A DNA stretch of 64,000 nt from Actinomycetota bacterium (GTDB lineage Bacteria; Actinomycetota; Acidimicrobiia; Acidimicrobiales; Aldehydirespiratoraceae): contig JAPOHW010000001.1 in the NCBI GenBank assembly GCA_029979265.1, positions 372,001 through 436,000 on the forward strand, read 5' to 3'. The notes below the pieces were generated by a model. It worked only from the letters and a program-made list of their open reading frames with translations. It was not told the DNA's origin and made no database searches. Both the position numbers and the translations under genes were made by a program. Below are positions 1-64,000 of this stretch, one piece after another (position 1 is the stretch's first letter; every line of letters begins with the position of its first letter).

Positions 1-330
1 CTGTCCGGCGCCTATCTCACCACGACCGCAATCGTCGGTGCGTGGAGTGAGGGGCTCATCGCCGGGCGGGGCTGGATCGCAGTTGCGCTCGTCATCTTCG
101 GGGCATGGCGAGCTGGTCGAGTTGCCACCGGTGCGGTCATCTTCGGTTTCACACTTGCATTGCAGACCCGCCTGCAGCCGTTCGGCGTCGACTTTTCGCC
201 GATCCTGTTGTCGATGCTGCCCTACATTCTCACGGTCATCGTCCTGATCGTGATCTCGATCCGGGCACGGCACCAGCCGTCACCTGCACCGGCAGGACTC
301 GGCATCGCCTATCGTCGAGAGGAGCGCTGA
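1..330 (+). CDS. ABC transporter permease, C-terminal fragment (simple sugar/nucleoside BmpC-type), truncated by window edge
   Basis: Frame 1 is open from base 1 to TGA 328-330; hydrophobic segments GRGWIAVALVIFGAW and LLSMLPYILTVIVLIVISIR resemble this permease family; ATGA overlap with next gene. Confidence 0.75.
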   Translation: MSGAYLTTTAIVGAWSEGLIAGRGWIAVALVIFGAWRAGRVATGAVIFGFTLALQTRLQPFGVDFSPILLSMLPYILTVIVLIVISIRARHQPSPAPAGLGIAYRREER

Positions 331-1256
331 TGGAGTTTTCGTATTGGGCCAGCCCGTCGCAGCCCTGGGATCAGATCCTCGAGGGTGCTCGATTCGCCGC
401 TGAGGCAGGTTGGCGAGGGGTGTGGGTTCCCGACCATTTCATGCCAGCGGCCGATCCGGGCAACGGTCCGGGTCCGGCCGACGCCGAGATGGCGCCGTTT
501 CTTGAGGGCTGGATGCTGCTGGGTGGGCTTGCCACCGCAGTGCCCGACGTGCGCCTCGGACTCATGGTGGGGGGAAACACCTATCGGCATCCGGCCGTGG
601 TCGCCAAGATGGCGATCACGCTCGATCACATGTCCGGTGGTCGTGCGGTGCTCGGACTCGGTGCCGGCTGGCAACTCAATGAACATCAGCGCCTCGGTAT
701 CGAGCTCCCGTCGATCAAGGAGCGTTCGGACCGTCTCGAAGAGGCTGCGGCCCTGTGCCGGGTCATGTTCGAGGCTGGTGGACAGCGGGTCGACTTTGTC
801 GGCGAGCACTACACGCTCACGCAGGCGCCGGTCGAGCCCGGACCGGTCAACGGTTCGCTTCCGATTCTGATCGGCGGTGCGGGCGCAAAACGTACGCTGC
901 GTACCGTCGCCCGGCACGCCGATGAGTGGAACGCCTGGGGTCGTCCGGACACGATTGCTGCGCATCTGGCCACCCTCAGCGGCCACTGCGAGCAGGAGGG
1001 ACGCGACATGGCCAGTGTGCACGTCACCGCAGTCGGGCTCCTGATCCTCGTCGACGATGCCGAGAAGGCCGAGCAGATCCGAACCGGGTTGGATCACCGT
1101 TCCGGACTCGTCGGGACGGTCGACGAACTCAAGGCCGTGATCGAAGACTATGAGGCGGTCGGGGTCGACGAAATCGTGGTACCCGACTTTGCGATTGCGG
1201 GACCAGACAAGATGGCCACCCTCGAACGTTTCCAACGCGAGGTGCTGGGCAGCTAG
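330..1256 (+). CDS. LLM class F420-dependent oxidoreductase
   Basis: MEFSYWASPSQPWDQILEGARFAAEAGWRGVWVPDHF... luciferase-like family pattern; ATG overlaps upstream stop. Confidence 0.85.
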   Translation: MEFSYWASPSQPWDQILEGARFAAEAGWRGVWVPDHFMPAADPGNGPGPADAEMAPFLEGWMLLGGLATAVPDVRLGLMVGGNTYRHPAVVAKMAITLDHMSGGRAVLGLGAGWQLNEHQRLGIELPSIKERSDRLEEAAALCRVMFEAGGQRVDFVGEHYTLTQAPVEPGPVNGSLPILIGGAGAKRTLRTVARHADEWNAWGRPDTIAAHLATLSGHCEQEGRDMASVHVTAVGLLILVDDAEKAEQIRTGLDHRSGLVGTVDELKAVIEDYEAVGVDEIVVPDFAIAGPDKMATLERFQREVLGS

Positions 1257-1263
1257 GCAGCCG

Positions 1264-1782
1264 CTAGGCGTCGAGCACCTTGTGCCGTGCGTCCTCCGGG
1301 CTGACCACCGGTTCGTCGGTCGACCACGGGAAGTTGATCCACTGATCGGTGCGCTTCCACACGTATTCGCACTTCACGAGCGAGTGCGACTTCTCGTAGA
1401 GGACGGCCGAGCGAACTTCACCAACCCGCTCAGCGCAGTGGTCGTACACCATCTTGAGTGTGTGGCCGGTGTCGGCCACGTCATCGGCGATGAGCACTTT
1501 GGCATCTTCCATGTCGACGAAGTCCACGTAGGGCGGGAGCATCACCGGCACGGGAAGGCGTTCGTCGACTCCGGTGTAGTACTCGCAGTTCATCACGTAG
1601 ATGTTTTTGACCGAGAGCGCGTAGCCGAGTGATCCGGCCACGAGAAGCCCACCTCGTGCAATGGCGAGAATCATCTCCGGCCGGAAGCCGTCGTCGGCCA
1701 CCTGCTGGGCCAACTCGCGTACCGCGGTGCCGTAGGTGACGTACTCGAGAATCTCGCGCTCGTTGCTCATCGAGGTGACCAT
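1264..1782 (-). CDS. Phosphoribosyltransferase family protein
   Basis: ILAIARGGLLVAG and VLIADDVADTGHTL PRPP-binding motif. Confidence 0.85.
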   Translation of the reverse strand: MVTSMSNEREILEYVTYGTAVRELAQQVADDGFRPEMILAIARGGLLVAGSLGYALSVKNIYVMNCEYYTGVDERLPVPVMLPPYVDFVDMEDAKVLIADDVADTGHTLKMVYDHCAERVGEVRSAVLYEKSHSLVKCEYVWKRTDQWINFPWSTDEPVVSPEDARHKVLDA

Positions 1783-1816
1783 AGTGGGTGCGGTGCCGTG
1801 AGATGATCAGGTTCCT

Positions 1817-2266
1817 ATGCACAACTCCGACCCGATCTTCTCCGTCATGGACCGCTGGTTCCAGCACCTCCGGGGTGAGCTGGAAGGGGGCCTCGATGCG
1901 CTCCTTCATGAAGACTGTGTGTTCCTCTCCCCAGTGGTCTACACGCCTCAACGAGGGCGCGAGATCACCAAGCGCTACCTCACGGCGGCCGGCAGTGTGC
2001 TGCCCGGAGAGCACGCAGACGATTCGGCGTCGAGTGCCGGGTCGTCGGGTGGGTTCGGTTACACGAAGCGCGTCGTGCAGGGCACGCATGCCGTACTCGA
2101 GTTCGAGACCACGGTCGATGGCATGTACGTGAACGGCGTCGACATCATCACGTGCGATGACGACGGCTGGATCACCGAGTTCAAGGTGATGATGCGTCCC
2201 TCCAAGGCACTCGAGGTCGTTCGAGACCAGATGATGGCGACGATGGAGAAGTTCTCGGTCGACTGA
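1817..2266 (+). CDS. NTF2/SnoaL-like nuclear transport factor 2 family protein
   Basis: Size and pattern (MDRWFQHLRGELEGGLDALLHEDCVFLSPVVYTPQRGREIT...) typical of SnoaL-like proteins. Confidence 0.7.
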   Translation: MHNSDPIFSVMDRWFQHLRGELEGGLDALLHEDCVFLSPVVYTPQRGREITKRYLTAAGSVLPGEHADDSASSAGSSGGFGYTKRVVQGTHAVLEFETTVDGMYVNGVDIITCDDDGWITEFKVMMRPSKALEVVRDQMMATMEKFSVD

Positions 2267-2269
2267 GCC

Positions 2270-3562
2270 TCAGCCGTGGCCGTCGAGCAGACCGGCCACC
2301 AAGGCGGCGACCGGGCTGCGTTCGCTGCGTGTGAGGGTGATGTGTCCGAAGAGTGGATGGCCTCGCAGGTGGTCGACAACTGCCCCGATGCCGTCGAAGC
2401 GACCGACCCGCAGGTTGTCGCGTTGGGCGACGTCGTGGGTGAGCACGACCTTCGAGTTCTCACCGATTCGCGTGAGTGCCGTCAGCAAGACGTTGCGTTC
2501 GAGATTCTGCGCCTCATCGACGATGATGAACGCGTCGGTGATCGAGCGGCCCCGGATGTGGGTCAGGGGAAGGATCTCGAGCAGTTCGCGGTGCATGACC
2601 TCGTCGACCACCTCAGGACCGGCGATGGCCTCGAGTGCATCACCGACAGCCGCAGCCCACGGCGACATCTTCTCGGCCTCCGAACCCGGCAGATAGCCGA
2701 GATCCTGACCACCCACGGCGTAGAGCGGTCGGAAGACGATCACCTTCGAATGGGTGCGCTGTTCGAGCACTGCTTCCAGCGCCGCAGCGAGAGCCAGAAC
2801 GCTCTTCCCAGTTCCGGCTCTACCGCCGAGCGAGACGATGCCCACCGAGTCGTCGGTGAGCAGGTCCAGCGCGATGTGCTGTTCACGGGAGCGCGGTCGC
2901 ACGTCGAAAACCGAACGGTCGGGAATGCGATGCACACGCTTGTCGTCACACAACCGTCCGAGCCCCGACTGCGATCCGGCAACGAGTGTGATTCCGGTGT
3001 TGACCGGGAGCTGTCGAGCCTCGTCGAGGTCGACGACACCCTCGTCGTAGAACTCGTCGATGACGCTGCTGTCGACGACGAAGTCGGTGTAGCCCGTCCA
3101 CGAACCGTCGGCCACGTCGGTGTCGCGGTATTCGGCGGCGTCGAGGCCCACCACTCCGGCCTTCAGACGCAGCGGGAGATCTTTCGAGACAAGCGTGACC
3201 GACAGGCCCTCGAGGGCAAGGTTGTTGGCGACCGTGAGGATCCGATGGTCGTTGGCGTCGACACGAAATGCCTCGGGAAGTGGCTCGGTGCTCGTGTGGT
3301 TGAGCTCGACGCGTATGGTGCCCCCGTGTTCGTTGACCGGTAGCTCCTCCAGCAACGATCCGTGGTGCTCGCGTAGCTCTTCGAGCGTACGAAGCGCACT
3401 TCGGGCCGCCCAACCGAGCTCTGGATGATTCCGTTTGGCTTCCAGCTCGGTCAGGACCACCAGGGGAAGAACGACTGCGTGCTCCTCGAAACGCTTCAGC
3501 GCCTGCGGCTCGCTCAGCAGGACCGACGTGTCGAGAACGTAGGTTCGACGGGTGCTCGTCAT
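2270..3562 (-). CDS. PIN domain-PhoH family ATPase (PhoH2-like)
   Basis: N-terminal PIN ([12 protein letters not shown]...), C-terminal Walker A GRAGTGKS and FIIVDEAQN; start taken at [13 protein letters not shown]. Confidence 0.9.
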
Positions 3563-3623
3563 GTTGCCCCCGAACCGTACGTAGGTTGCGCGCACGGTTG
3601 GTGGATGGCGGGGCGGAGCTGGA

Positions 3624-5282
3624 TTAGACGACCTCGACGAGGATGCCGTGCCATCCTTCCGCCCCGTCGGGAGCGACAGGTTTCGGTCCTTGCGGCTGGA
3701 GTACCCCTTCGCCGTCGAAGGCGCGCACGTCGATGCGGTGCATCCCTGGATCGGCGTCCCACTCGACCTTCCACTGGACCCAGGCTTCGTCGGTACCCGG
3801 CACGGCGAGATCGCACAGCTGCCATTCGCCCTCGTCGATTGCCACCTCGACGGCGGAGATCCCCCGGTTGGGAGCCCACGCAACGCCGGCGAGGATCTGG
3901 GTGCCGTGCTCGAGTCGTTCGCGGTGGCGGGGCACGTCGATACGCGACATGGTCTTCATCGGTCCCTCTTTGGACCAGCCAAGGTTGATCCAGTAGCCGT
4001 TGAAGTCTTCCCAGGTGGTGAGATTGATCTCTTCGATCCACTTGGTGGCGGAGACGTAGCCGTAGAGCCCGGCGATCACCAGCCGGGCCGGGAATCCGTG
4101 ACGCACGGGGAGAGGTTCACCGTTCATCCCGACCACAAGCAGCGCGTTGCGACCGTCGTAGAGCACCTCGGTCGGGAATCCGGCCGTGAAGTCGTCGACG
4201 GATCGGCCCACCAGCTGGGTTGCGCCCTCCTGCACCCCCGCACGGTCGAGGAGATCGATCAGCGGGACGCCGGTCCAGGCCGCGTTGCCGACCAAGTCAC
4301 CACCCACGTCGTTCGACACGCACGACAGGGTGATCGTCTCTTCGACCAGATCCATGGCGAGGATGTCGTCGTAGGTGAATGCGAGCGGATCGTCGACCAT
4401 GCCGGTGATTCGCAGCGTCCAGTTGGCCGGGTCGACCTGGGGAATCTGCAGTGCCGTGTCGATGCGATAGAAGTTGCTACCCGTCGAGGGCGTCACCCAA
4501 CTCGCCAGCCCGTCGATCCCGCTGAACTCGGTTGCGCTGACCTCACCCGATGCAGTCATACGGGCGATGGGGGCCCGGGTCGTGGTGGTGCTCGCCTGGA
4601 CCCGTTGGGTGGTGGTGCTCGGCAGTGTGATGCTCGCCCGGGCAAGTTCGGCCGCTGATTCTCCCGCCGCAGCGCGTCCGAGGCCGACCCCCGCCAATGC
4701 CACCGCTCCGGCGCCGGCGGACCATCCAAGGAACGAACGACGAGAAGCCGGCGGTTCGAGGGGGCTGGCGAGTACTCCGCCGGTGTCCCGGGACGGGTTG
4801 TTCGCTGTGACACTCGCTCGTGCTCGGCCCACCAGAACGAGCAGCGTGGCGATACCGAGCACGGCGGCGGTCAGCGCCCACAGCCAGCTGGCGACGACAC
4901 CGGACTGCGGGTTGCGAGCGGTTGCCCAGCCACCGAGAAGGCCGAAGGCGACAAAGCCCCAGATCCCGACCGCACGGGAGCGGCGAGCCGACCGATCCCC
5001 GAGCACGGCGGCGATGACGAAGCTGACGATCGTGATGCCGCGCAGGAGGTTGCCCTTCCCGGCCGATCCGAGGTTCTCGATCGACTCCTCGGCTGCCCAA
5101 CCAGGCATGTAGTCGATCACGAGCTCGCCCACTCCCAGCACGAGGCCGGGAACGTCGGTGACGCCCTCGATGAACTGGCCGAACCCGAGTGCGACGGCGG
5201 CTGCGCTCACGCCGGCAAGCCAACCCATCCAGGTCGGGACCGGATGCGCCCCATTCGTCGCTGCTCCGTCAGGTGTCGTCAT
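3624..5282 (-). CDS. Molybdopterin-dependent oxidoreductase, sulfite-oxidase-like, with N-terminal TM segments
   Basis: [24 protein letters not shown]..., [36 protein letters not shown] motifs. Confidence 0.9.
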
Positions 5283-5349
5283 GTCAGAAACCATGTCTCA
5301 GGAACGCATCGGTACGGGGAATGGTTCCCGCAAGGCACACTGATGTTCC

Positions 5350-6381
5350 GTGAAGTCCGACGTCGTCCTTGCCGAGTGGGGAGCAGCCCTGGTCGATCCT
5401 GCCACGTGGCGCACCGTCGTCGCCGAAGCCGATCGCGGCCGAGTTGTGCGTGTCGACCGCGGCGAGTGCGATGTCATGACCAGTCGGGGCCGACGCCGGG
5501 TCTTCTCGGACTCGCAGCGAGCACAGGGCGAGATCGCCCCCGTCACCGGTGATTGGGTCGAACTCGCCGAAGCCGAAGGTCTCGGCCTCGTGATCGACCG
5601 GGTGCTGCCGCGCCGCACTGCGGTCAGTCGCCGTGATCCGGCCGAACGCGACCTCGAACAGGTACTGGCGAGCAACATCGACGCAGCTGCAGCAGTCCTC
5701 GGACTCGATCGTCCCATCCAACCCGGCTGGCTCGAGCGATTGCTGGTGCTGGCGATCGACAGCGGTGCCGAACCGGTGATCGTGTTGACGAAGCTCGACG
5801 CGGTTCGCGATCCGTCGGATGCGCTCGAGCTGGTCGATGCAATCGCCGGTCCGACACCGGTCGTCATGACGAGCGTTGTGGATGGTCGGGGTCTCGACGA
5901 TCTGCGAGCGTTGATGGGTGCCGGGCGCACACTCGGGTTGGTGGGCGAGAGCGGTGCCGGGAAGTCGTCGCTCGTCAATGGATTGGTCGGTGCGGAACTC
6001 CTCGAGGTCGGGGAGGTCCGAGCGAGCGATGCCGAGGGTCGTCATACCACCACCGCCCGTGAACTGGTGCTGGTGCCCAACGACGCAGGGATGGTCCTCG
6101 ACACTCCCGGGATCCGCAGTCTCGGTCTCTGGGAGGCGGAGCATGCGGTCGATCTCGTCTTCGGTGACCTCGTCGAGCTGGCTGCCGCCTGTCGCTTCCG
6201 CGACTGCGCACACCGCAAGGAGCCGGGATGCGCAGTGCAGGCAGCTGTCGGCTCGGGGACGATGTCGACGACACGGCTTCGTCTGTTTCTCGAACTCGTC
6301 GGTGAGCTCGAGGATCTTCGCCGTCGTGGGGAGGAGCGGCAACGACGCAGACGAAAGGACGGCACGAGACGAGCCCGGTGA
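5350..6381 (+). CDS. rsgA: Ribosome small subunit-dependent GTPase A
   Basis: Circularly permuted GTPase: LTKLDAV, GESGAGKSSLVNGL, DTPGIRSLGLW; zinc motif CRFRDCAHRKEPGCAV. Confidence 0.95.
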   Translation: MKSDVVLAEWGAALVDPATWRTVVAEADRGRVVRVDRGECDVMTSRGRRRVFSDSQRAQGEIAPVTGDWVELAEAEGLGLVIDRVLPRRTAVSRRDPAERDLEQVLASNIDAAAAVLGLDRPIQPGWLERLLVLAIDSGAEPVIVLTKLDAVRDPSDALELVDAIAGPTPVVMTSVVDGRGLDDLRALMGAGRTLGLVGESGAGKSSLVNGLVGAELLEVGEVRASDAEGRHTTTARELVLVPNDAGMVLDTPGIRSLGLWEAEHAVDLVFGDLVELAAACRFRDCAHRKEPGCAVQAAVGSGTMSTTRLRLFLELVGELEDLRRRGEERQRRRRKDGTRRAR

Positions 6382-7893
6382 TCAGTCCGGCGCGTCGTCG
6401 GCGATCAGCCGCCGACGATCGACCTTGTCGGATGCGTTTCGAGGCAACTCGTCGTAGCATCGCAGTCGCTCTGGCAGCTTGTGGTGCGACAGTCGGTCCG
6501 CGGCAAAGGCGCGGAGCGTTTCCAGACTCGGCACGGGCGCTCCGTCGACCGGTACCACGCATGCCACGCCGATCTCGCCCATGACGTCGTCGGGGCGAGG
6601 GATGACGCAGACCTCGGCGATGGACGGATGGTCGACGAGGACCGACTCGACCTCCATCGGGTAGACGTTGTACCCGCCTCGGATGTACATCTCGGTCGAG
6701 CGACCCTGCAGGCGAAAGGCGCCGGAGGGATCGATCAGCGCAAGGTCCCCGGTACGCAACCAACCATCGACGATTGTCGCGGCTGTGCTCTGAGGGTCGT
6801 TCCAGTAACCCGACATCATGACGTCGGAGCGAAGCCACAGTTCACCGACCTCGCCGGCGGCGACAGGATGCCCCGCGGGGTCTCGGATCTCGGCTTCGAC
6901 ACCGGGTCGGGGACGTCCGATCGTGTGCAGCGCTTCCTCGTCATCGGCGTCGAGTGCCGTGCCGATCCCGATCCCTCCGCTCTCGGTCGAGCTGTAACGG
7001 ATCGAGTACGGGGCCCCGAACACCTCCCGGGCACGGTGCACGAGCGCCGGGGGTGAGGCAGAGCCTCCGACCACGATCGCCTTCACATGATCGAAGTCGT
7101 GATCGGTGATGGTGGCGAGCCGGAGGAGCAATGCGATCTGGGGAGCCACGCCGGTGACGGCCGGCATCTTGTGCCGCACGATCAGGTCGAGGACGGCGTC
7201 GGCTCGCCAACGATCCAGCAGGTGGGTGGTGCGGCCGGTGGCCATCATCCATGGCAGTTTTGTCATGAATCCCACGTGGGCGAACTGGGTGCTTGAGAGA
7301 CCGTGGCCACCGCCACCCCACGCGCCGCCCGAGTCGAGCTCGGCGATGCGAGTGAGTTGCCGGTTTGCATACCAGGCCCCCCGGGGCTGGCCGGTCGAGC
7401 CGCTCGTGAAGCAGATGCAGACCGGACGTTCCGGATCATCGGCAAGGGACGGGGCAGGGGATGCTTCAGCCATGCGGAACGCCGCCGAGACACTGGTCGG
7501 GTCGACTCCGGGCTCGATGATCTCGACCGGGCAGGAGACAGCGTCACAGCCATCGGCCAGCTCCGATGTGGTGATGACCAGATCAGGACGGAGCACGTCA
7601 AGGGCATGCCGGTTCTCGGCTGGCCGAAACCGTGGGTTGAGCCCTGCAGTGACTGCACCAAGGCGCGCCGCGGCGAGGAACAGGACGACGTAGTCGATCA
7701 CCGACGGAAGGACGAGGGCAACGACCGATCGCTCGCCGACACCGCGCCGGGCAAGGCCGGCTGCTGCCTCGTCGGCGGCTCGATCGAGCTCGGCGTAGGT
7801 GATCGACCACGAGCCGTTCGGCTGCGGATCGGTGACGAAGGCAGGCGTGTCGGCGAAATCGACAGCCGCTCGACGGCTGATGTCGGTGAGCAC
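6382..7893 (-). CDS. AMP-binding acyl-CoA synthetase / CoA ligase
   Basis: CICFTSGSTGQPRGAWYANRQ, YSSTESGG, WLRTGDLALID, RGGYNVYPMEVE. Confidence 0.92.
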   Translation of the reverse strand: MLTDISRRAAVDFADTPAFVTDPQPNGSWSITYAELDRAADEAAAGLARRGVGERSVVALVLPSVIDYVVLFLAAARLGAVTAGLNPRFRPAENRHALDVLRPDLVITTSELADGCDAVSCPVEIIEPGVDPTSVSAAFRMAEASPAPSLADDPERPVCICFTSGSTGQPRGAWYANRQLTRIAELDSGGAWGGGGHGLSSTQFAHVGFMTKLPWMMATGRTTHLLDRWRADAVLDLIVRHKMPAVTGVAPQIALLLRLATITDHDFDHVKAIVVGGSASPPALVHRAREVFGAPYSIRYSSTESGGIGIGTALDADDEEALHTIGRPRPGVEAEIRDPAGHPVAAGEVGELWLRSDVMMSGYWNDPQSTAATIVDGWLRTGDLALIDPSGAFRLQGRSTEMYIRGGYNVYPMEVESVLVDHPSIAEVCVIPRPDDVMGEIGVACVVPVDGAPVPSLETLRAFAADRLSHHKLPERLRCYDELPRNASDKVDRRRLIADDAPD

Positions 7894-7898
7894 GGTGG

Positions 7899-9599
7899 TC
7901 AGTCTTCGATGAACGTGTTCTCGGCATCACCCATCACAACCCGCTTCAGGATTTTGCCGGTCGCGTTGCGGGGGAGGGGGTCGGTTCGAATCTCCCAATG
8001 AGCGGGAACCTTGTGCGCCGACAGGGTCGCACCCACGAAGGTGGCGAGCTCGTCGGGGTCGACCGCCACGCCCGGGTAGGGAACGACGATGGCCTTGACC
8101 TCCGCGCCGAGTTCTCGGTGCTCGACACCGACCACGACGACCTCACGAACCGCCGGATGTTCGTCGAGTCGGTTCTCGATCTCGACGGGATAGATGTTCT
8201 CACCGCCGCGAATGATGAGGTCGGTGCGGCGGCTCGACAGGAACAGCAGACCGTGTTCGAGGCGGCCGAAATCACCGGTGCGGAGCCAACCCCCCGGGCG
8301 GATCGTCTCAGCGGTTGCTTCTGGGTTGTCCCAATAGCCGGGCGTGATCATCGGACCGCGCAACATGACGTTGCCGATCGCGCCGTCGGGCAGCACGTTG
8401 TCGTCGTCGTCGTGGATCGCGACCTCACAGGTGGGGATGGGATAGCCGACCGAGTCCGGGTACTCGAGGAGGACGTCGTCGCCGGCATTCGTCGCAAGTC
8501 CCGAGCATTCGGTGAGGCCGTAGCCCACACCGACGACACGCTCGGCGTGGGGGAGTGCCTCCCGGCACGCGCGCTGCAGTTCTGGCGACCAGACCGAGCC
8601 GCCGCCACCGATCGACGAGACCGTCGATGTGTCGTAGTCACGGAACTTGGGGTGCTCGACGATGCGCCACACCTGCGTCGTGACCCCGCTCAGACGGGTG
8701 ATGCCGTACTGCTCGGTGAGTTGCAGGACCTTCTCGGGATCGAAGCGACCGGTGGTCCACACATGACCGAAGCCCGACGCAACGGCTGTCACACAACACG
8801 AGTGGAGGCCGGAGATGTGGAACAGCGGGCTGGCGGCAAGCGTGACCATTGGCGGTGCCGGCGGTGCGTCGGGGTCGGCAGGGAACCGGAACGCATCGCG
8901 GGCGCCGAGGAGAAAGGCACAGCCCAGATACGCACCGAAGTTCCGATGGGTGATGATGGCGCCCTTCGGTCGGCCGGTGGTCCCGCTGGTGAACAGGATG
9001 GTGGCCGGGTCGTCCTCTGCGATCGGTGTGTCGGGAAGGGCTGCATCGGGTGCATGGGCGAGGAGTTCGGGGAAGTCGTCCTCGATCACGATCATCGGCA
9101 TGCCCGGGTCACCGGTGAGTCGCTCGGCGCGCCGGGTATCGGTGACCAGGAGCTTGGGAGACGTGAGGTCGAGGCCGTACCCGATCTCGTCCTCGGTCCA
9201 CCACCCGTTCATTGCGACGACGATGCCGCCGAGGGAAGTGACGGCCCAGAAGGTCTGGATCCACTCGGGACAGTTCGCTGCCAGCACCGCGACTCGGTCG
9301 CCGTGGCCGATGTCGTACCGGTCGCGCAGGGCAGCGGCGACCGATGCGGCATGGCCGATGTTCTCGGCGAATGTTGCTTCGCGCCCGTCATCGAAGACGT
9401 AGTAGCGGCTGCTGCCGTCACCCCCATGGTTGGACGAGTTCTGCAGCAACGCCCGAAGATGTGGAGCACGGTTCTTGAGCGTCGTCATGGCGATGCCGTC
9501 GACGGTGACTTCCTCGGTCTCGAAGAAACCCCCTTCGCCGGTGAGCATGGCGTCGACTTCGGCGATCGTCATCGTGGGTTGGGGTGGCGTACTGCGCAT
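7899..9599 (-). CDS. AMP-binding acyl-CoA synthetase
   Basis: TILFTSGTTGRPKGAIITHRN, YGLTECSG, WLRTGDFGRLE, RGGENIYPVEIE. Confidence 0.93.
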   Translation of the reverse strand: MRSTPPQPTMTIAEVDAMLTGEGGFFETEEVTVDGIAMTTLKNRAPHLRALLQNSSNHGGDGSSRYYVFDDGREATFAENIGHAASVAAALRDRYDIGHGDRVAVLAANCPEWIQTFWAVTSLGGIVVAMNGWWTEDEIGYGLDLTSPKLLVTDTRRAERLTGDPGMPMIVIEDDFPELLAHAPDAALPDTPIAEDDPATILFTSGTTGRPKGAIITHRNFGAYLGCAFLLGARDAFRFPADPDAPPAPPMVTLAASPLFHISGLHSCCVTAVASGFGHVWTTGRFDPEKVLQLTEQYGITRLSGVTTQVWRIVEHPKFRDYDTSTVSSIGGGGSVWSPELQRACREALPHAERVVGVGYGLTECSGLATNAGDDVLLEYPDSVGYPIPTCEVAIHDDDDNVLPDGAIGNVMLRGPMITPGYWDNPEATAETIRPGGWLRTGDFGRLEHGLLFLSSRRTDLIIRGGENIYPVEIENRLDEHPAVREVVVVGVEHRELGAEVKAIVVPYPGVAVDPDELATFVGATLSAHKVPAHWEIRTDPLPRNATGKILKRVVMGDAENTFIED

Positions 9600-9620
9600 G
9601 CGCGGGATTCTGCCACCGAT

Positions 9621-9637
9621 CCTGACGGTCCGTCAGG
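9621..9637. promoter_or_regulatory. 17-bp perfect palindrome CCTGACGG-T-CCGTCAGG; putative TetR-type operator in divergent promoter region
   Basis: 8-bp perfect arms, 1-nt centre; between genes ending/starting at 9599(-) and 9657(+). Confidence 0.75.
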
Positions 9638-9656
9638 TCCGGCGTATCCTGCCGAG

Positions 9657-10856
9657 ATGGACGTCCGGCTCGACCCCGCCCTGCTCGAGTTCGCGGACGA
9701 GGTCCGGACCTGGATCGAGGAGCATCTCACCGGTGAATTCGCCCGGTATCGAGGTCGCGGTCTGACCGGGCACGAAGACATCCCCGCCGAAGTTCAGATT
9801 GCGTGGGAGCGCGAACTGGCCGCAGGAGGCTGGCTCGGCATCGATTTTCCTGCCGCAATCGGGGGACGAGAATGTTCCCTCGCCGAACAGGTCGTTTTTC
9901 ACCTCACCTATGTGGAGGCCAGGGCGCCGGGGCGAATCCCGAACATGGGGGTGACACTGCTCGGGCCGACGCTCATGGCCTTCGGAAGTTCTGAGCAGCA
10001 GCAGCGCTTCGTACCACCGATCCTGTCCGGTGCAGAGTTGTGGTGTCAGGGATACTCCGAGCCCGATGCTGGTTCCGACCTTGCCAACGTCAAGACCCGT
10101 GCCGAGTTGGTCGACGGCCGGTGGGTCGTCAACGGGCAGAAGGTGTGGACCTCCCTGGCCCAGTTCGCGGACTGGGTGTTCGTGGTGGCTCGCACCGAAC
10201 CGGGGAGCGAACGCCACGCTGGTCTCAGCTATCTGCTGGTACCGATGGACCAGCCCGGTGTCGAGATCCGACCGATCGTTCAGATCACGGGTGGGACCGA
10301 GTTCAACGAGACGTTCTTCTCCGACGCCGTCACCGACGAGGACCTTGTCGTCGGCGGTGTCGGCAACGGCTGGAAGGTGGCCATGGGCACGCTCGCGTTC
10401 GAGCGAGGCGCGTCGACACTCGGGCAGCAGGTGAGTTTCCGCCAGGAGTTCGACGACCTGATCGCAACCGCAAAGCGCAACGGCCGGTGGGACGAGCCCG
10501 TCGTTCGTCAAGAACTCACCGAGGCGTACGTTCGGCTCGAGGTTCTCCGCTACAACCAATTGCGCATGCTCACGGCCCTCGCCCACGACGGGGTACCCGG
10601 TCCCGAGGCGTCGATCGGCAAGCTCTTCTGGGCCGGGTGGCATCGGCGGATGGGCGAACTCTCCATGTTGGTTGCCGGAGCGAGTGGCATGGCCGCTGGC
10701 CCCGACGGTTACAACGGCCATGGTGACGGACCCGACTATGCGATCGACACAGCGCAGCGCACGTTCCTGTACAGCCGCGCGCACACGATCTATGGCGGCT
10801 CCAATCAGGTGCAGCGAAATGTGATCGGCGAACGGGTGCTCGGACTGCCCCGCTAG
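9657..10856 (+). CDS. Acyl-CoA dehydrogenase
   Basis: MDVRLDPALLEFADEVRTWIEEHL..., CQGYSEPDAGSDLANVKTRAE, YGGSNQVQRNVIGERVLGLPR. Confidence 0.95.
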   Translation: MDVRLDPALLEFADEVRTWIEEHLTGEFARYRGRGLTGHEDIPAEVQIAWERELAAGGWLGIDFPAAIGGRECSLAEQVVFHLTYVEARAPGRIPNMGVTLLGPTLMAFGSSEQQQRFVPPILSGAELWCQGYSEPDAGSDLANVKTRAELVDGRWVVNGQKVWTSLAQFADWVFVVARTEPGSERHAGLSYLLVPMDQPGVEIRPIVQITGGTEFNETFFSDAVTDEDLVVGGVGNGWKVAMGTLAFERGASTLGQQVSFRQEFDDLIATAKRNGRWDEPVVRQELTEAYVRLEVLRYNQLRMLTALAHDGVPGPEASIGKLFWAGWHRRMGELSMLVAGASGMAAGPDGYNGHGDGPDYAIDTAQRTFLYSRAHTIYGGSNQVQRNVIGERVLGLPR

Positions 10857-12235
10857 GCGGGGCGCTCACCGAGATCCCAGTACAACCCGGTCATCACCCG
10901 AAGGGCTTCGCGGGCGATCGGTGCGAGCAGATGTTCGTCGGGCGCGTGCTGGGAGCAACCCGCATAGGAATGCGGTACCCAGACGGTCGGCACGCCGAGC
11001 AGGTCGGCGAAGATGTCGTTCGGGAGTGAGCCGCCCAGGTTGGGCAACACCGTCGGTGGTTCGCCGATCGTGTCCTCGATGGAGGCGGCGACCCATTCGA
11101 CCCAAGGATGGTCGGGGTCGAGTCGTGTTGCCATCATCGGGGTGTGCGGCACCGTCATCTCGATGGCGTGGAAGCCGTGCTCGTCGAGATGGCGTCGGAT
11201 ACCAGCCAGCATGGCGTCGGGGTCGGAGGGCACCACGAAGCGGATCTGGCAGTGAGCGCGCGCCGAGGGCGGGATCGCGTTGACCGGCTTGTCCGGGTTC
11301 CCGGTCGTGAATGCGAGTACTTCGAGTGTGTTCCACCCGAACACCCGCTCCGCCGGACTGAGGCCCGGTTCGCCCCAGTCAGTGTCGATCATCGGTGCGT
11401 CGTCACCGCCACCGACCTCGAGTTCTCGGATTGCCGCGCTCACCGATGCCGGAATGCCCTCGGGGCGAACGTCGGGTACCAGGATCTCTCCGTGCCGACC
11501 GATCATCGAGGCGATCGCATGGCTCAGGATGACGCCAGGATTTGCCAGCAGGCCTCCCCAGTTTCCCGAGTGATGGCCACCGTCGCGGAGGTCGAGGTGG
11601 AGATCGAAGTTCAGGGCCCCGCGGGTGCCCATGAAGATCGTCGGACGCTCCGGAGCCAAGCGCGGTCCGTCCGAGGCGAGCAGCACGTCGGCCGCCAGTT
11701 GCGCCCGGTGCTCGGTGCAGAACGTTCGTAGCCCGGGAGAGCCGGTCTCCTCGCCGGTCTCGAGCAGGATGGTGCTGTTGAAGCCGAGAGAACCGCGGGT
11801 CTCGAGCACGTTCGCCATTGCGGCGAGGTTGATCGTGTGCTGGCCCTTGTTGTCGGCGGTGCCCCGGCCGTACCACCGGTCGCCGGCTTCCTCGAGACGC
11901 CATGGTGATCGATCGTCACGCCACTGATCGTCGTAGCCGCGAACCACATCGCCATGGCCGTATCCGAGCACGGTCGGTCGATGGTCGGATTCGTGGCGGT
12001 GGGCGAGGAGGAATGGGGGACCGTCAGGGTCGTCCGGGTTGGGATGGACGGTTGTTGCGAAGCCGAGGTGCTCCAGCGACGGGGCGATTTCGTCCGCCAG
12101 GTAGTGGTGCAGCTCGTCCCGGCGGTCGAGTTCCTGACTCTCGGTCCGGATCGCGATGCGGCGAGCGAGCTCGGCGAAGAAGCGGCCGTCGTCGAAATAG
12201 GACTCGATACGGGCGATGGCCTCGGTGCGGGTCAC
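10853..12235 (-). CDS. M20 family dipeptidase/metallopeptidase
   Basis: VLGYGHGDVV, RGTADNKGQHTINLAA, ETGEETGSPG; GTG start overlaps downstream-strand neighbour stop. Confidence 0.9.
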   Translation of the reverse strand: MTRTEAIARIESYFDDGRFFAELARRIAIRTESQELDRRDELHHYLADEIAPSLEHLGFATTVHPNPDDPDGPPFLLAHRHESDHRPTVLGYGHGDVVRGYDDQWRDDRSPWRLEEAGDRWYGRGTADNKGQHTINLAAMANVLETRGSLGFNSTILLETGEETGSPGLRTFCTEHRAQLAADVLLASDGPRLAPERPTIFMGTRGALNFDLHLDLRDGGHHSGNWGGLLANPGVILSHAIASMIGRHGEILVPDVRPEGIPASVSAAIRELEVGGGDDAPMIDTDWGEPGLSPAERVFGWNTLEVLAFTTGNPDKPVNAIPPSARAHCQIRFVVPSDPDAMLAGIRRHLDEHGFHAIEMTVPHTPMMATRLDPDHPWVEWVAASIEDTIGEPPTVLPNLGGSLPNDIFADLLGVPTVWVPHSYAGCSQHAPDEHLLAPIAREALRVMTGLYWDLGERPA

Positions 12236-13257
12236 GAGCTGACCGTATCCGCCGAGCTCGGTGTCGAGTGGGTCGAGGTCACCCTGGTGGCGGGCTCGAC
12301 GGCTGAGATCTGGTCGACGAGTCCCCACTCGAGTGCCGTTTCCGCATCGACGGTTCGATCGAGGAGCAGCCACTCGAGGATCCGGCGGGAGCCGATACGA
12401 CGCGTGATGCTCCATGTGCCACCGACACCTGGGATGAGCCCCATCGTGACTTCGGGAAGACGAAAGCGTGTGTCCGGATCCGCAACGATCCTGCCGGCGA
12501 ATGCGGCCAACTCGATGCCGGCGCCGACGCAGGCGCCGTGGACGTGTGCGGTCGTCCGGTGGGCGATCGCCGCAAGGTGGGATGCGGGCCCGGCGGCCAT
12601 CCGGATGGCATGGGCGGTAGGGGGGTCGGCCACCGAACCGAACTCGGCCGGGTCCCCGCCTGCGCAAAACGACGAACCTTCGGCTCGCCAGACGACGAGA
12701 CGATCCTCGTCTGCACACCCTGCGAGAGCGAACGCAGCGGCGAGTTCGTCTCGGCTCTGCCGGTCGAGCAGATTGTGAAGTCGAGGGCGGGTCAACGTGA
12801 TCGTGATCTCGGTCTCGTCGGCCTCGCATCGCACGCGGGGCGCCGTGTCGTTTCGCACCCGCTGGCCGCGAGACTCGAGCCACGCTGCGTGCTCTGGCCC
12901 GGCCTGCAACATGGCGTAGGCGAGCGACTCGAGGATCAGGCCGTCGGCGAGTGATCCCGAGGCCGATCGGATCACCTGCAACGCCGTCGTGGCGGCAAGG
13001 GGCCGGTCGAGGATGGCTTGGGCCAGCGCGTCGACGTCACCGACCACGTCGGCAAGGTCGCCGTCGGCGGCAACGGTGACGACGGGAAGCGGTGCCAACC
13101 GGTCGAGTACCTGTCGCCAGCGGGCCGGATCGTCGGAGGGCGTTGCCTCGAGGATGACGACTGGCGCGTTGACGGCTGCCCCGATCTCGAAGCGCAGGTC
13201 GATCGAGTCGGTGGCAGCGACTGCGTCCCCGAGCGACCAGTGGGGCACGCCGCGCAT
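12232..13257 (-). CDS. Enoyl-CoA hydratase/isomerase family protein
   Basis: FCAGGDPAEFGS, HVHGACVGAGIELAAFAGRIVADPDTRFRLPEVTMGLIPGVGGT. Confidence 0.9.
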   Translation of the reverse strand: MRGVPHWSLGDAVAATDSIDLRFEIGAAVNAPVVILEATPSDDPARWRQVLDRLAPLPVVTVAADGDLADVVGDVDALAQAILDRPLAATTALQVIRSASGSLADGLILESLAYAMLQAGPEHAAWLESRGQRVRNDTAPRVRCEADETEITITLTRPRLHNLLDRQSRDELAAAFALAGCADEDRLVVWRAEGSSFCAGGDPAEFGSVADPPTAHAIRMAAGPASHLAAIAHRTTAHVHGACVGAGIELAAFAGRIVADPDTRFRLPEVTMGLIPGVGGTWSITRRIGSRRILEWLLLDRTVDAETALEWGLVDQISAVEPATRVTSTHSTPSSADTVSS

Positions 13258-13258
13258 G

Positions 13259-14782
13259 TCAGTCGGCGGGTCCGTCGCCGAGGTGGGCGTACTGCTCCCG
13301 CAGCACACGACGGAGGAGTTTCCCGGTGTCGTTGTGCGGGAGTTCATCGACGAAGACGATGTGGGCAGGCACCCGGCTCGATCGGAGTCGGGAACGGATC
13401 AGATCTTCGAGCTCGGCAGCCTCCGGTGCCGTGGCATCGGCCACGGCGACGAGGACGACCTGCTCTCCCCATTCACGATCGGGGACGCCGATCGCAGCTG
13501 CGTTTCGGATGTTGGGGTGCGACATCGCGACGTCTTCGATCTCGCCGGGTGACATGTTCTCGCCCCCACGAATGATGACGTCGTCGTTTCGGCCCTGCAC
13601 GAACAGAAAGCCGTCGGCATCGATGTACCCACCGTCGCGCGTGGGGAACCAGCCGTCGGCATCGAGCAGCGAGCCCTTCTCGCGATACTCCCCGGCGACC
13701 TGTTCGCCCCGCACGAAGATTCCGCCGACCTCGCCCGCAGGAAGGTCGATGCCGTCGTCATCACGGATTGCAACTTCGATGCCCGGCAGCGGTCGGCCGA
13801 CGCTTCCGAGGCGAGCGCGCTCGGTCGACTCGTCGCTGTACTGCGCAATTCGGTGCTCGTCGGGCCCGAGCAGCGCGATCGTCGAGCTGGTCTCGGTCAG
13901 CCCGTAGGCGTTCACGAAGTTGGTGATCGGAAACAGCTCGAGTGCGCGTTCGATGACGGGACGCGGCATCTTGCCGCCGCCGTACGACAACGCCTGCACC
14001 CCGAGCAGGGGCTCGCCACCCCGTTCGTCGAGGGCATCGACGATACGGGTCAGCATGGTGGGTACGACCATCGCGTGGGTCACTCCCTCGGCTTCGACGG
14101 CATCGATCCAAGCATGGGGCTCGAAGCGGGGGAGCTGGACGATCCGGCGACCGGCGTAGACCGACGACAGCATCGCTGCAACTCCGGCGATGTGATAGGG
14201 CGGAACACTGACGAGCGTGGCCTCGTCCTCGCCGGCGCCCATGAACTCGACCGTACCGAGGATGTAGGACACCAGATGTTTGTGGCGAAGGACGGCCGAC
14301 TTCGGTGTGCCGGTCGTGCCGCTGGTGAACAGCAGCACGGCGACGTCGTCGGGGTCCATGTTCCAGTCGCCCGGTTCGGCGCCGATGGTGTGGCCACCGG
14401 CTGGGTCGGCAAGAAAGTCGCCCTGTTGCACCGTCGTCACGGCGTCGATCGAGGCAAGGCGGTCGAGGTTGGTCTCGTCGGTGACGGCGACGGCACTTCC
14501 GACTCGGCCGGCCAGGGTGAGCAGGTCGTCGGACGGCAGGCGGTAGTTGAGCGGGACGTACGGCACACCGGCCCACGCCGAGCCGAACAACATGATCGGT
14601 ACGGCGTGACTTGACTCGTCGCAGAGCACCGCCGCCTCGACGCCGCTGTTGCGATAGCGACGTGCTGCTGCCTGCGCCCGGTCGAAGAGTTGGGCGTAGG
14701 TGAGACCGGTCGTCTTCGATCCGACCGCGGTCCGGTCGCCGAGACCGGAAGCCGCCATCTCGAGAAGCATCATCAGGTTCAT
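13259..14782 (-). CDS. AMP-binding CoA ligase
   Basis: VLLFTSGTTGTPKSAVLRHKH, YGLTETSST, RGGENMSPGEIEDV. Confidence 0.93.
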   Translation of the reverse strand: MNLMMLLEMAASGLGDRTAVGSKTTGLTYAQLFDRAQAAARRYRNSGVEAAVLCDESSHAVPIMLFGSAWAGVPYVPLNYRLPSDDLLTLAGRVGSAVAVTDETNLDRLASIDAVTTVQQGDFLADPAGGHTIGAEPGDWNMDPDDVAVLLFTSGTTGTPKSAVLRHKHLVSYILGTVEFMGAGEDEATLVSVPPYHIAGVAAMLSSVYAGRRIVQLPRFEPHAWIDAVEAEGVTHAMVVPTMLTRIVDALDERGGEPLLGVQALSYGGGKMPRPVIERALELFPITNFVNAYGLTETSSTIALLGPDEHRIAQYSDESTERARLGSVGRPLPGIEVAIRDDDGIDLPAGEVGGIFVRGEQVAGEYREKGSLLDADGWFPTRDGGYIDADGFLFVQGRNDDVIIRGGENMSPGEIEDVAMSHPNIRNAAAIGVPDREWGEQVVLVAVADATAPEAAELEDLIRSRLRSSRVPAHIVFVDELPHNDTGKLLRRVLREQYAHLGDGPAD

Positions 14783-14803
14783 GACGGGCTCCCCGGCGCG
14801 CGA

Positions 14804-15109
14804 TCAGTCCGAGGCAGGAAGGGTCTTGGCTTGGGCGATCACCAGTGCCTCGCCGTCTGCAGCAAGGGATCCGTCGCCCGCCTTCGTTGCCAGGATCTCG
14901 ATGGTGCCGGCTTCGTTGCTGTAACGCTTTCCGAGCTGTGTTCCGTCCGCTGCGCCATCGGCTGGAGCACCATCGATCGAACCGGTGCCGGCTGCAACCA
15001 TCGCAGCGCCGCCGCACGTCAGGTCGACCTCGCCAGCTCCCTTCACCACGATCACCTCCGTTGTGCACACCGTGCTCTGGAAGCGGGCTCCCGCCTTCAA
15101 ATCGACCAT
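14804..15109 (-). CDS. Small conserved protein of unknown function linked to CoA ligase
   Basis: 101 aa MVDLKAGARFQSTVCTTEVIVVKGAGEVDLTCGGAAMV...; GGGGG SD-like sequence upstream on minus strand. Confidence 0.7.
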   Translation of the reverse strand: MVDLKAGARFQSTVCTTEVIVVKGAGEVDLTCGGAAMVAAGTGSIDGAPADGAADGTQLGKRYSNEAGTIEILATKAGDGSLAADGEALVIAQAKTLPASD

Positions 15110-15137
15110 CGTTGTTCCCCCAAGGGTTCGCGTTCGC

Positions 15138-15153
15138 TTCCGCTGCAGCGGAA
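15138..15153. promoter_or_regulatory. 16-bp perfect palindrome TTCCGCTGCAGCGGAA in divergent intergenic region
   Basis: Read directly between minus-strand 15109 start and plus-strand 15223 start. Confidence 0.55.
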
Positions 15154-15222
15154 TGTGCCAGTTTGCCTTCCGCAGCCCGGCCGCGAAAGTCGACATCGTC
15201 ACAGAGTCGCTACGGTGCGGCC

Positions 15223-16458
15223 ATGGCGGACTCCGATGTCGCACGCTGGGCCGCAAGTGGTGCCATGGCGCTCACCGGACGACCCGACGGGCCACCGTTG
15301 GTTACACCGGCCGGTGTCGTCAACGCGGCTGTGTCGACGGCACAGTCGGTTGCGACTGCGACAGGTCGATTCGGGACGGTTGTGCACCTCGATGGGCCCG
15401 CCCTTCTCGGCGAGCGCGCCGCGCTTGCCGGCATGGAACGGCAGGGATCGGTGTCGGTGGGCGGCGCTGCGCGGTTCGAGCGGGCCGCCGATGGGTGGAT
15501 TGTTCTCAACCTGCCGAGACACGACGACATCGCCGCCCTGCCGGCACTGCTCGAGGCCGACATCGATCCCCAGGATTGGTGCGGGGTGAGCGAACGTATC
15601 GCGTTGCGTTCGGCGGCCGACCTTGTCGATCGGGGCCGGTTGTTGGGAGTGGCGATCGCTCGGCCCGACGAGCGCCGTCGCGTGGACGGGCCCGGTCGGG
15701 TGCTGCTCGATGGCCCGGCCCGGTCGGTGAACGTTCGGCCACTCGTCATCGACCTCACGTCGCTGTGGGCGGGCCCCCTCGCCGGCTCGATTCTCGCCGC
15801 CGCCGGCGCGCGGGTGATCAAGATCGAGGGCCGGAACCGTCCTGACGGAGCGCGGCTCGGGCCTGCGTCGTTCTTCGATCTGATGAACAGCGGGAAGGAG
15901 ATGCTCGCCCTCGACCTGCGCGATCGGGCTGACGTGCGTCTCCTGCAGCGGTTGATCGGTGCTGCCGACCTCGTGATCGAGGGATCGCGGCCGAGAGCGA
16001 TGGAGCAGATCGGCATCGAGCCGGCGCAGGTGGTCACCGACGCCGCAACATCATGGTTGTCGATCACCGGTCACGGACGAGTGGAGGCACCGGAGCGGGT
16101 GGGGTTCGGTGACGATGCAGCGGTTGCCGGCGGGATCTGGGTCGAGGAACCGGATGGCCCGCTGTTCGTCGCCGATGCCGTCGCCGACCCGTTGACCGGC
16201 CTCGTGGCCGGTGCGCTCGGTGCTGAGCTTCTCGCCGCTGATCGGGCCGCCCTGGTCGAGACACCCCTGTCTCAGGTTGCGGCCTGGGCACGGCGACCGA
16301 ATGTGACTGCTCCGGTCCGCGCAACACCGGACCGACGCTGGCACGTGGTCGCCCCCGAGGGCGTGGTCGCCGTGTCGCCGCCGAGTGCTCGGATGGCGAG
16401 ACGTCGAGCGGCGCCGCTCGATGCGCACGGACCCGCACTGCGCGAGGAGTTCGCCTAG
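15223..16458 (+). CDS. CaiB/BaiF-type CoA transferase family protein
   Basis: VIDLTSLWAGPLAGSILAAAGARVIKIEG... DLMNSGKEMLALDLRD typical of family III CoA transferases. Confidence 0.88.
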   Translation: MADSDVARWAASGAMALTGRPDGPPLVTPAGVVNAAVSTAQSVATATGRFGTVVHLDGPALLGERAALAGMERQGSVSVGGAARFERAADGWIVLNLPRHDDIAALPALLEADIDPQDWCGVSERIALRSAADLVDRGRLLGVAIARPDERRRVDGPGRVLLDGPARSVNVRPLVIDLTSLWAGPLAGSILAAAGARVIKIEGRNRPDGARLGPASFFDLMNSGKEMLALDLRDRADVRLLQRLIGAADLVIEGSRPRAMEQIGIEPAQVVTDAATSWLSITGHGRVEAPERVGFGDDAAVAGGIWVEEPDGPLFVADAVADPLTGLVAGALGAELLAADRAALVETPLSQVAAWARRPNVTAPVRATPDRRWHVVAPEGVVAVSPPSARMARRRAAPLDAHGPALREEFA

Positions 16459-16469
16459 GGTCCGTCGCC

Positions 16470-17120
16470 ATGGGTGATCCTCGGACTCTCGGGAGCGGAA
16501 AGGCACGCGCCGCCGATGGTCGTGTCGCGGGCCGCCGTGGGCAGGCGACCAGGCAACGGTTGCTCGATGCCACGAGCGCTGCGGTGGCCGAAGGTCGGTA
16601 TCGCGACCTCACCGTGGTCGATGTGTCACGGCGGGCCGAGACGAGTCCGGCCACCTTCTACCAATACTTTCCCGATATCGAGTCGGCAGTGTTGTCGTTG
16701 CTCGACGAGCTCACCGACTCCGGCGGGCATCGGCTCCGCACGCTCGTCACCGAAGCGTCGTGGGAGGGAGATGCGGCCGCCAAAGGACTGGCCCACGGTT
16801 TCATGGCCTTCTTCCACGAGCATGGCAATCTGCTCCGGGTCTGTGACCTTGCTGCGCTGGAGGGCGACGATCGCTTCCGTCAACTCCGTACCCGGCTCTT
16901 CAACGGCGTGTTCCTCGCACTCCAGGATCTCGCCCACGAGGCCCGTGCAACCGGGGAGATTCCTCCGGAATCGTCTCCGGGAGCGATCGCCTCGGTGTTG
17001 ACCACCATGCTCGCCCATGTGAGTGCGCATCAGCCCGGGTTCGAGGCGTGGGGCGTGCCGTCGAACGAGCTTGCAGAGACCATGGCGTCGGTGATCGAGC
17101 GTTCGCTGTACTGGAACTGA
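16470..17120 (+). CDS. TetR/AcrR family transcriptional regulator
   Basis: RQRLLDATSAAVAEGRYRDLTVVDVSRRAETSPATFYQYFPDIESAV HTH. Confidence 0.92.
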   Translation: MGDPRTLGSGKARAADGRVAGRRGQATRQRLLDATSAAVAEGRYRDLTVVDVSRRAETSPATFYQYFPDIESAVLSLLDELTDSGGHRLRTLVTEASWEGDAAAKGLAHGFMAFFHEHGNLLRVCDLAALEGDDRFRQLRTRLFNGVFLALQDLAHEARATGEIPPESSPGAIASVLTTMLAHVSAHQPGFEAWGVPSNELAETMASVIERSLYWN

Positions 17121-17216
17121 ACGGAACTCTGGTCCAAGGGGTCGAGACAACAGGTGGGGCAGCCTCGACGACGCCCTTCTCGCACGGATCGGGGACCCGC
17201 TCTATCGTCGGCGGCC

Positions 17217-18713
17217 ATGGCCGACCCGACCGATTGGGACCCAACCCTCGACGACCTCGCCGTGCGGCGAGCCGAGGCGCACGCGATGGGCGGTGCCGAG
17301 AAGGTGGCACAACGACATGCCGCGGGTCGTCTCGATGCCCGGCAGCGGATTGCCGACTTGGTCGATGAGGGCTCGTTCACCGAAATCGGGGCGCTGTCCG
17401 GGGCTGCACCCGCGGATGCCCTCGTCGCCGGGATCGGGATGATCGAGGGCCGTCCCGTCGCCGTCGGGGCCGAGGACTTCACCACGCTTGGTGGCTCGAT
17501 CGGCCCGGCGGCGTCACGCAAGCGTTGGCGCCTCGCCGATGTTGCTCGGCGTGAACGAGTGCCGCTGGTGATGTTGCTCGAAGGCGCTGGCCATCGGCCC
17601 CCGATGCCGGGTGATCCGGGTGGCAGCGGGCCCGGCGACCTCGGTGCGCAGGGCAGTCTCTCGGGGTTGGTCCCCATGATCACCGGTGTGATGGGCGCAT
17701 CGGCCGGACATGGTGCGATCACGGCTCCGCTGTGCGACTTCTCGTTGATGACACCTGACGGTGCGATCTTCACCGCAGGTCCCCCGGTGGTGAAGGCGGC
17801 GCTCGGGGAGGACGTCTCCAAGGGTGAGCTCGGTGGTCCCGGCGTGGCGATTGCGAGCGGGGTGATTCACAACGTGTGTGCCGACGACGAGTCGCTGCTC
17901 CGCGACATCCGAACCTATCTGTCGTTCTTCGGCTCGTCGGCATGGGAGCGCCCACCATGGGTCGACACCGGTGATCTCGGTCCTCGTTCGCTCGACGATC
18001 TTCTGTCGATCATTCCCCGGGATGCACAGGCGTCCTACGACATGCGCCTGGCCCTGTCACAGTTGGTCGATGGTGGAGGCTTCTTCCAGGTGCAGCCGGA
18101 TTTCGGCCCGTCGATCATCTGTGCGCTCGGCCGCATCGGTGGCGATGCCGTCGGGATCGTGGCGAACCAGCCAGCGGTGCTCGCAGGTTCGATCGATGCT
18201 GATGCCGCCGACAAGGCCGCGCATTTCATCCAGGTGTGCGACAGCTTCCATCTGCCACTCGTGTTCCTGGCCGACACTCCCGGTGTCCTGGCAGGGCGGA
18301 TCGCCGAGCGAGCCGGGGTGTTGCGAGCTGGTGCCAGGATGTTCGCAGCGCAGACGAGGGCCCGGACGGTCAAGATTCATGTGACGCTCCGAAAGGCCTA
18401 CGGCTTCGGATCCAGCGTGATGGCCATGAATCCGTTCGACGAGCAAACTCTCAGCCTTGGCTTTCCTGGTGCCACCCTGGGTGCGATGGGTTCGTCGGGT
18501 GCTGCGAACGCGATGGGGGCCGATGATCAGACCCGAGCCGATCTTCACGCAGCTGAGAACGAGTCGAGTTACCGATCGGCCAATGGGTTGAGTTTCGACG
18601 ATCTGATCGATCCCCGTGACCTTCGCAACAAGGTGCTAGCCGGACTGGCTGCGTCGGCTCGGCGTCGCAGCGCCGCTGCGGAGCCGGTAGCGCGCATCGG
18701 TATCACGCCCTGA
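17217..18713 (+). CDS. Acyl-CoA carboxylase subunit beta (carboxyltransferase)
   Basis: AAGRLDARQRIADLVDEGSFTEIGAL, HLPLVFLADTPGVLAGRIAE, VTLRKAYGFGSSVM. Confidence 0.92.
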   Translation: MADPTDWDPTLDDLAVRRAEAHAMGGAEKVAQRHAAGRLDARQRIADLVDEGSFTEIGALSGAAPADALVAGIGMIEGRPVAVGAEDFTTLGGSIGPAASRKRWRLADVARRERVPLVMLLEGAGHRPPMPGDPGGSGPGDLGAQGSLSGLVPMITGVMGASAGHGAITAPLCDFSLMTPDGAIFTAGPPVVKAALGEDVSKGELGGPGVAIASGVIHNVCADDESLLRDIRTYLSFFGSSAWERPPWVDTGDLGPRSLDDLLSIIPRDAQASYDMRLALSQLVDGGGFFQVQPDFGPSIICALGRIGGDAVGIVANQPAVLAGSIDADAADKAAHFIQVCDSFHLPLVFLADTPGVLAGRIAERAGVLRAGARMFAAQTRARTVKIHVTLRKAYGFGSSVMAMNPFDEQTLSLGFPGATLGAMGSSGAANAMGADDQTRADLHAAENESSYRSANGLSFDDLIDPRDLRNKVLAGLAASARRRSAAAEPVARIGITP

Positions 18714-18747
18714 CCACTGCGATCGGCAGTGTGGCTGCAGTGGCGGC

Positions 18748-19869
18748 TCAGCCGAGCCGGTCGATGCAGTAGTCGAGGCAGGCAGTGAGTGCCTGTGTGT
18801 CGGCTGGGTCGATCGCTGGGAACATGCCGATTCGAAGCTGGTTTCGACCGAGTTTGCGGTACCCGTTCACGTCGACGATGCCGTTCGCACGCAGCACGTC
18901 GTCCAACACGTCGGCATCGATCGACGCATCGAAGTCGATGGTGGCCACGACCTTGGAGCGTTGCGTTTCGACCTGCACGAACGGTTCGGCAGCATCCGAG
19001 CGGTCGGCCCAGCCGTAGAGGATCTCAGCCGATGTGGCGGATCGTCCGGCCGACCACGACAGGCCACCGTTCTCGTTGAACCAGTTGACCGTCTGAGCGG
19101 TGAGGAAGACGGTGGCCAGCGCCGGAGTGTTGTACGTCTGGTCCTTGCGAGAGTTGTCGAGCGCGGTCTTCAGATCGAGTGACGGTGGGATGTAACGCCC
19201 CGAGGCGGCGATTCGCTCGATGCGTTCGACGGCCGCAGGAGAGACCATGGCGATCCAAAGGCCCCCGTCGCCGGCCAGCGCCTTTTGGGGCGCGAAGTAG
19301 TAGACGTCGGTTGCCTCGGCATCGAACATCAGGCCACCCGCCCCCGACGTGGCGTCGACCAGCATCAACTGGTCCCCCGTGCTCACCCGAACCGGGTCGA
19401 GCATCACGCCCGTCGACGTTTCGTTGTGGGTGTAGCAGATGGCGTCGACCCCATCGACCGATTCGAGCGGTGGGTGCGTCCCCATGGCCGATTCCGAAAC
19501 CGACGGGGCCTCGAGGTGGGGCGCCATCGAAACAGCCGTGCCGAACTTGCTCCCGAACTCGCCGAACGACAGGTGATGCGATCTGTGCTCGATGAGCGAG
19601 AACACGGCAGCATCCCAAAAGCCGGTGGAACCTCCGTTGCCGCACACGATCTCGTAGCCGTCGGGGGCGCGGAGCAACTCGGCGATGCCGTTGCGCAGTT
19701 CGGCGACCATCAGCTTGACCGGCATTTGACGGTGCGACGTGCCCATGTAGTCGGTGGCTCGACGGGCCAACGCTTCGAGCGTCTCGGGACGAACCTTGGT
19801 CGGGCCGGAGCCGAATCGGCCATCTTCGGGCAGGAGGTCGGCGGGGATGACGATGTCAGGCGTGCTCAC
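18748..19869 (-). CDS. serC: Phosphoserine transaminase
   Basis: FGSGPTKVRPETLEAL, GNGGSTGFWDAA, YFAPQKALAGDGGLWIA. Confidence 0.9.
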   Translation of the reverse strand: MSTPDIVIPADLLPEDGRFGSGPTKVRPETLEALARRATDYMGTSHRQMPVKLMVAELRNGIAELLRAPDGYEIVCGNGGSTGFWDAAVFSLIEHRSHHLSFGEFGSKFGTAVSMAPHLEAPSVSESAMGTHPPLESVDGVDAICYTHNETSTGVMLDPVRVSTGDQLMLVDATSGAGGLMFDAEATDVYYFAPQKALAGDGGLWIAMVSPAAVERIERIAASGRYIPPSLDLKTALDNSRKDQTYNTPALATVFLTAQTVNWFNENGGLSWSAGRSATSAEILYGWADRSDAAEPFVQVETQRSKVVATIDFDASIDADVLDDVLRANGIVDVNGYRKLGRNQLRIGMFPAIDPADTQALTACLDYCIDRLG

Positions 19870-19952
19870 GGTCTCTCAGCGTGTCAGCTGTGGCGACAAA
19901 ACGGCGCGTATTTGCAGCGAAATCCGCGGCGGCGGTTCAGTAGCCTGATCAC

Positions 19953-21149
19953 ATGAGTCTCGATCGGATCTCGCGCCGCGTCGGCGCCATCGCCCCGTCG
20001 GCCACCCTTGCCGTCTCCAACAAGGCCAAGGCCATGAAAGCGGCTGGTGAGAACGTCATCGGCTTCGGGGCGGGCGAGCCGGACTTCGCCACACCACAGC
20101 ACATCGTCGAAGCCGCCATCGCCGCGTGTTCCGACCCTGCGATGCACAAGTACAGCGCTGTTGGCGGTCTGCCCGAGTTGAAAGAAGCGATTGCAGCCAA
20201 GACGATGCGTGACAGCGGCTATGCCGTCGAGCCATCGCAGGTCCTGGTCACGAATGGTGGGAAGCATGCGGTCTACAACTGCTTCGAAGCTCTGCTCAAT
20301 CCGGGTGAAGAAGTGCTCCTCCCGACCCCGTACTGGACGACCTATCCGGAGCCGATCGCGCTGGCCGGTGGCGTCACCGTGCCGCTGATCACCACTGCCG
20401 AAGGAGGCTTCCGGGTCACGGTCGAGCAACTCGAGGCCGCACGCACGCCCAACACCAAGGCGCTCGTGTTCGTGTCACCGTCGAACCCGACGGGCGCCAT
20501 CTATCCCGAAGAGGAGATCCGTGCGATTGGGCTCTGGGCGGCCGAGCACGGCATCTGGGTGATTGCGGACGAGATCTACGAACACCTGGTCTACGGCGAC
20601 AATGCGTTCCATTCGATCGCAACGCGCTGTCCCGAGATCGGTGATCGGATGATCGTCCTCAACGGGGTGGCCAAGACCTACGCCATGACCGGGTGGCGGG
20701 TTGGGTGGATGATCGGCCCTGCCGACCTCGTGAAGGCGGCACAGAATCTGCAATCGCACTCCACCAGCAATGTTGCAAATGTTGCGCAGGCGGCGGCGCT
20801 CGCTGCAGTGTCGGGTCCACTCGATGCGGTGCACGAGATGCGCGAGGCCTTCGACCGCCGGCGCATGACCATGTACTCGATGTTGTCGGGGATCGAGGGA
20901 GTGCTGTGCCCCGAGCCCCAGGGAGCGTTTTACGCCTACCCCGACTTCTCTGCACGGCTCGGAGGAGAGATCCGAGGCCACCAGGTCGCCACCACTCTCG
21001 ATCTGGCCGACGTGTTGCTCGAGCAGGCCAAGGTCGCCATCGTGCCCGGTGAAGCCTTCGGTGTCGGCGGTGGTGCCCGCCTCTCATTTGCGCTGGGCGA
21101 CGACGACCTCGCAGAAGGCGTCGCCCGCATCGCCGATTTTCTGTCGTGA
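19953..21149 (+). CDS. Pyridoxal phosphate-dependent (aspartate-type) aminotransferase
   Basis: [42 protein letters not shown]. Confidence 0.93.
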
Positions 21150-23068
21150 CCGGGCCGACGGTCACACCGTTCGGCGAGTGGCCGTCCCCGATCACGGCGG
21201 CCTCGCTCGTCAGCGGCGCGGTCGGTATCTCCGAGTGCTGTGTCGACGGTGACGATGTCTGGTGGGCCGAAGCCCGCCCCGACGAAGGTGGCCGGACGGC
21301 GCTGATCCGTTGGCGTGACGGGGCTGCCGAGGAGGTCACACCGGCCGATACGTATGTCCGAACGCTCGTGCACGAGTACGGCGGCGGATCATGGTGGGTG
21401 CACAACGGCGTGGCGTATTACGTCGACCTCAGCGATCAACGGCTACGTCGACTCGCGCCCGGTCGGGAACCGGTGTTTCTCACAGCTGAGCCGGATGCCC
21501 CCCGACGTGTTCGATTCGCCGACTTCCGGATCGATGCGGAGGGCTCGTTCGTCATCGCGGTCAGAGAGACGCACCATGACGACCGTGAGCCGACCAACGA
21601 TCTGGTTGCGATCCCGACCGACGGCTCGATGGAGATGCGAGACCTGTGGGGTGGCACCGACTTCGTGTCGTCACCCCGTCTGTCCCCCGACGGCACACAG
21701 CTCGCCTGGGTCTCGTGGAGTCATCCCAACATGCCGTGGGACTCGACCCGACTGCATGTGGCGCCATATGGAGACGGTTCGATCGGTGAGGTTTCGCTCG
21801 AGCTTGGCAATGGTGCCGAGGCCTGGGCCGAACCCGGGTGGACCCCCGACGGTCGGTTGCTTGCCTGCACCGACCGTGATGAATGGTGGAATCTCGTCTC
21901 GGTCGAGGGTGCAACAGCCCCGCAGTCGGTCGTGACAGGCCCGTTCGAGGTGGCGACACCCGGCTGGGTGTTCGGGATGCAGCGGTGGGCGGTCACCGCT
22001 GATCACACCGTTGCTGCCGTCGGACTCGCCACCGGTGATGAACTGATCGTGGATGGGCGGACCATCTCGATGCCCGACGCCACGATCTCGTCGCTCCAGC
22101 CCGCTTCCGATGGTGTCGTCTACGTCGGTACCGGGTATGGCCATGAGCCGCAGGTCGTCAAGCTCTCCGTCGACGGCCCCAACGTCCGTCGACAGGTTCT
22201 CTCGACGGGGCGTGAGCTTCCGGTCGAGCCGGGTTATCTCATCGAGCCCGAGTCGATCGTGTTCCCCACCGGCGACGGTGACGCCGTTGCACACGGCCTC
22301 TACTATCCGCCGACCAATCCGGGCCATGTCGGCCCCGAAGAGACTGCCCCACCATTGCTCGTGCTTGCCCATGGCGGGCCGACCGGACAGGCCCGACGAC
22401 AACTCCAGCTCGGGATCCTGTACTGGACCTCGCGAGGAATTGCGGTTGTCGACGTGGACTACCGGGGTTCGACCGGGTACGGCCGGACGTATCGCCGAAG
22501 CCTCGATGGTGTGTGGGGGATCGCCGACGTCGAGGACTGTGTCGCCGCTGCCCGCTACCTCGCCGATCGGGGCGATGTCGACGGCGATCGACTCATGATC
22601 CGGGGGGGAAGCGCAGGTGGCTTCACGGTGCTGAGCGCGTTGGCGTTCCACGATGTGTTCGCCGCCGGTGCCAGTCGCTATGGCGTTGCTGATCTCGAGG
22701 CGCTCGCCACCGACACCCACAAGTTCGAGAGCCGCTACCTCGACACACTGATCGGTCCGTGGCCCGAATCCAAGGCGGTGTACGACGATCGGTCCCCGAT
22801 CAATCATGTCGACAAGTTCTCCGCTCCCATGATCGTGCTGCAGGGCGACGAGGATGCCATCGTCCCGCCCAACCAGAGCGAGATGATCGTCGCTGCGCTC
22901 GAGGAGCGGGGTGTGCCCGTGAGCTACCTGCTCTTCGAGGGTGAACAACACGGATTCCGCAAAGCCGAGAACGTCATTTCCGCCCTTGAAGCCGAGCTGG
23001 CGTTTTTCGGCGCGATGCTGGAGTTCGTGCCTGCCGATGAGCTCCCGCCGCTCGACATCCGCCGTTGA
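21146..23068 (+). CDS. S9 family peptidase (prolyl oligopeptidase-like)
   Basis: [36 protein letters not shown] (GxSxG), [23 protein letters not shown]. Confidence 0.93.
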
Positions 23069-24882
23069 TCCTTCTGGTCCGCGTCGTCCTCGCCGCCCTC
23101 ATGATCACCTCGCTGGTGGCAGGTGGGCCCGATCCGGTCGATGCCGCCCGGGGAGACGGCCTGCTCGACGTATACGTTGACGACAGCCGGGGTGTTGCCC
23201 TTGCCCATGCCACCATCGAACTCGGCGGCCGTACTGCGGTCACCGACATGTGGGGTCGAGCTGCGATCTCGGGTGCCGATGCTGGAACGGTCACGGTCAG
23301 CCATCCGCGGTTCCTTCGACGCTCGGTCGAGTGGACCGGTACTGGCGACCGCCTCCAGGTGACGCTCGGTGCGCCGGTCATGCGTGCCATTCATGTTGCG
23401 GGCACGCTGGTCGGCACGCAGCAGTGGGACAATCTGGTCAGCCTCGTGGAGCGGACATCACTCAACGCGTTCATGCTCGACCTCAAGGACGAGTCGGGCC
23501 GAGTGTTTCCCGAAACCGAGTCGTCGTGGGCGATCGCTGCGGGCGCAAACCTCGATCGTTGGAATCTGGCTGACGTCACCGCCGAGCTGCACAGTCGCGG
23601 CATCCATGTGATCGCCCGGATCGTGGCGTTCCAGGATCCGGTGGCCGGCAGGAGCCTTCCGGACATGGCGGTGCGCACGACCGGAGGGCAGGTCTTTTCC
23701 CGTCGCGGCCAGACGTTCCTCGATCCGACCGATCCGAACGCGCGTGAGTACGCGTTGCAACTCGCCGAGGAGGCCTGCGCTGCGGGTGTCGACGAAGTCC
23801 AGTTCGACTACGTGCGGTATCCCGATGCAAACCAGTCCGTGCTGGTGTTCGACGCCGGGAGCACCGAAGAGGTTCGGGTGGGCACGATCACCGGGTTCTT
23901 GGCCGACGCAGAGGAGCGGGTTGGTGATCTGTGTCAGACCGCAGCAGACATCTTCGGATTCGTGACGTCGGTGCCCGGTGACGGTGGGATCAGGCATCAG
24001 GTCGAAGCGTTGGCAGACGTGACCGACGTGTTGTCGCCGATGGTCTATCCCAACCACTGGGGTCCTGGCTGGTTCGGGTACCTCTCGCCGCAAGACCATC
24101 CGGGCGGGGTGATCGATCAGTCGATGCGAAACGTGCTCGAACGCGTTGCGGGCCGTACGACTGTCCGGCCCTGGCTGCAGGACTTCGGGGGGTATGGGCC
24201 CCAGGAGGTCCGGGCGCAGATCGATGCGGCTGACGCACTCGGACTCGGGTGGATGCTCTGGAATGCGGGCAGCGTCTTCACCGATGGTGGAATCCCTGGT
24301 GCCGACGAGATCCTGACACCGGCTCGGATCCCGGCGCCGGTCGAGGAGATGCGTCCACCATCGGGCTTCTGGGACGTGCCGGCCATGAATGGGTACACGC
24401 AGGCGATCGCATGGCTCGGAGCCAGAGGCATCACCGAGGGCTGCAATCCACCCTGGCGTGACAGCTACTGCCCTGATCGCGAGTTGACACGCGGGGAGGC
24501 GGCCGCCTTGCTCGTGCGTGCCTTTGGAGTGCCTGAGACCGGCATCGACCGGTTCGTCGACGACAACGGTGCGACCCATGAGGCCCACATCAACGCACTT
24601 GCCGTTGCGGGCATTGCCGACGGGTGTGACGAAGATCGCTTCTGTGCCGGCGACGTGCTGACCCGTCAGGAGATGGCCTCGATGATCGCTCGAGCGCTCG
24701 ACTTGCCTGTGGCCACCACAACCGACACGTTCGTCGACGATGACGGCAGCGAACACGAGGCAGATATCGAACGAATCGCTGCAGCCGGGATCACGCGGGG
24801 ATGCTCCGAGATCCACTTCTGTCCTCTGCAACCCATCCGACGCGACGAGGCAGCAGCGATGCTGTTTCGCGCCGTGGCCTGA
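23065..24882 (+). CDS. Secreted putative glycoside hydrolase (DUF4015-like) with N-terminal CarboxypepD_reg-like and three C-terminal SLH-like repeats
   Basis: FMLDLKDESGRVFP, FDYVRYPD, LSPMVYPNHWGPGWFGY; three repeats with GC...FC/YC pairs at C terminus. Confidence 0.82.
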   Translation: MILLVRVVLAALMITSLVAGGPDPVDAARGDGLLDVYVDDSRGVALAHATIELGGRTAVTDMWGRAAISGADAGTVTVSHPRFLRRSVEWTGTGDRLQVTLGAPVMRAIHVAGTLVGTQQWDNLVSLVERTSLNAFMLDLKDESGRVFPETESSWAIAAGANLDRWNLADVTAELHSRGIHVIARIVAFQDPVAGRSLPDMAVRTTGGQVFSRRGQTFLDPTDPNAREYALQLAEEACAAGVDEVQFDYVRYPDANQSVLVFDAGSTEEVRVGTITGFLADAEERVGDLCQTAADIFGFVTSVPGDGGIRHQVEALADVTDVLSPMVYPNHWGPGWFGYLSPQDHPGGVIDQSMRNVLERVAGRTTVRPWLQDFGGYGPQEVRAQIDAADALGLGWMLWNAGSVFTDGGIPGADEILTPARIPAPVEEMRPPSGFWDVPAMNGYTQAIAWLGARGITEGCNPPWRDSYCPDRELTRGEAAALLVRAFGVPETGIDRFVDDNGATHEAHINALAVAGIADGCDEDRFCAGDVLTRQEMASMIARALDLPVATTTDTFVDDDGSEHEADIERIAAAGITRGCSEIHFCPLQPIRRDEAAAMLFRAVA

Positions 24883-24902
24883 GCGTTCACGCAGCGTTCA
24901 CG
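24882..24902 (+). promoter_or_regulatory. Tandem direct repeat AGCGTTCACG-C-AGCGTTCACG (11-bp period), PHO-box-like, upstream of serA
   Basis: Two identical 10-mers, 11 bp apart, between stop of 24882 and serA start 24946. Confidence 0.5.
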
Positions 24903-24945
24903 GAGTCTCGTTGCTGGGCCGAGAGTTGCTGGCGATGATACGAGG

Positions 24946-26514
24946 ATGAGCCGGGTTCTGGTCACCGAGAAGATTGCCGACGCAGGGCTGGACGCGCTCC
25001 GAGCCGCCGGCCACGACGTCGACCTCCGACTCGGCCTCTCTGCCGAGGAGACCAGTGCTGCAGTCGTCGGGGCGCACGCGCTGATCGTCCGTTCCGCCAC
25101 CCAGGTCGATCGGCCCGTCCTTGCCGCAGGTACCGACCTTGTCGTGGTCGGTCGTGCCGGTGTCGGACTCGACAACATCGACACTCGCGCAGCAACCGAG
25201 CGCGGCGTGATGGTGGTGAACGCGCCGGAGTCCAACATCACCTCAGCTGCAGAACACACCCTCGCCATGCTGTTGGCGCAGGCCCGCAACATTCCTCAGG
25301 CTCATGCCGCGCTCGTCGATGGGCGGTGGGAGCGCTCGCAGTGGGAGGGCGTCGAGGTCGCCGACAAGACGCTCGGGGTGATCGGCCTGGGGCGAATCGG
25401 CACCCTGGTAGCGGCTCGCGCTGCTGCGTTCGGAATGCGGATCGTTGCCCATGATCCCTTTGTTTCGGCGGCAGCAGCCGAACGTCTCGACATCGAACTT
25501 CTCGACCTCGATGATCTCGTCGCCTGCGCCGACTTCCTCACCATCCATGTTGCGAAGACTCCCGAGACAGTTGGTCTTCTCGACCGGGAGCGGCTCGCAC
25601 GTGCCAAACCAACTCTTCGCATCGTCAATGTCGCTCGTGGCGGGATCATCGACGAGGCAGCCCTCGCCGATGCGGTGCGTGCGGGCTCGGTGGCTGGGGC
25701 TGCGATCGATGTGTTCGACGACGAACCGACAACCGACTCCCCGCTGATCGGGGTTCCGGGCATCGTTGTGACGCCGCACCTCGGGGCGAGTACTCGCGAG
25801 GCGCAGGATCGCGCCGGTGAGCAGATCGCCGAGCAGGTCCTGCGGGCGCTCGCCGGTGATTTCGTACCGTTCGCCGTGAATGTTGCAGCCGGGCCTGCCT
25901 CGGCTGTGCTGCGTGAGCATCTTCCGCTCTGTGAGGCGCTTGGCTCGGTGTACGGCTCGCTCGCCCGCAACCTACCCCCGACCATCGATCTCGAGTTGCG
26001 TGGTGAGGTGGGGGAGGGCGATGCGTCGCTCGGCCGTCTGAGCTTCCTGAAGGGTTTGCTCGGCCAGACATCCAGTGACCCGGTGAGCTACGTCAACGCC
26101 GCTGACCTCGCCGAGGCTCGTGGTCTCGATGTACGGGTCATCACGAGCCAAGCACCGAAGGACCACGTCAACACCGTTCGGGTCGAGGCCGCTGGGTTGA
26201 CGGTGGCAGGGACGATCTCGACGCTCGATGGTCAGCCTCGCTTGATCGAGGTCGACGGTCACCGACTCGAAATCCGGATGAGCGAGAACATGCTGTTCGT
26301 TCGCAACGAGGACGTTCCCGGCATGGTCGGACATGTCGGCGCAGCACTGGGTGACGCCGGGATCAACATTTCGAACATGCACATCGGTGAAGACGACGAC
26401 GGCGTTGCCGCCGTGATGGTGGTCTGCACCGACGGACCGGTACCGCAGGGGGTACAGGACTCGTTGCGCGCGCTGAACGGTGTGAGATCGGTGCGGACCG
26501 TCCGGCTCTCCTGA
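24946..26514 (+). CDS. serA: D-3-phosphoglycerate dehydrogenase
   Basis: GRAGVGLDNID, LGVIGLGRIGTLVA, NVARGGIIDEAAL, C-terminal ACT domain NEDVPGMVGHVGAALGDAGINISNMHIG. Confidence 0.95.
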   Translation: MSRVLVTEKIADAGLDALRAAGHDVDLRLGLSAEETSAAVVGAHALIVRSATQVDRPVLAAGTDLVVVGRAGVGLDNIDTRAATERGVMVVNAPESNITSAAEHTLAMLLAQARNIPQAHAALVDGRWERSQWEGVEVADKTLGVIGLGRIGTLVAARAAAFGMRIVAHDPFVSAAAAERLDIELLDLDDLVACADFLTIHVAKTPETVGLLDRERLARAKPTLRIVNVARGGIIDEAALADAVRAGSVAGAAIDVFDDEPTTDSPLIGVPGIVVTPHLGASTREAQDRAGEQIAEQVLRALAGDFVPFAVNVAAGPASAVLREHLPLCEALGSVYGSLARNLPPTIDLELRGEVGEGDASLGRLSFLKGLLGQTSSDPVSYVNAADLAEARGLDVRVITSQAPKDHVNTVRVEAAGLTVAGTISTLDGQPRLIEVDGHRLEIRMSENMLFVRNEDVPGMVGHVGAALGDAGINISNMHIGEDDDGVAAVMVVCTDGPVPQGVQDSLRALNGVRSVRTVRLS

Positions 26515-26934
26515 TCAGCGTTTTGCCTGCCGGAAGCCGTCGGCTTCGGCATCTTCGGCTGTGCAGTAGCAGCGTTCGGCCCGTGTTCGCTCGTAGGACC
26601 CTCCACCCGGAATGTGGAAGATCCTGCTTCCCGCATTGGCCTTGATCGGGTGCGATTCGGGGCAGGTGCCAGCGCTCGGCTCCACCCAGGGTGACGCCTC
26701 GGTGGCCCGTGAGCGATCGTCTTGGTCGCCCTCGTGCGCAGCCGATGGCGAAGCGAACTGCACCGGCGCGGTTCGGACCTCGACCTCGGGTTCGGCGACG
26801 AGCGGCGGCCACGAGGCGACGCCGGCCGGTTCGGGTGGACGGGGCCGCCGAACGGAACGGGCGAGGCCGTACACGAGTGCGGCTGCTGTCCCGAGGCTGC
26901 TGATCTTGAGAAGGCGTCGGAGCGCTGGGAGCAT
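26515..26934 (-). CDS. Small membrane-anchored protein with C-terminal 'sunset'-type domain
   Basis: N-terminal hydrophobic helix; CPESHPIKANAGSRIFHIPGGGSYERTRAERCYCTAEDAEADGFRQAKR. Confidence 0.65.
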   Translation of the reverse strand: MLPALRRLLKISSLGTAAALVYGLARSVRRPRPPEPAGVASWPPLVAEPEVEVRTAPVQFASPSAAHEGDQDDRSRATEASPWVEPSAGTCPESHPIKANAGSRIFHIPGGGSYERTRAERCYCTAEDAEADGFRQAKR

Positions 26935-26946
26935 GCGTTGACGGTA

Positions 26947-26980
26947 GCCGACACCGGGTCGCATCGGACCCGGTGTCGGC
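26947..26980 (-). terminator. 14-bp perfect stem (GCCGACACCGGGTC/GACCCGGTGTCGGC, 6-nt loop); likely terminator after the beta-propeller gene
   Basis: Inverted repeat read directly; intergenic; no T tract on the minus strand, so termination efficiency uncertain. Confidence 0.65.
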
Positions 26981-26990
26981 GGCGTCACGA

Positions 26991-29369
26991 TCAGTTCAAG
27001 ACGATGCGACCGAGGCGATCAAGGTCGTACAGGTCGTTGATCTGCAGGGTCCCAGGAGCATCCGGGCTGGGATAGCCCCAGTCGGTGCCGAGCGTCCAGA
27101 GTTCGTCACCGCCGAGAACCATGGTGCGCACGATGGTCGGCATCTGGTTCCAACGCGGCCAGCACATCCAGATGTCGGCACCGTCGGGGATGGGGAGGTC
27201 GATTCGGGCTGCTTCTTCGAGAAGCCAACGCTCCTCGTAGCAGTCGAAACCGGTGGCCGATGGCCTCTCGCCATCCTTGCACAGCCGAATCTGTCCCTCC
27301 TGCTCGAAGGCGATGATCCACTCGAGTTCGGATTCGAACTTTTGCTCGTCATCGGCGTCGAAGCCGGGGATGTCGGCTCCGGTGATCCGCCGACAGCCGC
27401 TGACACCGGGTTCTGCTTGAGGATCGGCGTGGTCGATGCGACCGACCTCGGTGATCTGGGTACCGTCGATCCGCAGGACGATGGCCCCGGCCCAATGACC
27501 GCTCTCGTCGTAGGTGGTGAGTGGTACGACAGCCATCTGTTCGGCTTCCCACCACAGGAAGCTTCGGTGCTCCCAGCCAACATCGTTCCAGCCGCCCGGA
27601 GCGGACCAGACAGCAACCTCTTCGGGGTTGGCCGGGTCGCTCACGTCGAAGACGGAAACTTTCGACCCGGTGATCCGACCGTCGTCGGTGCCGTCGGAAC
27701 CAACCCCGAGCACTCGGCCTTCGCCGATGGGGTGAAGGTAACTGGAGAAGCCCGGGATCTTCAGCTCTCCGACGACTTGGGGGTTCTCTGGATCGCTCAG
27801 ATCGAGGGTATAGAAGGGGTCGATCTGGCGGAAGGTCACCACATAGCCGACATCGCCGACCATCCGCACCGACTGCACCGCCTCGCCTCTGCCCATGTCG
27901 CCGACCGAGCCGATCTCGACGAGAGCTCCCTCGGTCTCGCGCAAGACCCGCACGTGGGTCTCCGACGTCTCGTCCCATGTCTCGCCCGTGGTGGTCACGA
28001 CGCGCAGGTGGCCGTTGTGTTCACTGAGGTTGAACTGATTGCGGATGTCGCCAGCCACCGAACCCGACGCCATGTATGCAGCATCGTCTCCGGAGAGGGC
28101 GAAGCGATGAATCGACGTGCGGCGGGCGTCCCAGACTCGCTGCCAAGCGTCTTCGTCGTCCTCGAAGAGCCGGAAGTCGGGCCATGTCTGGGTGGCGACA
28201 TAGACCGACTCCGTCGATGCGTACACCGTGCTTCCGGGGGCGAGGACGCTCGTCGTTGTGTGGTCCGTGATGTCACCACCGACCCCGATGTTGATCACGG
28301 AGAGCACGCCGAAACCGGAGAACTCGGTTGGTGCGTGGACGGCACCGCAGTCGGGGAGCAGTCCGGTTTCGATCGTGTCTCCGTTGTCGTCGACGATCCC
28401 GTACGCCGGGAGCCAGGACTCGAGCTGGGAGCCGAGCACGGCAGCACGGTTGGCGTTCTCGGCGATGTCCTCACCTGCTTCGCTCTGGGGATAGACGAAG
28501 GGGAAGTTGTACTGGGGGTTGCTGCGGACGATGACTCGTGCCGTTCCGTCGACCGCCCGACTCGAGACGTAGTCGCCCTCGACGAACAGTTCGCCGATCA
28601 GCGTGGGCTGGTCTGCGGTGAGCTGGATGCGAGCGATGCGCACGACGCTGCTCCCGCCGTACCAGCTGTCGTCGATGGCGATGGACGCCGCGGCGTCCAT
28701 GTCGCTGGCCGGTTCGGGGGCGGGGCTGTCGAGCATGTCTTGGCCACCCCAGCCGGAGCTGACCAGCAGCAGATCGTCGCCGTCGAGGAAGAGTTCGCCC
28801 TGCCAGATGTCGTCGGGGAGGTCGAGCGTGCCGACAACCGTTCGGGCGCCGGCATCGACGACGATGAGTTGGCGGGCGGCGATGACGAAGACGCGGTTGC
28901 CGTCGGTCTTGATGATGTCGGCCTCGTCGACACCGAGTTCCTGCACGTTTGTGCCCGAGAAGTCGACGCCCTCGACCGGTGAGGCTTGGCCGCCAGCGGT
29001 CGACGCGGTGCTGTCCTCGGCCATGTCGAAGGCAGCATCGGAGTCATCACCGCCCATCGCCTCGTCAACCGCCATGCCGTCGCGAGCAAAGACCGGACCG
29101 TACCAACCGTCGGTGTCGAGTCCCCATGGGGTGACGCGGTCGGCGGCCGCGGACCGGAGATGGTCGAGCAGCGTGTCGCAGTCGTCGAAGCCGGAGAGGC
29201 CCGACGTCAAGACGACCTCGCTCCCGTCGACCTCGATGACGATCTCGCCGTTGTCATTGGTTGCCGGTTCGCCTTCCCGGGGCGAGGTGGACGAGTCGTC
29301 ATCGCTGCACGCAGCAGCGATGAGCGCCAGGATCACGAGAAGGGAGAGGGGAGCAAGAAGTCTGCGCAC
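26991..29369 (-). CDS. Secreted beta-propeller domain lipoprotein
   Basis: LVILALIAAACSDDDSS lipobox; FSGTNVQELGVDEADIIKTDGNRVFVIAARQLIVVDA typical of Beta_propel family. Confidence 0.88.
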   Translation of the reverse strand: MRRLLAPLSLLVILALIAAACSDDDSSTSPREGEPATNDNGEIVIEVDGSEVVLTSGLSGFDDCDTLLDHLRSAAADRVTPWGLDTDGWYGPVFARDGMAVDEAMGGDDSDAAFDMAEDSTASTAGGQASPVEGVDFSGTNVQELGVDEADIIKTDGNRVFVIAARQLIVVDAGARTVVGTLDLPDDIWQGELFLDGDDLLLVSSGWGGQDMLDSPAPEPASDMDAAASIAIDDSWYGGSSVVRIARIQLTADQPTLIGELFVEGDYVSSRAVDGTARVIVRSNPQYNFPFVYPQSEAGEDIAENANRAAVLGSQLESWLPAYGIVDDNGDTIETGLLPDCGAVHAPTEFSGFGVLSVINIGVGGDITDHTTTSVLAPGSTVYASTESVYVATQTWPDFRLFEDDEDAWQRVWDARRTSIHRFALSGDDAAYMASGSVAGDIRNQFNLSEHNGHLRVVTTTGETWDETSETHVRVLRETEGALVEIGSVGDMGRGEAVQSVRMVGDVGYVVTFRQIDPFYTLDLSDPENPQVVGELKIPGFSSYLHPIGEGRVLGVGSDGTDDGRITGSKVSVFDVSDPANPEEVAVWSAPGGWNDVGWEHRSFLWWEAEQMAVVPLTTYDESGHWAGAIVLRIDGTQITEVGRIDHADPQAEPGVSGCRRITGADIPGFDADDEQKFESELEWIIAFEQEGQIRLCKDGERPSATGFDCYEERWLLEEAARIDLPIPDGADIWMCWPRWNQMPTIVRTMVLGGDELWTLGTDWGYPSPDAPGTLQINDLYDLDRLGRIVLN

Positions 29370-29412
29370 GTTGGTTCTCCGGGTTCGCAGGGTTTGGATG
29401 ACCGTGAGACGC

Positions 29413-29445
29413 TCACACGTCCAGTTTGGTTCCCCTGACGTGTGA
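29413..29445. repeat. Inverted repeat TCACACGTC-(15 nt)-GACGTGTGA between leuD and beta-propeller gene
   Basis: 9-bp perfect arms in the intergenic region. Confidence 0.6.
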
Positions 29446-29458
29446 ATTTCTCGATGCG

Positions 29459-30052
29459 TCAGGCCTGGGCCGGCATCCAGGGCTTACGAGCGGCTTCGAA
29501 TTCGTCGATGTCGGATTCGTGGCGCAACGTCAGGCCGATGTCGTCGAGTCCTTCGAGGAAGCGCTCCTGCACCGCCGGGTCGAGCGGGAAGGTCGTCTCG
29601 AGACCGATGGCCGGAGCCTCGACGGTGAGACGCTCCACATCGATGGTGAGCTCGAGTGTCGGATCGGCTTGGACCGCTGCCATGAGTTGGGCATTGAACT
29701 CTGCAGACACCGTCACCGGGACAAGGCCGTTCTTGGTGCAGTTGTTCCGGAAGATGTCGGCGAAGCGGGGCGAGATGACTGCGTCGAACCCGTACTGCTG
29801 GATCGCCCACACTGCGTGCTCACGACTCGACCCGGTGCCGAAGTTGAGACCGCCGATCAAGATGTTGGCGCCGCTGTACTGCTCCTGGTTGAGCACGAAC
29901 TCGCGATCGTCGCGCCACTCCGAGAAGAGACCCTTCTCGAACCCGGTGCGCTCGACGCGCTTGAGCCAGTCGGAGGGGATGATCTGGTCGGTGTCGACGT
30001 CGGTCCGGTCGAGTGGGACGGCGGTGCCGGAGACGATGCGTACGGCTTTCAT
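29459..30052 (-). CDS. leuD: 3-isopropylmalate dehydratase small subunit
   Basis: VDTDQIIPSDWLKR, GGLNFGTGSSREHAVWAIQQYGFDAVISPRFADIFRNN. Confidence 0.96.
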   Translation of the reverse strand: MKAVRIVSGTAVPLDRTDVDTDQIIPSDWLKRVERTGFEKGLFSEWRDDREFVLNQEQYSGANILIGGLNFGTGSSREHAVWAIQQYGFDAVISPRFADIFRNNCTKNGLVPVTVSAEFNAQLMAAVQADPTLELTIDVERLTVEAPAIGLETTFPLDPAVQERFLEGLDDIGLTLRHESDIDEFEAARKPWMPAQA

Positions 30053-30132
30053 GGTCGGTGTTCCTTTTCGGATCGGTGCTCATCGGTGCCGTGGTGAGAG
30101 GCTCCGCAGGCAAGGATCGGTGCAGTAGGGGA

Positions 30133-31542
30133 TCAGTCGAGGTCGGATGGGGCTGCGAAATGGCCGGCGATGGCGGTTGCTGCGGCAACCTGGGGTGAGA
30201 CCAGGTGGGTGCGGCCGCCCCGGCCCTGGCGTCCTTCGAAGTTTCGGTTGCTGGTACTGGCGCAGCGTTCGCCCGGCTGAAGCTTGTCGGGATTCATCGC
30301 CAAGCACATGGAACAGCCCGGTTCGCGCCAGTCGAAGCCGGCATCGCGAAAGATCTGATCCAACCCCTCGGCCTCGGCCTGGGCGCGAACCTTTCCGGAT
30401 CCGGGAACGACCAGGGTGCGAACGCCGTCAGCGACGGTGCGCCCGCTGACCACCGCTGCGGCAGCACGCAGGTCTTCGATACGACTGTTGGTGCAACTCC
30501 CGATGAACACCGTGTCGACCGTCACCTCCTTGATCGGCATGCCGGCCTCGAAGCCCATGTACTCGAGTGCCCGAGCAGCGGTGTTGGCCAGATTCGGATC
30601 ATCGAAGTCGTCGGGTCCGGGGATCAGGCCGTCGATCGGCATGACCTGCGCCGGGTTGGTGCCCCAACTGACCTGCGGTCTGATTTCGGCTGCGTCGATC
30701 ACGACTTCCTCGTCGAAGGTGGCGTCCTCGTCGGTCACGAGGGTCCGCCAGTCGGCGACAGCAGCATCCCAGTCGGCACCGGTCGGCGCATGGGGACGGC
30801 CCTTCAAGTAGGCGAAGGTCGTCTCGTCGGGGGCGATGAGACCGGCCTTGGCGCCCCCCTCGATGGACATGTTGCAGACGGTCATTCGGCCCTCCATCGA
30901 CATGTTCTCGAATACGTTGCCGCGGTACTCGATGATCTTTCCGATCCCGCCACCGGTCCCGATCACGCCGATGACGTGGAGAATCACGTCCTTTGGTGTC
31001 ACACCGGGTTCGAGTTCGCCCTGCACCGTGATCGCCATCGTGCCCGGTTTTGTCTGCGGCAGTGTCTGGGTTGCGAGGACGTGCTCGACTTCGCTGGTGC
31101 CGATGCCGAACGCGATCGCGCCGAAGGCACCGTGGGTGGCGGTGTGTGAGTCACCGCACACGATGGTCATGCCTGGCTGTGTGAGGCCCTGCTCGGGTCC
31201 CATGACGTGCACGATGCCGTTGTTCTCGTGGCCCATCGGATAATTGACGATTCCGAAGTGTTCGGCGTTCACCCGAAGCGTCTCGATCTGCTTGGCGCTG
31301 GTCTCGTCCTCGATCGGTTGGTCCTGATTGATCGTCGGTGTGTTGTGATCTTCGGTCGCAACGGTGAGGTCGGGACGCCGAACGCGGCGGCCGTTCATTC
31401 GAAGTCCGTCGAATGCCTGCGGTGAGGTGACCTCGTGGATGAGGTGCAGATCGATGTAGAGCAGGTCGGGGTCGCCTCCGAGTCCGGCGGTGACCACATG
31501 GCGATCCCAGATCTTTTGGCTGAGTGTGCGGGGTTCGGACAT
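30133..31542 (-). CDS. leuC: 3-isopropylmalate dehydratase large subunit
   Basis: [65 protein letters not shown]. Confidence 0.97.
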
Positions 31543-31579
31543 CTCGGTCTCCCGGGCAGTGAACGGCATCGAGGCTGCG

Positions 31580-31594
31580 TCTCAACATATGAGA
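31580..31594. promoter_or_regulatory. Inverted repeat TCTCA-ACATA-TGAGA in the leuC/iclR divergent promoter; putative IclR operator
   Basis: Read directly; overlaps a plausible leuC -10 (TATGTT on minus) and abuts iclR -10 (TACAGT). Confidence 0.6.
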
Positions 31595-31608
31595 TACAGT
31601 TCTGAATT

Positions 31609-32262
31609 GTGAAACCAAGTGTAAGCGGCGTCGGTGTCATCGACAAGGCGGTCGCCGTGCTTGCGGCCGTCGAAACTGATGGCGCCAATCTCGGTCAGCT
31701 CGTCGATCGCACCGGTCTCTCTCGCGCCACCGCACACCGCCTTGCGTCGGCGCTCGAACTGCACGGTCTTCTCCGGCGCAGCACCGACGGACGATTTGCG
31801 CTCGGCCCCCGCCTCGTGGCTCTGGGATCGAGCGCCGCAGCCGGCTGGCCGCTGGCCGACGCAGGGCGGATTGCGCTCGCCGAGCTTCGTGACGCCACCG
31901 GGGAATCCACGCAGCTGTACGTTCGCGATGGTGAGGTCCGCGTCTGTCTTTCGTCACTGCAGTCGCCCCACGGACTTCGTACCATCGTCTCGGCGGGGGC
32001 AGTGCTGCCGCTCGACCAGGGTTCGGGAGGTCGTGTGCTGACCGGTGAGATCGGTGCCGAGGGCTGGGTTGCATCGGTGGCCGAGCGTGAAGCCGGTGTT
32101 GCGTCGGTCAGCGCTCCCGTTCTCGATCGAAACGGTGAGGTGATCGCTGCGGTCTCGGTGAGCGGCCCGATCGAGCGACTCACCGACTCCCCAGGTCAGG
32201 TCCATGGTCCTGCCGTCGTGGCTGCGGCCACCCGGATTGCCCTGGAGGCGGGGATCGTATGA
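31609..32262 (+). CDS. IclR family transcriptional regulator (LtbR/NdgR-like by context)
   Basis: SGVGVIDKAVAVLAAVETDGANLGQLVDRTGLSRATAHRLASALELHGLLRR HTH; divergent from leuCD. Confidence 0.88.
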   Translation: MKPSVSGVGVIDKAVAVLAAVETDGANLGQLVDRTGLSRATAHRLASALELHGLLRRSTDGRFALGPRLVALGSSAAAGWPLADAGRIALAELRDATGESTQLYVRDGEVRVCLSSLQSPHGLRTIVSAGAVLPLDQGSGGRVLTGEIGAEGWVASVAEREAGVASVSAPVLDRNGEVIAAVSVSGPIERLTDSPGQVHGPAVVAAATRIALEAGIV

Positions 32263-33578
32263 ACGATCAGACGCCGCCCGACGACAGTGAGGTCGGTCTC
32301 TTCTCGATCTGGTTTCTCCGGGGAGCAGTCGTGCTCACCGCACTCGTCGTCGTAGGTTTCCTGGTACACGCAACGCTCGGATTGTTCGACCAGGGTGAGC
32401 AAGTCGGCGAGTCCGACACTCCCGGCGAGCTCGAGACGTCCACCCCGGACGACGAGACGCCCACCACGCCGCCCACCACGTCAACAGCGTCGCCGACGGG
32501 CAGCACGCCGGACGAGACCACGACGAGCAGGGTCCCCGAACCGAGTGTCGACCCAGAACTCGTGGCGTTCGTCGACGAGGCGGTGGCATTCATCGAAGCG
32601 ACCCGGCAACGGTCGTTCGTCGAGCGACCTGTCGTCGAGGTCGTCGCTGTCGATGCGATGACCGACATCGTGCTCGACGACATTCGCAGGTCGCTCGCCG
32701 AAGATCCGGTGGCAGCCGAGTCGAGCCTCGCCTTTGCCCAGGCGATCGGATTTTTTGGACCTGACGACGATTTTCTTGACATCTACGAGACGTTCGTCTC
32801 CGGTGGTGTGCTCGGCGTGTACTTCCCGAACTCCGACCAACTCTTGGTCCGGTCGGCCGGTGCACTGACGCTCAGCACCAAGGCCACCATCGTGCATGAA
32901 CTGGTTCATGCTTTCGACGATCAGCACTTTGATCTCAATCGAGATGAGTTGCGCGACGACGGTGATGCCGGTTGGACGTTTACCGCAGCCATCGAGGGGA
33001 GCGCGTCCTACGTCGAACAGGCGTGGCGCGCCACCTTGACCCCCGAAGAAGCTGCGGAACTCCGAGACGAGGAGCAGCGTTTCGATTTCGGCGATCTCCT
33101 GACGCTCGATCTCGGCTTTCTGGTCTACCAGACCTCGGTGTACGAGACAGGCCGGACGTGGCTCGAGCGGCGCATCGCCCAAGAAGGCATCGCCGCCATC
33201 GACGATGCCGTGATCAACGGTGCCCCGAGCAGCGAGGTCGTCACGATGCCGCTCGACGCGGTGAACCTCGATCCGGTCGATGTGGCATGGCCGACCGTCG
33301 ATGGTGATGTGCTGTGGGAAGGCCGAGGAGGTCGTGCGTTGATCGCTGCCCTCACGTTCGTGGCGGATCCGGATCAGATCGCAGCCACCGGCTGGGGCGG
33401 TGATGCGATCACCGTGTATCGAGACCGGACCGGCGCTGCCTGTCTTCGTTGGGATGTGGTGGGTGACACCAAGCGCGACACGAACGAACTTCTCGATGCG
33501 CTGAGACGTTGGGTGATCGGAATCGGCGGGAGCGCCGACATGGTTGACGGCAGGGTTCGCGTCGACCGCTGCGCCTGA
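32259..33578 (+). CDS. Membrane-anchored putative zinc metallopeptidase
   Basis: N-terminal TM; STKATIVHELVHAFDDQHFDL HExxH motif. Confidence 0.72.
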   Translation: MNDQTPPDDSEVGLFSIWFLRGAVVLTALVVVGFLVHATLGLFDQGEQVGESDTPGELETSTPDDETPTTPPTTSTASPTGSTPDETTTSRVPEPSVDPELVAFVDEAVAFIEATRQRSFVERPVVEVVAVDAMTDIVLDDIRRSLAEDPVAAESSLAFAQAIGFFGPDDDFLDIYETFVSGGVLGVYFPNSDQLLVRSAGALTLSTKATIVHELVHAFDDQHFDLNRDELRDDGDAGWTFTAAIEGSASYVEQAWRATLTPEEAAELRDEEQRFDFGDLLTLDLGFLVYQTSVYETGRTWLERRIAQEGIAAIDDAVINGAPSSEVVTMPLDAVNLDPVDVAWPTVDGDVLWEGRGGRALIAALTFVADPDQIAATGWGGDAITVYRDRTGAACLRWDVVGDTKRDTNELLDALRRWVIGIGGSADMVDGRVRVDRCA

Positions 33579-33581
33579 GCG

Positions 33582-35021
33582 TCAACGGCTCTCGACGAAC
33601 GCGATGATCGCAGCCCGTTGCTCAGCGGTGAGCGCCATGAACGCATCGGTGCTTCGTCGAGCCTCTCCACCGTGCCAGAGGATGGCTTCCTCCACCGAGC
33701 GAGCGCGCCCGTCGTGCAGGAGTGACAGATGGCCGTTCACCTCGTCGAGCAGGCCCACTCCCCACAGCGGCGCCGTGCGCCACTCGCTCCCCGACGCAGC
33801 GAACACGGCCCGGCCATCGGCGAGCCCGGGACCCATGTCGTGGAGGAGCAGGTCGGTGAAGGGATAGATGACGAGGTCGTCGAGTTCGGGCGTATTGGTC
33901 TGTCCCGTGCGCTGGCGGGGCGTGTGGCACCCGGCGCACCCGATCGATTCGAAAAGGTTTGCTCCTGCGATCACGGTTGGGTCGTCGATGTTGCGGCCGG
34001 CGGGGATTGCCAGCGCCTCGACGTAGAAGGCGAGGTCGGCGAGATCGCCGTCGCCGAGTTCGATGTCGCCCGCTGCGGAATCGATCGACGTGCTGATGCC
34101 GATGTCTTCGGCGAGCGCGACGGCCGACTGGTGGATCAGATCGAAACTCTCGGCCTTCCAGCCGTGACGTCCGACCCGAGGTGTGCCGTCGGCATCGAGG
34201 ATCCACTGAACCTCGCCGGAGATGCCATCGTCGTCGAGGTCGTCGGGATCGGCGGCGGCAACGATGTCGGACTCGGGAACGAATTCGAGCAGCCCCGGGC
34301 CTGCAACTTGGGGCGGGATCCGAAGGCTCAACTCCGCACCCACCGGCAGCATTCCGTCGCGCCCGACAACCGAGACGACAGGACGACGGAGTCGGTAGGT
34401 CGTGCCGTCGGGGTACTGGCCTTCCACGTACTCCCAGAGGATGCTGATCGTGGCTTCGGCTTCACCGTCGACGGCGTACGTCTGGAGGCGGGTGCCGTAG
34501 CCGGGAAGGGCGAACGGTGCCTCCAACTCACCGGCACCGGCTTGAGAGACATGGACCACCGGGCCGACACCGAGGTACGCACCGTCGAGCGGTGCTCCTT
34601 GTCGGCCGTTGTTGACGTGGCACGTCGTGCAACCGTCGCTGTTGTAGTCGGGTCCGAGGCCCGACGCGGGAGTGAAGAACGTTTCGAAGATCTCGTCGCC
34701 ATCGGCGAAGCGAATCCGTGCTGCAAGCCCGACATTGCGCGCCGACAGGTTGTAGGACCGCTCACTCACCTCGAAGGTGGTGGTTGCATCACCGGCTCGT
34801 TCGACAAGCCAACGAGGCGCGTCGGCAAGCGGCTCGGCAGTGGAACGCTCGAGAGCCGACTCGGGGGTGCCGATCGTGTCGACCCCGAAGTCGCGGTCGG
34901 GCAGCAGGTTTGCGCTCGGGGTCTCGCCGGTGCAGCCCACCCCGAACAGGGTGAGGGTCACGGCGACGCCTCCGAGCGTCAGCCGAACTGCATCAACTGC
35001 CGGCGGGAACCGTAATCGCAT
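33582..35021 (-). CDS. Di-haem oxidoreductase (thiol oxidoreductase-like) lipoprotein
   Basis: FGVGC lipobox; two CxxCH haem motifs CTTCH and CAGCH. Confidence 0.88.
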   Translation of the reverse strand: MRLRFPPAVDAVRLTLGGVAVTLTLFGVGCTGETPSANLLPDRDFGVDTIGTPESALERSTAEPLADAPRWLVERAGDATTTFEVSERSYNLSARNVGLAARIRFADGDEIFETFFTPASGLGPDYNSDGCTTCHVNNGRQGAPLDGAYLGVGPVVHVSQAGAGELEAPFALPGYGTRLQTYAVDGEAEATISILWEYVEGQYPDGTTYRLRRPVVSVVGRDGMLPVGAELSLRIPPQVAGPGLLEFVPESDIVAAADPDDLDDDGISGEVQWILDADGTPRVGRHGWKAESFDLIHQSAVALAEDIGISTSIDSAAGDIELGDGDLADLAFYVEALAIPAGRNIDDPTVIAGANLFESIGCAGCHTPRQRTGQTNTPELDDLVIYPFTDLLLHDMGPGLADGRAVFAASGSEWRTAPLWGVGLLDEVNGHLSLLHDGRARSVEEAILWHGGEARRSTDAFMALTAEQRAAIIAFVESR

Positions 35022-36408
35022 CGAGATCGAACGTGTCGAACTCCGGAATCACCTCGGCGGTCACCGGCGGAGCGGTCAATGGGTCTGCCATCCCCGGCTG
35101 ATCGGTTGCGCCGGGACTGGCGACGTCCTCGTACGGAATGTTCTCGTCCGCAGCTGGGGGGGCGAAGAACTCGATCCCGATCATGTCGCTGACATCGCCC
35201 TGCTGCCCATCACATGGCAGAACGGTCTCGACGTCGGCGGGCCGTGAGGAGGTGTAGTCGTTGCCGGCGAAGCAGTTACCGAGACCGTCTCCCGGCGCCT
35301 GCTGCACCATCACGATGTCGATGCCGTTGCCGACGAAGACATTCTCCCGGATCTGGTTGTTGGTCGCCTGCCAGAACACGTCTCCGTCCGGCAGGAACGA
35401 GATCGCCACTCCGCCGTTCCGGTTGTTCTCGATCAGGTTTCGCAGGATCAGATTCTCGTTGGCACCGGGCAGCACCATGCCGACCCCGTAGGCGAGCTCC
35501 CAAATGTCACCACCCTTGCTCGTCTCGGGATTGCCGTTCGAGTGGATCCAGTTACCCGCGAACACCGCGCCGCGCTGCGGCGCGAGTTCCTCGGAGCTGA
35601 GTGTGTTGGGGGTGACGCCGATGCGGTTGAGGCGGAACTCGTTGTTGACCACGTACAACTCGCCGCCGGCGTTCGTGCCGGAGTAGGCGAGGGTGTTGTA
35701 CTCCGAGATGTTGTTGATGAGCAGGGCTCGGCATGGCTGGCACTGACCGACGTAGTACCCGGAGTCGGTATGGCCCGCTGCGTAGCTGTTCTCGATCAGG
35801 CCGTACGTGGCGTTGAATGCGTAGAGCCCGTACTTGCGGTTATTGAGCGCCGTGACATGACTGATCCGGTACCCCTCGAGGAGGAAGTCGGAGTCGTAGT
35901 CGCCGGTGAAGAAGACGCCGTTGCTGAAGTAGTTCTGGACGGTCAGGTTCTCGACGGCAACCCCGTTCGCAAAGACGATGATGCCGTTGGCGAGATCCTC
36001 GGAGTGCATACCGTCGAGCACGACGCCGTATCGGTCGACACCGCGAATGACGATGTTGTCGGTCTCCACGGAGACCGACTCGTTGTAGACACCCTCACCG
36101 ATCAGCACGATGTCGCCGGGGACTGCGGCATCAACCGCATCCTGGATGGTGGGATAGTCCTCGGGAACACGCAGCGCCCCGAGTGGATTCGGATCTGCTT
36201 CGGGCTCGGACTCCTCCTCCGGTTCGGGTTCTTCATCGACGGTCTGACCCTCATCGGGCTCCGAGTCCGATTCGTCGCCAGGCTCACTGGTCTCGGCGCC
36301 GGCCTCGGCGGCACTGGTGTCCGTAGCGGTGTTGTCGTCGGGGCTCCCACCACATGCCGCGGCAGCAAGCGCCAACACGAACAACAGAGCCAGGAATCGG
36401 CGCATCAC
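34993..36408 (-). CDS. Right-handed parallel beta-helix (NosD-like) lipoprotein
   Basis: LALAAAACGGSPDD lipobox; acidic linker; PEDYPTIQDAVDAAVPGDIVLIGEGVYNESVSV. Confidence 0.85.
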   Translation of the reverse strand: MMRRFLALLFVLALAAAACGGSPDDNTATDTSAAEAGAETSEPGDESDSEPDEGQTVDEEPEPEEESEPEADPNPLGALRVPEDYPTIQDAVDAAVPGDIVLIGEGVYNESVSVETDNIVIRGVDRYGVVLDGMHSEDLANGIIVFANGVAVENLTVQNYFSNGVFFTGDYDSDFLLEGYRISHVTALNNRKYGLYAFNATYGLIENSYAAGHTDSGYYVGQCQPCRALLINNISEYNTLAYSGTNAGGELYVVNNEFRLNRIGVTPNTLSSEELAPQRGAVFAGNWIHSNGNPETSKGGDIWELAYGVGMVLPGANENLILRNLIENNRNGGVAISFLPDGDVFWQATNNQIRENVFVGNGIDIVMVQQAPGDGLGNCFAGNDYTSSRPADVETVLPCDGQQGDVSDMIGIEFFAPPAADENIPYEDVASPGATDQPGMADPLTAPPVTAEVIPEFDTFDLDAITVPAGS

Positions 36409-36454
36409 AACCCTCCAAAAACGGTTCGGCGGCGAGAGTAGTCTCGTGGCTCAG

Positions 36455-36970
36455 TCACGCCGAATCGGCCGACACGACGATGACACGCCCGGTCTGCCCG
36501 TTGGTCGCCGTCCCGTGCAGACTGCAGAAGTAGGGATAGTCGCCCGGTTCGGTGAAGACGAGCGATGCAGCATCGCCCTTCACCGCCAACGCCGCCGCCG
36601 AGATCGACTCGAAGGCACCGACGACCGCCGGCCGCACGTTGTGTTCGTTGCGGCCCTGGTTGGTCCAGGTGATCTCGGTTCCGGCTGTGACGACGATGAC
36701 TCGCTGCTCGAAGACGTTGTCGCGGATGTCAATATCGACGGCAGGTAGGCCGGTCCGGTCGAGCGCATCTGTGGGGATCTCGACCGCTGAGGGCGACGCC
36801 GTCTCGGGATCGGCGGTTGCGTCCGCCAGCGTGTCGAGATCAATGTCGAGTGTCTCGGACTCGACGACTGGTACCGGCCCGACACGCGATCGTTCGAACA
36901 GCCCCGTGGGATCGTCGCCGGCGCACGAGGCCGAAGCGAGGCAGAGGACGACGACCAAGCCCGCGCGCAT
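36455..36970 (-). CDS. Cupredoxin (plastocyanin/azurin-like) domain lipoprotein
   Basis: LCLASASC lipobox; NEHNVRP...YPYFCSLHGTATNGQTGRVIV type I Cu ligands. Confidence 0.87.
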   Translation of the reverse strand: MRAGLVVVLCLASASCAGDDPTGLFERSRVGPVPVVESETLDIDLDTLADATADPETASPSAVEIPTDALDRTGLPAVDIDIRDNVFEQRVIVVTAGTEITWTNQGRNEHNVRPAVVGAFESISAAALAVKGDAASLVFTEPGDYPYFCSLHGTATNGQTGRVIVVSADSA

Positions 36971-36991
36971 TGCCGCGACGGTATCCGCCGA

Positions 36992-37468
36992 TCAGTCGAT
37001 CGCGAGAACCCTGACCTTGAGGGTCGCACCGGAGGGGGCTTCGTACTCGACCTGGTCACCGACGGCTGCACCGAGCAGCGCCGCCCCCATCGGTGAGCCT
37101 GGAGACACGACGGTGGCGTCGTCGGCCTGCTCTTCGATCGAGCCGACGAGGTAACGCTCCGCATCGTCGTCGTCGTCGCCGTCGAAGACGATCGTGACGA
37201 TTGCTCCGGTCATGACCGCATCGCCACCACCCTCGTTCTCGACGATCACGGCGTCTTCGATCATGCGGCCCAGGTGCATGATGCGGCCTTCCATCTTGCC
37301 CTGCTCCTCTTTCGCAGCGTGGTAGTCGCCGTTCTCGGAAAGGTCACCGAGTTCGCGTGCGGCCTCGATCTTGCGGGCGATGTCGATACGGCCGCGGGTG
37401 GTCAGGTCGTCGTACTCCGCCTTCAGTCGATCGAACGCGGCCTGAGAGAGCTGCTGGGCTGTTGCCAT
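36992..37468 (-). CDS. greA: Transcription elongation factor GreA
   Basis: AAFDRLKAEYDDLTTRGRIDIARKIEAARELGDLSENGDYHAAKEEQGKMEGRI. Confidence 0.95.
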   Translation of the reverse strand: MATAQQLSQAAFDRLKAEYDDLTTRGRIDIARKIEAARELGDLSENGDYHAAKEEQGKMEGRIMHLGRMIEDAVIVENEGGGDAVMTGAIVTIVFDGDDDDDAERYLVGSIEEQADDATVVSPGSPMGAALLGAAVGDQVEYEAPSGATLKVRVLAID

Positions 37469-37498
37469 GGAAGCAGGCTATCGCCGACGCTTGGCTGA

Positions 37499-37527
37499 TT
37501 GAGAGGGAGTTCTCGGCCCGGTAGGCT
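37499..37527 (+). promoter_or_regulatory. Promoter TTGAGA-17 bp-TAGGCT for the leuB-ilvE-cimA operon
   Basis: Sigma-70-like -35/-10 with 17-bp spacer, 7 nt before the leader-peptide start. Confidence 0.65.
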
Positions 37528-37534
37528 TGCGATC

Positions 37535-37570
37535 GTGATGATCAACACGCTCATCATCGGTATTTCGTAG
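37535..37570 (+). CDS. Putative Ile-rich leader peptide (V/M)MINTLIIGIS (leaderless)
   Basis: gtg atg atc aac acg ctc atc atc ggt att tcg tag: 4 Ile codons in an 11-codon ORF, followed by two hairpins and a T tract. Confidence 0.75.
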   Translation: MMINTLIIGIS

Positions 37571-37596
37571 CGCACGTCGGATTTCCCGGCGTGCGC
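37570..37596 (+). promoter_or_regulatory. Leader hairpin, 11-bp stem GCGCACGUCGG-AUUUC-CCGGCGUGCGC
   Basis: Read directly; one U.G pair. Confidence 0.75.
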
Positions 37597-37601
37597 CATC
37601 T

Positions 37602-37626
37602 CCGTCCACTCTGGTGGGCGGTTTTT
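37602..37626 (+). terminator. Intrinsic terminator/attenuator CCGUCCAC-UCUG-GUGGGCGG-UUUUU upstream of leuB
   Basis: 8-bp stem, tetraloop, five T immediately after. Confidence 0.8.
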
Positions 37627-37650
37627 CTTGTTTCAGGGGGTTGCACAGGC

Positions 37651-38616
37651 ATGGCGCATCGCATCGGCATCATGGGTGGCGACGGCATTGGCCCCGAGGT
37701 CGTCGCCGAGGGTCTCAAGGTCATCGATGCGCTCGGCGTCGACTACGAGCGCATCGACTACGACCTGGGCGGTGAGCGGTATCTGAGGGACGGCACCGTC
37801 CTCACCGACGAGATCATCGAGGAATGGCGCGGGATCGACGCGTTGTACGCCGGCGCAGTCGGCACGCCCGATGTCCCGCCCGGTCTCATCGAGCGCGGCC
37901 TGCTCCTGCGCATGCGCTTCGAACTCGATCTCTACATCAACTATCGACCCTTTGTTGCGCCCGGCCACGATTTCGTCGTGATTCGTGAGAACACCGAAGG
38001 TACCTATGCCGGGGAAGGTGGATTCTTGCGCAAGGGAACGTCGCACGAGGTCGCCACCCAGGGGTCGGTCAACACGCGGCACGGCGTCGAGCGCTGCGTT
38101 CGCTACGCCTTCGAGTTGGCGATGCAACGCAACAAGCACTGCACACTCGTGCACAAGACCAACGTCCTCACCTTTGCCGGCGACCTCTGGGAACGGACCT
38201 TCAACGAGGTTGCCAGCGAGTATCCCGAGGTCGAGACGGCGTACAACCATGTCGACGCTGCGTGCATCTACTTCGTCGATCGGCCCGAACGCTACGACGT
38301 GATCGTCACCGACAACTTGTTCGGCGACATCCTCACCGACCTGGGTGGCGCCATCTCCGGGGGGATCGGACTCGCTCCAACTGCGAATCTCAACCCGAAC
38401 GGCATGTCGATGTTCGAGCCGGTGCACGGCTCGGCGCCCGACATCGTCGGCACGGGCAAGGCAAATCCTGTCGCTGCCATCTTGAGCGGCGCGATGATGT
38501 TGGACCACCTCGGCGAGACCGAGGCGGCCGATCGCATTCGGGCGGCGTGCGCCGACCCGAACACACTCACCGGATCCACCAGCGAGATCGGCGACCAGGT
38601 CGTCGCCCGTCTCTGA
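37651..38616 (+). CDS. leuB: 3-isopropylmalate/isocitrate-type dehydrogenase (LeuB-like)
   Basis: MAHRIGIMGGDGIGPEVVAEG, MRFELDLYINYRPF, VIRENTEGTYAGEGG, FEPVHGSAPDIVGTGKANPVA. Confidence 0.9.
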   Translation: MAHRIGIMGGDGIGPEVVAEGLKVIDALGVDYERIDYDLGGERYLRDGTVLTDEIIEEWRGIDALYAGAVGTPDVPPGLIERGLLLRMRFELDLYINYRPFVAPGHDFVVIRENTEGTYAGEGGFLRKGTSHEVATQGSVNTRHGVERCVRYAFELAMQRNKHCTLVHKTNVLTFAGDLWERTFNEVASEYPEVETAYNHVDAACIYFVDRPERYDVIVTDNLFGDILTDLGGAISGGIGLAPTANLNPNGMSMFEPVHGSAPDIVGTGKANPVAAILSGAMMLDHLGETEAADRIRAACADPNTLTGSTSEIGDQVVARL

Positions 38617-38625
38617 GGAGCGCTC

Positions 38626-39543
38626 ATGCCCATCGAAACAACCCCCCACATCTGGATGAACGGCGACATGGTGCCGTGGGAAGACGCAACGATCCACGTC
38701 CTCACCCACACGCTCCACTACGGCACCGGCGTCTTCGAAGGCATTCGTGCCTATGAGACCGAGCAGGGGCCTGCGATCTTTCGGCTGACCGAGCACATCG
38801 AACGCCTCTACAACTCGGCCAAGATCCTGGGAATGCCGATGCCGTTCGATGTTGCGACGATCGTCCGGGCATGCAAGGACGTCGTTGCCGATTCCGGTCT
38901 CGACGCCTGCTATCTGCGCCCGATCGCCTACTACGGCTACGGCGAGATGGGCCTGGCCACAGGTGCGTGCACCACCGACATCGCCATTGCAGCCTGGCCG
39001 TGGGGTGCCTACCTGGGTGACGATGCGGTCAGCAAGGGCGTACGGATGAAGATCAGTTCCTGGACCCGTCACGACCACAACATCATGCCGCCGGCGGCCA
39101 AAACCACTGGCAACTACGCCAACAGCACGCTGGCCAAGATGGAAGCGCTCAACGCCGGCTACGACGAGGCGATCATGCTCAACGGCGCCGGCTTGGTGAG
39201 CGAGTGCTCGGGAGAGAACCTGTTCTGCGCAAAGGGCGATGTCGTTCTGACGCCGCCGACGTCGTCGGGGGCGCTGCCCGGCATCACCCAGGACACCGTC
39301 ATTCGTCTCGCTGCCGACCTCGGTATCAACATCGAGATCGGTGATCTGGCGCGGAGCGACCTGTACACCGCCGACGAGATCTTCGTCGTGGGCACCGCGG
39401 CCGAGGTCTCGGCTGTGAACTCGGTCGACGACCGCGCGGTGCCGTGTCCCGGCCCGGCCACCACGGCCCTCGCCGCGGCGTACGCCGACCTTGTCCGAGG
39501 CCGCAACGACAAGTACCGCGACTGGAACGAATTGGTGAGCTGA
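38626..39543 (+). CDS. ilvE: Branched-chain amino acid aminotransferase
   Basis: LHYGTGVFEGIRAYET, YLRPIAYYGYGEMG, NGAGLVSECSGENLF, EIFVVGTAAEV. Confidence 0.94.
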   Translation: MPIETTPHIWMNGDMVPWEDATIHVLTHTLHYGTGVFEGIRAYETEQGPAIFRLTEHIERLYNSAKILGMPMPFDVATIVRACKDVVADSGLDACYLRPIAYYGYGEMGLATGACTTDIAIAAWPWGAYLGDDAVSKGVRMKISSWTRHDHNIMPPAAKTTGNYANSTLAKMEALNAGYDEAIMLNGAGLVSECSGENLFCAKGDVVLTPPTSSGALPGITQDTVIRLAADLGINIEIGDLARSDLYTADEIFVVGTAAEVSAVNSVDDRAVPCPGPATTALAAAYADLVRGRNDKYRDWNELVS

Positions 39544-41177
39544 TGACCGAGATCGACCGCTCTGCGCATCATGATCCGTCGTGGCCGACGGTGGTCGACA
39601 TCTACGACACGACGCTGCGCGACGGCAGCCAACTCGAGGGAATCTCGCTCACGGTCGACGACAAGCTCCGTATTGCCGAGCAACTCGACCGGCTCGGCGT
39701 CGCCTTCATCGAGGGTGGTTGGCCGGGCGCCAATCCGAAAGACGATGAGTTCTTCGCTCGGGCCCGTACCGAGCTCGAGCTGTCCACCTCGCAGTTCGTC
39801 GCCTTTGGTTCGACCCGGCGGGCCAAGGGAAAGGTCGACTCCGACCAGACCCTGGCCAACCTGGTCGCCGCTGGAACCGACGTCGTGTGCATCGTCGGCA
39901 AATGCTGGGACTACCACGTCACCGAGGCGCTCAACACGACGCTCGACGAGGGAATCGCGATGGTTGCCGACTCCGTCGAGTACCTCGTTGGGCAGGGCAA
40001 GCGGGTGTTCTTCGACGCCGAGCATTTCTTCGATGGCCACAAGCGCAACCCCGAGTTCAGTCTCGCCGTGCTCGAAGCCGCTGCCATGGCCGGTGCCGAG
40101 GCGGTCGTGTTGTGCGACACGAACGGAGGCTCCCTTCCGCCCGACATCGAAGCCGCAGTCCGTGAGGTGGTCGACCACGTCGACTGCCAGGTCGGCATCC
40201 ACCTGCACAACGACACGGGTTGTGGTGTGGCCAATGCGCTCGCCGCCGTACGGGCCGGTGCGACACAGGTCCAGGGGACGATCAACGGCTACGGCGAGCG
40301 AGTCGGCAATTGTGACCTCGTGCCGATCATGGCGAACCTCGAACTCAAGATGGGGATTCGGTGTCTGCCCGAGGGTCGCCTCGAAAACCTGACGTCGGTT
40401 GCGCACCATGTGGCCGAACTCGTCAACTTCTCCGTCGATCCGCAACAGCCGTACGTCGGTTCCACGGCGTTCGCTCACAAGGCGGGCCTGCACACCTCGG
40501 CGCTGAGTCGGGCGAGCGACGCGTACGAGCACGTGGCTCCCGAGACCGTGGGCAACGGCACCCGGGTCCTCGTGTCGGAGATGGCCGGCCGCTCAACCCT
40601 CGAGATGAAAGCCGAGTCGTTGGGGATCGAACTCGACGGCAAGACCGTCGGGGACGTGATCGACACCCTGAAACGGCTCGAACACGAGGGGTACCACTTC
40701 GAAGCGGCCGATGCGTCGCTCGAGTTGCTCATGCGCGGGGCAGCGGGCTGGATACAGCCGTACTTCTCGCTGGAATCGTTCTCGGTCTCGACCGATCATC
40801 GGTCGGGTACGAATGCTCGACTGTGGAACGAGATCGCAGTCGATGTCGAAACGGAGGCCACGGTGAAGATCTGGGTCGACGACGAGCGTCGACTGGCAGT
40901 CGGCGAGGGAAACGGGCCAGTCAACGCCCTCGATGCCGCCCTCCGATCGGCGCTCGACGATCGCTACCCGGCGCTCGGCCGGATCTCGCTCACCGACTTC
41001 AAGGTCCGAGTACTCGACACCGGGAAGGGCACCGGAGCGGTGACCCGCGTGCTGCTCGACTCGACCGACGGCAAACGAGAGTGGACCACCATCGGGGTGA
41101 GCGAGAACATCATCGAGGCGTCGTGGCAGGCGCTCGTTGACTCGCTCGTCTACGGCCTGCTCCACAGCGACAGCTGA
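39543..41177 (+). CDS. cimA: Citramalate synthase
   Basis: VDIYDTTLRDGSQLEGISLTVDDKLRIAEQLDRLGVAFIEGGWPGANPKD, HLHNDTGCGVANALAAVRAGATQVQGTINGYGER; C-terminal regulatory domain; start overlaps ilvE stop. Confidence 0.93.
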   Translation: MTEIDRSAHHDPSWPTVVDIYDTTLRDGSQLEGISLTVDDKLRIAEQLDRLGVAFIEGGWPGANPKDDEFFARARTELELSTSQFVAFGSTRRAKGKVDSDQTLANLVAAGTDVVCIVGKCWDYHVTEALNTTLDEGIAMVADSVEYLVGQGKRVFFDAEHFFDGHKRNPEFSLAVLEAAAMAGAEAVVLCDTNGGSLPPDIEAAVREVVDHVDCQVGIHLHNDTGCGVANALAAVRAGATQVQGTINGYGERVGNCDLVPIMANLELKMGIRCLPEGRLENLTSVAHHVAELVNFSVDPQQPYVGSTAFAHKAGLHTSALSRASDAYEHVAPETVGNGTRVLVSEMAGRSTLEMKAESLGIELDGKTVGDVIDTLKRLEHEGYHFEAADASLELLMRGAAGWIQPYFSLESFSVSTDHRSGTNARLWNEIAVDVETEATVKIWVDDERRLAVGEGNGPVNALDAALRSALDDRYPALGRISLTDFKVRVLDTGKGTGAVTRVLLDSTDGKREWTTIGVSENIIEASWQALVDSLVYGLLHSDS

Positions 41178-41375
41178 GAACAGCCAGCCCCGTTGACGGT
41201 CGACGGCACGCTGGCGAAGCGGCGGTGATCTCGAACAGCGTGCCTCGATTGCTGGTTGGGAGTGCGTGTCGGCATCGGTGGAACTAGGAACCAACTCCGG
41301 CGAAGAAGAGCAGAGTCACTAGAGTCGGCACCCGGTAGGGAGTCACCTGCAGTGTCAGGGAACGAGGCTGGCCGC

Positions 41376-42476
41376 ATGGATGACATGAGAGACCTCCCGG
41401 TTTCGAGCTCGACTCCCGATCGTCGTGGCGAGTTCGCCTTGATCGTGGTGGCGGTAAGTGTCGGCCTTTTGATCACGGCAACTTTGCTGAATCGACACGA
41501 CGGGGACATCGCCGGCTTGCTCAACGTGGGTGAGAACGCCCCGCACATCGTCGCCCATGTCGAGAGTCAGCTGGGCCGCGAAGTGCCCACGGTCGAGTTC
41601 CTCGGCCACGACGGAAAATACTTTTTCCTGCAAGCTCTCGACCCGTTCTATTTGTCTCCGAGCGAGCACGCCGTCTACCTCGATCGACCCCTGTATCGAG
41701 CTCAGCGAATGCTGTACCCGACGATCGCGAGTGTGGGTGGACTGCTTCCTGCCGAACTCGTCTTGTGGACGATGGTGTTGACGAAAGTTGCTGCCCTCGC
41801 GGTGGGGACCGTTGCCGCAGCACGGCTGTCGAGACTGCGTGGCGGTTCTCGATGGTGGGGCCTCGCGTTCCTGCTGAACCCCGGGGTCATCTTCGAGTTC
41901 GACCTCGCCGGCGCCGGTTTGGTCGGCTTTGCCGCCGCCCTCTGTGGCACTGCGATGCTCGAGGAAGGTCGACATCGCTCAGCCATTGCGTGGTTCACAG
42001 CCGCCGTTCTTGCCCGCGAAGCTCTGTTGCTCTATGTCGCCGGCGTCTGCGTCTACCGACTGTGGCGGACGCATCGGATCCCGTGGCTCCTGGGCGTGGT
42101 ACCGGCGTCGAGCGCGGTCGCGTGGGCGGCGTACCTCCGCTTCCGTCTCGACTCACCCGACGGTGTCACTGAGGTCCAGGAATTCGGTCCGCCGTTCAAA
42201 GGCATGCTCGACTCGTTCGAGAATTGGGTCAACGATCCCGTGTACCTCGCCGCCATCGGCGGTCTCGTCGTCGTCATGCCACTGCTGCTCGTGCACGCCT
42301 GGCGACGGCCCAGCGCGTTGGCCTTCGGTGCCATCGGATTCATCCTCATAGCAGTTCTGATGACACAACAGGTCTGGTGGCGCTTCAGCGACATCAGCCG
42401 GGCCATCGCACCCGTCGTGACCGCCTACATCATCACCGCGTTCAGCCCGCAGACATCGCACAAGAAATCGGGGTAA
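41376..42476 (+). CDS. Polytopic membrane protein of unknown function
   Basis: Multiple hydrophobic segments; MDDMRDLPVSSSTPDRRGEFALIVVAVSVGLLITATLL. Confidence 0.7.
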   Translation: MDDMRDLPVSSSTPDRRGEFALIVVAVSVGLLITATLLNRHDGDIAGLLNVGENAPHIVAHVESQLGREVPTVEFLGHDGKYFFLQALDPFYLSPSEHAVYLDRPLYRAQRMLYPTIASVGGLLPAELVLWTMVLTKVAALAVGTVAAARLSRLRGGSRWWGLAFLLNPGVIFEFDLAGAGLVGFAAALCGTAMLEEGRHRSAIAWFTAAVLAREALLLYVAGVCVYRLWRTHRIPWLLGVVPASSAVAWAAYLRFRLDSPDGVTEVQEFGPPFKGMLDSFENWVNDPVYLAAIGGLVVVMPLLLVHAWRRPSALAFGAIGFILIAVLMTQQVWWRFSDISRAIAPVVTAYIITAFSPQTSHKKSG

Positions 42477-42529
42477 GCGATCACATCCTGCGATGGTCTC
42501 CGGCACACCGGGAGGCAGGCGGTGCCGAT

Positions 42530-43192
42530 TCAGGCCCAGATGACGTCGTGGAGAGGGTTGGGCTCGGGTGGAAACGACCGAGCCTCGCCCCGATGGAATC
42601 GAACTGCGGTCCATGCGGTGACGGCAGCATCGAGGAGGTCATCGGTCAGCGCAGCCCGACCCGCTGTCTCGTCGACGTTGCTCAATTCGAATCCAACCGC
42701 AGTCAGTGCGCGAAGTCGCTGTGTCATACCCGCCCAGGTCTTCTTGCTCGAGGATGCCGGGGCACCGAGGAGTGCAGCGAAGCAACCCTCGGGGTGCGCT
42801 TCGATGACCGGAATTCCGGCTTCGGGAATCCACGCCATCGCCTCACGAATCTTCGGGACGAGGGCCCAGGCCTGACGGCTGATGCCCTTGCCGGTGGCGG
42901 CCCGAGCCGCACGATTCGCAGACGCGTAGTCGTCGGCGTTCATGGCGGCCTTGGGCGGCGTTGCGAACACCGAGCTACGGCGAGGGCCGAGGAAGGAACG
43001 AAGGGCAGCCTCTGCCGGGCGTTCGGCCTCGGGAGTGACGATCGGGATGTCGATCGCCACCACCGCTGCATCGGGTACCACCTTGCAGAGAGCACCCAGG
43101 CTCGGGAGGAAGTGTGCCGTTGTCGACGTGCTGCCGTCCCAGGCAACCGCAATCCACCCCGTGGGGCAGCCATCGACACCGACGAAGCGCAT
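42530..43192 (-). CDS. DUF429 domain-containing protein
   Basis: MRFVGVDGCPTGWIAVAW, VAIDIPIVTPE, VIEAHPEGCFAAL. Confidence 0.85.
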   Translation of the reverse strand: MRFVGVDGCPTGWIAVAWDGSTSTTAHFLPSLGALCKVVPDAAVVAIDIPIVTPEAERPAEAALRSFLGPRRSSVFATPPKAAMNADDYASANRAARAATGKGISRQAWALVPKIREAMAWIPEAGIPVIEAHPEGCFAALLGAPASSSKKTWAGMTQRLRALTAVGFELSNVDETAGRAALTDDLLDAAVTAWTAVRFHRGEARSFPPEPNPLHDVIWA

Positions 43193-43328
43193 CAGCTCGA
43201 TGCTCGTCGCATCTCGACGGCATCGGCTTCGTCCCGAGTACCAGGATCGACCGAGAGTTGTGGACTCGTCATCGACCGAAGTCTCGCGTGTCGGCTCACG
43301 TTGTGCTGCGCTGGCTACGCTTCGGCCC

Positions 43329-43856
43329 ATGGCCGCTCCCTCTCGCGTTCCCACCAGCCCAACGCAGCGCAAGCACTACTCGTCCCCACCCCGGCGATCG
43401 GGGTCGTGGCGGGCGGAGCGGCCCGGCGAGACCATCGGGGCGCTGCATCCGACTGGCCGGGCGCTCGGGAATCCCGGTCCTGACCAGGGCTATGTGCTGG
43501 CGTTGGCCCAAGACCTCACAGCCGAACTGGTGTTGGCACCGGGTGAGCATGTGGCCGACGTCGTGACCGGGGCGTGTGCGGTTGCACTCCGTCGAGCCTC
43601 GATGTTCGGTCGGGGTCCCATGCGTGAAGACCTCGAGATGGCGCTCACGCTGTACGGCTTCCTCGGTGAAGCAGCTCCTGAGCTGGTGGCAATGCGACGG
43701 AAGCTCTTCGCCGAGGTCCATCACACGACGTTGCACTACTTCGCTGGGCGTGAGATTGCGGACCGGGTCGACGCCGACATGCTGAAGGGTCGCGTCGAGG
43801 AGGCCCAGCGCGCGATCGAGCGGGACTGGCGTTCCGCCTTCGGTGGCGACCAGTAG
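43329..43856 (+). CDS. Conserved actinobacterial protein of unknown function
   Basis: 175-aa coding-like ORF with TACGCT -10 upstream of the ATG (leaderless). Confidence 0.65.
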   Translation: MAAPSRVPTSPTQRKHYSSPPRRSGSWRAERPGETIGALHPTGRALGNPGPDQGYVLALAQDLTAELVLAPGEHVADVVTGACAVALRRASMFGRGPMREDLEMALTLYGFLGEAAPELVAMRRKLFAEVHHTTLHYFAGREIADRVDADMLKGRVEEAQRAIERDWRSAFGGDQ

Positions 43857-43874
43857 GCCGGTAGCCTCGCGGCG

Positions 43875-45290
43875 GTGACTCCTCGGGTTCGTTTCGCTCC
43901 TGCGCCAACCGGTTTTCTGCACGTCGGCTCGGCGCGCTCTGCGCTGTTCAACTGGCTGTATGCCCGCAACACCGGCGGGACCATGGTGCTTCGGGTGGAG
44001 GACACCGATGCATCGAAAAAGACGCAGGAGTTTGTCGACGCAATTGTCGACCCGTTGCAGTGGCTCGGCCTCGACTGGGACGAGGGGCCTTATTTCCAGA
44101 GCGAGCGGCTCGAGCAGCACGCTGCTGCAGTGCAACAACTCGTCGACTCGGGGCAGGCGTACTTCTGCGATCTGAGTCGTGAGGAAATCGACCGCAAAGC
44201 TGAGGAAGCCGGTCTGCCGCCGGGGTACCACGGGTGGTCCCGAGACCGCGGTGTCTCCGACGGTCCGGGTGTTGTCGTCCGGTTCCGAGCGCCCGACGAG
44301 GGCTCGACCGTGATCGACGACGTGATCCGCGGGCGGGTCGAGGTGAAACACGCAACCGTCGAGGACTTCGTGATTCGGCGTGGTGACGGCTCTCCGGTGT
44401 TTCTCATCGCAAACGCGGTTGACGACTACGAGATGGGGATCACCCATGTGATCCGAGGCGAGGATCTGCTCAACACCGCCCCGAAGGTCAAGCTGTTGTG
44501 GGATGCGCTCGGCTACGGCGAGCCTCCGACCTACGCCCACCTCCCGCTGCTCACCAACGATCAGGGAAAGAAACTCTCGAAGCGACGCGACTCGGTTGCC
44601 CTGGGTGCGTTTCGTGACGAGGGCTATCTGCCGGAAGCGATGGTCAACTATCTGGCTCTGCTGGGGTGGGGTCCGGCCGATGAGGTCGAAGTCCGTCCGC
44701 TCGCCGAAATCGTCGAACTGTTCAGCCTCGAGGCGGTCAACAAGGCGCCGGCGATGTTCGACGTCAAGAAGCTCGACCACATCAACGGCGAGTACATCAA
44801 GGCGCTGTCACCGACTGCCTTTGTTGCGGCGGCCGAACCGTGGTTGACCGGGCACGACACGCCATGGGCGGCCGGTGCTTATCGGCCCGAGGTCGTCGAA
44901 GCGCTTGCGCCAGAGGTGCAGCAGCGGGTCGTGAAACTCGGCGAGGGGACCGACTGGCTTAGGTGGTTGTTCGAAGCGCCCCTCGACTACGACGAGAAGA
45001 GTTGGACGAAGGCGATGGTCAAGGGTCGTGCCGCCGACCGGGTCCTCGACGGGGTGATCGAAGGGCTCGAAAAGGTTGATTTCGAAGATCCGGAAGCGAT
45101 CGAGGCCGTGGTGATGGGGGTCGGCAACGACCTCACGTCCGAACTCGAGACGAGAGTTCTTTCCCAAGCACCGGTTCGTGTTGCGCTGACCGGTGGGGGA
45201 GCGGGCATCCCGCTGTGGCGGGCGATGTCGCTGCTCGGTCGCAACGAGTGCCTCCACCGGCTCCGGGCTGCCCGAGCTCGTCTCGGTTGA
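43875..45290 (+). CDS. gltX: Glutamyl-tRNA synthetase
   Basis: VRFAPAPTGFLHVGSARSALFNWLYARNTGGTMVLRVEDTD, KLSKRRDSVALG. Confidence 0.97.
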   Translation: MTPRVRFAPAPTGFLHVGSARSALFNWLYARNTGGTMVLRVEDTDASKKTQEFVDAIVDPLQWLGLDWDEGPYFQSERLEQHAAAVQQLVDSGQAYFCDLSREEIDRKAEEAGLPPGYHGWSRDRGVSDGPGVVVRFRAPDEGSTVIDDVIRGRVEVKHATVEDFVIRRGDGSPVFLIANAVDDYEMGITHVIRGEDLLNTAPKVKLLWDALGYGEPPTYAHLPLLTNDQGKKLSKRRDSVALGAFRDEGYLPEAMVNYLALLGWGPADEVEVRPLAEIVELFSLEAVNKAPAMFDVKKLDHINGEYIKALSPTAFVAAAEPWLTGHDTPWAAGAYRPEVVEALAPEVQQRVVKLGEGTDWLRWLFEAPLDYDEKSWTKAMVKGRAADRVLDGVIEGLEKVDFEDPEAIEAVVMGVGNDLTSELETRVLSQAPVRVALTGGGAGIPLWRAMSLLGRNECLHRLRAARARLG

Positions 45291-45300
45291 CGTGGTGCAG

Positions 45301-45918
45301 ATGCGCAGCCTGCTGATGCGGTTGCGTTCCCCCAAGGCGGTCCTCGCCGTCGCTGCGGTCGGTATCACCTATGTCGGTTTCAACTTTGTGGGCGTCCTCG
45401 TCGCCTCGGGAGCCGACCAGCGCGCTCCGGTCGATGCGATTGTCGTGCTCGGGGCAGCGCAGTACGACGGTGATCCGTCACCGGTCTTTCAGCAGCGACT
45501 CGATCATGCCTATGCGCTGTGGAGCGACGGCACTGCGCCGCTGGTCGTCACCACCGGTTCCAATCAGCCGGGTGATCGGGTGACGGAAGGGTTCGCTGGA
45601 TTCGAGTACTTGCGTTTCAAAGGCGTGCCCGAAGAGGCGCTGTTGATCATCACCGACGGGGCGTCGACCTGGGAGCAGCTGGCAGCGACGGCCCGTCAGC
45701 TCCGCCAACTCGACGTTGCCTCGGTGGTGCTGGTGTCCGACTCGTACCACGCCCTTCGTCTCACGCAGATCGCCGACGAGATCGGCCTCGAGGCGTCGGT
45801 TTCGTCGACCGAAAGTGCAACGTCGATCCGCAATCTGGTCAGGGAAACGGGGGCGGTGAGCCTGGGCCGGGTGCTTGGGTACCGGCGGGTCGACAACTGG
45901 ATCGGAGGGGTCGGCTGA
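45301..45918 (+). CDS. YdcF/ElyC family (DUF218) membrane protein
   Basis: DAIVVLGAAQYDGDPSPVFQQRLDHAYALWSDGTAPLVVTTGSNQPGD. Confidence 0.88.
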   Translation: MRSLLMRLRSPKAVLAVAAVGITYVGFNFVGVLVASGADQRAPVDAIVVLGAAQYDGDPSPVFQQRLDHAYALWSDGTAPLVVTTGSNQPGDRVTEGFAGFEYLRFKGVPEEALLIITDGASTWEQLAATARQLRQLDVASVVLVSDSYHALRLTQIADEIGLEASVSSTESATSIRNLVRETGAVSLGRVLGYRRVDNWIGGVG

Positions 45919-45965
45919 CGGGATCGGAACAGATATCGTTTCCCCTGCCCTTCGCGGGCCACCCT

Positions 45966-46037
45966 TCGGGGATGGTGTAATTGGTAACACATCTGGTTCT
46001 GGTCCAGACATTGGGGGTTCAAGTCCTCCTCCCCGAG
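45966..46037 (+). tRNA. tRNA-Gln (anticodon CTG)
   Basis: Cloverleaf by eye: acceptor TCGGGGA/TCCCCGA, anticodon arm TCTGG-TTCTGGT-CCAGA, T arm GGGGTTCAAGTCCTCC; no encoded CCA. Confidence 0.95.
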
Positions 46038-46042
46038 CTGAC

Positions 46043-46066
46043 AACGGCGCCCTGCGGGGCGCCGTT
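46043..46066 (+). terminator. Intrinsic terminator AACGGCGCCC-TGCG-GGGCGCCGTT after tRNA-Gln
   Basis: 10-bp perfect stem, TTT at the 3' side. Confidence 0.85.
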
Positions 46067-46140
46067 TCGCGTTGCTGTTATTCACAGTTTCCTCACGTCG
46101 GGCTCACGACGGCCTCACCTGCGCAGCCGAAGGGTGAGGT

Positions 46141-47334
46141 ATGACGCAGTACACGATCGGCGCATCGGTGTTGGTAGTGGTGGTCCTCGGTCTCGGCATT
46201 GTCGACCGCGTGCCGTTCTCGGACTCGATGGTTGAGGCCGTCGCCGAGGAGCGATTCCTCCCCAGCGAGCTGTCGGCAACACCGGTGCCGTCAACAACAC
46301 CGGCGCCGTCAACAACAACGGCGCCGTCAACAACAGAGCCAATGCACCCGACGACGGCTGAGGCATTCCCGCCACCGACGGCGGTACCGGAGCCGCCGAT
46401 GTCGCGCTCCACACCTGCGGCGAGCGACGGGTCGGCTCGGGTTCGGATCTCTCGCGACGGGACGCCGACGTTCGCAGGCGATTTCGCCGATCCCGACGTG
46501 GTTGCCTTCGGGGGTTCCTTCTTCGCGTTCGCCACCAACACGATGTTCATGAACGTGCCGGTGTTGAGCACCGAGTCCGGTGGTGTGCACGGAGATGCGC
46601 TACCGATGCTGCCGGCGTGGAGCGAGCCACACCATGTGTGGGCCCCCTCGGTCACCGAGGTCGGTGATCACTGGCTGTTGCACTACACGACTCGTCATTC
46701 GGGCAGTGGCCGACAGTGCATTTCGGTGGCAGTGGGCGATCATCCGGCTGGGCCTTTTCTCGACGAGTCGACCGAACCGCTGGTCTGTGCACTCGATCAG
46801 GGCGGAGCGATCGACCCGAGCGTGGTGTTCGACGGTGCTGACCCGCACCTGTTGTGGAAATCTGACGGCAACTGCTGCGGACTCCCGACGATTGTGTACA
46901 GCCAGCCACTCTCGAACGATGGCCTTGCGTTGGCCGGGAGCCCCACCGAGTTGCTTCGAAACGACCTGTCGTGGGAGCGGGATGTGATCGAAGCCCCCTC
47001 GATGATCGAGGCGGGGGACACGTGGTGGCTCTTCTACTCGGCCAACCGATGGGATCATGCGGACTATGCGGTTGGTCTCGCCGAGTGCCAGTCGGTGGTC
47101 GGGCCATGCGAGAAGCAACCCGACCCTTGGCTCGAGTCGACCGACTCCTTTGCGGGGCCGGGTGGACTCGAAGTGGTCACACTCTCGGATCGGGCTGCTG
47201 ATCTCGTCGTGTTCCACGGGTGGGTCGATGGTGAGGTCGGCTACCCGGAGGGTGCACGGGCGCTGTTCGTTCATCTCGTCCGCTGGACGAGGAACGGGCC
47301 CGTCCTCGTCGTCCCCGCCAGCGGGGGATCCTGA
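46141..47334 (+). CDS. Membrane-anchored glycosyl hydrolase family 43-like five-bladed propeller protein
   Basis: N-terminal TM, PSTT-rich linker, DFADPDVVAFGGSFFAFATN, HVWAPSVTEVGDHWLLHYT. Confidence 0.8.
   Translation: MTQYTIGASVLVVVVLGLGIVDRVPFSDSMVEAVAEERFLPSELSATPVPSTTPAPSTTTAPSTTEPMHPTTAEAFPPPTAVPEPPMSRSTPAASDGSARVRISRDGTPTFAGDFADPDVVAFGGSFFAFATNTMFMNVPVLSTESGGVHGDALPMLPAWSEPHHVWAPSVTEVGDHWLLHYTTRHSGSGRQCISVAVGDHPAGPFLDESTEPLVCALDQGGAIDPSVVFDGADPHLLWKSDGNCCGLPTIVYSQPLSNDGLALAGSPTELLRNDLSWERDVIEAPSMIEAGDTWWLFYSANRWDHADYAVGLAECQSVVGPCEKQPDPWLESTDSFAGPGGLEVVTLSDRAADLVVFHGWVDGEVGYPEGARALFVHLVRWTRNGPVLVVPASGGS
46289..46340 (+). repeat. Low-complexity in-frame repeat (P/A)PSTT linker (ccgtcaacaacaccggcg units)
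   Basis: Tandem cgccgtcaacaaca units encoding VPSTTPAPSTTTAPSTTEP. Confidence 0.8.
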
Positions 47335-47358
47335 ACGACGCAGGAGTACCGTCGGGGT

Positions 47359-48345
47359 ATGAGTGCACCCGCAGTGAACGAGAACATGGAGTACCGGCGC
47401 CTTGGCGCCACCGGCCTGAAAGTCAGCGTGCTGTCCTTCGGGAGTTGGGTCACGTTCGACACCCAACTCGACGACGGTCTTGCTGTGGAGTGCATGGCCG
47501 CAGCTGGTGATGCGGGCTGCAACTTCTTTGACAACGCCGAGGCGTACGCCGGTGGGGCGTCGGAAGAAATCATGGGCCGGGCGTTCGCTCGCCTCGGCTG
47601 GCCCCGCTGGTCGTATGTGCTGACCACCAAGGCGTATTGGGGCATCCATCGGGGCGTGCCCAACATGCATCTCACCCTCAACCGCAAGTACCTGCTGCAG
47701 TCGATCGAAGGTTCGCTCGAGCGGTTCGGTACCGACTTCGTCGACGTCTTCTATTGCCATCGCGCCGACCCGGAAACGCCGATGGAAGAGGTGGTGTTCA
47801 CGATGAGCGAGATCGTCTCGTCGGGAAAGGCCAACTACTGGGGAACCAGCGAATGGACGGTCGATCAGGTCCGTGAGGCCATGGCGATCGCAGAGAAGTA
47901 CGGCCTCCACAAGCCCGTCACCGAGCAGAGCCAGTACAACCTGCTCGAGCGGCGCATCGACACCGAATTTGCTGGTCTGGTCGAAGAAACCGGCTACGGC
48001 AACACCATCTGGAGTCCGCTCGCATCTGGTCTGCTCACCGGCAAATACCGCGACGGCGTACCAGACGACTCTCGCGCCGCCCTCGACGGGTACGGCTGGC
48101 TCGCCGAACGCATGTCCGATGCCGCCACGATCGCCAAGGTCGAGAACCTCCGACCCATCGCCGAACGTCTCGACTGTTCGATGGCGCAGCTCGCGTTGGC
48201 GTGGTGCACACTCAGCCCCAACGTGTCGACGGTGATCACCGGAGCGTCGCGGGTCGAGCAGGTCGTCGCCAACTTCGAGTCTCTGGACGTGATCGCGAGG
48301 ATCACGCCGGAGGTCAAGGCCGATATCGAGGCAGCGGTCGCCTGA
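47359..48345 (+). CDS. Aldo/keto reductase (voltage-gated K+ channel beta-subunit-like)
   Basis: [60 protein letters not shown]. Confidence 0.92.
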
Positions 48346-48419
48346 GGCGCGGGGCCGGTTGGGCAGCTCCAGCCGCATCGCTACACTCAGCGAGCCGACC
48401 ACTCCGGTGGTTCGAACTC

Positions 48420-48492
48420 GCCCCGTTCGTCTAGCGGCCTAGGACGCCACCCTCTCAAGGTGGTAGCACGGGTTCAAATCCCGTACGGGGTA
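48420..48492 (+). tRNA. tRNA-Glu (anticodon CTC)
   Basis: GCCCCGT...CCACC-CTCTCAA-GGTGG...CGGGTTCAAATCCCG TACGGGGTA cloverleaf by eye. Confidence 0.95.
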
Positions 48493-48678
48493 CGCACTGT
48501 TGCGCTCGTACGACCCGGGTCGCAGCGCACAACTGCCGACAGTTCCAACTCGATCGGGAAGTCTGCGAGGCGCCCACCGCCGGGAGCGGAGCCGTCCTGT
48601 CGGTGAGTGTCGTTGGCAGGTTGGGCCCATCTCCTCACCGATCGTCACCCCGGACATCGGGGCTAGTGTGCGCGGGCG

Positions 48679-50007
48679 ATGATCGGCGCCGACGAGGATC
48701 GCAGCAGATGTGGGAGCGGCGATGACATGTTGACCACCCTCGAAGCGCAGATCGAACGCCTCGGTCCCAGGGGTTGGTTCGCCGTGCTCACGATCGTTGC
48801 CGCGGTGCGGGCACCCCATGTGTTGCTCAACGGCCGCTTCTGGGCTGAGGAGGGAACGATCCACTTTGCCCACGCCTTCATCGAAGGCGGAATCGAGGGG
48901 TTGACGTTCATCGATCAACGGGCGGGTTACCTCAACATCGTCCCGAACGTCGGCACCTGGCTCGCGTCGCTGGTGCCACTGTCGGTCGCCCCACTCGTCA
49001 CGACCTGGATGGCGTTTCTCATCATCGTGGGTCTCCTCTGGGTCACCCTTGCGTGGCAAAGCGAACTGTTGCCGACGCCGACAGCTCGGGTGGTGGCGGC
49101 CGCGTTGCTCCTCGTTGGCCCGGCTGCCCACCCCGAGGTGTGGAGCAACACGATCAACTCCCAGACCTATCTCGGGATCCTTGGCCTGGTACTCGTGTTC
49201 GCTCGACTCGACCGCCTGTCACACCGTCAGTTCGCGGTGAGCGTTGCGGCCCTGGGCTGTGCAGCGCTGGCCGGGTTGTACACCGCTGTCCTGACTCCGC
49301 TGTTCTGGTGGCAGGCATATCGCGACCGCACCCGCCGGCGCCTCGTTCACGCCGCCGTGATCTCGAGTGCAACAGCGTTTCAGGCCTTCATCGTGCTGCT
49401 GTCTCGCACGTCGGGCAGTCTCGAGGAGACAAAGCTCACCCTACCCGGCCCGGCCGAACTGTTCGCCACCGTCGGGACCCTGCACGTCACCCCGATTGTG
49501 TTGGGCCGCTCGGTGAGCGCCGACCTTGCCGACAAGATACTGGTGGGTCGCGGCATCGCCTGGGTGCTGGCAGTGGGAGTGATAGGGGTGATCGTCGCTG
49601 GAGCTATCGCTGTCGCCGTGCGCAGCGCGTCTCGTCATGTGCTGTTTGTGCTCGGCACAGCATTTGCGCTCACCGAAGTTCTCGTGCAACTGGGCGCATG
49701 GGGCATCGCCGACAGCCGCTACGCAGTGCTTCCCCTTGCGATCACATCGTTGTTGCTTGCCCACGGACTCGCCACCGCCGAGTCGCCGATGAGCCGGACC
49801 GTCGTCGTCGCCCTGATCACCATCGCCCTCGTGGTAGGGGCGGCGGAGTTCTGGACCGAAAAGCGTCTTGCGCTCGACTGCGTCGGGTGTCCTGACTGGC
49901 AGGCGGAGATCGAGGCCTGGGAAGCAGATCCGAGCGACGGGCTCGAGATTTGGCCGTACCCGCCGTGGCCGTACGCTCCCTGGACCGTCGATTTGCCGGC
50001 CGAGTGA
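48679..50007 (+). CDS. Polytopic membrane protein of unknown function
   Basis: Many hydrophobic segments; alternative start at 48727 (MLTTLEAQIERLGPRG). Confidence 0.7.
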   Translation: MIGADEDRSRCGSGDDMLTTLEAQIERLGPRGWFAVLTIVAAVRAPHVLLNGRFWAEEGTIHFAHAFIEGGIEGLTFIDQRAGYLNIVPNVGTWLASLVPLSVAPLVTTWMAFLIIVGLLWVTLAWQSELLPTPTARVVAAALLLVGPAAHPEVWSNTINSQTYLGILGLVLVFARLDRLSHRQFAVSVAALGCAALAGLYTAVLTPLFWWQAYRDRTRRRLVHAAVISSATAFQAFIVLLSRTSGSLEETKLTLPGPAELFATVGTLHVTPIVLGRSVSADLADKILVGRGIAWVLAVGVIGVIVAGAIAVAVRSASRHVLFVLGTAFALTEVLVQLGAWGIADSRYAVLPLAITSLLLAHGLATAESPMSRTVVVALITIALVVGAAEFWTEKRLALDCVGCPDWQAEIEAWEADPSDGLEIWPYPPWPYAPWTVDLPAE

Positions 50008-50093
50008 TCGTCGAACGCCGGTGGCGTGGCGTTCGGTTGGCAATGCGAACGTTTCGCAGACAGGGCAGCACGACGCGTAGGGTTCGCGCCGGT

Positions 50094-51635
50094 ATGGGAG
50101 CCATCGGGGAGGTCGCACGTGCGCTTCGTGACCGGGGATGCACGCACGTGTTCGGGGTACCTGGCGGGGGTCCCAATCTCGAACTGATCGGCGAGTTGGA
50201 GCGCAACGGCATCGAGTTCGTGCTGGCGCACGGTGAATCGGGCGCAGCGATGATGGCATCGGCTCACGGTCTGACCACCGGCACGCTTTCGGCTGTCGTC
50301 GTCACTCGTGGACCAGGGGTTTCCAGTGTGGTGAACGGCGCTGCACAGGCCACGCTCGACCGCGCGCCGCTCGTCGTCATCACCGACACCGTCCCGATGT
50401 CACAACGCGATCGGGTTGCCCATCAACGCTTCGACCAGCGTGCCGTGCTTCGCCCGGTGACCCTTCGAACCGCTCGGATCGGTGACGACGTCACCGCCGA
50501 GGAGATGCTGGAACTGCTGTCTTGCGTCGACGGTGGCCGGTCCGGCGCCGTGCATCTCGATCTCGACGCCGGTGCGTCAACCGACATCGATCCACCGCGA
50601 AGCGTCGACCAGCCGATGACGGCTGCTGCAGCCGACGTGGTTCGGGCTCGCCTCGAGGGGTCGGACCACCCGATCGTCATCACGGGGATCCATGCCCCCG
50701 ACAACCTCTCCGGCCCGCTTGAGTCGTTCGGTGCCCCAGTGCTCACCACCTATCAAGGGGCAGGCGCACTGGCGGAGGGTCACCCGCTGCTCGCCGGCAT
50801 GTTCACCAACGCAGAGCTGGAGCGTCAGCTCCTCGTCGATGCCGACATGGTCGTGCTGATCGGATTCGACGACGTCGAACCGATGCCCGGTCCCTGGCCC
50901 GGCACCGCCGAGGTCGTGGCCATCGATCCAGTTCCGACCGCTCATCGCTTTGCTCCGGTCTCGTTGGCTTACGTGGGTGAGCCGGCCGATGTCCTTCCCG
51001 AACGCACGCCGAGTCACAGCGGCGCCTGCGAGCATCTGCGGTCGGTGCGTGCCCGACTGTCCGACGCCGCTCGCCCACTCGGGCCGATCGAACTCGTGCG
51101 ATCCGCAGCAGAGGTCTGGCCCGATGAGGGCATGGTCACTGTCGATGCCGGTGCGCACTTTCTCGCCGTGTTGCCGTTCTGGCCGGTCACCCGACGCCGA
51201 CAACTCTTGATCTCCAACGGCCTCGCAACGATGGGCTACGCCCTTCCCGCTGCCGTCGGCGCGTCGCTCGCCAGTCCGGATCGGCCGGTGCTGAGCCTCA
51301 CCGGCGACGGTGGTCTCCAGATGATGCTGGCCGAACTCGAGACGCTTCAGCGCCTGCAGCTTCCCGTGTGTGTGACCGTCTTCAACGACTCCGAACTGAC
51401 CCTCATCAAGCTGAAGCAGCGCGACGGCCAAGGGGACCAGCGGGCGGTTCGCTATGGAGCCAGCAACTTCGCTGCGATCGCCGAAGGCTTCGGTATGTCG
51501 GCAACGGTCGTCGACAATGCCGAGAACCTGCACGAAGCCTTTCGGTCCGCGCTCGACGCTCGTGCCCCATACCTGATCGACGTGCGGATCGACCCGACCG
51601 AATATCGACACATCATGGCGGTGAGTCGCGGCTAG
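50094..51635 (+). CDS. Thiamine pyrophosphate-binding protein (acetolactate synthase large-subunit-like)
   Basis: VFGVPGGGPNLELIGEL, AHGESGAAMMASAHGLTTG, LTGDGGLQMMLAELETLQRLQLPVCVTVFND. Confidence 0.9.
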   Translation: MGAIGEVARALRDRGCTHVFGVPGGGPNLELIGELERNGIEFVLAHGESGAAMMASAHGLTTGTLSAVVVTRGPGVSSVVNGAAQATLDRAPLVVITDTVPMSQRDRVAHQRFDQRAVLRPVTLRTARIGDDVTAEEMLELLSCVDGGRSGAVHLDLDAGASTDIDPPRSVDQPMTAAAADVVRARLEGSDHPIVITGIHAPDNLSGPLESFGAPVLTTYQGAGALAEGHPLLAGMFTNAELERQLLVDADMVVLIGFDDVEPMPGPWPGTAEVVAIDPVPTAHRFAPVSLAYVGEPADVLPERTPSHSGACEHLRSVRARLSDAARPLGPIELVRSAAEVWPDEGMVTVDAGAHFLAVLPFWPVTRRRQLLISNGLATMGYALPAAVGASLASPDRPVLSLTGDGGLQMMLAELETLQRLQLPVCVTVFNDSELTLIKLKQRDGQGDQRAVRYGASNFAAIAEGFGMSATVVDNAENLHEAFRSALDARAPYLIDVRIDPTEYRHIMAVSRG

Positions 51636-51714
51636 GGACGCATCGGTGCATGGGACATCTGCGACCTGCGCGACTACGTTCACGAACACGAACGGACAAC
51701 GAGAAGGGGTTCAC

Positions 51715-52236
51715 ATGGTTCAGGTCAACAAGTTCATCGACGTCTCCGCCGGGTTGGGTGCCGGGCAATTCGGGATCGGCGATCGCCAACAGATCGCGTC
51801 GATCAGTGATCTCGACCCGACCTACAAGCAGCTCATGGACAAGCCCTACGCCTGCGTCATGGCGGTGATGGGATCGGCTGGTCGCCCCAACCTCACGCCC
51901 ATGTGGTTCGACTACGAAGGCGACAAGGTCCTGATCAACGTCGCCGAGCATCGCAAGAAGACCCAGTGGATCCGCGACACGCCGCAGGTCACCATCGCCA
52001 TCGTCAACCCAGAGAACATGTACCACTGGGTCTCGATGAAGGTCACGGTCGAACGCGAGATCAGTGAGGATGACCCGGTCGAGGGCGAACGCGTCACCGC
52101 ACAGCTCAACCGGATCTGGCAGAAGTACATCGGTGAGGGAGACGAGTACGGCCTGCGCGATCCGTCGATCGACGAGCGGCGCGTCCTGTTCGAGTGTCGC
52201 GTCGACTCGATCGCAACCTTCGGCGTACCCGGCTGA
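51715..52236 (+). CDS. Pyridoxamine 5'-phosphate oxidase / F420-dependent split-barrel family protein
   Basis: YACVMAVMGSAGRPNLTPMWFDYEGDKVLINVAEHRKKTQWIRDTPQVTIAI. Confidence 0.85.
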   Translation: MVQVNKFIDVSAGLGAGQFGIGDRQQIASISDLDPTYKQLMDKPYACVMAVMGSAGRPNLTPMWFDYEGDKVLINVAEHRKKTQWIRDTPQVTIAIVNPENMYHWVSMKVTVEREISEDDPVEGERVTAQLNRIWQKYIGEGDEYGLRDPSIDERRVLFECRVDSIATFGVPG

Positions 52237-52247
52237 CCATCTCGACC

Positions 52248-53447
52248 TTGCAGCCCTCACGTGTGGTCGTGATCGGCGGCTCCATCGGCGGACTGACCGC
52301 TGCGTGTCTGCTCAGAGACGCCGGCCACGACGTCGAGATCCATGAGCGCGCTCCACGAGAGCTCGAGCAACGGGGAGCCGGAATCGGCTTTCTGCGGGCA
52401 TGTTCCCGCTATCTCGCAGAGCGGGCCGGTGTAGATCTGGACGAGATCTCGATCACGACCAGCGAGATCGTCTATCTCGACCGCGACGACACGGTGCTCC
52501 ACCAGGCCGAGCACGCCTACCGGTTCAGTTCATGGAACACGGTGTACCGCCGACTGCTGAGGGCATTCGACGGCGATCGCTACCACCTCGACCGGACTGC
52601 TGTCGAGGTCCGCAACGACGAACGGGGAGCATCCGTGGCGTTCGACGATGGCTCGGCACTGAGCGCTGATCTCGTCGTCGCTGCCGACGGAATCGGCTCG
52701 ACCGTGCGGGCGCAGCTCCTCCCCGACGCCAGGGCCGAATACAGCGGCTACGTGGCGTGGAGGGGCACCGTTTCCGAGGCTGATCTACCGCCCGAGATCA
52801 CTGCGCGGCTCGGTGATGCGATCACGTACCACGTCTACGCCAACAGTCACATCCTCGTGTACCCGATCCCGTCGCTCGACGGTTCGGTTGAGCCGGGCGG
52901 GCGGCTGCTCAACTTCGTCTGGTACCGCAATTATCTCGACGGTGGCGACCTTCGATCACTGCTGACCGATCACGGCGGGGTCGTTCGGGACCTCTCGGTA
53001 CCCCCCGGACTCGTCGCTCCCGAACACGTCGCCGAGTTGCGGGCCACGGCTGCGGCCCGGCTTCCTGCCACCATTGCTGCCGTCGTCGCTGCGGTCGAGG
53101 AGCCGTTCCTCCAGGTGGTCTATGACATCTCGATTTCCCGCATGCGATTCGGGCGGGTCTGTCTCATCGGTGATGCTGCCTTTGCCGTTCGCCCTCATGC
53201 GGCGGCCGGCACCGCCAAGGCGGCAGAAGACGCATGGACACTCGACCGGCATCTGCGATCGGGCCGAGCCCTCGACAGCGCACTGGAGCGGTGGGAGACC
53301 GAACAGCTTGCGCTCGGCTGCGACCTGCTCGATCGGACCCGCCGGATCGGTGCCCGGTCGCAGGTGTTGAACACCTGGGAACCTGGCGACCCTGAACTGA
53401 TCTTTGGGCTCCACGCACCCGGTGACCCGGAGCCGGCCAATGTCTGA
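52248..53447 (+). CDS. FAD-dependent monooxygenase
   Basis: VVVIGGSIGGLTAACLLRDAGHDVEIHERAP Rossmann, VVAADGIGSTVRAQLLPD, RVCLIGDAAFAVRPHAAAGTAKAAEDA; start uncertain (TTG). Confidence 0.88.
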   Translation: MQPSRVVVIGGSIGGLTAACLLRDAGHDVEIHERAPRELEQRGAGIGFLRACSRYLAERAGVDLDEISITTSEIVYLDRDDTVLHQAEHAYRFSSWNTVYRRLLRAFDGDRYHLDRTAVEVRNDERGASVAFDDGSALSADLVVAADGIGSTVRAQLLPDARAEYSGYVAWRGTVSEADLPPEITARLGDAITYHVYANSHILVYPIPSLDGSVEPGGRLLNFVWYRNYLDGGDLRSLLTDHGGVVRDLSVPPGLVAPEHVAELRATAAARLPATIAAVVAAVEEPFLQVVYDISISRMRFGRVCLIGDAAFAVRPHAAAGTAKAAEDAWTLDRHLRSGRALDSALERWETEQLALGCDLLDRTRRIGARSQVLNTWEPGDPELIFGLHAPGDPEPANV

Positions 53448-54549
53448 CCCGGGCCAGCAAGCCGAGGCGATGGCTGCGGCGGTCCGGGACCTGCTGGAGG
53501 ACCTCGACGACGCGCAGCGCACGGCCGTCACCCACGCATTCGACGACGCCGAGCGGCTGCGCTGGTTCTACACACCGACCGATCACGGGGGCCTCGCCTT
53601 GAGCGACATGCGTTCCCGTCAGCATCGAATCGTGCACCGACTCCTCGCTGCTGCACTCAGTGAGGCCGGCCACACCACCGTCTCGACGATCATCGGTCTC
53701 GAGAACGTCCTCGACCGGGTCGAGGGCTTCGGCGTTTCCTACGGTCGCGAGCGTGGGCGCGATCCGCTGCTCTACTGGCTTGCGATCTTCGGTGACCCCG
53801 ACTCGTCGGAGTGGTCGTGGCGATTCGGCGGCCATCACGTCTCGTTGCACTTCACGATCCGTGACGGCCGGGTTGCCTCCTCGACCCCCCTGTTTCTCGG
53901 TGCCGATCCGGCCTCGAGCACGTTGCTCGGACCGCATCCTCTTCGGCCGCTGGCCGGAGCCGAAGATCTTGCCCGAGAGTTGTTGTTGTCACTCGACGAC
54001 GAGTCGAGAGCGGCGGTTCATCTGTCGGCACAGGCCCCTGTCGACATCGTCGGGGCCAATCGAACGCAGTTGCGGGGTGGTGATTCGGTGCTCCGGCTCG
54101 ACGAGATCTGGCGTGGTCGATTCGGCGACGAGACCGACGAGTATCTCCGCGCCGTGCACGACGCTGCGACGACGAAAGCCGGTTGGACCGACGAGCATCA
54201 ACAGGCGCTTGCCCTTTCTGCTCGACCGAAGGGTGCGCCGGTGACCCACTCTGACGCGCACCGTCGGCTGCTGCGCGACCTGTTGGGTTGCTACCTCGAA
54301 CAGATCAACCCGACGCTCGCCGATGAGCAGTGGAAACGGGCCGAGCAGCACCTCGACGATCTTCACTTCTTGTGGGCTGGTGGAATCCATCCCGGTGAGC
54401 CGCACTACTACCGCCTGCAGGGAGGCAACCTGCTGATCGAGTACGACAACACCCAGCGTGACGTGAACCATGTGCACACTGTCTGGCGGGATCTGTCGAT
54501 GGACTTCGGTGGAGATCCGCTGGCACAGCACTATGTCGACCATCACTGA
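53440..54549 (+). CDS. DUF3500 domain-containing protein
   Basis: AQRTAVTHAFDDAERLRWFYTP, WSWRFGGHHVSLHFTI, YDNTQRDVNHVHTVWRDLSMDFGGD. Confidence 0.85.
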   Translation: MSDPGQQAEAMAAAVRDLLEDLDDAQRTAVTHAFDDAERLRWFYTPTDHGGLALSDMRSRQHRIVHRLLAAALSEAGHTTVSTIIGLENVLDRVEGFGVSYGRERGRDPLLYWLAIFGDPDSSEWSWRFGGHHVSLHFTIRDGRVASSTPLFLGADPASSTLLGPHPLRPLAGAEDLARELLLSLDDESRAAVHLSAQAPVDIVGANRTQLRGGDSVLRLDEIWRGRFGDETDEYLRAVHDAATTKAGWTDEHQQALALSARPKGAPVTHSDAHRRLLRDLLGCYLEQINPTLADEQWKRAEQHLDDLHFLWAGGIHPGEPHYYRLQGGNLLIEYDNTQRDVNHVHTVWRDLSMDFGGDPLAQHYVDHH

Positions 54550-54597
54550 GGGCGACGCTCGGCGCTGAGCGGGCGCGGACGACACAGAGGAGCGAGG

Positions 54598-55923
54598 GTG
54601 GTTCGGGTCGCATTCGTCGGAGCGGGGAGCACGGTCTTTGCTCGAAATCTGATCGGTGACCTGAACGCCTATCCCGAGCTGCGCGGCCGATTGAGCTTCT
54701 CGTTGCACGACATCGACGAGCAGCGTCTGCGCACGTCGGAGATCGTCGCCAATCGGATCGCTGCCGGCCTTGGTGTTTCAATGACCGTCGATGCAACGAC
54801 GGATCGCCGACGGGCGCTCGACGGGGCCGACTATGTGGTCACCATGTTCCAGGTCGGGGGATATCAGCCTTCGACGGTGCTCGATTTCGAGATTCCGGAG
54901 CGCTACGGGCTTCAGCAGACCATTGCCGACACGCTGGGGATCGGCGGCATCATGCGGGGATTGCGAACTGCACCGGTTCTGATCGATGTGTCGAACGACA
55001 TCAGCGAGGTGGCTGCTGATGCCGTGCTGTTGAACTACGCGAACCCAATGGCCATCAACATGTGGGCGCTGTCCGAGCTGGGGCGGCATCCCGGCTTCGG
55101 CCTGTGTCACTCGATCCCGTTGACCGCCGAGCAGTTGGCTCACGATCTTGGGATTCCAGCCACCGAACTCGACTACACGGCGGCGGGCATCAACCACATG
55201 GCGTTCTACCTCAACCTCGAACACCAGGGGGCAGACGTCTATCCCGCACTGAGAATGCTGCACACGAGGCCTGCTGACGCCCCCGAACGGGGGGAGATGG
55301 GGTTGTCCGATGCCGTTCGCTACGAGGTCATGCGCCGGCTCGGGTACTTCGTGGCCGAGTCGAGTGAGCACTTTGCCGAGTACACCCCGTGGTTCATCAA
55401 GCGAGATCGGCCCGACCTCGTCGAGGAGTTCCGAATCCCGCTTCGCGAGTACATCAGGCGCTGCGAGGTGCAGAACACCGAGTGGGAGGCCCTTCGGGCT
55501 CGGTTGGAGGACGAACGCGAGGAGCTGCACATTCCCGCCAGCAACGAATTCGCACCGCAGATCATTCACAGCATCGAGACCGACACCGAACGGACCGTGT
55601 ACACCAACGTGCCGAACCGTGGGCACATCGAGAACCTTCCCGACGGTTGCATCGTGGAGGTACCGACCGTCGTCGACGGCACCGGACTTCACCCACAGCA
55701 CGTGGGCTCGCTGCCCCCGCAACTTGCTGCGACGATTCAGACGAACCTCGGCCCCCAAGCACTCACCGTGGAGGCACTCAAGACCGGCGACAGAGCGCAC
55801 GTCTACCATGCTGCGATGCTCGACCCGCACACTGCCGCCGAGCTCGATCTCGAGCAGATCCACCGGTTGGTGAATGATCTGCTCGAGGCGCACGGCCCGT
55901 ACCTGCCGGCATTCCTGCAGTAG
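54598..55923 (+). CDS. Glycoside hydrolase family 4 (alpha-glucosidase/alpha-galactosidase)
   Basis: VRVAFVGAGSTVFARNLIGDL, NYANPMAINMWALSEL, GLCHSIPLTAEQLA, AGINHMAFYLNLE. Confidence 0.92.
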   Translation: MVRVAFVGAGSTVFARNLIGDLNAYPELRGRLSFSLHDIDEQRLRTSEIVANRIAAGLGVSMTVDATTDRRRALDGADYVVTMFQVGGYQPSTVLDFEIPERYGLQQTIADTLGIGGIMRGLRTAPVLIDVSNDISEVAADAVLLNYANPMAINMWALSELGRHPGFGLCHSIPLTAEQLAHDLGIPATELDYTAAGINHMAFYLNLEHQGADVYPALRMLHTRPADAPERGEMGLSDAVRYEVMRRLGYFVAESSEHFAEYTPWFIKRDRPDLVEEFRIPLREYIRRCEVQNTEWEALRARLEDEREELHIPASNEFAPQIIHSIETDTERTVYTNVPNRGHIENLPDGCIVEVPTVVDGTGLHPQHVGSLPPQLAATIQTNLGPQALTVEALKTGDRAHVYHAAMLDPHTAAELDLEQIHRLVNDLLEAHGPYLPAFLQ

Positions 55924-55961
55924 AAGGCAGGCATACCGTTGCGAGCGATGGGACTGACCCG

Positions 55962-56969
55962 ATGAACGAAGTGTCGGCGCAGAGGCGGGACGTGTTCGCC
56001 CCTGGGCGGGTGAACCTGATCGGTGACCACACCGACTACACGGGTGGGCTCGTTTTTCCGATGGCGATCAACCGTGGTGTGCGCATTACCGGTGAGGTCG
56101 GCGGACACCACGTCGAGGTGACGTCTGACCGAGAACCTGTTGCGGCGCGCTTCTCCTTGCCGGTCACCGATCCGGCTGGCATCGAACCGCGGTGGGCGCG
56201 GCATCTCGCCGGCGTTGCGGCCGAGATGGGCACCGCTGTCGGCTTTACCGGTCAACTTTCGTCCGATTTGCCGGTCGCCGGTCTTTCTTCCAGCGCTGCC
56301 GTGCAGGTCGCCGCGGCACTCATGTTGGGCCACGAAGGTTCGCCGCTCGAACGTGCGATGCTTTGCCAGGCTGCGGAGCATCGTGCGACCGGTGTGCCGT
56401 GCGGCATCATGGATCAGCTGACGATCGCCTCTGGGATCCCCGGTCATGCGCTCCTGATCGATTGCCACACACTCGAGATCACCCCGCACCTCGTCCCCGA
56501 TGACGTCGAGATCGTGATCGTGCACTCGGGACAGCATCGAGAACTCGTCGACTCCGAATACGCAACCCGCCGCGCTCAGTGCGAGGCGGCAGAGGAAGTC
56601 ATCGGTCCTCTTCGGATCGCCTCGCTCGACGCCGTCGGGGATCTCGACGACGCCGTGTTGCGGGCCCGAGCCCGTCATGTCGTCACCGAGAACGCGCGAG
56701 TTGCAATCTTCGCCGAGGCGCTCGCTGCAGGCGACTATGCGGAGGCAGGGCAGCAGATGCTCGATTCCCATCGAAGCCTCGGTCATGACTTTGCAGTCTC
56801 GACATCGGTTCTCGACGCACTCGTCGACGAGCTTTGCGCCGTTCCCGGTGTCTACGGCGCCCGACTCACCGGTGCAGGTTTCGGTGGGGCGGTGGTTGCG
56901 TTGACCCGGCCGGGTGTGCTCGACCAGGGCTTCGTCGCAACGGCATCCGCCGGAGCGAGCGTGCTGTGA
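55962..56969 (+). CDS. galK: Galactokinase
   Basis: APGRVNLIGDHTDYTGGLVFPMAI, PVAGLSSSAAVQVA, GARLTGAGFGGAVVAL GHMP kinase motifs. Confidence 0.95.
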   Translation: MNEVSAQRRDVFAPGRVNLIGDHTDYTGGLVFPMAINRGVRITGEVGGHHVEVTSDREPVAARFSLPVTDPAGIEPRWARHLAGVAAEMGTAVGFTGQLSSDLPVAGLSSSAAVQVAAALMLGHEGSPLERAMLCQAAEHRATGVPCGIMDQLTIASGIPGHALLIDCHTLEITPHLVPDDVEIVIVHSGQHRELVDSEYATRRAQCEAAEEVIGPLRIASLDAVGDLDDAVLRARARHVVTENARVAIFAEALAAGDYAEAGQQMLDSHRSLGHDFAVSTSVLDALVDELCAVPGVYGARLTGAGFGGAVVALTRPGVLDQGFVATASAGASVL

Positions 56970-57012
56970 ATCGGCTGACGATGACCGAGCACTTCGCCCT
57001 GGACCGTCACGG

Positions 57013-58011
57013 ATGACCGGAACCGTTTCCGTCCGAGCCGTGGGTCGACTGCCGTCGGGTGAGACGATCTCTGCCGTCGAACTGTCGAACGATTGCATGG
57101 CGGTGACACTGCTCGATCTTGGTGCAACCCTCTGGACGTTGATGCCCTCGGGACACCCGTCGGCGGCCGGCGTCACACTTGCACATCGTGACCCTGCTGC
57201 GTACGCCGTCAACCGGCCCTACCTCGGGTGCACGGTAGGCCCAGTCGCGAACAGAATCGGGGGTTCCAGCTTCTCGATCGACGGGCATCGTCACGATCTC
57301 ATCCCCAACGAAGGCAAGCATCACCTGCATGGAGGCCCAACCGGCTTCGGGCAGCGCCTCTGGGCATTCGAGGTCGATCCTGCCGAAACGGCAGTCCACT
57401 TCCGCCTGCATCGTTTCGACGGCGAAGGTGGCTATCCAGGCAACCTCGATGTCGAGGTCGTCTGGACGTTGCAGGCCAACCGGCTCCGCTTCGCCTGGTC
57501 GGCCTCGACCGACCGAGCGACACCGGTTTCTCTCGCCAATCACACCTACTGGAATCTGGCCGGGACCGGCACGATCGAGGACCATCACCTGCGTGTCGAT
57601 GCCGACGGGGTGGTGGATGTCGACGAGCAGCTCATCCCGACCGGGGTCCTGAGGCCCACGCAGAGCAGCAGGTTCGACCTGGCCGATGGCCCACGAATCG
57701 GCGACGCCGTCCAGCGCATCGGGCTCGGTGGTATCGACCATTGCTACGCCCTCTCTCCTGGGGCTCAGGTGGATCTTCGCGATCCCCAGACTGGGCAGCA
57801 CCTCACCGTCGAAACCTCGCTACCCGGGGTGCAGGTGTACACCGGGCATCAACTCGACGGATCATCCGAGCAGGGCGGCTTCGCGCCGATGGCGGGGCTT
57901 TGCCTCGAGACCCAGTTCTTTCCTGATGCGGTCAACCGTCCCTCGTTCACGAGTCCGCTGGTTCTCCCGAACGAGATCGTTCATCACTGGACCGAGTACA
58001 CGTTCCGCTGA
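57013..58011 (+). CDS. galM: Aldose 1-epimerase
   Basis: YLGCTVGPVANRIGGSSFSIDG, HHLHGGPTGFGQRLW, NHTYWNLAG, GFAPMAGLCLETQFFPDAVN. Confidence 0.93.
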   Translation: MTGTVSVRAVGRLPSGETISAVELSNDCMAVTLLDLGATLWTLMPSGHPSAAGVTLAHRDPAAYAVNRPYLGCTVGPVANRIGGSSFSIDGHRHDLIPNEGKHHLHGGPTGFGQRLWAFEVDPAETAVHFRLHRFDGEGGYPGNLDVEVVWTLQANRLRFAWSASTDRATPVSLANHTYWNLAGTGTIEDHHLRVDADGVVDVDEQLIPTGVLRPTQSSRFDLADGPRIGDAVQRIGLGGIDHCYALSPGAQVDLRDPQTGQHLTVETSLPGVQVYTGHQLDGSSEQGGFAPMAGLCLETQFFPDAVNRPSFTSPLVLPNEIVHHWTEYTFR

Positions 58012-58154
58012 CCGGGTCGGGCCGTGCCGAAAGGACCGGCAGCCGACCCTCGCACTCTTTTGGAAATTTTTCAGCTGTGTTACGTTGCCGATGGTTTTCG
58101 TGAGCCCACGACCGACCGCTCAAGAAATGTCGCTGAGACACCGAAGGAGTGTGT

Positions 58155-59168
58155 ATGCAGTCGACTTCGATCAATGTGCGAGTTCCGTTCCTCCTCATAG
58201 GTGCTCTTGCGTTTGCGCCAGCGGTCGTTCTCGGTCTGACCGGCGCAGGTAGCTACGCCAGTCCCTGGCTCATCGCGTCGGTCATGATTGCGTCAGGCGT
58301 GCTGTGCACCGTTGCTGCGAGTCTCGCCCTGCAGGCGTCCGTGCGTGTCGGTTTCGTCGAGAACGCCTTGGTGGCCGGAGCGCTGGTCAGCTCGGGCCTC
58401 TTCGTCCTGCTTCACGGCGTCGTTTCCCCCGGGGCGATCTTCGATGCCACGGATTCTGCCAAGCGAGTGTTTGGCGCCTCGGGCCAGTTGGCGGCAGCGG
58501 TCGCCATCCCACCGCTCGCCTACCTGCTCCTGCTCACGAAGCGGCGGGATGAATCCAACAGTTGGCGAATGATGAGCATCGGGATGCCCCTCGTGGGCGT
58601 GGCGCTTGGGATTCTTCTCGTAGCCCAAGACAGCCTTCGAGCGCTCAAGCCCGAGACGGTTGGGGTGACGGTCCTGGTGGTTTTGGCGGTGGGGATTCAG
58701 GTGGCCGTTGCGCTGCATTTCACCCAGCTCGCCCGCCGCTTCGGCGACCGCTACTCGCAACAGATGGGGCTTGCGCTCTTGCTCAACTCTGGGGTTCCGA
58801 TCTTCTTCTACTTCGGTGGCCCTGGCTCCGGTGCCTACTGGTGGGCACACGGCCTGTGCATGGCGGGGGTTGGATTCGGGGCGGTTGCGATCTGGCTCAA
58901 GGCCAAGGAGGCCACGGTGGTTTCCCAGTTGGTGGGGTCGATCGTGACCACCAAGCCAATGCAGTCCCTCGGTATCGATCTCTCCCCTGCGGTGGTTTCG
59001 CGGCTCCGAGAGATCAAGGACCCGTCGGATCCCCGGCTGGCGGTTGCCCTGCGCGCCGGCGAGAAGCTCGCAGACATGAAGGATGATCAGAGGCTCGAGG
59101 CCGAAGTCCTTCTTCCGATCTTCCAGACCACGCTCGAATCCTTGGCAGGCTCCGCCGCGCCTTCGTGA
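58155..59168 (+). CDS. Polytopic membrane protein with cytoplasmic C-terminal tail, coupled to EAL-domain gene
   Basis: About 7-8 hydrophobic segments; stop overlaps GTG start of the next gene (GTGA). Confidence 0.7.
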   Translation: MQSTSINVRVPFLLIGALAFAPAVVLGLTGAGSYASPWLIASVMIASGVLCTVAASLALQASVRVGFVENALVAGALVSSGLFVLLHGVVSPGAIFDATDSAKRVFGASGQLAAAVAIPPLAYLLLLTKRRDESNSWRMMSIGMPLVGVALGILLVAQDSLRALKPETVGVTVLVVLAVGIQVAVALHFTQLARRFGDRYSQQMGLALLLNSGVPIFFYFGGPGSGAYWWAHGLCMAGVGFGAVAIWLKAKEATVVSQLVGSIVTTKPMQSLGIDLSPAVVSRLREIKDPSDPRLAVALRAGEKLADMKDDQRLEAEVLLPIFQTTLESLAGSAAPS

Positions 59169-61534
59169 GAGATCGAGCAGGGCGCCGTCCTCGTTCCGCG
59201 TCCTCGGACCCGGGTGTCGACCTCGCTCTGGAGTCGCTCATTGAACTCCAGGTCCGGTCGGCGACGAGTCTGCGGAGGCTCGTCGGATTTCAGGCTGCGC
59301 TGGCTGGCTGTTCCCCCGACCCGGGTACCTGCGTCGACGAACTCAGCGGCGTGATGGCATCACATGGGGAATTGCTCGCCGACCTCGACGTCTTCGCTGT
59401 TGCACTCCGGGTTGACGACACGGCGAATGACGGGTCCGCAAGCCAACGTTCGAGCGGGATCTGGTCCGCCTCCGAGGAAGGCTCGCTCGGCTGCGTCGAG
59501 CTGTTCCGTGTGGAGTCCTTGGGCCACAGCGATGAGCTCGAATCCCACGAGGTCATCTTTGCCGACGGAGTGCCCCCGACGTTTCATTCGCTCGTCTACC
59601 TCACGCCGGCCAAGGCTGCCGTCGAGATTCACGAGCATGTGCATTTCGGCCGCCGGGAAATCGTGGAGGCGGTCGAGCGCTTCTTGAATGCGGTCGAAAC
59701 TCATCGGAGGGGCTCGGAGAGGATCGAGGCGCTTCACGAGATGGGAGTGATCGGACGCATGGCCTCCAGCGGCGGGAGTGTCGACCACTTCGCGCTGGAC
59801 CGCTTGGCGCTGCGGGTCATCTCGTACAGCCGCGAACTCGCCGATCATTACCTCGATCAGATACTGGTCGGCTGGAATCTCGATGCCGTCGAGCTTTTCG
59901 GCCTCCCGCTGGGAGAGCCGACCTGTTTGGCGCAGTCCGGCACTGCTGCACTCTGGATGGAACAGCCCCCGACCTGTGATCGGGACAAGGACTTTCCTGC
60001 ATTTCGTTCTTCCGAAACTGCTGGCGTCGACGTGACGGGAGGACAGAGATCCGGCACGGTCCAGAGCGTCCTTCCATTCGATTTTCAACGTCGTCAGAAC
60101 TGGGGTGCGTTGGTGATCACGAGTAGCCGCCTCCTGAGCGACGACGATCGTGTTTCGCTCACCCAGGTGGTTCAAAACCTTGGTCAACTCCTCGAAACAG
60201 TGTTTGCTGCGCACCGTGAGCTCAATGCGACACTTCGCGATGTGAACACGGGTCTGCCGAACGAGGCTGGGCTGCGCGGGGCGCTGGAGCAACTGCATGG
60301 GGATGGATCGTCCAGCGCGCTTGTGCTGTTTGGGATTGTCGATCGAATGAAGTACTTCGAGACCATCGGCTTGGCCGGTTTGGCAGAGCTCTTCCGGAGT
60401 GCCGTTCGTGAGCTCGAGGTGGAGGCCAGTGACCTCTCGGGCCGCTTCATCGGCGGAAACATCAGCGCATCGATCATGTTCGGCGTATTCGAAGGATCGT
60501 TCGGGACGCGCACGGCAAAGGATGATCTGGAGGCGCGACTGTGGCGGGCGCTGTCGAGGCTGAAGTTGAGCGAAGGAGACTCGAATTTTCATCCCGAGTT
60601 CTCGGTCGGTGCGGTGGATGTGGACAAAGACGCCGAGTACAGCGATGTTGTTGGAGCTGCCTACGCCGCGCTCTACAGAGCAATGGGGTCTGATACCGAC
60701 AGGGAGTTCGTTCACTGGGGGGTTGCGGAGTCGGGATTTACCGAACGCACACGTCTCAGACGAGAGATCGAGATCAGTACGGCACTTGTCGAAGGCCAGT
60801 TCGTCTCGTTCTTCCAGCCCGAATACTCGCTACGAGACGGCTCGCTTCTTTCGTTCGAGTCGCTGGTTCGATGGGAGCATCCCGAACGTGGCCTCATCGG
60901 GCCGGATGAATTCATTCCGATTGTGGAATCGTCCGGCATGGTCGTTCGAAGCGACATGCAACAACTCCGAAACGCCGTGGCAGAAGCTGTTTCCTGGGGT
61001 CTCGCCGACTCAGGGCCGGAAATGCGGGTCAATCTGTCGAGTTCGAGTTTGCACCGTCAAGGGCTGGCAGCTCAGATGCTCGAAATCTGCGAGGAAGAGG
61101 GCTTGGCACCTGCGCAGCTCGTCGTCGAGGTGACCGAAACAGCCATTTTGAGAAAGCTCGAGACTGCGATCGCGCAACTCGAGGAACTCAGGGAAGCCGG
61201 TGTGGGGGTTGCACTCGACGATTTCGGGGTCGGGCAGAGTTCACTCACGCGCCTGCGCTCCCTGCCGATCTCCATCGTGAAGCTCGACCGACAGTTCGTG
61301 ACGCCACTGCCTGGCACTCGTAGCGATCGTGCATTCGTCGAGGCGCTCCGAACAATGATCTCGGCGCTCGACCTCGACGTCACCGCAGAGGGGGTCGAGA
61401 CCGAAGCGCAGCGAGATTGTCTGCTGGAGATCGGAATCGAGCGAGCCCAGGGCTATCTCTTCAGCAAGCCAGTCCCCGGCGCCGAAGCCCGACTGTTGTT
61501 GGAGGCGAGTAGTGAGGTTGCGGCAACCTCGTGA
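59165..61534 (+). CDS. EAL-domain c-di-GMP phosphodiesterase with degenerate GGDEF-like domain and novel N-terminal region
   Basis: EAL motifs FESLVRWEHPERGLIGPDEFIP, VNLSSSSL, VEVTETAI, LDDFGVGQSSL, KLDRQFV, AEGVETEAQ, QGYLFSKPVP; RFIGGNISASIMFG at the GGDEF position. Confidence 0.9.
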   Translation: MRDRAGRRPRSASSDPGVDLALESLIELQVRSATSLRRLVGFQAALAGCSPDPGTCVDELSGVMASHGELLADLDVFAVALRVDDTANDGSASQRSSGIWSASEEGSLGCVELFRVESLGHSDELESHEVIFADGVPPTFHSLVYLTPAKAAVEIHEHVHFGRREIVEAVERFLNAVETHRRGSERIEALHEMGVIGRMASSGGSVDHFALDRLALRVISYSRELADHYLDQILVGWNLDAVELFGLPLGEPTCLAQSGTAALWMEQPPTCDRDKDFPAFRSSETAGVDVTGGQRSGTVQSVLPFDFQRRQNWGALVITSSRLLSDDDRVSLTQVVQNLGQLLETVFAAHRELNATLRDVNTGLPNEAGLRGALEQLHGDGSSSALVLFGIVDRMKYFETIGLAGLAELFRSAVRELEVEASDLSGRFIGGNISASIMFGVFEGSFGTRTAKDDLEARLWRALSRLKLSEGDSNFHPEFSVGAVDVDKDAEYSDVVGAAYAALYRAMGSDTDREFVHWGVAESGFTERTRLRREIEISTALVEGQFVSFFQPEYSLRDGSLLSFESLVRWEHPERGLIGPDEFIPIVESSGMVVRSDMQQLRNAVAEAVSWGLADSGPEMRVNLSSSSLHRQGLAAQMLEICEEEGLAPAQLVVEVTETAILRKLETAIAQLEELREAGVGVALDDFGVGQSSLTRLRSLPISIVKLDRQFVTPLPGTRSDRAFVEALRTMISALDLDVTAEGVETEAQRDCLLEIGIERAQGYLFSKPVPGAEARLLLEASSEVAATS

Positions 61535-61583
61535 GGTCGCGAGGTCGATGATCGACGACGGCGGCGCCGTGGTTCGTCGAGTA

Positions 61584-63050
61584 TCAGTAGCTGCCGCGCG
61601 TAAAGGTCAGTCGACCACTCACTTTCGGGACGCGCACGATCACCGCTTGCGCAGTGTGTTCGAGTGAGGCACCGTCGATGCCGGTCAATTCCCAGATCCG
61701 AGGTTCAGCACCGACGATCCGGAACATGGTTCGCGACGAAGGATCCTCGTCGTGCACATCGAGTTCGAGGTGCAGTGAGCCGTTGTGCCATTCGGCGGTG
61801 CGGAGCGCAACGTTGGGAAAGTCGACGCCGACGACCTGGGGCTGGCGCTCGATCGGCGCAGCCGAGAGGCGCTCCCATCGGCCCGGACCCGCAGCTTCTG
61901 CTGCCGCCAGAAAAGCATTGAACTGGCCGCGGGGATGCGTCTCTCCGAGCCCGAGACCCCACGTGAACTCCCCGGAAGCGGGGTCCCAGGTTGGTTCGTA
62001 CGACGCCTCGATTGCCCCGACGAGCCGTTCTTCGAGTTCGGTCATACGCCACTCGCGAGCGAGAACGAGTGACGAGCCGTAGCCCCGTGAGGCGGTGATC
62101 GGAAGCGAGAGCTCGCAGTCGAGGCCCATCGATGTGCAGGCAGCGTCGAACAACAGCTGCGCGTCGTCGGGCACTTGCGGGGCGGCGTAGTACGCAGTCG
62201 TGAGGGCTGCTGCAACCGGGAGTCGATGGTGGACGTCGAGAATCGGGTCGTAGTAGAGCGTTGTGGCAGTCGGTGTACCCGTGTCGAGGTCGAGGTAGTG
62301 CTCCCGCGCGTACCGCCACCAGGGCACGAAGGCCTCGGCGTGGTGGTCGGTACCGTGTCGGTTGTCGTGGAGCCTCAGACCGAGGCCCGCTCCGGCCAGT
62401 CAAAACGGCCAGATCTTGGTGTTCTCTCAATGACAACCGATCGGCGCCGCCAGCCACTGACGGGTGAGCTGATCGGCGATGGCGGAATGGGTCCAGGTGA
62501 ACGTGTCGCTCCCGTCGCGGATCATGTCGAAGGGCTGGTTCCACCGATCGTCGTCGGCGATCATGGAACGAATGCCGAGCAGCACGAGGAAGAAGCCCTT
62601 GTAGAACAGCATTCCGTCAGCGGCCACCGGATCGATCTGTACGCCCCACGGTTCGGTGCCGTTCGCGGTCCACCCAGGAACGTCGTACTCGCCCCACAGT
62701 TGGCGGGGGATCAGGGGTCGGTAGGCATCCGGGTAGCGGATCCGGTCGGGGTCGGGACCGAACTGGGTCAGCCAATCGGCCGCCGACCACCAGCCGGTGT
62801 GGCGTTCGATGAGCTGGTCGAGGATGCCCACGTAGGGCTCGGTCCATGCCGGTGTGCGGTGGGCGAGCAGCCCCATCGCGTACGAGGAGTCGACGAGATC
62901 GAACCGATGCCAGCTCGCCATGGGCGGGTCGGAACGATTGTCCCAGTGAGGATGGGGGTGGCCGCTGCGATCCCAATCGTCGGGCGTGTTGGCCTTGCGG
63001 TGGAGATATCGCAGCCACCCGATCGAACGGTCCGAGAGCGTCACGAGCAC
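61584..63050 (-). CDS. Putative selenoprotein: LinD-like (alpha/alpha)6-barrel protein with two in-frame UGA (Sec) codons at 62427-62429 and 62400-62402
   Basis: ORFs 62427..63050 and 61584..62327 share one frame; only two TGAs interrupt: GCH-U-ENTKIWPF-U-LAGAGLGLRLHDNRHGTDHHAEAF; 9-codon spacing; bSECIS-like hairpins after each. Confidence 0.8.
62370..62388 (-). promoter_or_regulatory. bSECIS-like hairpin GGGCCUC-GGUCU-GAGGCUC after second UGA
   Basis: 7-bp stem with one G.U; apical loop GGUCU; 18 nt between UGA and loop. Confidence 0.75.
62390..62413 (-). promoter_or_regulatory. bSECIS-like hairpin after first UGA: UCUGGCC-GUUUUGACU-GGCCGGA, with the second UGA in the loop
   Basis: 7-bp stem; loop starts with G about 20 nt after the first UGA. 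Confidence 0.55.
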
Positions 63051-63174
63051 GAACAGTAGTGCTCGGTGCGTACGCCGACCCCCGCACCGTGCCGAATCCT
63101 GCGGAGATGCGCAATCGGAGACGGTCTGCTACGTTTCGACGCCCGGGAGTTTGCGGCCCGGAAAAGGGGGGCTG

Positions 63175-63417
63175 ATGTCCATCGAATCGTCCGGTCACAG
63201 CGCGGGGAACCCGCGGCTGTACGAACTCATCGCTGACTCGCCGAAGGAAGGGCCGAGTCCGACGGTGTGGGCATGGCCCCAACTCATCGATCACCTCAAG
63301 GTCGCTGGTCAGCCGGTGCAGGGCCCGTGGCCGCCGCACCAAGAGCCCCGACCCGATCCCGACCCCGACTCGTTGCCACGTGCCGTACCGGACCCGCAGG
63401 GTCCCGACGGACACTGA
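63175..63417 (+). CDS. Small Pro/Asp-rich protein of unknown function, first gene before coxM-like
   Basis: 80-aa ORF MSIESSGHSAGNPRLYELIADSPKEG... with strong SD AAAGGGGGG. Confidence 0.6.
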   Translation: MSIESSGHSAGNPRLYELIADSPKEGPSPTVWAWPQLIDHLKVAGQPVQGPWPPHQEPRPDPDPDSLPRAVPDPQGPDGH

Positions 63418-63427
63418 AGGAGAGCCT

Positions 63428-64000
63428 GTGTTCCCGTCACGTTTCGACTACAAGTCCCCGACGAGCCTCGAAGAGGCGATCTCGCTGCTCTCGGCGCACG
63501 AGGACGCAAAGGTTCTCGCCGGAGGCCAGAGTCTCATCCCGATGATGAAGTTGCGCTTTGCTGCGCCGGCCATGCTCGTCGACATCAACAACATTCCCGG
63601 ACTCGACCAGCACGGTGCGCAATCCGATGGCAGCTATCGCATCGGTGCGCTCGTGCGTCACGCTGACCTCGAGAAGTCGAAAACCCTGGGTGACCACCAG
63701 CCGACGATCGCCGCTGCTGCACCGTTGGTAGCCGACCCGATCGTTCGAACCCGGGGTACGTTCGTGGGCTCGGTGTGTCACGCCGACCCGCAGGGCGACT
63801 GGGCCTCGTGCATGGTCGCCCTCGACGGTTCGATTGTTGCCCAGGGCCCCAACGGTCGCCGCACAATCGCCGTCGACGAGTTCGTCGCCGGTCCGTTCCA
63901 GACCGTGCTCGCTGCCGACGAGATCGCCGTCGAGGCGATCATTCCTCCCGCAAGCGGAACCCGCAAGGGCGGCTACCTCAAGCTCGAGCGACGGGTTGGC
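63428..64000 (+). CDS. FAD-binding (medium) subunit of xanthine dehydrogenase/CO dehydrogenase family, truncated by window edge
   Basis: MFPSRFDYKSPTSLEEAISLLSAHEDAKVLAGGQSLIPMMKLRFAAPAMLVDIN, IRTRGTFVGSVCHADPQGDW-like FAD motifs. Confidence 0.93.
   Translation, partial: MFPSRFDYKSPTSLEEAISLLSAHEDAKVLAGGQSLIPMMKLRFAAPAMLVDINNIPGLDQHGAQSDGSYRIGALVRHADLEKSKTLGDHQPTIAAAAPLVADPIVRTRGTFVGSVCHADPQGDWASCMVALDGSIVAQGPNGRRTIAVDEFVAGPFQTVLAADEIAVEAIIPPASGTRKGGYLKLERRVG

Follow-up and report, generated by a model that had tools for sequence, protein, structure and literature searches.

Within the window, by which we mean the whole stretch of 64,000 nucleotides that was analysed, leuB, ilvE and cimA follow one another on the forward strand, under names assigned by NCBIfam models that all scored above their cut-offs and that agree with the earlier note on this DNA (Table 1). 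The cimA ATG shares one base with the ilvE stop codon, the last of that codon. The region upstream of leuB holds a promoter, a short upstream open reading frame (uORF), a hairpin (P1) and a predicted intrinsic terminator (T). A greA-like gene lies upstream of this leader in the opposite orientation, and T can therefore not be the terminator of an upstream gene on the same strand. When checked base by base, the promoter, the uORF, P1 and T were all found where the earlier note had placed them. The frame from 37535 to 37570 reads as 11 codons before its stop (GTG ATG ATC AAC ACG CTC ATC ATC GGT ATT TCG TAG), so that the peptide does have the four Ile codons claimed for it, but one Met instead of two. 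The arms of P1 (37570-37580 and 37586-37596) form 11 bp, and the first of these pairs is made by the third base (G) of the uORF stop codon. The arms of T (37602-37609 and 37614-37621) form 8 bp and are followed by TTTTTCTT; the leuB ATG lies 24 nt beyond position 37626. This promoter fell short in a simple sigma-70 scan. The folding z-score of the leader was -2.98. A search of Rfam, T-box and riboswitches included, gave no match above the gathering score for this leader or for the ilvB and leuA leaders described below, the best sub-threshold match being DsrA (26 bits, with 60 needed).

Table 1. Positions of the leader elements and genes in the window
Feature	Position	Strand	Basis
Promoter, TTGAGA (37499-37504), 17 nt, TAGGCT (37522-37527)	37499..37527	+	sequence; -35 TTGAG and -10 box conserved in relatives
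uORF, (V)MINTLIIGIS	37535..37570	+	reading frame, Ile at -2 and UAG stop conserved
uORF starts and stop	GTG 37535 / ATG 37538; UAG (TAG) 37568-37570	+	sequence
uORF control codons, Ile	ATC 37541, ATC 37553, ATC 37556, ATT 37562	+	
P1 hairpin, GCGCACGUCGG-AUUUC-CCGGCGUGCGC	37570..37596	+	fold, covariation
Intrinsic terminator T, CCGUCCAC-UCUG-GUGGGCGG, and U-rich tract	37602..37629	+	sequence, fold; conserved
leuB, 3-isopropylmalate dehydrogenase	37651..38616	+	NF002898, 464.7 bits (cut-off 393)
ilvE, branched-chain aminotransferase	38626..39543	+	NF005146 and TIGR01122, both above cut-off
cimA, citramalate synthase	39543..41177	+	TIGR00977, 672 bits (cut-off 450); start from translation

The earlier note had named a lack of conservation in relatives as grounds for abandoning its reading, and had suggested a covariance search in Acidimicrobiia. 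We looked for leuB in 51 genomes of the family, and the leader stood before it at 45 of the 48 loci with a readable upstream region. A covariance model (R1) matched the window with an E-value of 8.6e-22, the window being itself part of the R1 training set. Among good genomes, the same model matched 129 of 191 in the order and 128 of 210 in the class Acidimicrobiia, counts that depend on the genomes sampled and on models trained on the same lineage, in which relatives are not independent samples. Among the 80 named leuB loci 29 carried the R1 element, one of them labelled Acidobacteria (L210); the named records of close relatives were mostly Acidimicrobiia or Acidimicrobiales. R1 did not find the element at any of the distant loci L234-L251, whose labels are mostly deltaproteobacterial, Poribacteria or Zixibacteria. 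Two weak covariance matches elsewhere in the genome of the window (C29:110675 and C105:43330) came without uORF and terminator, and R1 matches outside the class (L155-L164, E about 1e-4 to 1e-6) had no branched-chain gene downstream; both sets were treated as chance.

Three family loci lack the element. At two of them (L031 in G001 and L043 in G014) the block from uORF through P1 to T is absent and the leuB ATG comes 5 nt after a -10 box, so that leuB itself looks leaderless there, by a natural deletion of the attenuator. In an AT-rich relative (L033 in G024), the element was lost upstream of leuB without a comparable promoter fusion.

The two hairpins are conserved as structures. Standard pairs filled 99.6% of 728 pair cells in a MAFFT alignment that was not fitted to structure. 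In the family alignment, shifting the partner by 1-3 columns brought pairing down to 28-56%, and five pairs had changed on both sides, against 1.6 in shuffles, four of them in P1. Hardly any variation is seen in the 5' arm of T (CCGUCCAC in the window), whose U-G wobble is kept in 30 of 41 family members with no drift to C-G; this constancy perhaps reflects a tuned terminator strength or a second pairing partner. In 114 of 124 relatives an in-frame start is preceded by a TANNNT-like box (A at position 2, T at position 6) at a distance of 4-11 nt, in most cases 6-9 nt. Leaderless transcripts of Streptomyces lividans have a mean distance of 6.3 nt from the -10 box to the start site (PMC8079986), and the conserved spacing seen here is what would be expected of leaderless transcripts. 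It bears indirectly on the other ground that the earlier note gave for abandoning its reading, a transcription start beyond 37626. Streptomyces and Corynebacterium are known to have leaderless leader peptides (PMC8079986, PMC10272879).

Leaders of the same architecture were also found, as second and weaker R1 matches, before ilvB, leuA and stand-alone cimA. We compared 124 elements, of which 89 were counted as leuB (L057, where the contig ends, by default), 25 as ilvB, 9 as cimA and one as leuA. The residue two codons before the stop was Ile in 88 of the 89 leuB leaders and in all nine cimA leaders, and Ile made up 50% of residues -6 to -2 in the former and 69% in the latter. Over the same residues the ilvB leaders had 33% Leu and 38% Val, with ends such as LVVIT, LVVVT and LLLIE, while the leuA leader had SLLLL and ended in SLLLLM. 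With the proviso that relatives are not independent, Ile and Leu content differed between leader types with high significance (for Ile in cimA versus ilvB leaders, p 3e-11). The control codons track the product of the operon: Ile for leuB-cimA and cimA, Leu/Val/Ile for ilvB, and Leu for leuA. Codon choice within the leaders is also distinctive, as Val GTA and Ile ATT are strongly over-represented relative to the genes of the window: GTA accounted for 39 of 69 and 30 of 45 Val codons in leaders versus 3 of 140 in window genes, and ATT stood at -2 in 80 of 89 leuB leaders. In GC-rich DNA, hairpins and short ORFs turn up frequently, and the leader could in principle be a chance combination of hairpins with an accidental Ile-rich ORF, but that explanation is refuted by the class-wide conservation, the covariation and the codon-operon matching, and we give it practically no weight.

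The genome of the window contains three such leaders, before leuB (Ile), ilvB (Leu/Val) and leuA (Leu). The ilvB leader encodes VNVATSHRLVGVPG (G000 contig C40, 139014-139098; L102) and the leuA leader VKHLSLSLLLLV (contig C16, upstream of leuA; L169), each frame ending in a stop and each followed by the same UAG-P1-T layout; in the leuA leader P1 and T are predicted with zero unpaired bases between them. The ilvB leader matched a second, ilvB-type model (R2) with an E-value of 1.5e-9, its sequence being in the R2 training set. Upstream of trpE and pheA of the same genome we saw no such leader, and the layout therefore looks specific to branched-chain genes. P1 of the ilvB type covaries, with 28 double-changed cells against 8.9 in shuffles. 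R2 matched 126 of 147 good genomes of the class, a figure that stands for either type since R2 also picks up leuB-type leaders, and 94 of 399 genomes of the phylum, of which 64 belong to other classes. Sixteen out-of-class loci were opened; the DNA fetched for 15 of them contains a match to ilvB, and in most the frame closes with Leu/Val/Ile. The ilvB version occurs in other actinobacterial classes as well. A further leader from another class (L149 in G569, contig C11, 7739-7816) ends in VLLIT before its stop and has P1 and a terminator; within the fetched 1 kb downstream there is no ilvB, and a prephenate-dehydratase-like frame is found there. In one out-of-class family (f101) the ilvB leaders (L259, L274-L276, L280, L281 and L283) have, by eye, a gap of about 0-1 nt between P1 and T, the tightest seen.

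The stop codon of the uORF is UAG in 120 of the 124 elements, and at least 123 have the third base of the stop in a P1 pair; in three elements with UAA or UGA stops, the G-C or G-U pair between stop and P1 is swapped to A-U. The gap between P1 and T is 0-8 nt (median about 4) in every operon type, with a free spacer sequence, and the distance from stop to T is 23-35 nt. When the leaders were folded with the ribosome footprint masked, T was predicted to be folded in all ribosome states (medians 0.95-0.99). P1 was predicted to be closed at about 0.98-0.99 with no ribosome or with a stall at -4, at about 0.55 with the ribosome stalled at -2, the last Ile codon, and at 0 with the ribosome at the stop.

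Taken together, the comparative data argue for a ribosome-mediated transcription attenuator that senses charged tRNA-Ile, a reading to which we assign a probability of about 0.85. Short putative leader frames with codons for the product precede four operon types, and a predicted intrinsic terminator, T with its U-tract, lies between leader and first gene. That the operon is controlled by Ile-tRNA charging had been proposed in the earlier note, and conservation, Ile at -2 and codons that track the operon now lend this strong comparative support. An alternative is that the leader acts on leuB translation or mRNA stability, T being a structural or decay barrier and not a regulated terminator. U-tracts are indeed short in some relatives, and Cys leaders of Mycobacterium have no terminators (PMC1262725), but terminator shape and U-tract are kept in four operon types despite different stem sequences, and we consider this alternative very improbable.

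The earlier note had implied a textbook switch between mutually exclusive hairpins. A conserved antiterminator helix exclusive with the terminator was sought among all column pairs of the family alignment and in the footprint-masked folds, and nothing was found beyond four conserved pairs, the exception being a wobble-rich 5-pair helix of the Ile codons with the 3' arm of T. Potential antiterminators were compared with shuffled sequence, giving median z-scores of -0.04 (leuB), 0.77 (ilvB) and 0.66 (cimA). The interpretation in the earlier note is thus partly supported: the leader would belong with the ribosome-mediated attenuators (trp/his/ilv type) in the broad sense, and since no antiterminator was found, probably not with the classical three-hairpin type. 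In a classical scheme, the 3' arm of P1 and the 5' arm of T would form a short antiterminator, and P1 would protect the terminator. The four conserved pairs fit this, as a pairing between GGCG of P1 and CGUC of T is available to essentially all 41 aligned leuB leaders, some of which fold imperfect extensions of it, and the 5' arm of T is as constant as if it had a second partner. Against this, the pairing is no stronger than in shuffles and is not kept in ilvB and cimA leaders, and its direction is wrong, as the 3' arm of P1 is freed with the ribosome at the stop, i.e. in the fed state. We therefore regard a classical attenuator as improbable. By eye, the 3' arm of P1 could also be paired with the start of leuB in the window (UGCGCCAU/AUGGCGCA), but relatives do not keep this pairing and it was set aside as a local coincidence.

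For the tRNA-Ile-sensing attenuator, we infer stalling and termination to proceed as follows. RNA polymerase would start at or beside the GTG/ATG of the putatively leaderless uORF, and a ribosome would load on the 5' end of the transcript and read the Ile codons. With plentiful Ile-tRNA it would get to the UAG, where its footprint opens P1; T would then be completed and transcription would end before leuB. With Ile-tRNA in short supply the ribosome would stall upstream on the Ile codons, P1 would stay closed, and read-through would allow leuB-ilvE-cimA to be transcribed. Closed P1 would thus act as an antiterminator by steric exclusion, the P1 helix and the full T stem not both fitting at the RNA exit channel of the polymerase. 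Within the exit channel, a terminator has to fold until about 8-9 nt separate it from the end of the RNA. Given the tight spacing of P1 and T, a closed P1 a few bases upstream would therefore clash with the folding of T. Moreover, P1 is the sole element that tells the starved from the fed state, and since starvation is expected to give read-through, P1 should favour read-through, an elimination argument that takes the direction of regulation as given and leaves coupling factors out of account. Once a terminator in E. coli is more than about 27 nt away, a ribosome at a stop codon does not block it any more (PMC4824070); the 23-35 nt measured here lie around that limit, so that a ribosome at the stop could open P1 without blocking T.

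Several points weigh against this scheme. U-tracts are weak in one genus (for example TTTCGTAATTTG). T is predicted to fold in every state, so that base pairing alone predicts no switch; a stall on the last Ile codon already opens P1 in part, which blurs the on state; and untranslated transcripts would retain P1 and read through. In addition, a bioinformatic study argues that adjacent hairpins and hairpin clusters promote termination instead of hindering it (PMC8355165). We therefore put forward the step in which closed P1 prevents T only tentatively, at somewhat less than even odds. P1 might instead be a pause or synchronising hairpin, the switch operating via ribosome-polymerase coupling, NusA/NusG or Rho and not via a direct block by P1. 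P1 on forming would put the polymerase within T, leaderless loading would require synchronisation, and other terminators and attenuators are governed by pausing and by the distance between ribosome and polymerase (PMC4824070). By itself, though, a pause hairpin gives no reason for termination to differ between stalled and completed translation, and the distance from stop to T is near or past the range of ribosome repression; we find this alternative rather unlikely, if the least so among those considered.

While attenuation is a textbook mechanism, what we describe here would, if true, make up a family spread over a whole lineage, in which a compact and fixed layout of uORF, UAG-anchored hairpin and abutting terminator is re-targeted to different operons via changed control codons. 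The prediction for the class, which is known mainly through genomes of uncultured members, is that isoleucine controls the citramalate route; and should P1 need no alternative pairing to work, a simple principle of switching would be added. It is tempting to speculate, with a little more reserve than for the steric step itself, that there exists a class of attenuators in which a stop-anchored hairpin serves as steric antiterminator until the terminating ribosome erases it, so that two hairpins make up a switch with no alternative pairing, in branched-chain genes of Acidimicrobiia and before ilvB in further actinobacterial classes. Our literature search brought up no paper describing a leader before citramalate synthase, and among the papers it listed none dealt with leaders of Acidimicrobiia.

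Among known systems, the Corynebacterium ilvB-II motif and ilvBNC attenuator (PMC10272879, PMC11857589) similarly combine a uORF rich in branched-chain codons, which begins close to or at the 5' end, with downstream hairpins and a terminator in front of a branched-chain operon. In Corynebacterium the uORF extends across P1 and the antiterminator overlaps the terminator, whereas in our leaders the uORF ends where P1 begins, on the stop codon, and P1 has no overlap with T; compared with ilvB-II by its published description, P1 begins at or next to the stop in the elements measured. The Streptomyces leaders ilvL, leuL1 and leuL2 (PMC8079986) and the LEU element (PMC1262725) are likewise short peptides with end-product codons, leaderless as ours would be, before ilvB, leuA and leuS. 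Unlike ours, they run on past the control codons, and an Ile leader on leuB-cimA is not reported there; the Streptomyces leader before leuA has no typical terminator, and a pseudoknot may form in it. The ilvB1 attenuator of M. tuberculosis (PMC13236596) shares the LVVI control codons, and a ribosome at its stop is proposed to mask the antiterminator region and let the terminator form, the same logical direction as proposed here; it differs in having a base-pairing antiterminator exclusive with the terminator, of which none is conserved in our leaders. Finally, in pyrBI-type attenuation (discussed in PMC4824070) it is also the position of the ribosome that decides termination, with no alternative hairpins. 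In that case a close ribosome blocks the terminator, whereas in the leaders described here the stop is 23-35 nt away and the ribosome would act by removing P1.
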